From: Paracoccaceae bacterium
GTDB lineage: Bacteria > Pseudomonadota > Alphaproteobacteria > Rhodobacterales > Rhodobacteraceae
DNA length: 22,097 bases
Assembly: GCA_027080755.1 (NCBI GenBank)
Contig: JALWQC010000239.1
Coordinates: forward strand, 1 to 22,097
Direction: 5' to 3'
Shown here: piece by piece, positions 1 to 22,097 of the stretch
Layout of the letters: each line of letters starts with the position of its first letter
Numbering within the stretch: position 1 is the stretch's first letter
Notes under the pieces: generated by a model
Told to the model about the DNA's origin: nothing
Seen by the model: only the letters and a program-made list of their open reading frames with translations
The model's database searches: none
Position numbers and translations under genes: made by a program

Positions 1-377
1 TCACGCCGCCGAATAATGGCAAACAGAAGAGGAACAGTGCCTACTTATAAGTGGCCCTCAGGATGGGGGCAGGTCAGTATTTCCTGTAATTGATTGATTT
101 TAAGGTAAATTATTTAATGTAGGGTTGCCTTGGTTGGAATTTTGCGGCGAAGTAACTACTCACTATGAAGTAATTACTACATAATTTGCACATGCGTACT
201 TTGTAAAAATATCTGCTTTTGGTGTGTGAAATTTCCGTTGCCCGATGCGCACACCATTCGTCCGCGATGCACTGGGACGCATGGGGACAGACGTGTAGCA
301 CATATCCAACGAAAACATCAAGTTAAGATGGATTTAAATCTATTTGGGACGTATGGGGATACAACCTATGGGGGTTC
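1..377. other. AT-rich gene-free stretch beyond the tRNA 3' end
   Basis: I see no convincing gene here. Much of 60-350 is clearly AT-richer than the rest of the window. A 63-codon minus-strand reading frame at 110-301 has no ribosome binding site and no recognisable domain, so I do not call it. The stretch holds two short direct repeats: TGGGACGCATGGGGA (273-287) recurs with one change at 345-359, and GAAGTAACTACT (149-160) recurs with one change at 167-178. Because it lies immediately past the 3' end of a tRNA gene, it could be the scar or edge of an integrated element, but no integrase and no duplicated tRNA end is visible. Confidence 0.6.
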
Positions 378-454
378 TGGTAGCGGGGGAGGGACTTGAA
401 CCCCCGACACGCGGATTATGATTCCGCTGCTCTAACCACCTGAGCTACCCCGCC
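378..454 (-). tRNA. tRNA-Met (anticodon CAT)
   Basis: Read on the minus strand, this gives a complete cloverleaf. There is a 7-bp acceptor stem (GGCGGGG pairing with CCCCGCT, the first pair G-U), a D-arm, and an anticodon stem GCGGA/TCCGC with the seven-base loop ATCATAA, so the anticodon is CAT. A T-arm with the GTTCAAGTC core follows, then discriminator A and an encoded CCA at 378-380. CAT anticodons belong to elongator Met, initiator Met or lysidine-modified Ile2. The paired first acceptor base pair argues against the initiator. I prefer elongator Met but cannot exclude Ile2 without a covariance model. It lies 77 bp downstream of putA on the same strand. Confidence 0.95.
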
Positions 455-531
455 GGACCGAGGGTGTATTTAGGGCAGCTTGAGGGGGGCGTCAAGCGGG
501 AAAAGCGGGAATGTTTGGCAAAGATTGACGG

Positions 532-3500
532 TTATGGCCTGTCCGGCTGCGCCCCCTCTGCCGCCAGCAGCAGGGCCGTGTTCCCGCCCGAGGCGGTTGT
601 GTCGATGCAGGTATGGCGTTGCAGGCGGGTGTGGGTGGTGTCGGGCAGGGTGGTGACAAGCGGCAGGATCGGGCCTTGGCGTTGTGCCAGTGCGGTATCA
701 TAAGCGCGGGCGGCCTGTTCGTCCCCCCAGTAGAGCGCGCCGGAAAAGCCGGTAAGCGTTACCAGTGCGGCGGCTGGCAGGTCGGGGGCGGGGATCGGCT
801 CGCCGCCCAGTTGGCGCAGGGCTTCGGCCTGACGGGCCGCGGTTTTCGCGCCCGGCCCAAGGCACAACAGGGGCGGGCGGGGGTAGCTTGCCAATCTGTT
901 GGATTCGCCTGTTGGTCCGGGCAGGTTTTCCACCGAAACCGCGCGCTCGTCCACCTGTGCGGCATTCAGGGCCTGTTGCACCGTTTCCGCATCGGCTTTT
1001 GTTTCACCGGCCTGTTCGGTCTGGGTTTCCGGCGGTTCGGGGCGCAGAAACCGCAGCAGATAGGCCGCGCCGCCGGCTTTGGGGCCGGTGCCGGACAGCC
1101 CCTCGCCGCCGAAGGGTTGCGCGCCGACGACCGCGCCGATCTGGTTGCGGTTCACATAGATATTGCCGGCCTTCAGGCGGGCGGTGACATGCTGCACCCG
1201 ATCGTCGATCCGCGTGTGCAAGCCGAAGGTCAGCCCGTAGGCGGTGGCGTTGATATCCCCGATCACCCGGTCCAGATCCGCCGCCTTGAAGGTGGCGATA
1301 TGGAGGACGGGGCCGAAGACCTCGCGTTCCAGTTCGGCGATGCTGTCGATTGACAGCAGGGTAGGCGGGACAAAGTGGCCGCGTGCAGGGCGGGGGAGCT
1401 GTGCGATCAGCCGGCCCTCGGCGCGGGCGGTGGCGATATAGGACTCGATGTCGGCCTGCGCTGCGTCATCAATCACCGGCCCCACATCGCAAGACAAATC
1501 CCACGGGGTGCCAAGCGACAGTTCCTCCATCGCGCCTTGCAGCATTTCGGTGAAGCTGTCGGCAATGTCGTCCTGCACATACAGACACCGCAGCGCCGAG
1601 CATCGCTGCCCCGCCGACTGGAACGCGCTTTGCACCACGTCGCGCACGGCCTGTTCGGGCAGGGCGGTGGAATCGACGATCATGGCATTCAGCCCGCCGG
1701 TTTCCGCAATCAGCGGCGCGCCGGGGGCAAGGTTTTGCGCCATCGCCCGCCGGATCAGCCATGCGGTTTCGGTGGAGCCGGTAAAACACACCCCGCCGAG
1801 GCGCGGGTCCGATGTCAGCGCCGCGCCAACCCCCCCGTCACCGGGCAGCAGTTGCAGCACCGCGCGCGGCACGCCGGCCTTGTGCAGCAGGGACACGGCA
1901 AGATGGGCGATCAGCGGGGTTTGCTCTGCCGGTTTGGCCAGAACCGCGTTACCGGTGGCCAGCGCGGCGGCGATCTGGCCGGTAAAGATGGCCAGCGGGA
2001 AATTCCACGGGGAAATGCAGGCAAAACAGCCGACGGGGGGCGCGCTGTGGGTGCGGGCCTGCGCGGCGTAGTAACGCAGGAAATCGACGGCCTCGCGCAG
2101 CTCGTTAACCGCGTCGGGCAGGGTTTTGCCGGCCTCGCGGGCCAGCAGGGCAAAGATCGCGCCGAAGTTTTCCTGATAGAGGTCAGCGGCGCGGTTCAGG
2201 ATGGCGGCGCGCCGGTCCACCGGCACATCCCAGCGGTGCGCGGCACTTAGCGCGCTGTCCACATCCGCCGCGGTGGCCCATGTGACATGCCCGACGGTAT
2301 CGCCAGGGTCGGCGGGGTTTTGCACCGGTGCGCCTTCCCCGCCGGCCAGCGGGGCGGCCAGCAGGGGCGCGCCGGTGAAGGGGGCCGTGGCAAAGGGCGC
2401 GCGGGCGGCATCTATGGCGGCCAGCGTCGCCGCGTCGGCCAGATCGAAACCGGCGGAGTTCCGGCGTTCCGGCAGAAACAGATCCGCGGGGCGTTTGATC
2501 GGCGTGGCGGGCAGGGGAAGGGCGGCGAAAGGGTCGGTGGCGACCTCGGCAGGGGGGACGGATTCATCCACGATCCGGTTGACAAAGGACGAATTCGCGC
2601 CGTTTTCCAGCAGCCGGCGCACCAGATAGGCCAGCAGGTCCCGATGCGCGCCGACGGGGGCATAAATGCGGCAACGGGTGTTTTCGCGCCCCAGCACGAT
2701 GTCGTGCAGCTGTTCGCCCATGCCGTGCAGCCGCTGGAATTCAAAGGCCTCGGGATCGTCGGCCATTTCAAGGATGGCGGCGACGGTATGGGCGTTGTGG
2801 GTGGCGAATTGCGGATAGATGCGGCCGGTCATGCCCAGCAGTTTGCGCGCGTTGGCGATATAGGAAATGTCGGTCGCCGCCTTGTGGGTGAAGACCGGAA
2901 AGCCGGGCGCGCCGATAACCTGCGCGTGTTTGATCTCGGTGTCCCAGTAGGCGCCCTTGACCAGCCGCACCATGATCCGCCGGTCCAGCCGTTCTGCCAG
3001 CGCGTGCAGCCAGTCCAGTGTGGCACCGGCGCGGGGGCCGTAGGCCTGCACCACCACGCCGAAGCCGTCCCAGCCGGCCAGCGAGGGGTCGCGGAGCGTG
3101 GCCTCTATCACATCAAGCGACAGGTCGAGGCGGTCTGCCTCTTCCGCGTCGATGTTGAAACCCATGCCCGCGGCTTTGGCCAGACCGGCGAGGGCGCGCA
3201 CACGCGGCACCAGTTCGGCCATCACGCGGGCCTTTTGGGCCAGTTCATAGCGCGGATGCAGGGCAGACAGTTTGACCGAGATCCCGGGGTTGCGGCGTGT
3301 ATCCGCATGGGGACAGGCGGCAGCAATGGCGGTGATGGCGCGGGAATAGGCCAGATGATACTGGCGCGCGTCCTGTTCGGTGCGCGCGGCCTCGCCCAGC
3401 ATATCATAGGAATAGGTGTAACCCCTGGCCTCCATGCCCGCCGCGCGGTGCATGGCCTTGTGGATATCCTCGCCCAGCACGAACTGGCGGCCCATTTCGC

Positions 3501-3984
3501 GCATGGCCCGGGCGACGGCGCTGCGGATCACCGGCTCGCCCAGCCGTTTGAGGGCGCCGCGCAGATGGCCGGCGATTCCGGCTTCGCGATCCTCCAGCAC
3601 CTTGCCGGTCAGCAGCAGCGCCCATGTCGAGGCATTCACCAGCGAGGACGCGGATTTCCCCAGATGCCGGCCCCAGTCCGAGGGGGCTATCTTGTCCTCT
3701 ATCAGGGCGTCGATGGTGGTGGCGTCGGGGACGCGCAGCAGGGCCTCGGCCAGACACATCAGGGCGACGCCCTCGTCGGTGGACAGCCCGTATTCGGCCA
3801 GAAATACCTCCATCAAGCCCGGTTTGGCGGCGGCGCGGATGTCGCGCACCAGCTGTTCGCCCCGATCCGATATCCGGCGCCGGGCATCGGTCGTCAGGGC
3901 GGCCTGTTTTACCAGCGCCTCCAGCGTTTCCGGCTGGTCGGCATAAAGGGCGTTTCGGATGTTTTCCCGCAGGTCTGCAAGCAT
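532..3984 (-). CDS. putA: Bifunctional proline dehydrogenase / glutamate-semialdehyde dehydrogenase PutA
   Basis: The protein oxidises proline to P5C with FAD, then the hydrolysed semialdehyde to glutamate with NAD+, channelling the intermediate. It has 1150 residues. The proline dehydrogenase barrel shows KLSALHPRYE (about 239-248), LVKGAYW (341-347), FATHNAH (393-399) and the substrate-binding RRLLENGANSSFV (456-468). The aldehyde dehydrogenase half shows ISPWNFP (657-663), the general-base Glu761 in ETGG and the nucleophile Cys795 in AGQRCSALRC. Beyond about 985 comes a variable linker and a short C-terminal part with TASGGN (1130-1135), as in type B PutAs. There is no N-terminal ribbon-helix-helix domain, so it should not bind DNA or repress itself; control probably falls to the divergent Lrp-type gene. 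The ATG at 3984 fits the conserved N-terminus, with a weak GGAA upstream. No clear terminator follows. Confidence 0.97.
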   Translation of the reverse strand: MLADLRENIRNALYADQPETLEALVKQAALTTDARRRISDRGEQLVRDIRAAAKPGLMEVFLAEYGLSTDEGVALMCLAEALLRVPDATTIDALIEDKIAPSDWGRHLGKSASSLVNASTWALLLTGKVLEDREAGIAGHLRGALKRLGEPVIRSAVARAMREMGRQFVLGEDIHKAMHRAAGMEARGYTYSYDMLGEAARTEQDARQYHLAYSRAITAIAAACPHADTRRNPGISVKLSALHPRYELAQKARVMAELVPRVRALAGLAKAAGMGFNIDAEEADRLDLSLDVIEATLRDPSLAGWDGFGVVVQAYGPRAGATLDWLHALAERLDRRIMVRLVKGAYWDTEIKHAQVIGAPGFPVFTHKAATDISYIANARKLLGMTGRIYPQFATHNAHTVAAILEMADDPEAFEFQRLHGMGEQLHDIVLGRENTRCRIYAPVGAHRDLLAYLVRRLLENGANSSFVNRIVDESVPPAEVATDPFAALPLPATPIKRPADLFLPERRNSAGFDLADAATLAAIDAARAPFATAPFTGAPLLAAPLAGGEGAPVQNPADPGDTVGHVTWATAADVDSALSAAHRWDVPVDRRAAILNRAADLYQENFGAIFALLAREAGKTLPDAVNELREAVDFLRYYAAQARTHSAPPVGCFACISPWNFPLAIFTGQIAAALATGNAVLAKPAEQTPLIAHLAVSLLHKAGVPRAVLQLLPGDGGVGAALTSDPRLGGVCFTGSTETAWLIRRAMAQNLAPGAPLIAETGGLNAMIVDSTALPEQAVRDVVQSAFQSAGQRCSALRCLYVQDDIADSFTEMLQGAMEELSLGTPWDLSCDVGPVIDDAAQADIESYIATARAEGRLIAQLPRPARGHFVPPTLLSIDSIAELEREVFGPVLHIATFKAADLDRVIGDINATAYGLTFGLHTRIDDRVQHVTARLKAGNIYVNRNQIGAVVGAQPFGGEGLSGTGPKAGGAAYLLRFLRPEPPETQTEQAGETKADAETVQQALNAAQVDERAVSVENLPGPTGESNRLASYPRPPLLCLGPGAKTAARQAEALRQLGGEPIPAPDLPAAALVTLTGFSGALYWGDEQAARAYDTALAQRQGPILPLVTTLPDTTHTRLQRHTCIDTTASGGNTALLLAAEGAQPDRP

Positions 3985-4124
3985 GTCGGTGTTCCGGTCT
4001 TGGGGGGCAACGTGTTGCCAGATTTGAAGGTTTTGCCTAGGATGTCGGAAAATATCGGGGAAAACTGCCTTATTTTTGTGAAATGACAGGTGATTTTCCC
4101 GAAATGAACAGGAAAGGCAGGCGA
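3985..4124. promoter_or_regulatory. Divergent putA-putR control region
   Basis: This 140-bp gap separates two divergent genes and must hold both promoters. It contains A/T-tract repeats of the sort Lrp proteins favour: TCGGAAAAT (4045-4053), TCGGGGAAAA (4055-4064) and, in inverted orientation, TTTTCCCGAA (4094-4103). The last two form an imperfect inverted repeat. I infer PutR binding from this arrangement and from the known control of putA by divergent Lrp-type PutR proteins in alphaproteobacteria. I could not assign the -35 and -10 boxes with confidence. Confidence 0.5.
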
Positions 4125-4583
4125 ATGGATCCCCGGCAACTGGACAGTTTCGATCGCGCGATTTTGCAGGTCATGGCTACGGATGGCCGTATCAGCGTCA
4201 CCGATCTGGCGCAGCGGATCGGCCTGTCCAAAACCCCGACCCAGACCCGCCTGAAACGGCTGGAGCAGGGCGGCTATATCAAGGGATACCGCGCCATTCT
4301 GGATCCGATCCGGCTGGGGCTGGACCACGTTGCCTTTGTGCAGGTCCGCCTGTCGGACACCCGCGAGGCAGCCCTAAGCGCCTTTAACCGCGGCGTGCGC
4401 GGGATCCCCGAGATCGAGCAATGCCACATGCTGGCGGCCGATTTCGACTATCTTCTGAAGGTCCGCGTGCGCGACATGGCGGCCTATCGTGCGGTGCTGG
4501 GGGAAAAGATTTCCGCCCTGCCCCATGTCGCCAGCACCTCTACCTATGTGGCGATGCAGGCGGTGAAGGAAGGGGCGCTGTAG
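4125..4583 (+). CDS. putR: Lrp/AsnC-family regulator, probable proline-responsive PutR
   Basis: This is a 152-residue Lrp/AsnC protein, the normal family length. The N-terminal winged helix-turn-helix runs from LDSFDRAILQVM through DLAQRIGLSKTPTQTRLKRLEQGGYI. An RAM ligand-binding and oligomerisation domain (about 65-145) follows. The frame opens at 4083, but I choose the ATG at 4125: it follows a purine-rich AGGAAAGGCAGG and gives the family-typical start MDPRQLDSFDRAIL, while the ATGs at 4083 and 4104 lack a good ribosome binding site. Divergence from putA makes it the likely proline-sensing activator of that gene, as described for Rhodobacter PutR. That role is inferred from position. The gene converges on the glycosyltransferase operon 53 bp away. 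Confidence 0.9.
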   Translation: MDPRQLDSFDRAILQVMATDGRISVTDLAQRIGLSKTPTQTRLKRLEQGGYIKGYRAILDPIRLGLDHVAFVQVRLSDTREAALSAFNRGVRGIPEIEQCHMLAADFDYLLKVRVRDMAAYRAVLGEKISALPHVASTSTYVAMQAVKEGAL

Positions 4584-4636
4584 TCCTCAATCAACCCGTT
4601 TGCCGGTTTCCCTGTCTTGTACAGCAAAAGTTGTAT

Positions 4637-6070
4637 TTATTCAGGGATATAGCCCTGCCCGAGGTAGATCGTATATTCCGCCACTTTGTAGCCGTGGTTG
4701 AAAACCGGCAGGGTTTCCAGTTTGGTGACGGTTTCAAACCGGGCGGTGATGGCCGGGGACAGGGGGAAATAGGGGTCCGTCAGGATCACGGCCTTCTGGT
4801 CCTTGCGGGCGGACTCGTCACGCCACAGGGTGAACTGGCTGTAGCGGGTGGAGAATACCTCCAGCGCAGGATCGTCCAGCCAGAACGCCAGAACCGAGCC
4901 GTTGCGGTAGTCCGAAGCCGCAACAAAATCCGCGCCGGTTTCCGCCTTTGCCGCCTGCACCCGCGCCGCGATTTCCGGCCAGCCCTGCGCCAGCCCCGGC
5001 AGATAGCCCGAGCTGCCAAAGGGCGCAAACAGCGGCATAAGCGTGAAGTTGACGGTAAACAGCGTGGTCAGGACCGTGCCGTACACCAGATGCGCCAGCA
5101 ATTGCGCGCGCGTGGTGACCAGCTGCCCCAGAAACGGCAGGACGGGGATAAAGGCAATGATAACCCAGTGGATATAGACAACGGTAAAGGCCGACAGGAT
5201 CAGGACCAGCGCCGCCAGGGTCAACACTCCGGCGCGGGCCAGCGTGCATTGCATGCCGGAGGCTTTCAGGAACGGCACGCGCAGCAGGGCGATAATGGCA
5301 AAGGGGCCGGCGAACAGGAAAATATCGCGCAAAAAGGCCCAGAGGTTGCCGGCCCAGATACGCAGGGACAGGCCCCCTGTCTGCAACCGGTCCACAAGGT
5401 TGTAGCGGAAAGAGGCCTCGCCGTTATGCAGGTTCCAGACAAACACCGGCGTCAGGCAGGCCAGCATGACCAGCGCCGCGATATAGAGATGCGGGGATTT
5501 CAGCATCGGGCGCAGTTTTGCGCTGCCAAGGATGGTGGCGAAAACCGCAAGGGCAAACAGGACGGCGTTGTATTTCGTCAGCCCCGCCAGCCCGATCAGC
5601 AGCGCGGCGGTATAGAGCGGGCGCAGCGGAACACGGCCGGTTTTGGCGAACCCTTCCAGCGTCCGCACGGCCGGAATGGTGGCCAGCGACAGAAGGGCGA
5701 TCAGCAGGTGGTCGGGGAAGGTTATCTCCAACAGGACAAAAACCATCGGAATGGACAGGGCCGCCACAAGGGTGGTCAGAAAATCGAGGCCCGCGCGGCG
5801 TGTCCACCAGCGGATGGTCCAGACAACGGCGGCGGTGCTTAGCAGGGTGGGGGCGCGCAGGGCGAACAGGGAATGCCCGAAGATTTTCGCGCCTAGCCCC
5901 AGCAGCCAGGCCTGAAGCGGCGGGTGGTCGTAATAGGACCAGTCAAGGTGCTGCCCCCAGAGCCAGTAATACCCCTCGTCCGGCAGGGGGGATGCCAAAA
6001 ACATATAGGCCAGCCGGTCCGCCAGAAGAATGGCAAGGACGGCCCACAGGAACGGGCGGGGCAGGGTCAT
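4637..6070 (-). CDS. GT39/ArnT-like membrane glycosyltransferase (paralog 1)
   Basis: This 477-residue polytopic inner-membrane protein has roughly ten hydrophobic segments and a soluble C-terminal domain (from about 375). The first outer loop carries PLPDEGYYWLWGQHLDWSYYDHPPLQAW. Its acidic pair (Asp31/Glu32) matches the catalytic-loop position of the PMT/ArnT superfamily, which transfers a sugar from a polyprenyl-phosphate donor to lipid, glycan or protein outside the membrane. The acceptor is not predictable. The frame extends upstream to 6196, but I choose the ATG at 6070: it follows GGAAAGGGA and overlaps the previous stop as ATGA, indicating translational coupling. It is a close paralog of the gene just upstream. 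No lipid A or polysaccharide genes are adjacent to hint at its target. Confidence 0.88.
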   Translation of the reverse strand: MTLPRPFLWAVLAILLADRLAYMFLASPLPDEGYYWLWGQHLDWSYYDHPPLQAWLLGLGAKIFGHSLFALRAPTLLSTAAVVWTIRWWTRRAGLDFLTTLVAALSIPMVFVLLEITFPDHLLIALLSLATIPAVRTLEGFAKTGRVPLRPLYTAALLIGLAGLTKYNAVLFALAVFATILGSAKLRPMLKSPHLYIAALVMLACLTPVFVWNLHNGEASFRYNLVDRLQTGGLSLRIWAGNLWAFLRDIFLFAGPFAIIALLRVPFLKASGMQCTLARAGVLTLAALVLILSAFTVVYIHWVIIAFIPVLPFLGQLVTTRAQLLAHLVYGTVLTTLFTVNFTLMPLFAPFGSSGYLPGLAQGWPEIAARVQAAKAETGADFVAASDYRNGSVLAFWLDDPALEVFSTRYSQFTLWRDESARKDQKAVILTDPYFPLSPAITARFETVTKLETLPVFNHGYKVAEYTIYLGQGYIPE

Positions 6071-7503
6071 GGCTGTCCCTTTCCAAGGTAGAACCGGTAG
6101 GTCATCAGGGGCTTGCCGAAACGGCTGACGGTCAGGCTGTCCAGCGGGGTAATGCTGGCAAAGGCGGCGCGGATCTCGGGGGACAGGGGGTGCCATTCGT
6201 CCGTCAGGATCACGGCGTCTTCTGCCGGCGCGGGCCAGAAATCGAACTGGCTGTGGCGCGCGGACAGAACCCGGACCTTGTGCGCCGGCGTGTGAAAGCC
6301 CAGCATCGCCCCGTTGCGATAATCCGAGGCCACCAGCGCCGGGGCTCCGGTTTCCTGTTGCAGGGTTTCAACACGGGCGGCGATGTCCTTCCAGCCAAAG
6401 GTAGAGGCGGTTTCAAGGTCCGCTTTGCCAAACAGCGCCGAAACCGGCAGCACCGTATAATTCAGCGTAAACAGCGTGGCCACCAGCAGGCCGAACCCCA
6501 GATGCGCGACCAGTTGCCAGCGTTTCATATAGGCGGCGGCGAAGGGCAGGAAAACGATCAGCGCGATGATATTCCAGTAATACAGCACATGCGTGAATAT
6601 CGCGACCACCAGACAGGACAGCGTGGCAGTGCCAAAGGTAATCCCCGCCAGCGCCCGCCAGTTTTCCGGTGCCGGCGCCTTGCGCATCCGCCAGAGGGCA
6701 ACAATCAGGAACGGAGAGGCCACAACAGAAAACGCCAGCAGAAACCCTGCCATCTGTCCGGCAATCTGGGCCAGGTCGGGGGCGGTTTCCAGACGGTCCG
6801 ACAGGTTGTAGCGGAAAGAGGCCGCCCCGTGCGCGCGGTTCCAGACAAACACCGGCGTCAGGCAGGCCAGCATCAGCCCCGCCGCCAGATAGGTATGAAC
6901 GGATCGCAACAGGGGCCGGAAGCGCGGAACTACAAGGACACTGGCCCCCACCCCCAGCGCAAACAGTGCCGCATTGTATTTCGTCAGCCCCGCCAGCCCG
7001 ATCAGCAGCGCTGCGGTATAAAGCGGCCCCTTGGCCACCCGCCCCGTGCGCGCAACGGTATCGAGGGTTTTATAGCTGAATACCCCCGCCAGCGACAAAA
7101 GCGCGATCAGCAGATGGTCGTTGAAAACCATAGCGGTGAAGATAAAGAACAGCGGGCTGGCGAAAATCACCAGAATAGCGGTGGTTTTGGCCTTGCGGGC
7201 ATAGCGGCGCAGCCACCACAGGCTGGTGGCAAGCAGAATTGCGCTGCTCAGGGCGGCGGGCAGACGCAGGGCGAAAATGCTGTCTCCGAACAGGGCGGCG
7301 GTCAGGCCTTGCAGCCAGGCCTGCAGCGGCGGGTGGTCGTAATAGGACCAGTCGGGATGCTGCCCCCAGAGCCAGTAATAGGTCTCGTCCGGCAGGGGGT
7401 TGGCGAAGATATGGAATGCCAGACGGTCTGCCAGCAGGACAAATGCGGCAAAAATCAGGAACCCTTTTGGCAAGGGGGCGATATCCGGCGGGGTCATGGT
7501 CAT
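6067..7503 (-). CDS. GT39/ArnT-like membrane glycosyltransferase (paralog 2)
   Basis: This 478-residue polytopic protein shares the architecture of the downstream gene. The outer loop PLPDETYYWLWGQHPDWSYYDHPPLQAW (acidic pair Asp39/Glu40), the LYTAALLIGLAGLTKYNA segment, LACLTPVFVWN and a soluble tail with ASDYRNG are all common to both. It is presumably a polyprenyl-phosphosugar-dependent transferase with an unknown acceptor. The start is uncertain. A GTG at 7539 would overlap selO, while ATGs at 7503 and 7497 begin MTMTPPDIAP; none has a clear Shine-Dalgarno sequence, and I take 7503, 25 bp after the selO stop. The stop overlaps the next start by 4 bp. Several DNA blocks are identical with paralog 1. 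Confidence 0.87.
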   Translation of the reverse strand: MTMTPPDIAPLPKGFLIFAAFVLLADRLAFHIFANPLPDETYYWLWGQHPDWSYYDHPPLQAWLQGLTAALFGDSIFALRLPAALSSAILLATSLWWLRRYARKAKTTAILVIFASPLFFIFTAMVFNDHLLIALLSLAGVFSYKTLDTVARTGRVAKGPLYTAALLIGLAGLTKYNAALFALGVGASVLVVPRFRPLLRSVHTYLAAGLMLACLTPVFVWNRAHGAASFRYNLSDRLETAPDLAQIAGQMAGFLLAFSVVASPFLIVALWRMRKAPAPENWRALAGITFGTATLSCLVVAIFTHVLYYWNIIALIVFLPFAAAYMKRWQLVAHLGFGLLVATLFTLNYTVLPVSALFGKADLETASTFGWKDIAARVETLQQETGAPALVASDYRNGAMLGFHTPAHKVRVLSARHSQFDFWPAPAEDAVILTDEWHPLSPEIRAAFASITPLDSLTVSRFGKPLMTYRFYLGKGQP

Positions 7504-7528
7504 GGGATGGCTATAGCGCAGGGGGCGC

Positions 7529-8938
7529 TCAGGTGCCACAAAATGTTGCGTGGATTATTTCATCGGCCGTTGGCGGGGCCTGATAGGGGGCCTTGTCGGG
7601 GCTGTCCTGATAGGGGGTGGCAAGGGCGGCGTGCAGGCGGCGGAACGGGGCCATATCGCCGGCGGTGGCGGCCTTTAGCGCCCGGTCCACCTGATGGTTG
7701 CGCGGGATGATAACGGGGTTTTCGGCGCGCATGATATCCGCATCCGGTCCGGCCGCGCGCCAGCTTTCGGCCCATGTGTCGAAGGCCCCGGGCGTGTCAT
7801 AAAGCGCGCGCGGGCTGTCCCCACCGGCGGCAAAGCCGGTAAGGCGGTGGAAAAACAGGGTGAAATCGACTCCGTTGTTGGCCATGTCGGACAGTAGGTC
7901 GTTCACCAGATCGGGGGCGGGGCGGGACAGGCCCAGCTTGCGGGCGAAACCGGCGTTGTAGTGTTGTGCGAAACGGTCGGGGAATCTGTCGAGGGTCTCT
8001 TGCGCCAGCTTGCGGGCCTGTGCGGGGTCCGGGTCTATCCGGCCCAGCAGGGTGGTGCCGAATTGCGCCAGATTCCAGTGCGCGATCCCCGCCTGCCGCC
8101 CCCAGGCATAGCGCCCCTGCCGGTCGATAGAGCTGAACACCGTATCGGGGTGGAAGGTATCGACAAAGGCGCAGGGGCCGTAGTCGATCGTCTCGCCGGA
8201 AATGGCCATGTTGTCGGTGTTCATCACCCCGTGGATAAAGCCGAGCTGCATCCATTTGGCCACCAGCGCGGCCTGTGATTCCAACACCTGTTGCAGCAGG
8301 GACAGGGCGGGATTGGGGCTGTCGGCGGCGCTCGGGTAGTGGCGCGCTATGGTATAGTCGATCAGGCGGTTGACGGCCTGTGTGTCGCGGCGGGCATAGT
8401 GGAACTGGAAGCTGCCGACGCGGATGTGGCTGGCGGCGATGCGGGTCAGGACGGCGCCCGGTTCAAGGGTGTCGCGCGGGACCTCGGCGCCGGTTTTGAC
8501 AACGGCCAGCGCGCGGGTGGTGGGGACGCGCAGGGCGGCCATGGCCTCGGATATCAAATATTCCCGCAGGGCGGCCGACAGGGTGGCGCGCCCGTCGCCG
8601 TTGCGTGAAAATACCGTCGGACCGGAGCCTTTCAGCTGGATGTCAAAGCGCCCGCGGGGGGTAACCACCTCGCCCAGCAGCAGGGCGCGGCCATCCCCGA
8701 GCTGGGGCGAAAACCCGCCGAACTGGTGGCCGGCATAGGCCGCGGCAAGGGGGGTGGCCCCTTCGGGCACACGGTTGCCGGCCAGCACCTCGGGGGGGAA
8801 ATCGGCTGGATCCAGCCCCAGCGTTTGCGCCAGCGCATCGTTGAACAGCACCATTTCCGGCGCGGGAACCGGCACGGGATCCTGCCGGTCGAAGAATTGC
8901 GGCGGCAGGGTGGCGAATGTGTTGTCAAACGGGATCAT
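7529..8938 (-). CDS. selO: Protein adenylyltransferase SelO (YdiU family pseudokinase)
   Basis: SelO proteins have a kinase fold but bind ATP flipped and transfer AMP to Ser, Thr or Tyr of target proteins, a response linked to oxidative stress. The 469 residues show the family hallmarks: AAAYAGHQFGGFSPQLGDGRA (about 66-85), the ATP-contacting Lys103 in QLKGSGPT, SRNGDGRATLSAALREYLISEAM (111-133), HGVMNTDNM (236-244) with the metal ligand Asn243, and IDYGPCAFVD with Asp252. The C-terminus ends TFCGT, with Cys467 where the family places selenocysteine or cysteine. The open frame begins at 9019. I choose the ATG at 8938 because MIPFDNTFATLP is the family N-terminus and it overlaps the upstream stop as ATGA, so the two are translationally coupled. 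Confidence 0.95.
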   Translation of the reverse strand: MIPFDNTFATLPPQFFDRQDPVPVPAPEMVLFNDALAQTLGLDPADFPPEVLAGNRVPEGATPLAAAYAGHQFGGFSPQLGDGRALLLGEVVTPRGRFDIQLKGSGPTVFSRNGDGRATLSAALREYLISEAMAALRVPTTRALAVVKTGAEVPRDTLEPGAVLTRIAASHIRVGSFQFHYARRDTQAVNRLIDYTIARHYPSAADSPNPALSLLQQVLESQAALVAKWMQLGFIHGVMNTDNMAISGETIDYGPCAFVDTFHPDTVFSSIDRQGRYAWGRQAGIAHWNLAQFGTTLLGRIDPDPAQARKLAQETLDRFPDRFAQHYNAGFARKLGLSRPAPDLVNDLLSDMANNGVDFTLFFHRLTGFAAGGDSPRALYDTPGAFDTWAESWRAAGPDADIMRAENPVIIPRNHQVDRALKAATAGDMAPFRRLHAALATPYQDSPDKAPYQAPPTADEIIHATFCGT

Positions 8939-10443
8939 CGGTAGGCTTTCAGGACCTCGGGCAGGGGGGTGATTTCCGACATCGGGATGGAAACAGAGCC
9001 ATATTGCACAATCCGGCAATGGTGGCGTTTCAGGGCGCGCGGGTGATCGACGCCGCAGGAATGGGCGATCAGCCCCGCGCCGTAGCGGATCTTGCTAACA
9101 AAATTTTCCACCCGTATCGATTTTTCCACCGGCTCCAGCCCCTTTTGCAGGTGCGGGTCGTGGGTGGTGATGCCGGTCGGGCAGGTGTTGCGGTTACATT
9201 TGAGCGACTGGATACAGCCAAGCGCAAACATGAACCCGCGCGCGGAGGTGACAAAATCGGTGCCGGCGCAGAAGGCCCATGCGACCTCGGCCGGGGTGAC
9301 GAGCTTGCCCGAGGAGACCACCTTGACCCGCTCGCGCAGGTTATAGCGGGTCAGCACGTCCACCACCATCGGCAGGGCCTCTTTCAACGGCAGGCCGACG
9401 CTGTCCATCAGGGGCATGGGGGCCGCGCCGGTGCCGCCGTCGCCCCCGTCCACGGTGATGAAATCGGGGGCGTTTTCCGGCCCGCGGTTGTGGATTTCCA
9501 CACAAAGATCGTTCAGCCAGCCATCCCCTGCCACCACGGTTTTGAAGCCGACCGGCAGGCCGGTAACGCGCCGCACACGGGCGAGGAAGTCGAGCAGTTC
9601 CGGCACGCTGTCCACCTCGGGGTGGCGGTTCGGGGAAATGGAGGGCTGCCCGACCGGAATCCCGCGCACGGCGGCGATCTCGGGGGTGACCTTGACGCCG
9701 GGCAGGATGCCGCCCTTGCCGGGCTTGGCGCCCTGGCTTAGCTTGATTTCAATCATCTTCACGGCCGGATTGGCGGCCACGGCGGCCAGTTTTTCATCGT
9801 CCAGCCCGCCCTGTTCGTTGCGCACACCGTATTTGGCCGTGCCGATCTGGAAAACAATGTCGCAGCCCCCTTCCAGATGAAAGGGGGAGAGCCCGCCCTC
9901 GCCCGTGTTCATCCAGCAACCGGCCCGTTTCGCCCCGCGCGACAGGGCCTGCACCGCCGGTCTGGACAGCGCCCCGAAGGACATGCCCGAAATGTTGATA
10001 ATGCTGGGCGCGACATAGGGTTCGCGCGCAAAGGGGCCGATGGTGACGGGGGGCGTTTCGTGGGCCTCGTTGTCCAGCTTGGGGAAGGGGCAGTTGACGA
10101 AAATCGGGGTGCCGGGGATGGTCAGGGATTTGGTAGAGCCAAAGGCAATCGTGTTGTCCCGCCCGTCCGAGGATTTTTCGATCCAGTCCCGCTCGGCCCG
10201 GTTGAAGGGCATTTCCTCGCGGTCCATGGCAAAGAAATACTGGCGGAAAAACTCGCCCAGATTGGTGAAAAGCGTGCGGAAGCGGCCCAGAACAGGGAAA
10301 TTGCGGCGCACGGCGTCGTGGCTCTGGCGGGCGTCGATGATGTAGAGGGCAAGGGTGACGATCAGACCCAGCCCGATGACAAAGATAAATAGCATCGCCA
10401 GCGTGTTGATGACGGGATAGAGCGGGGTGTTGAAGATATTCAT
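8935..10443 (-). CDS. Membrane-anchored FMN-binding glutamate synthase-family protein
   Basis: The 502-residue protein has one N-terminal membrane helix (about 11-37) and then the FMN/FeS domain of glutamate synthase large subunit. Visible motifs are SGMSFGALS (152-160), LSQGAKPGKGG (235-245), PSISPNRH, VDGGDGGTGAAP (331-342) and the three-cysteine cluster Cys410-x5-Cys416-x4-Cys421 followed by PTG, the pattern of the GltB [3Fe-4S] site. It lacks the glutaminase domain and the GltB C-terminal domain, so it is not a complete glutamate synthase. The real substrate of this stand-alone class is not established to my knowledge. The ATG at 10443 follows AAAAAAGGA. It probably heads an operon with selO and the two glycosyltransferases and has a 28-bp palindrome 103 bp upstream. 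Confidence 0.9.
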   Translation of the reverse strand: MNIFNTPLYPVINTLAMLFIFVIGLGLIVTLALYIIDARQSHDAVRRNFPVLGRFRTLFTNLGEFFRQYFFAMDREEMPFNRAERDWIEKSSDGRDNTIAFGSTKSLTIPGTPIFVNCPFPKLDNEAHETPPVTIGPFAREPYVAPSIINISGMSFGALSRPAVQALSRGAKRAGCWMNTGEGGLSPFHLEGGCDIVFQIGTAKYGVRNEQGGLDDEKLAAVAANPAVKMIEIKLSQGAKPGKGGILPGVKVTPEIAAVRGIPVGQPSISPNRHPEVDSVPELLDFLARVRRVTGLPVGFKTVVAGDGWLNDLCVEIHNRGPENAPDFITVDGGDGGTGAAPMPLMDSVGLPLKEALPMVVDVLTRYNLRERVKVVSSGKLVTPAEVAWAFCAGTDFVTSARGFMFALGCIQSLKCNRNTCPTGITTHDPHLQKGLEPVEKSIRVENFVSKIRYGAGLIAHSCGVDHPRALKRHHCRIVQYGSVSIPMSEITPLPEVLKAYR

Positions 10444-10546
10444 GCGGCGCGGTCCTTTTTTCAGGACGATAACGGCCCGCGCCCCGCTTGGCGAGGGGGA
10501 TCTGCCGGATGCCTCCGATCACAAGGGGTCACATTCGCGGGCGGGG

Positions 10547-10574
10547 ATGTCTACTAACATATGTTAGTAGACAT
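10547..10574. promoter_or_regulatory. Perfect 28-bp palindromic operator A
   Basis: The left half-site ATGTCTACTAACAT (10547-10560) is followed directly by its exact reverse complement (10561-10574), without a spacer. It lies in the 175-bp gap between the methyltransferase stop and the start of the glutamate synthase-like gene, about 103 bp upstream of that ATG, so it probably controls the latter operon. Its half-site matches that of the palindrome at 12753-12780 in nine of fourteen positions, including TC-ACTAA, which points to one shared regulator. An intrinsic terminator is unlikely because there is no adjoining T-tract. Confidence 0.75.
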
Positions 10575-10618
10575 GCGGTGTTGTGCGTAACCCTTTGGGG
10601 TTGTTTGGGTTTTAGCGC

Positions 10619-11227
10619 CTAGCCGCGCCGGAAAACCGCGCCGTAGTGATAGGGGGGCAGCTCGGCCACCGTTTCCAGCGCAAACCCCGCCCGTTCCACC
10701 AGTTTGCTGGTTTCTACCGGCGTCATGCGCATCTCGCTGGCCGGACCGCGCGGCGTGCCCAGAACGGTGGTTTCCTCGCGCGGGTGGGCGTGCCAGTTGA
10801 TGATGGCCAGCAGCCCGCCGGGTTTCAGGATGGTCCGCAGATCGCGCAGCATATTTTCCTGCTCCGGGATGCCGTGGAAGGTATTGGCCAGAAACACCGC
10901 ATCCACCTTGTGATCCAGCAGCGCCGACAGATGGCGGGCGTCCGCTTGCAGCCAGTTACAAGCCGGTGCGCCGCTGCGGTTCAGATGCCGTTTGGCGCGG
11001 GTCAGCATAGCCGGATCGATATCGACCCCCGTCACCCGCCCGTCGAGCATTTTTGAAAGCGCCGCGGTAAACAAGCCGTCCCCGCAACAGAGGTCCACGA
11101 CCTCCATCCCCGGGCGGATGCAGACTTTGCGCAACACCTGCTCGGGGCGCGGCCAGAGGGTCCGCCACCACGCAGCATCGGGCATGGCAGTGGCGGGAAA
11201 CAGGGCGGCGGGGTCAAATTTCGACAT
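10619..11227 (-). CDS. Class I SAM-dependent methyltransferase coupled to the multicopper oxidase
   Basis: This 202-residue Rossmann-fold methyltransferase carries SAM-binding motif I VVDLCCGDGLF (43-53), the acidic motif II GVDIDPAML (67-75), QADARHL (94-100), and LKPGGLLAIINW (134-145). It has no cysteine pattern of arsenite methyltransferases and no DNA or RNA recognition domain, so its substrate is unknown. The frame is open to 11284, but the ATG at 11227 overlaps the oxidase stop in a TGATG arrangement, which indicates reinitiation and a two-gene operon. The context implies a role in the same metal or redox response as the oxidase. Nothing visible defines its acceptor. Confidence 0.88.
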   Translation of the reverse strand: MSKFDPAALFPATAMPDAAWWRTLWPRPEQVLRKVCIRPGMEVVDLCCGDGLFTAALSKMLDGRVTGVDIDPAMLTRAKRHLNRSGAPACNWLQADARHLSALLDHKVDAVFLANTFHGIPEQENMLRDLRTILKPGGLLAIINWHAHPREETTVLGTPRGPASEMRMTPVETSKLVERAGFALETVAELPPYHYGAVFRRG

Positions 11228-12666
11228 CAGACCACCACAAACTGGCCCATCATTCCGGCATCCTCGTGTTCCAGAATGTGGCAATGATACATGAAGGGGC
11301 TGTCTGGGTCGGCGTAATCCTCGAACCGCATGATCAGGCGCACCACCTCGCCGCCACGCAGGGTGACGGTGTCCTTGCGGGCCCGTTCATTGGCCGCCGG
11401 CGGCTTGCCGTTCCGGTTGAGGATCTGGAACTGCACGTCGTGCATATGCCAGACGTGGGGCATATTGGCGACATTGCGGATTTCCCATATCTCGGTCGTG
11501 TCGCGCTGGACGGTTTCGTCGATACGGTTGATATCCATCGACTTGCCGTTGATGGTGTGCATGCCGCCGCCGAACATCATGCCCGGCCCCATGCGGGTTT
11601 CCATGTCGAAACGGCGGGTTTTTACCGCGTCTTTCGGATCCAGCCACGCGATCTGCGCCAGTTTTTGCGGCACGGCAGGGCTGGCGGTCAATGTGTCGGC
11701 GGCGCGGATTTCCAGAAAGGCGAAGGGCTGGCCGTTGCTGAAATTGCGCAGGGTGATCTTTTGCCCCGCCTTCAGGTCCACAACGATTTCCCCGCGTTCG
11801 GCCGGCCCCAGCAACAGACGGTTCATTTCCACCGGCGTTTCCAGCAGGCCGCCATCGCTGGCGATCTGGAGGAAAGGCTGGTCGTTGTCGAACCCCAGAT
11901 AATAGAAACTGGCGTTGGAGGCATTGTGCAGCCGCAGCCGCAGCTTGTCCGTCGTGGCGTCGAAATAGGCGGCCAGTGTGCCATTGGTTAACGGGGTGTT
12001 GCCGAACAGCCCCATCATCATATCCCGACGGCCGGCCGTATAGGGCATATCGCCGCTGCGGGTGAAATTGCGATCCTGAAGCACCAGCGGAATATCGTCC
12101 ACGCCGTAGCTGCGGGGCAGGGCGAGGGCCTCGCTTTCCGCATCGTCGATCCAGACCTGACCGGCCAGCCCGTGCCAGACATGTTCCGCCGTTTTGCCCA
12201 TCAGATGCGCGTGATACCAGAGCGTCGCCGCCTTCTGCCGGACCCCGAATTCCGGCGACCAGGTTTCCCCGTCGCGGATAATCTGGTGCGGCCCGCCGTC
12301 CATCTTTGCCGGCAGGTGCATCCCGTGCCAATGCAGGGTCGAGGGCTCGCCAAGCGTGTTGGTAACGTTGATGCGCACCGGCTCGCCGTCCTTCATGCGC
12401 AGGGTCGGGCCCAGATAGCTGCCGTTCAGGCCGAAGGTGGGGGTCTGGTAGCCCTTGTAAAACTCGGTCGTGGATTTTTGCATGGTCAGGTCATAAACCC
12501 GCGTGCCGTTTTCCAGCCGCCCCGTGTCGAGGGCAGGGATTTTGAGCGCATTGACGGCCTGTTCCTGTGCCAGGCTCATCAGGGGGAAACCTCCGGCCAG
12601 CAGGGCCGTGGCCGCCGTGGTTTTCAGGAAATTGCGGCGGGTGGATAAAGGGGTTGGCAGGGTCAT
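11227..12666 (-). CDS. Tat-exported CueO-like multicopper oxidase
   Basis: The 479-residue protein begins with a twin-arginine signal (STRRNFLK at 8-15, then a hydrophobic stretch to about 33), so it should be folded and exported to the periplasm. All copper ligands are present: HWHG (His112, His114), YHAH (His152, His154), HVWHMH (His404, His407, His409) and HCHILEHEDAGM (His461, Cys462, His463, His467, Met472). Methionine as the axial type 1 ligand and the Met-rich stretch MGPGMMFGGGMH (359-370) resemble CueO, which oxidises Cu(I) in copper tolerance. The usual Pro of HPxHxH is Val here. The start follows GGAG. It is the first gene of an operon with the methyltransferase and is divergent from an arsR-like gene across a perfect palindrome. 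Confidence 0.93.
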   Translation of the reverse strand: MTLPTPLSTRRNFLKTTAATALLAGGFPLMSLAQEQAVNALKIPALDTGRLENGTRVYDLTMQKSTTEFYKGYQTPTFGLNGSYLGPTLRMKDGEPVRINVTNTLGEPSTLHWHGMHLPAKMDGGPHQIIRDGETWSPEFGVRQKAATLWYHAHLMGKTAEHVWHGLAGQVWIDDAESEALALPRSYGVDDIPLVLQDRNFTRSGDMPYTAGRRDMMMGLFGNTPLTNGTLAAYFDATTDKLRLRLHNASNASFYYLGFDNDQPFLQIASDGGLLETPVEMNRLLLGPAERGEIVVDLKAGQKITLRNFSNGQPFAFLEIRAADTLTASPAVPQKLAQIAWLDPKDAVKTRRFDMETRMGPGMMFGGGMHTINGKSMDINRIDETVQRDTTEIWEIRNVANMPHVWHMHDVQFQILNRNGKPPAANERARKDTVTLRGGEVVRLIMRFEDYADPDSPFMYHCHILEHEDAGMMGQFVVV

Positions 12667-12752
12667 TCAAAAGCTCCGGTTTGTGGGTCTGGGGGTAATA
12701 TGGGGGTTCCTGTTGCTGGAAGGTCAAGGGGGTGTGGCTGTGGCGGCCCGAC

Positions 12753-12780
12753 ATATCCACTAAACCGGTTTAGTGGATAT
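12753..12780. promoter_or_regulatory. Perfect 28-bp palindromic operator B
   Basis: The left half ATATCCACTAAACC (12753-12766) abuts its exact reverse complement (12767-12780). It sits in the 236-bp gap between the divergent multicopper oxidase (start 12666) and the arsR-like gene (start 12903), an ideal place for a repressor of both. The outer half-site agrees with palindrome A (10547-10574). Combined, they read ATRTCYACTAA as the half-site with a variable centre. Perfect dyads next to an ArsR-type gene are typical of autoregulated operators. That the adjacent protein binds here is inference. Confidence 0.78.
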
Positions 12781-12902
12781 AGTGCGAGCAACAAAATATA
12801 CATAACATCAACAGGTTACAGGATTTTTCACCGGTTGATATGCTATTAATCCGCCCCCCCGTAAAACCCGCAAAAGCGACAACAGAACAGGAGACCCCGA
12901 AA

Positions 12903-13189
12903 ATGAAACCACGCCCGAGCAAAAAGCCGCCGCCGCGTTTTTCAATGCGCTTGGCCATTCGCGGCGCATGATGTTGTGCAGGATTTTACCGGATCACCGG
13001 CCAAAGGGGCTGTCTTTTGGCGGGTTGATGGACAAAAGCGGGCTGAATGCCTCGACCCTGACCCATCATCTGGGGCTGATGGATCGGGGGCGGATTTTGC
13101 GGCGTCGCCAGAAGGGGCGCGAAACCTGGATCACGCTGGACACGGGGCGGCTGGCGCGGGTTGTGCGCAGCGTCGGGATTCCGGGTTAG
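12903..13189 (+). pseudogene. ArsR-family winged-helix regulator, frame broken by one missing base
   Basis: An ATG at 12903 follows a good AGGAGA site, but its frame closes after 22 codons. The other frame, with no ATG before 12968, encodes a textbook ArsR start: EQKAAAAFFNALGHSRRMML, then the recognition region LMDKSGLNASTLTHHLGLMDRG and wing RRRQKGRETWITL, ending at the TAG at 13187-13189. Adding one A in the AAA run just after the ATG would give a continuous 95-residue protein beginning MKTTPEQKAAAAFF. So this is either a sequencing error, a recent inactivation, or an unusual frameshift. Starting at the ATG of 12968 would lose helix 1. The ELCVC metal site of SmtB/ArsR proteins is absent, so the inducer is unclear. 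Its last 4 bp overlap the convergent transporter gene. Confidence 0.75.
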
Positions 13190-13944
13190 CCGCGCAGCTC
13201 GTATCCCATGCTGGCCTGCAAAAGGGTGCGGGTGTAGTCCTCGCGGGTTTGCAGGGCGCGCATGTCCTCGATGCTTAGCACCTCGACAATTTTGCCCAGC
13301 TGCATCACGGCGATGTCGTGGCACAGATGCCCGACGACGGCCAGATCGTGGCTGACCATCAGATAGGTCAGCTTGCGTTCGGCACGCAGGTCGCTCAGCA
13401 GGTTCAGGATTTCCGCTTGCACCGACACATCCAGCGCCGAGGTCGGCTCGTCCAGCAGCAGAATCTCGGGCTCGGGGGCCAGGGCGCGGGCGATGGCGAC
13501 GCGCTGGCGCTGGCCGCCGGACAGCTGGTGGGGATAGCGGAAGCGGAACGCGGGGCCAAGGCCGACGTCCTCCAGCAGTTTCGAGATCCGCGCATCAATG
13601 TCCTTGAACCCGTGCAGCGACAGGGTTTCGCTTAGCACCTGATCGACCGACTGGCGCGGATGAAGCGAGGCATAGGGGTCCTGAAACACCATCTGTACCT
13701 TGCGGTAAAATTCGCGGTCGCGCTTGTGGGTCAGGGTCTCGCCCAGCACCTCTATCTTGCCGCTCCATGTGTCGAACAGGCCCATGATTGCGCGCAGGAT
13801 CGTGGATTTCCCCGAGCCGGATTCCCCCACCAGCCCGAAACTGCCGCCCTTCGGCACGCTGAAGCTGGCGCCTTTGACGGCGTCCACGCGGTCTTCGTAA
13901 TCTCCGAACCAGACGTTCAGGTTTTCGATCGTTATTCCGTTCAT
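13186..13944 (-). CDS. Oligopeptide-type ABC importer ATPase, DppF/OppF-like
   Basis: A single 252-residue ATP-binding domain energises peptide-type uptake at the inner face of the membrane. Walker A GESGSGKS is at 40-47, signature LSGGQRQR at 141-148, Walker B ILLLDE at 161-166 followed by PTSALD, and the H-loop His at 199. It lacks most of the C-terminal oligopeptide extension present in its partner. The frame continues upstream to 13977, but the ATG at 13944 overlaps the preceding stop as ATGA and gives a normal start [13 protein letters not shown]. It is the last gene of the transporter operon and its stop overlaps the convergent arsR-like stop (13186-13189), so no separate terminator is visible. 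Confidence 0.92.
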
Positions 13945-14798
13945 ATTGCCCCGCTGATGCTGGCTTCGTCGCGCCATGCCGGATCGCGTTCCAGCACTTC
14001 CAGACGTTCCACCGGATTGTCGATGCGCGGCAGCGAGTTCAGCAGGCCGCGGGTGTAGGGATGTTTGGCGTCGTGCAGTTTGTCGGCCTGCAGGGTTTCC
14101 ACCACGCGGCCGGCATACATGATCAGCACCCGGTCGCAGAAGCTGGACACCAGGTTAAGGTCGTGGCTGATGAAGATCAGGCCCATGCCCCGTTCGCGCA
14201 CCAGTTTGTCCATGATCTCCAGCACCTGTATCTGCACCGAGACGTCCAGCGCCGAGGTCGGCTCGTCCGCGATCATGATCTCGGGGTCGGGGATCAGCAT
14301 CATGGCGATCATGATGCGCTGGCCCATGCCGCCGGAAACCTCGTGCGGGAACATGTTGTAGACGCGCTCGGGGTCGCGGATGGCGACGGCGTCCAGCATC
14401 TCCAGCGCCTTCTGTTTCGCCTGCGCCTTGCTGGTGTTGGTGTGCAGCATATAGGCCTCGGCGATTTGCTGGCCGACGCGCATCACGGGGTTCAGGGAAA
14501 ACTTCGGATCCTGCATGATCATGGAAATCCGCTGCCCGCGCACCTTGCGCATTTCCTTTTCCGACATGGCCAGCAGGTCCTGTCCGTCCAGCTCCATCTT
14601 GTCGGCGGTGACGATGCCGGGCTTGCGGATCAGGCGCAGGATGGCCCGCCCCGTCATGGATTTGCCCGAGCCGGATTCCCCCACGATCCCCAGCCGTTCC
14701 TGTCCCAGCGTGAAACTGACCCCGCGCACGGCGTCGAATATGCCGTTGCGGGTCGGGAATTTCACCCAGAGGTTTTCAACATCCAGAAGTTTGGTCAT
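13941..14798 (-). CDS. Oligopeptide-type ABC importer ATPase, DppD/OppD-like
   Basis: The 285-residue ATPase has Walker A GESGSGKS (40-47), a signature VSGGMGQR (154-161), Walker B IMIADE (174-179) with PTSALD, and H-loop His212. The C-terminal region HPYTRGLLNSLPRI (about 249-262) is the oligopeptide/dipeptide transporter extension typical of DppD and OppD. It pairs with the DppF-like ATPase as a heterodimer under the two permeases. Both its ends overlap neighbouring genes by 4 bp in ATGA junctions, consistent with coupled translation of subunits. Confidence 0.93.
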   Translation of the reverse strand: MTKLLDVENLWVKFPTRNGIFDAVRGVSFTLGQERLGIVGESGSGKSMTGRAILRLIRKPGIVTADKMELDGQDLLAMSEKEMRKVRGQRISMIMQDPKFSLNPVMRVGQQIAEAYMLHTNTSKAQAKQKALEMLDAVAIRDPERVYNMFPHEVSGGMGQRIMIAMMLIPDPEIMIADEPTSALDVSVQIQVLEIMDKLVRERGMGLIFISHDLNLVSSFCDRVLIMYAGRVVETLQADKLHDAKHPYTRGLLNSLPRIDNPVERLEVLERDPAWRDEASISGAI

Positions 14799-15721
14799 GA
14801 TTTGCCCTCTTTCGGGTCCAGCACATCGCGCAGCCCGTCGCCCAGCAGGTTAAAGGCCAGCGAGACGGTGAAAATCGCCAGTCCCGGCATGGTGGCCACC
14901 CACCAGTGGTCCAGAATGAACTTGCGCCCTTCGGAGATCATCGCCCCCCATTCCGGGCTGGGCGGCTGCGCCCCGAGGCCGAGAAACCCCAGCCCCGCTG
15001 CCGCCAGAATAATCCCTGCCATGTCCAGCGTCACCCGCACCACAAGCGAGGAAATGCACAGCGGCCAGATATGTTTGGTGATAATGCGCAACGGCCCCGC
15101 CCCTTGCAGGCGGATGGCGTGGATATAGTCGGTGTTGCGGATGGTCAGGGTTTCGGCGCGGGCGATACGGGCATAGGGCGGCCATGCGGTCAGCGATATT
15201 GCCAGCACCGCGTTTTCGATCCCCGCCCCCAGCGCCGCCACAAAGGCCAGCGCCAGAACCAGCCGCGGGAAGGCCAGAAAAATATCGGTAATGCGCATCA
15301 GCAGGATATCGGCCCAACCGCCGGCATAACCGGCCACCGTGCCGACAAACAGCCCCGCCAGCGGCGCCACGATTGCCACCAGCGTGACAATATAGAGCGT
15401 GATCCGCGAACCATAGATCAGCCGGCTGAGGATATCGCGCCCCAGACTGTCCGAGCCAAGGATATACCCCGGCGTTCCGGGCGGTTGCAGGCGCGCGCCA
15501 AGGTCCTGGATAAACGGATCATGCGGCGCCAGCCAGGGGGCCAGCGCGGCGACAAAGACCAGAAACAGCAGGATGCCCAGTCCGAACATCGCCATGTGGT
15601 TGCCACGAAACGCCAGCCATGCCTGATACATATTCGCCAGACGGGCATGGTTGCGCGAGGTCGGCGTATCGGTCAGCAGCCACTCGCGCCATGTGGGTCG
15701 GGGAAGGTCGTTAATGCTCAT
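14795..15721 (-). CDS. Peptide-type ABC importer permease, DppC/OppC-like
   Basis: This 308-residue inner-membrane permease has a cytoplasmic N-terminal tail, a first membrane helix at about 45-65, the LGSDSLGRDILSRLIYGSR motif (88-106) characteristic of DppC/OppC, and several further helices. The coupling (EAA-type) loop is ARAETLTIRNTDYIHAIRLQGAG (about 187-209), and LGFLGLGAQPPSPEWGAMI follows. It forms the translocation path with the DppB-like permease. Start and stop each overlap neighbours by 4 bp. Confidence 0.94.
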   Translation of the reverse strand: MSINDLPRPTWREWLLTDTPTSRNHARLANMYQAWLAFRGNHMAMFGLGILLFLVFVAALAPWLAPHDPFIQDLGARLQPPGTPGYILGSDSLGRDILSRLIYGSRITLYIVTLVAIVAPLAGLFVGTVAGYAGGWADILLMRITDIFLAFPRLVLALAFVAALGAGIENAVLAISLTAWPPYARIARAETLTIRNTDYIHAIRLQGAGPLRIITKHIWPLCISSLVVRVTLDMAGIILAAAGLGFLGLGAQPPSPEWGAMISEGRKFILDHWWVATMPGLAIFTVSLAFNLLGDGLRDVLDPKEGKS

Positions 15722-16776
15722 GTCGCCCTCGGGTCGAAGAATTTATACAGAAGCTCGGCAAAGATATTGAGCAGCACAAACACCAGCCCGACAACCACCG
15801 TGCCGCCCATCACCGCATTCATATCCGCCGACAGCAGCGAGGTGGTGATATACGACCCGATCCCGGGCCAGGAGAAGATGATCTCTGTCAGAACCGAGCC
15901 TTCCAGCAGCCCCGCGTAGGACAGGGCAATCACGGTGATCAGCGGCACCTTGATATTGGCAAAGGCATGTTTCCAGATCACATTCCATTCCGACAGCCCC
16001 TTCACGCGCGCCGTGGTGATATATTCCGAGCCAAGCTGTTCCAGCATGAAAGAGCGTGTCATGCGGCTGATATAGGCCAGCGAATAATAGCCCAGCAAAG
16101 AGGCGGGCAGGACGATATGGGAAAAGGCGTTGCGGAAGACCTCCCAGTTGCCGTCGAGGGCGGAGTCGATCAGGATCATGCCGGTGACTTGCGGCACGAG
16201 ATCCTCGTAAAAAATGTCCAGCCGGCCGGGGCCGCCGATCCAGCCCAGAATGCCGTAAAACACCAGCAGCCCGATCAGCCCGATCCAGAAAACCGGCATG
16301 GAATAACCGATCAGCGCCACAACCCGCGCGACCTGGTCAATCCATGTGCCGCGCTTCACCGCCGCCAGAACGCCAAGCGGCACACCGATGACGACACCCA
16401 TAATGGTGCCGATGGTGGCCAGCTCCATCGTGGCGGGGAAAACGCGCTTGATATCGTTGATAACCGGAAAACCGGTGCGCAAAGAGGTGCCGAAATCCCC
16501 CTGCACCACATCGCGGAGGTAATAGAAAAACTGCACGATCAGGGGCTTGTCCAGCCCGAGCGCGCGATAGGCGTTGTCATAGATTTCCTTGCTGGCGCGT
16601 TCGCCAACGATAGACAACACCGGATCGACGGGCATCACCCGGCCGATAAAGAAGGTCACGAACAAAAGCCCCAGCATGGTAACGGCAATCGTTGCCAGCG
16701 TTTGCAGGGTCTTTATCGCAAAGCGGTAAAAGGGCGACCTGCGCCGCCCTTTTGTGGGGTTTGAAACCGTTGTCAT
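15718..16776 (-). CDS. Peptide-type ABC importer permease, DppB/OppB-like
   Basis: The 352-residue permease starts with a basic tail and a first helix (about 25-46), then shows DPVLSIVGERASKE and LGLDKPLIVQFFYYLRDVVQGDFGTSLRTG, the standard DppB/OppB N-terminal pattern. The inner-membrane transport domain ends with EGSVLTEIIFSWPGIGSY, a strong family signature. The coupling loop SEYITTARVKGLSEWNVIWKHAF is also present. The ATG begins on the base next to the stop of the binding-protein gene, so the two sit back to back. It is long for the family, owing to an insertion around GRLDIFYEDLVPQVTG (about 185-215), common in one OppB subgroup. Confidence 0.94.
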   Translation of the reverse strand: MTTVSNPTKGRRRSPFYRFAIKTLQTLATIAVTMLGLLFVTFFIGRVMPVDPVLSIVGERASKEIYDNAYRALGLDKPLIVQFFYYLRDVVQGDFGTSLRTGFPVINDIKRVFPATMELATIGTIMGVVIGVPLGVLAAVKRGTWIDQVARVVALIGYSMPVFWIGLIGLLVFYGILGWIGGPGRLDIFYEDLVPQVTGMILIDSALDGNWEVFRNAFSHIVLPASLLGYYSLAYISRMTRSFMLEQLGSEYITTARVKGLSEWNVIWKHAFANIKVPLITVIALSYAGLLEGSVLTEIIFSWPGIGSYITTSLLSADMNAVMGGTVVVGLVFVLLNIFAELLYKFFDPRAT

Positions 16777-18375
16777 TTACTTGGTCACGTTCCAGTAGGA
16801 AACCGCCGTGATGGCGCCGCCAAGGTTCAGGCCATGAACATTCTCGGCGCGGCCGGTCTGTTCGATTTTCTGATACATGATGGCGAAGGGCGATGTTGCC
16901 TGATGCTCGCGCTGGATTTTTTCATACATCTGCGCACGAACGTCACGGTCGTTTTCAACAACAGCCGCAAGGGTTTCCTTGGTCATTTCCGGGATATCCC
17001 AGGCGTTGCGCCATGCAAGGATACCGGTCAGGCCTGCCTCGTCCGAGTTGTCGGGGTTGATGGCAAAGGTGCCGGCGTTGGTGTTGGGATCGGGATAGTC
17101 CGGGCCCCATGCGCCAAGGTAGATGTCATGCTTGCGCGCACGATATTCCCCAAGGATCTGTTTCGCGGTGCCGACGGTGATGTTGATCTTGATACCGGCC
17201 TGCGCAAAGGTGTTCTGCAGGGACTGGGCGATTTCGATCCGTTCCTGGGCCTCGCGCACAATGATGTTGGCCTCGAAGCCGTCGGGATAGCCGGCCTCGG
17301 CCAGCAGGGCCTTGGCTTTTTCCACGTTCAGGCTGTAGGGCGTATCGTCGATAGCCCCCAGATAGGTGGCCGGCAGGAAGGCCTGATGGATGGTATACTG
17401 GCCGCGCAGGAAGCTGTCCTGCATGCCTTTATAGTCGATCAGGTACTTGATGGCCTCGACCACTTTCGGGTTGGAAAGGATCGGGTTTTTCTGGTTCATC
17501 GAGATATACATCAGACGCCCGCGCAGCTCGCTGTCAACGGCGATGCCGTCTTCGGCGGCGACGGCGGCGATGTCTTCGGGGTTGAGGTTGCGGGCAACGT
17601 CGATGTCACCGCGTTCCAGCATCAGGCGCTGCGTGGCGCTTTCCTGAACGTGGCGCACAACGACACGTTTCATGGCCGGCTCACCCTGATAGAAATTCGG
17701 GTTGGCAATCAGCGTCACCGATTCATTGGGTTTCCAGCTGCCCAGCGTATAGGCGCCCGAGCCGGCCGTATTGGTGCGCAGCCACTCGTTGCCCATGTCG
17801 CCGTTGACTTCGTGTTCCATAACAACCTTGGAATCCACAATGCCGCCGATGGTGGCGGTCAGACAGTTCAGCACGAAAGACGTGGCATAGCGCTGGTCCG
17901 TGGTGATCTGGAAGGTGGAATCATCCAGCGCCTTGATCGTTTCATTGACGTTTTCGGGGGTAAAGCCGAACTGCGTCAGGATAAACGACGGGGTTTTGTT
18001 CAGGATGATGGCACGACGCAGGGAATATTCCGCGTCCTTCGCCGTCACCGGATTGCCCGAGGCGAATTTCACACCCGGACGCATTTTGAAGGTGATGGTC
18101 TTGCCGTCCTCGGACACCGTCCAGCTTTCGGCCAGATCGGGGCCATAACCGGCGTTCAGGTCCTTGGGGTCAAAGTTGACCAGCCTGCTGTAGATGTTGC
18201 GGGCAACGTCGGAGCCGGCGAATTCGAACGATTCCGCGGGGTCCAGTGTTGTAATGTCGTCAATACGGTTGGCGATCACCAGCATATTCGCCGGCGTCGC
18301 GGCAATCGCGGGAACGACCGTCATTCCGGCCACAGCTGCAACAGCCGCGCCGATCATCATGGAACGAAGTTTCAC
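16777..18375 (-). CDS. Periplasmic substrate-binding protein (family 5) of a peptide-type ABC importer
   Basis: The 532-residue protein carries a Sec signal peptide (1-25, cleavage at AIA-ATP) and the family 5 fold. DITTLDPAESFEFAGSDVARNIYSRL and GYGPDLAESWTVSEDGKTITFKMRPGVKFASGNPVTAKDAEYSLRRAI are diagnostic for peptide, nickel and opine binding proteins. No lipobox cysteine is present, so it should be soluble in the periplasm. The start is a GTG at 18375, nine bases after a strong AGGAGG. It heads the importer operon. The neighbouring dehydrogenase and dipeptidase and a shared operator suggest a ligand such as a short peptide or N-methylated amino acid. Family 5 proteins are broad, so this remains inference. 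Confidence 0.93.
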   Translation of the reverse strand: MKLRSMMIGAAVAAVAGMTVVPAIAATPANMLVIANRIDDITTLDPAESFEFAGSDVARNIYSRLVNFDPKDLNAGYGPDLAESWTVSEDGKTITFKMRPGVKFASGNPVTAKDAEYSLRRAIILNKTPSFILTQFGFTPENVNETIKALDDSTFQITTDQRYATSFVLNCLTATIGGIVDSKVVMEHEVNGDMGNEWLRTNTAGSGAYTLGSWKPNESVTLIANPNFYQGEPAMKRVVVRHVQESATQRLMLERGDIDVARNLNPEDIAAVAAEDGIAVDSELRGRLMYISMNQKNPILSNPKVVEAIKYLIDYKGMQDSFLRGQYTIHQAFLPATYLGAIDDTPYSLNVEKAKALLAEAGYPDGFEANIIVREAQERIEIAQSLQNTFAQAGIKINITVGTAKQILGEYRARKHDIYLGAWGPDYPDPNTNAGTFAINPDNSDEAGLTGILAWRNAWDIPEMTKETLAAVVENDRDVRAQMYEKIQREHQATSPFAIMYQKIEQTGRAENVHGLNLGGAITAVSYWNVTK

Positions 18376-18488
18376 GATATCATACCTCCTGAGGTTTGGT
18401 TTTTGTTATCGCCCCATTAGGACCCGCCCCCGTGTGATAGTCAAGGTCCGCGGTGTGCCGGAGTATACCGTATAAATACGGGGGCGCC
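18376..18488 (-). promoter_or_regulatory. Promoter region of the ABC importer operon
   Basis: On the minus strand TTGACT (18438-18443) is followed after 17 bases by CCTAAT, a plausible sigma-70 pair, which would place initiation near 18410. The 17-bp repeat ATACCGTATAAATACGG lies just upstream, so a bound protein would sit near -60, a position more usual for an activator than a blocking repressor. The assignment of the boxes is by eye. Confidence 0.45.
18465..18481. promoter_or_regulatory. 17-bp shared operator, copy 1 (upstream of ABC importer)
   Basis: ATACCGTATAAATACGG is found here and, identically, at 20989-21005. The core CCGTA-N4-TACGG is an inverted repeat; in copy 2 the dyad extends to eight bases per arm. 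It lies between the stop of the dehydrogenase gene and the importer promoter. The size and symmetry resemble operators of dimeric regulators such as the GntR class, but no regulator of that kind is in the window. Confidence 0.7.
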
Positions 18489-20933
18489 CTACATTTTCAC
18501 CCGTTCCGAGGCCGGATCATACAGCGGTTTCAGGCTGGCGGTGGCGGGGTAACGGCGGCCGGCGACCTCTATTTCATAGTCCGAGGCCAGAACATCCGCC
18601 GCGCTTTCCCCCTTGCACGGCACATAGCCCAGCCCGACCGCCGCGCCCAGATAATGCCCGTAGTTACCCGAGGTCAGATAGCCGACAATCCGCCCGTCCC
18701 GCAGGATCGGTTCGTTGTGATACAACAGGGGTTCAGGGTCCTGCAGCAGGAATTGCAGTAGCCGTTTTTCCAGCCCGCTTTCCTTTTTCGCCAGCACAGC
18801 CGCCCGCCCGATGAAATCCCCCTTGTCCGGCTTGACCGCAAAGCCGAGGCCGGCCTCCAGCACGTGGTCCTCGTCGGTGATGTCATGGCCGAAGTGGCGA
18901 TAGCCTTTTTCCATCCGGCAGCTGTCCAGCACATGCATCCCGCACAGCTTCAGCCCGCAATCCTGCCCCGCCTCTGCGAGGGTCTCGAAAATATGGGCGG
19001 CCTGATCGGCAGGGGCATAGATTTCCCAGCCCAGTTCCCCCACATAGGTCACACGGTGCGCCCGCGCCAACCCCATGCCGATTTCGATTTCCTGCATGGT
19101 GGCAAAGGGATGGGCGGCGTTGGAAAAATCGTCGGGCGAGACTTTTTGCAGCAATTCCCGCGACTTCGGCCCCATGACGGCAAACACCGCCTCGGCTGCG
19201 GTGATGTCGGTGATGACCACGAATTCGTCGTCCAGATGCCGGCGCAGCCACACCAGATCCCGTTGCAGCGTGGCACCGGGAACCACCAGCAGATAGGCAG
19301 TTTGCGACAGGCGGGTGACGGTCAGGTCACACTCTATCCCGCCCCGCGGGTTCAGCATCTGCGTATAGACAATCTTGCCCGGGGCCACGTCCATGCGGTT
19401 GGCGCACAGCCGGTCCAGATAGGCGCAGGCGTCGCGGCCCTCTACGCGGATTTTGCCGAAACTGGTCATGTCGAACAGACCGACCCCCTCGCGCACGGCC
19501 ATATGTTCGCGCCGCGCGTTGTCGAACCAGTTCTGGCGTTTCCAGGAATACTCGTATTCCGGTTTCTGCCCCTCGTCGGCAAACCAGTTGGCCCGTTCCC
19601 AGCCGGCCATCTCGCCAAAGACGGCGCCGCGGGCCTTCAGGTGTTCGTGGATGGGCGAGCGGCGCACCCCCCGCGCGGTTTCCGGCTGGCGATAGGGGAA
19701 ATGGTCGGCATACAGCAGCCCGAGCGTCTCGCTGACCCGTTCGCGCAGATAGCGCCGGTTTTTCTGGAAGGGTTGCACGCGGCGGATATCCACATCCCAC
19801 AGATCGAAGGGGGGCTGGCCGTCCTCCATCCATCGGGCCAGCGCCATGCCCGCCCCGCCCGAGGACTGGATCCCCACGGAATTGAACCCGCAACAGACCC
19901 AGAAATTCGCGACCTCGGGGGTTTCGCCCAGAAAATAGGCGTCATCCGGGGTGAAACTTTCCGGTCCGTTGAAAAAGGTGTGGATGCCGGCCTCGGCCAG
20001 CAGGGGCATGCGATCGACGGCCTTTTCCAGAATCGGCTCGAAGTGGTCGAAATCCTCGGGCAGCTGGTCGAACTCGAAATCCTCGGGGATGCCGTCCATG
20101 CCCCAGGGCTTGGCTTTCGGCTCGAAGGCGCCCAGCAGGATCTTGCCCGCGTCCTCTTTGTAATAGGCGCATTCGTCAGGCACCCGCAGCACGGGGCGTT
20201 TCGGCAGCCCCTCGATGTTTTCGGTCACGATGTAGAAATGTTCGCACGCATGCAGCGGCACCGTCGCGCCCGCCATATTGCCGACATCGCGCGCCCACAT
20301 TCCGGCGCAGTTGACCACATGGTCACAGGCAATGTGCGTGGTTTCGCCGTTTTGTTCCGCCAGAACGCCGGTGATCCTGCCCCCCTCGGTGCGGATGTCC
20401 TGCACCTTGACGTTCTCGAATATCCGCACGCCGTTCATCCGCGCGCCCTTGGCCAGCGCCTGCGTGATATTGGCCGGATCGCCCTGTCCGTCCCTGGGCA
20501 GGTAAACGGCGCCGCACACCCCGTCTATGTTCAGCTCGGGATAACGTTCCTGCGCCTCTTCGGGGGGGATTTCCGCCACCTCTACGCCAAAGGCCCGCGC
20601 CATAGAGGCCCCGCGATACAGTTCCTCTTTGCGGCTGTCGCTCAACGCCACAGTGATAGAGCCGTTGCGGGTAAAACCGGTGGCAACGCCGGTCTCGGCC
20701 TCCAGATTGTGATAAAGCTCCTGCGAGTATTTCGCCAGTCGGGTCATGTTGGCGCTGGCCCGAAGCTGCGCAATCAACCCCGCCGCATGCCATGTCGTGC
20801 CCGAGGTCAGCTGCTTGCGTTCCAGCAAAACGATGTCCTTCCAGCCCAGTTTCGCCAGATGATACGCCACACTTGTGCCGGCAACCCCGCCACCGATGAT
20901 AACAACGCGGGCCTTCTGCGGAAGCTGTTTCAT
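18489..20933 (-). CDS. Dimethylglycine/sarcosine dehydrogenase-like FAD oxidoreductase with GcvT domain
   Basis: The 814-residue enzyme joins an N-terminal FAD amine-oxidising half to a folate-binding aminomethyltransferase half. The FAD site is VVIIGGGVAGTSVAYHLAKLG (10-30). TTWHAAGL (46-53) carries His49 at the position where DMGDH and SARDH covalently bind FAD. The C-terminal GcvT-like part (about 420-805) includes LFDMTSFGKIRVEG and GELGWEIY. Related enzymes oxidatively remove an N-methyl group from dimethylglycine or sarcosine and pass the C1 unit to tetrahydrofolate. The exact substrate cannot be read from sequence. No targeting signal is seen, so it is cytosolic. The ATG follows AAAGGGA. 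A 20-bp dyad operator lies 55 bp upstream, and the dipeptidase precedes it on the same strand with a 74-bp gap. Confidence 0.93.
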   Translation of the reverse strand: MKQLPQKARVVIIGGGVAGTSVAYHLAKLGWKDIVLLERKQLTSGTTWHAAGLIAQLRASANMTRLAKYSQELYHNLEAETGVATGFTRNGSITVALSDSRKEELYRGASMARAFGVEVAEIPPEEAQERYPELNIDGVCGAVYLPRDGQGDPANITQALAKGARMNGVRIFENVKVQDIRTEGGRITGVLAEQNGETTHIACDHVVNCAGMWARDVGNMAGATVPLHACEHFYIVTENIEGLPKRPVLRVPDECAYYKEDAGKILLGAFEPKAKPWGMDGIPEDFEFDQLPEDFDHFEPILEKAVDRMPLLAEAGIHTFFNGPESFTPDDAYFLGETPEVANFWVCCGFNSVGIQSSGGAGMALARWMEDGQPPFDLWDVDIRRVQPFQKNRRYLRERVSETLGLLYADHFPYRQPETARGVRRSPIHEHLKARGAVFGEMAGWERANWFADEGQKPEYEYSWKRQNWFDNARREHMAVREGVGLFDMTSFGKIRVEGRDACAYLDRLCANRMDVAPGKIVYTQMLNPRGGIECDLTVTRLSQTAYLLVVPGATLQRDLVWLRRHLDDEFVVITDITAAEAVFAVMGPKSRELLQKVSPDDFSNAAHPFATMQEIEIGMGLARAHRVTYVGELGWEIYAPADQAAHIFETLAEAGQDCGLKLCGMHVLDSCRMEKGYRHFGHDITDEDHVLEAGLGFAVKPDKGDFIGRAAVLAKKESGLEKRLLQFLLQDPEPLLYHNEPILRDGRIVGYLTSGNYGHYLGAAVGLGYVPCKGESAADVLASDYEIEVAGRRYPATASLKPLYDPASERVKM

Positions 20934-20988
20934 GCCAAATCCCTTTCACCTTTTCCGGCGAGTTGGCATAAAATTCCACCGTGGCGAA

Positions 20989-21008
20989 ATACCGTATAAA
21001 TACGGTAT
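20989..21008. promoter_or_regulatory. 20-bp inverted-repeat operator, copy 2 (upstream of dehydrogenase)
   Basis: ATACCGTA-TAAA-TACGGTAT is a perfect 8-bp inverted repeat around a 4-bp spacer. Its first 17 bases are identical with the site at 18465-18481. It fills the end of the gap between the dehydrogenase start (20933) and the dipeptidase stop (21008) and touches the last base of the dipeptidase gene. It presumably controls a promoter internal to the locus, driving the dehydrogenase. Confidence 0.75.
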
Positions 21009-22066
21009 CACTCCCCCCAGGTTTCGCCCAGAACCCGCAGCCAGTTACCGTTGCAGATCTTGGCCAGCAGGGCATCCCCGTAGCCGTGGTCGCGCATCGC
21101 CTGCCGCAGGTTCGGCAGGCCGGAAATATCCCCGATGGCGGCCGGCACCTGCGCCCCGTCGAAATCCGAGCCGAGGGCGACCCCGTCCTCGCCCAGATGT
21201 TCCAGCAGGTGGTCCATGTGCCGCAGCATGGTATCAAGGGGGGTGTCCTCTATCATTTTGCCGTCGGGACGCAGGAAGGCGGTAGCGAAATTCACCCCGA
21301 CCAGCCCGTTGCTGGCCCGGATGGCGGCCAGCTGGTCGTCGGTCAGGTTGCGCGCGTGCGGGCAGATGGCGTGGGCGTTGGAATGGGTGGCGACAATCGG
21401 GGCGTTGCTGGTTTTCACCACGTCCCAAAAACCGGCGGCATTCAGATGCGACATGTCCAGCATGATCCCCAGCCGGTTGCATTCGCGCACCAGATCGAAC
21501 CCCGCCGCCGTCAGCCCCGCGCCCGTGTCCCCGTCGGACGGAAAGCGGAACGGCACCCCGTTGGCAAAGGCGGTCGGGCGGCTCCAGACCGGCCCGATGG
21601 AGCGCAGGCCGGCGCGATAGAGAACCTCCAGCGTGTCGAAATCGGGGTCGATGGCCTCGGCCCCTTCAAGGTGCATGACGGCGGCCATTTTGCCCGTGTC
21701 CAGACAGGCGCGGATCTGCGCGGCGGAGGTGCAGATCTCCAACGCGCCCCCCTGTTCCAGCCGGATCAGGATCGCGGCCTGTTTCAGGGTCGGGGGCAGG
21801 GCCTCGGCCTGTGAGATCGCGGGGGGCAGGGGGACGTCATAGCCATCCTCCTGCATCTGGGCGTTAATGTCGTCCCCGTCGATGTCGGAGGGCACCCAGA
21901 TGGCAAAAAACCCGCCACCAAACCCGCCGGCGCGCGCCTTGGGCAGATCAATGTGGCGCTCGTTGCCGGTGATAAATTCCTGAATCGCGGCGGGGCCACG
22001 GTTGAACTGCTGCCACAGAACATCGTTGTGACCGTCAAAAATCGGGGGCGTAGTCGGGGCTGTCAT
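21008..22066 (-). CDS. M19-family (renal/membrane-type) dipeptidase
   Basis: The 352-residue zinc peptidase hydrolyses dipeptides, often accepting D- or unusual C-terminal residues. The metal ligands of the family are visible: His13 and Asp15 in DGHND, Glu134 in HLEGAEAI, His207 in DMSHLN, His228 in ATHSNAHA, and Asp301 in GSDFDG. There is no signal peptide or membrane anchor, so it should act in the cytosol, where it could split peptides delivered by the ABC importer. The ATG at 22066 follows AGAGGT. M19 genes also accompany dimethylglycine catabolic genes in Pseudomonas, as far as I recall, so the linkage to the dehydrogenase may be functional rather than chance. Confidence 0.93.
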   Translation of the reverse strand: MTAPTTPPIFDGHNDVLWQQFNRGPAAIQEFITGNERHIDLPKARAGGFGGGFFAIWVPSDIDGDDINAQMQEDGYDVPLPPAISQAEALPPTLKQAAILIRLEQGGALEICTSAAQIRACLDTGKMAAVMHLEGAEAIDPDFDTLEVLYRAGLRSIGPVWSRPTAFANGVPFRFPSDGDTGAGLTAAGFDLVRECNRLGIMLDMSHLNAAGFWDVVKTSNAPIVATHSNAHAICPHARNLTDDQLAAIRASNGLVGVNFATAFLRPDGKMIEDTPLDTMLRHMDHLLEHLGEDGVALGSDFDGAQVPAAIGDISGLPNLRQAMRDHGYGDALLAKICNGNWLRVLGETWGE

Positions 22067-22097
22067 GGCGGACCTCTGGTTTGGGGGCGGATTTGGG

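Follow-up and report, generated by a model that had tools for sequence, protein, structure and literature searches.

The window (the whole stretch of 22,097 nucleotides analysed) contains a glutamate-synthase-like gene (PF01645), SelO, two PMT_2 membrane proteins, a methyltransferase, and a multicopper oxidase as neighbours of two perfect palindromes (Table 1). Site 1 is flanked by the methyltransferase stop (10619) and the glutamate-synthase-like gene, and stands about 100 bp before the start codon of the latter at 10443. Site 2 lies between the start of the multicopper oxidase (12666) and a divergent arsR-like frame, which is broken near its start; the ATG at 12903 is in a different reading frame. 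The product of this frame is 58% and 55% identical to the paralogues P0001 and L026, respectively. The gene positions around both sites match those of the initial annotation.

Table 1. Positions of the palindromes, the IHF-like elements and the mini-ArsR gene in the window.
Feature	Position	Strand	Remarks
Palindrome site 1, ATGTCTACTAACATATGTTAGTAGACAT	10547..10574	.	28-bp perfect, CATATG-centre class
Palindrome site 2, ATATCCACTAAACCGGTTTAGTGGATAT	12753..12780	.	28-bp perfect, ACCGGT-centre (common) class
IHF-like CARNNNNTTR, CAAAGGGTTA	10588..10597	-	In register, 37 bp from site 1 centre; consensus resemblance
IHF-like CARNNNNTTR, CAACAGGTTA	12809..12818	+	In register, 42 bp from site 2 centre; consensus resemblance
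Mini-ArsR paralogue gene, small ArsR-like winged-helix	12905..13189	+	Open frame to stop 13187-13189

Each palindrome is its own reverse complement, and the two are the longest perfect palindromes of the window, the next longest having 14 bp. The base composition predicts 0.00019 palindromes of 28 bp per such window, which bears out the view of the initial annotation that the dyads are improbable by chance and rules out a chance origin. The half-sites agree at nine of fourteen positions, and the consensus ATRTCYACTAA, as read from the sequence, is correct. An identical copy of the site 2 28-mer is present at G000:C317:1297-1324, G000 being the own genome. Three matches to the 28-bp consensus are present in this genome; the third is placed between convergent genes, which by reading of their sequences are a MATE transporter and an arsC-like/pyrD pair.

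Orthologues of the neighbouring genes were compared in 15 genomes, with at most 1.5 kb of DNA fetched on each side and less at contig ends. Both the glutamate-synthase-like gene and the oxidase have orthologues in 11 of the 15, the own genome included. No such palindrome was found at these orthologous genes outside the own genome, some of the stretches being cut by contig ends, so the expected conservation upstream of orthologues in relatives does not hold for a regulon. The dyad is absent at both orthologues in G009 and G010, which have 29 and 41 cores elsewhere. A single contig of G009 has both the oxidase gene and the glutamate-synthase-like gene, separated by about 0.75 kb that include the methyltransferase end, and the palindrome is absent there. 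A loose 10-base core pattern matched at the orthologues in G004 and G008 without the symmetry of the family, and the orthologue DNA of G006 contains an AT-rich 20-bp palindrome.

Copy number and lineage distribution of the palindrome

The genome-wide motif search gives about 28 core copies in the own genome, two of which are the window sites, and 10 to 41 copies in related genomes. The core is absent from nearly all other Rhodobacteraceae searched. The core pattern TCYACTAAN6TTAGTRGA, with at most one mismatch and the six central bases free, was scanned in 61 genomes. It occurs 26 times in the own genome, 13 times in G009, 29 times in G010, and 12 times in G015, and was not found in the other 57; a reversed control pattern gave 0 to 2 matches per genome. 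Exact copies of CYAYTAANMNNKNTTARTRG are present in four of 394 genomes of the family, with 28 in G000, 24 in G015, five in G242, and one AT-rich match in G189. An exact scan of 84,980 species genomes for CACTAAACCGGTTTAGTG returned 48 stretches, of which 44 are in six assemblies labelled Rhodobacteraceae (four), Marinosulfonomonas (one), and Alphaproteobacteria (one), and four are single matches elsewhere. Across 40 genomes, AYTAAMCYRGKTTART was counted 21 times in G000, 10 in G004, 29 in G009, 41 in G010, 26 in G015, and 19 in G242. It also occurs four times in G002, which is 68% complete, and once each in G001 and G008, and is absent from the other 31. Five of the seven genomes with at least four cores belong to one genus. 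One viral contig carries the 18-bp core.

The site sets comprise 91 sites at 60 loci for placement, 113 and 117 sites de-duplicated by sequence, and 83 sites with the centre left free. The sets of 113 and 117 differ in the handling of sites near contig ends, and both contain loci that were retrieved with the centre fixed as ACCGGT; centre frequencies were therefore taken from the set of 83. Its six central bases are ACCGGT at 60 sites, CATATG at 13, and ACTAGT at six, and all 13 CATATG sites are in the own genome. Since the sites were found with a pattern that left only the six central bases free, the constancy of the outer core partly reflects the search itself. A terminus- or origin-linked site was also considered and rejected. 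The G015 chromosome is a single contig, and its 28 sites with a CCGG centre are distributed as random points would be (circular p 0.53), with a gap CV that 24% of random sets equalled or fell below.

Small ArsR-like proteins and their upstream dyads

Small ArsR-like genes lie downstream of palindromes in G000, G009, G010, and G015. Their products, the mini-ArsR or 'MKP' proteins, have about 85-105 amino acids and occur as one to four close paralogues per genome. Profile matches comprise chains of ArsR, YgaV, NolR, and CzrA. The AlphaFold2 model of P0001, made from a 50-row alignment, has a mean pLDDT of 93 and a pTM of 0.80, and shows the ArsR order of four helices, a wing, and a C-terminal helix. 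Its best Foldseek matches are ArsR, YgaV, SrnR, NolR, and HlyU. The Pfam families HTH_20 and HTH_5 score mostly below their cut-offs, with L052 above that of HTH_20, and the NCBIfam metalloregulator model is also below its cut-off. By sequence and predicted fold, mini-ArsR belongs to the ArsR/SmtB winged-helix family.

The known roles of ArsR proteins are chiefly those of local repressors in metal or stress responses. The metal-binding motif of the ArsR/SmtB sensors, an a3N Cys pair or an a5 site, was not found in mini-ArsR. A single cysteine in the second helix is present in six of the seven aligned mini-ArsR rows, and no conserved cysteine pair of the metal-site type was found in the third helix of this alignment. 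Metal sensing is therefore unlikely. Non-metal members of the family exist, so the missing pair argues against metal sensing and not against the fold family.

Proteins scoring more than 90 bits with the A1 profile were found in six of the 40 genomes, with three in G000, one in G004, one in G009, two in G010, one in G015, and four in G242. At least four cores are present in all six genomes with mini-ArsR versus one of the 34 without it (Fisher p 1.8e-6, uncorrected for kinship and genome choice), and among the 394 genomes at least five cores are present in three of three with mini-ArsR (G000, G015, and G242) versus none of 391 without it (Fisher p 1e-7, likewise uncorrected for kinship and genome choice); both values overstate independence because the carrier genomes are related and the selection of the 40 partly followed the palindrome scan. 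The 394-genome test used an E value of 1e-20 or better with the best 12 candidates per genome scored, and this set overlaps the 40 by G000, G015, and G242. The exception among the 40 is G002, with four cores and no mini-ArsR found in its incomplete assembly. G001 and G008, with one core each, are 97% and 96% complete and gave no mini-ArsR. Co-occurrence with the palindromes was tested for mini-ArsR and Y1_Tnp only.

Of the 12 close mini-ArsR genes, eight are preceded within 200 bp by a perfect palindrome, 16 to 34 bp long. The A(C/T)TAAAC type accounts for seven of the eight, and the remaining one, at G242 C12, is TAGATACCTAGGTATCTA. The other four upstream dyads are imperfect: 8/10 central pairs match at G000 L039, which has a CCTATG centre on the strand of the gene (CATAGG/CCTATG), 9/10 at G242 C49, and 8/10 each at G242 C4 and C44, the last two being weak because 8/10 pairs also arise by chance at unrelated ArsR genes and being counted only because their centre is that of the G242 dialect. 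Among 17 more distant ArsR genes, two of G063 and one of G017 are preceded at 20-32 bp by AAACTAGTTT, the centre of the ACTAGT class; a related dyad thus also occurs at some distant ArsR genes. Another distant ArsR gene, in G029, has an unrelated 16-bp palindrome upstream. An inverted repeat near the start of the regulator's own gene, by which ArsR/SmtB operators are recognised, is found at the mini-ArsR genes.

The dialect of G242, CTACTATCCTAGGATAGTAG, comprises 28 sites at up to three mismatches, and four close paralogues are present in this genome; no sites of this type were found in six other genomes. The CATATG-class sites are confined to the own genome, which alone among the 40 has the L039 paralogue. 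In the FastTree tree, the L039 protein clusters with those of G242 (support 0.98). The ACTGGT-centre dyad of G242 C49, which is of the same clade as L039, is at odds with a simple paralogue/site split. On these few data points, the sequences suggest paralogue-specific sites.

Operators of ArsR/SmtB proteins of the TGAA-N6-TTCA type have six bases between the half-sites. The mini-ArsR proteins and their sites resemble SmtB, CzrA, NolR, and HlyU in fold and sequence family, in the six-base gap between half-sites, and in having dyads upstream of their own gene. In contrast, their near-identical sites number in the tens and often separate convergent genes, their paralogues have different dialects, and the conserved metal-site cysteine pair is lacking. 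Inverted repeats of the 12-2-12 form have been reported as binding sites of ArsR/SmtB proteins (PMC8790569), and an oligonucleotide reported for the HlyU footprint contains ACTAAATTAGT (PMC4330345). Considering the co-occurrence and the upstream dyads, the adjacent ArsR-type protein is the best candidate for, and the likely, binder of the palindromes. One part of the initial annotation is thereby retained, namely that both dyads belong to one recognition system with the adjacent ArsR as its probable regulator.

Placement of the sites and phased flanking elements

Genes around the sites were called with a home-made codon scorer. It missed the small arsR genes, which were added by hand, and other small genes may therefore also be missed. 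Of the 91 sites, 80 could be placed, and none of these is inside a called gene; the other 11 have a neighbour beyond the contig end or the stretch. Of the regions with a site, 33 are co-directional, 17 convergent, and nine divergent; for the site-free regions of these loci the numbers are 66, eight, and 34. Convergent regions are over-represented, with 17/59 among those with a site versus 8/108 among those without (against the rest, p 4e-4). In co-directional regions, 29 of 47 sites are nearer the upstream stop, and sites are more often near 3' than 5' gene ends. Reading of the sequences of the adjoining genes revealed no common pathway.

In 12 locus groups aligned across species, which were selected because both species had sites, one to three copies of the palindrome persist amid diverged flanking DNA. 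The sites of the gcvT group do not match up column by column. The glcF locus has a CATATG-class site in the own genome versus two ACCGGT-centre sites in G010. Sites also turn over between species, the window positions being absent in relatives. No description of a dispersed ArsR-palindrome system or of these palindromes was found among the top-ranked matches in the open-licence literature. As far as the literature searches reach, the palindrome family is undescribed, and it is lineage-restricted and maintained at orthologous loci.

There are 25 close pairs of sites less than 200 bp apart, including five at 77-78 bp, 11 at 96-102 bp, and five at 158-160 bp, with the rest scattered. Four of the five pairs at 158-160 bp sit in a repeat of the own genome, up to about 0.55 kb long, which carries a CATATG-class and an ACCGGT-class palindrome at this distance and is present in four copies. 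These copies are 90-94% identical over the aligned 157-390 bp, and the 0.57-kb repeat stretch gave no plasmid match. In G004, two ATTAAACCGGTTTAAT dyads are separated by 102 bp.

When the flanks were searched for motifs without guidance, a T-rich/CA motif emerged and prompted the test of an IHF-like element. The pattern CARNNNNTTR comprises the conserved positions of WATCAANNNNTTR, the IHF consensus (PMC10380432). It occurs at fixed offsets from the palindrome centre, with clusters near 28, 38-40, 50, and 60-62 bp, the distances being measured to a bend centre set 2.5 bp before CARNNNNTTR. The element is in register at 37 of 117 sites; over 200 random placements the number averaged 3.6 and never exceeded 12, a control that overstates significance because the pattern and the registers were picked after inspection of the data. 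It is missing or out of register at the other 80. A Fourier test on the distances has its peak at 11.5, slightly above the 10.5 of B-DNA.

Interpretation and comparison with known systems

The sites are best explained as a dispersed nucleoprotein element similar to BIME-1 and RIB and built on an ArsR-type operator, and this reading has a probability of roughly 0.55. The two window dyads would be copies of an operator-type palindrome (CYACTAA-N6-TTAGTRG and its dialects) that is dispersed and restricted to a lineage. A small winged-helix protein of the ArsR family, controlling its own gene, would bind it as a dimer. The copies are single or paired, and for a third of them a putative IHF-like bend site lies at a distance in phase with the helix. 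Tens of points on the chromosome may thus carry small nucleoprotein complexes of ArsR dimers with an IHF-type bender. Such complexes could act as architectural or transcription-boundary elements, as has been proposed for BIME-1 and RIB in enterobacteria, and at its own operator the ArsR complex would autorepress the arsR gene.

BIME-1 is described as an IHF-binding stretch flanked by paired REPs, and RIBs as lying at the 3' ends of transcription units (PMC2817692). The present sites share with these Escherichia coli elements the dispersed intergenic palindromes, the frequent pairing, an IHF-like site between or beside the palindromes, and the 3'-end bias. A layout of this kind is suggested by the spacings of 77-78 bp (five) and 96-102 bp (11) among the close pairs, and in the elements in register, which are IHF-like by sequence resemblance; the palindrome itself is not a REP. 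Unlike in BIME-1 and RIB, it is unrelated and symmetric, has fewer copies (10-41 cores), is tied to ArsR, and is accompanied by no RAYT match in three carriers. From this comparison, the elements may work like BIME-1 and RIB without being REPs.

A selfish palindromic repeat of the REP or MITE kind, spread by a transposase and merely contained in the ArsR promoters, is an unlikely explanation. REPs are reported to prefer convergent and co-directional spaces and to end in GTAG or CGTC (PMC3733652), and the dispersed intergenic placement with few divergent sites is REP-like behaviour. The turnover of positions between species and the four-copy repeat with its two palindrome classes also agree with it. 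However, the core is symmetric, without a one-sided GTAG/CGTC tag or an imperfect stem-loop, and PF01797 (Y1_Tnp), the RAYT domain, has no match in G009, G010, and G015, with one marginal match in G000, two in G004, and three in G242. REP/RAYT membership was rejected on the missing tag and on these three carriers. A selfish repeat also stands against the persistence of copies at orthologous loci, and leaves the match of protein and site families unexplained.

That the palindrome is the target of another co-inherited DNA-binding protein or recombinase is improbable. The 11-6-11 layout resembles the core sites of tyrosine recombinases, and the conserved arms with few alternative 6-bp centres (ACCGGT, CATATG, and ACTAGT) would suit such a target. 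However, the centres are themselves palindromic, mini-ArsR genes adjoin sites, and tens of recombination sites per chromosome would presumably be unstable.

RNA hairpins, in which transcribed palindromes serve termination or the stability or processing of mRNA 3' ends, have little probability. The 3'-end bias agrees with them, as do the terminator-like hairpins, which point at 18 of the 91 sites within 60 bp versus three pointing away within 110 bp. Beyond the core, the outer arms pair at 4.1 of 8 positions versus 2.9 when shuffled (113 sites; reached in 0 of 2000 shuffles), and the longest extension is a 54-bp perfect palindrome in L080. However, template-switch correction of near-palindromes can equally make arms symmetric, and the arm symmetry is compatible with either hairpin selection or such correction. 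The centre is limited to a few sequences, a restriction that a hairpin does not require, and sites also occur upstream of arsR genes. An intrinsic terminator was rejected, the core being AT-rich with no T-run after it; terminators adjoin the sites. A known RNA family was likewise rejected, since an Rfam scan of eight sources gave only tRNAs at the gathering threshold.

Very improbable is a classical regulon of the adjacent ArsR, the part of the initial annotation that found no support, in which the oxidase, the methyltransferase, the [3Fe-4S]/FMN protein, SelO, and the glycosyltransferases are co-controlled: the position of site 2 between divergent genes and of site 1 before a start codon would fit it, but a two-promoter regulon was rejected on the genome copy number with unrelated-looking neighbours, the many sites between convergent genes, and the dyad-free orthologous promoters, and the ArsR frame of the window is broken.

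The BIME-1/RIB-like element on an ArsR-type operator is thus the preferred reading. A more tentative extension is that co-evolving mini-ArsR families, palindrome dialects, and a phased IHF-type bender might together form a lineage-specific chromosome-organising system. It would be an ArsR-based analogue of BIME/REP, independent of transposase-driven REPs, and perhaps derived from an ordinary ArsR autoregulatory operator (AAACTAGTTT) that more distant ArsR genes have kept. If true, intergenic palindromes tied to ArsR with phased bend sites would represent a new, RAYT-free route to REP/BIME-like chromosome elements. Close relatives with 0 or 41 cores, together with the dialects of protein and site, would then provide a natural experiment on the origin, spread, and re-wiring of the network. 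The role of dispersed 3'-end palindromes, an old question, would become testable in a cultured marine bacterium.

Paired palindromes and arm symmetry

The own-genome repeat is up to about 0.55 kb long, and its copies share 90-94% identity. Each contains one palindrome of the CATATG class and one of the ACCGGT class (named for their 6-bp centres), at a spacing of 158-160 bp. A plasmid search with this repeat gave no match. At many of the dispersed sites, the symmetry continues into outer arms with sequence particular to each locus, and this arm symmetry exceeds the shuffled expectation. The exact 18-bp core also occurs in one viral contig, IMGVR_UViG_2600255093_000010.

Features and their coordinates
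Feature	Locus	Position	Remark
Two-palindrome repeat, own genome	L027	2681-3233	
	L024	2753-3562	
	L022	2716-2926	
	L023	6380-6731	
Longest symmetric extension	L080	4523-4576	perfect palindrome, 54 bp
18-bp core, viral contig	L127	4834-4851	
ATTGCCACGTGGCAAT palindrome, G007	L182	near 14026, 15653, 15739	
	L178	near 17905	
	L191	near 4794	
arsR-like gene	window	12903-13189	not in frame with ATG at 12903

ArsR genes and related dyads

Either the arsR-like gene is a paralogue in decay, or its frame break stems from an error in the draft assembly. Among 17 ArsR genes that are more distant than the 12 close mini-ArsR genes, AAACTAGTTT dyads lie directly upstream, at 20-32 bp, in L134 and L151 (both G063) and L146 (G017). 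Dispersed palindromes of the ACTAGT class have this same sequence at their centre. The sister genome G007, which lacks mini-ArsR, has a different recurrent palindrome, ATTGCCACGTGGCAAT, with at least five copies in 400 kb, possibly representing another family of dispersed sites.
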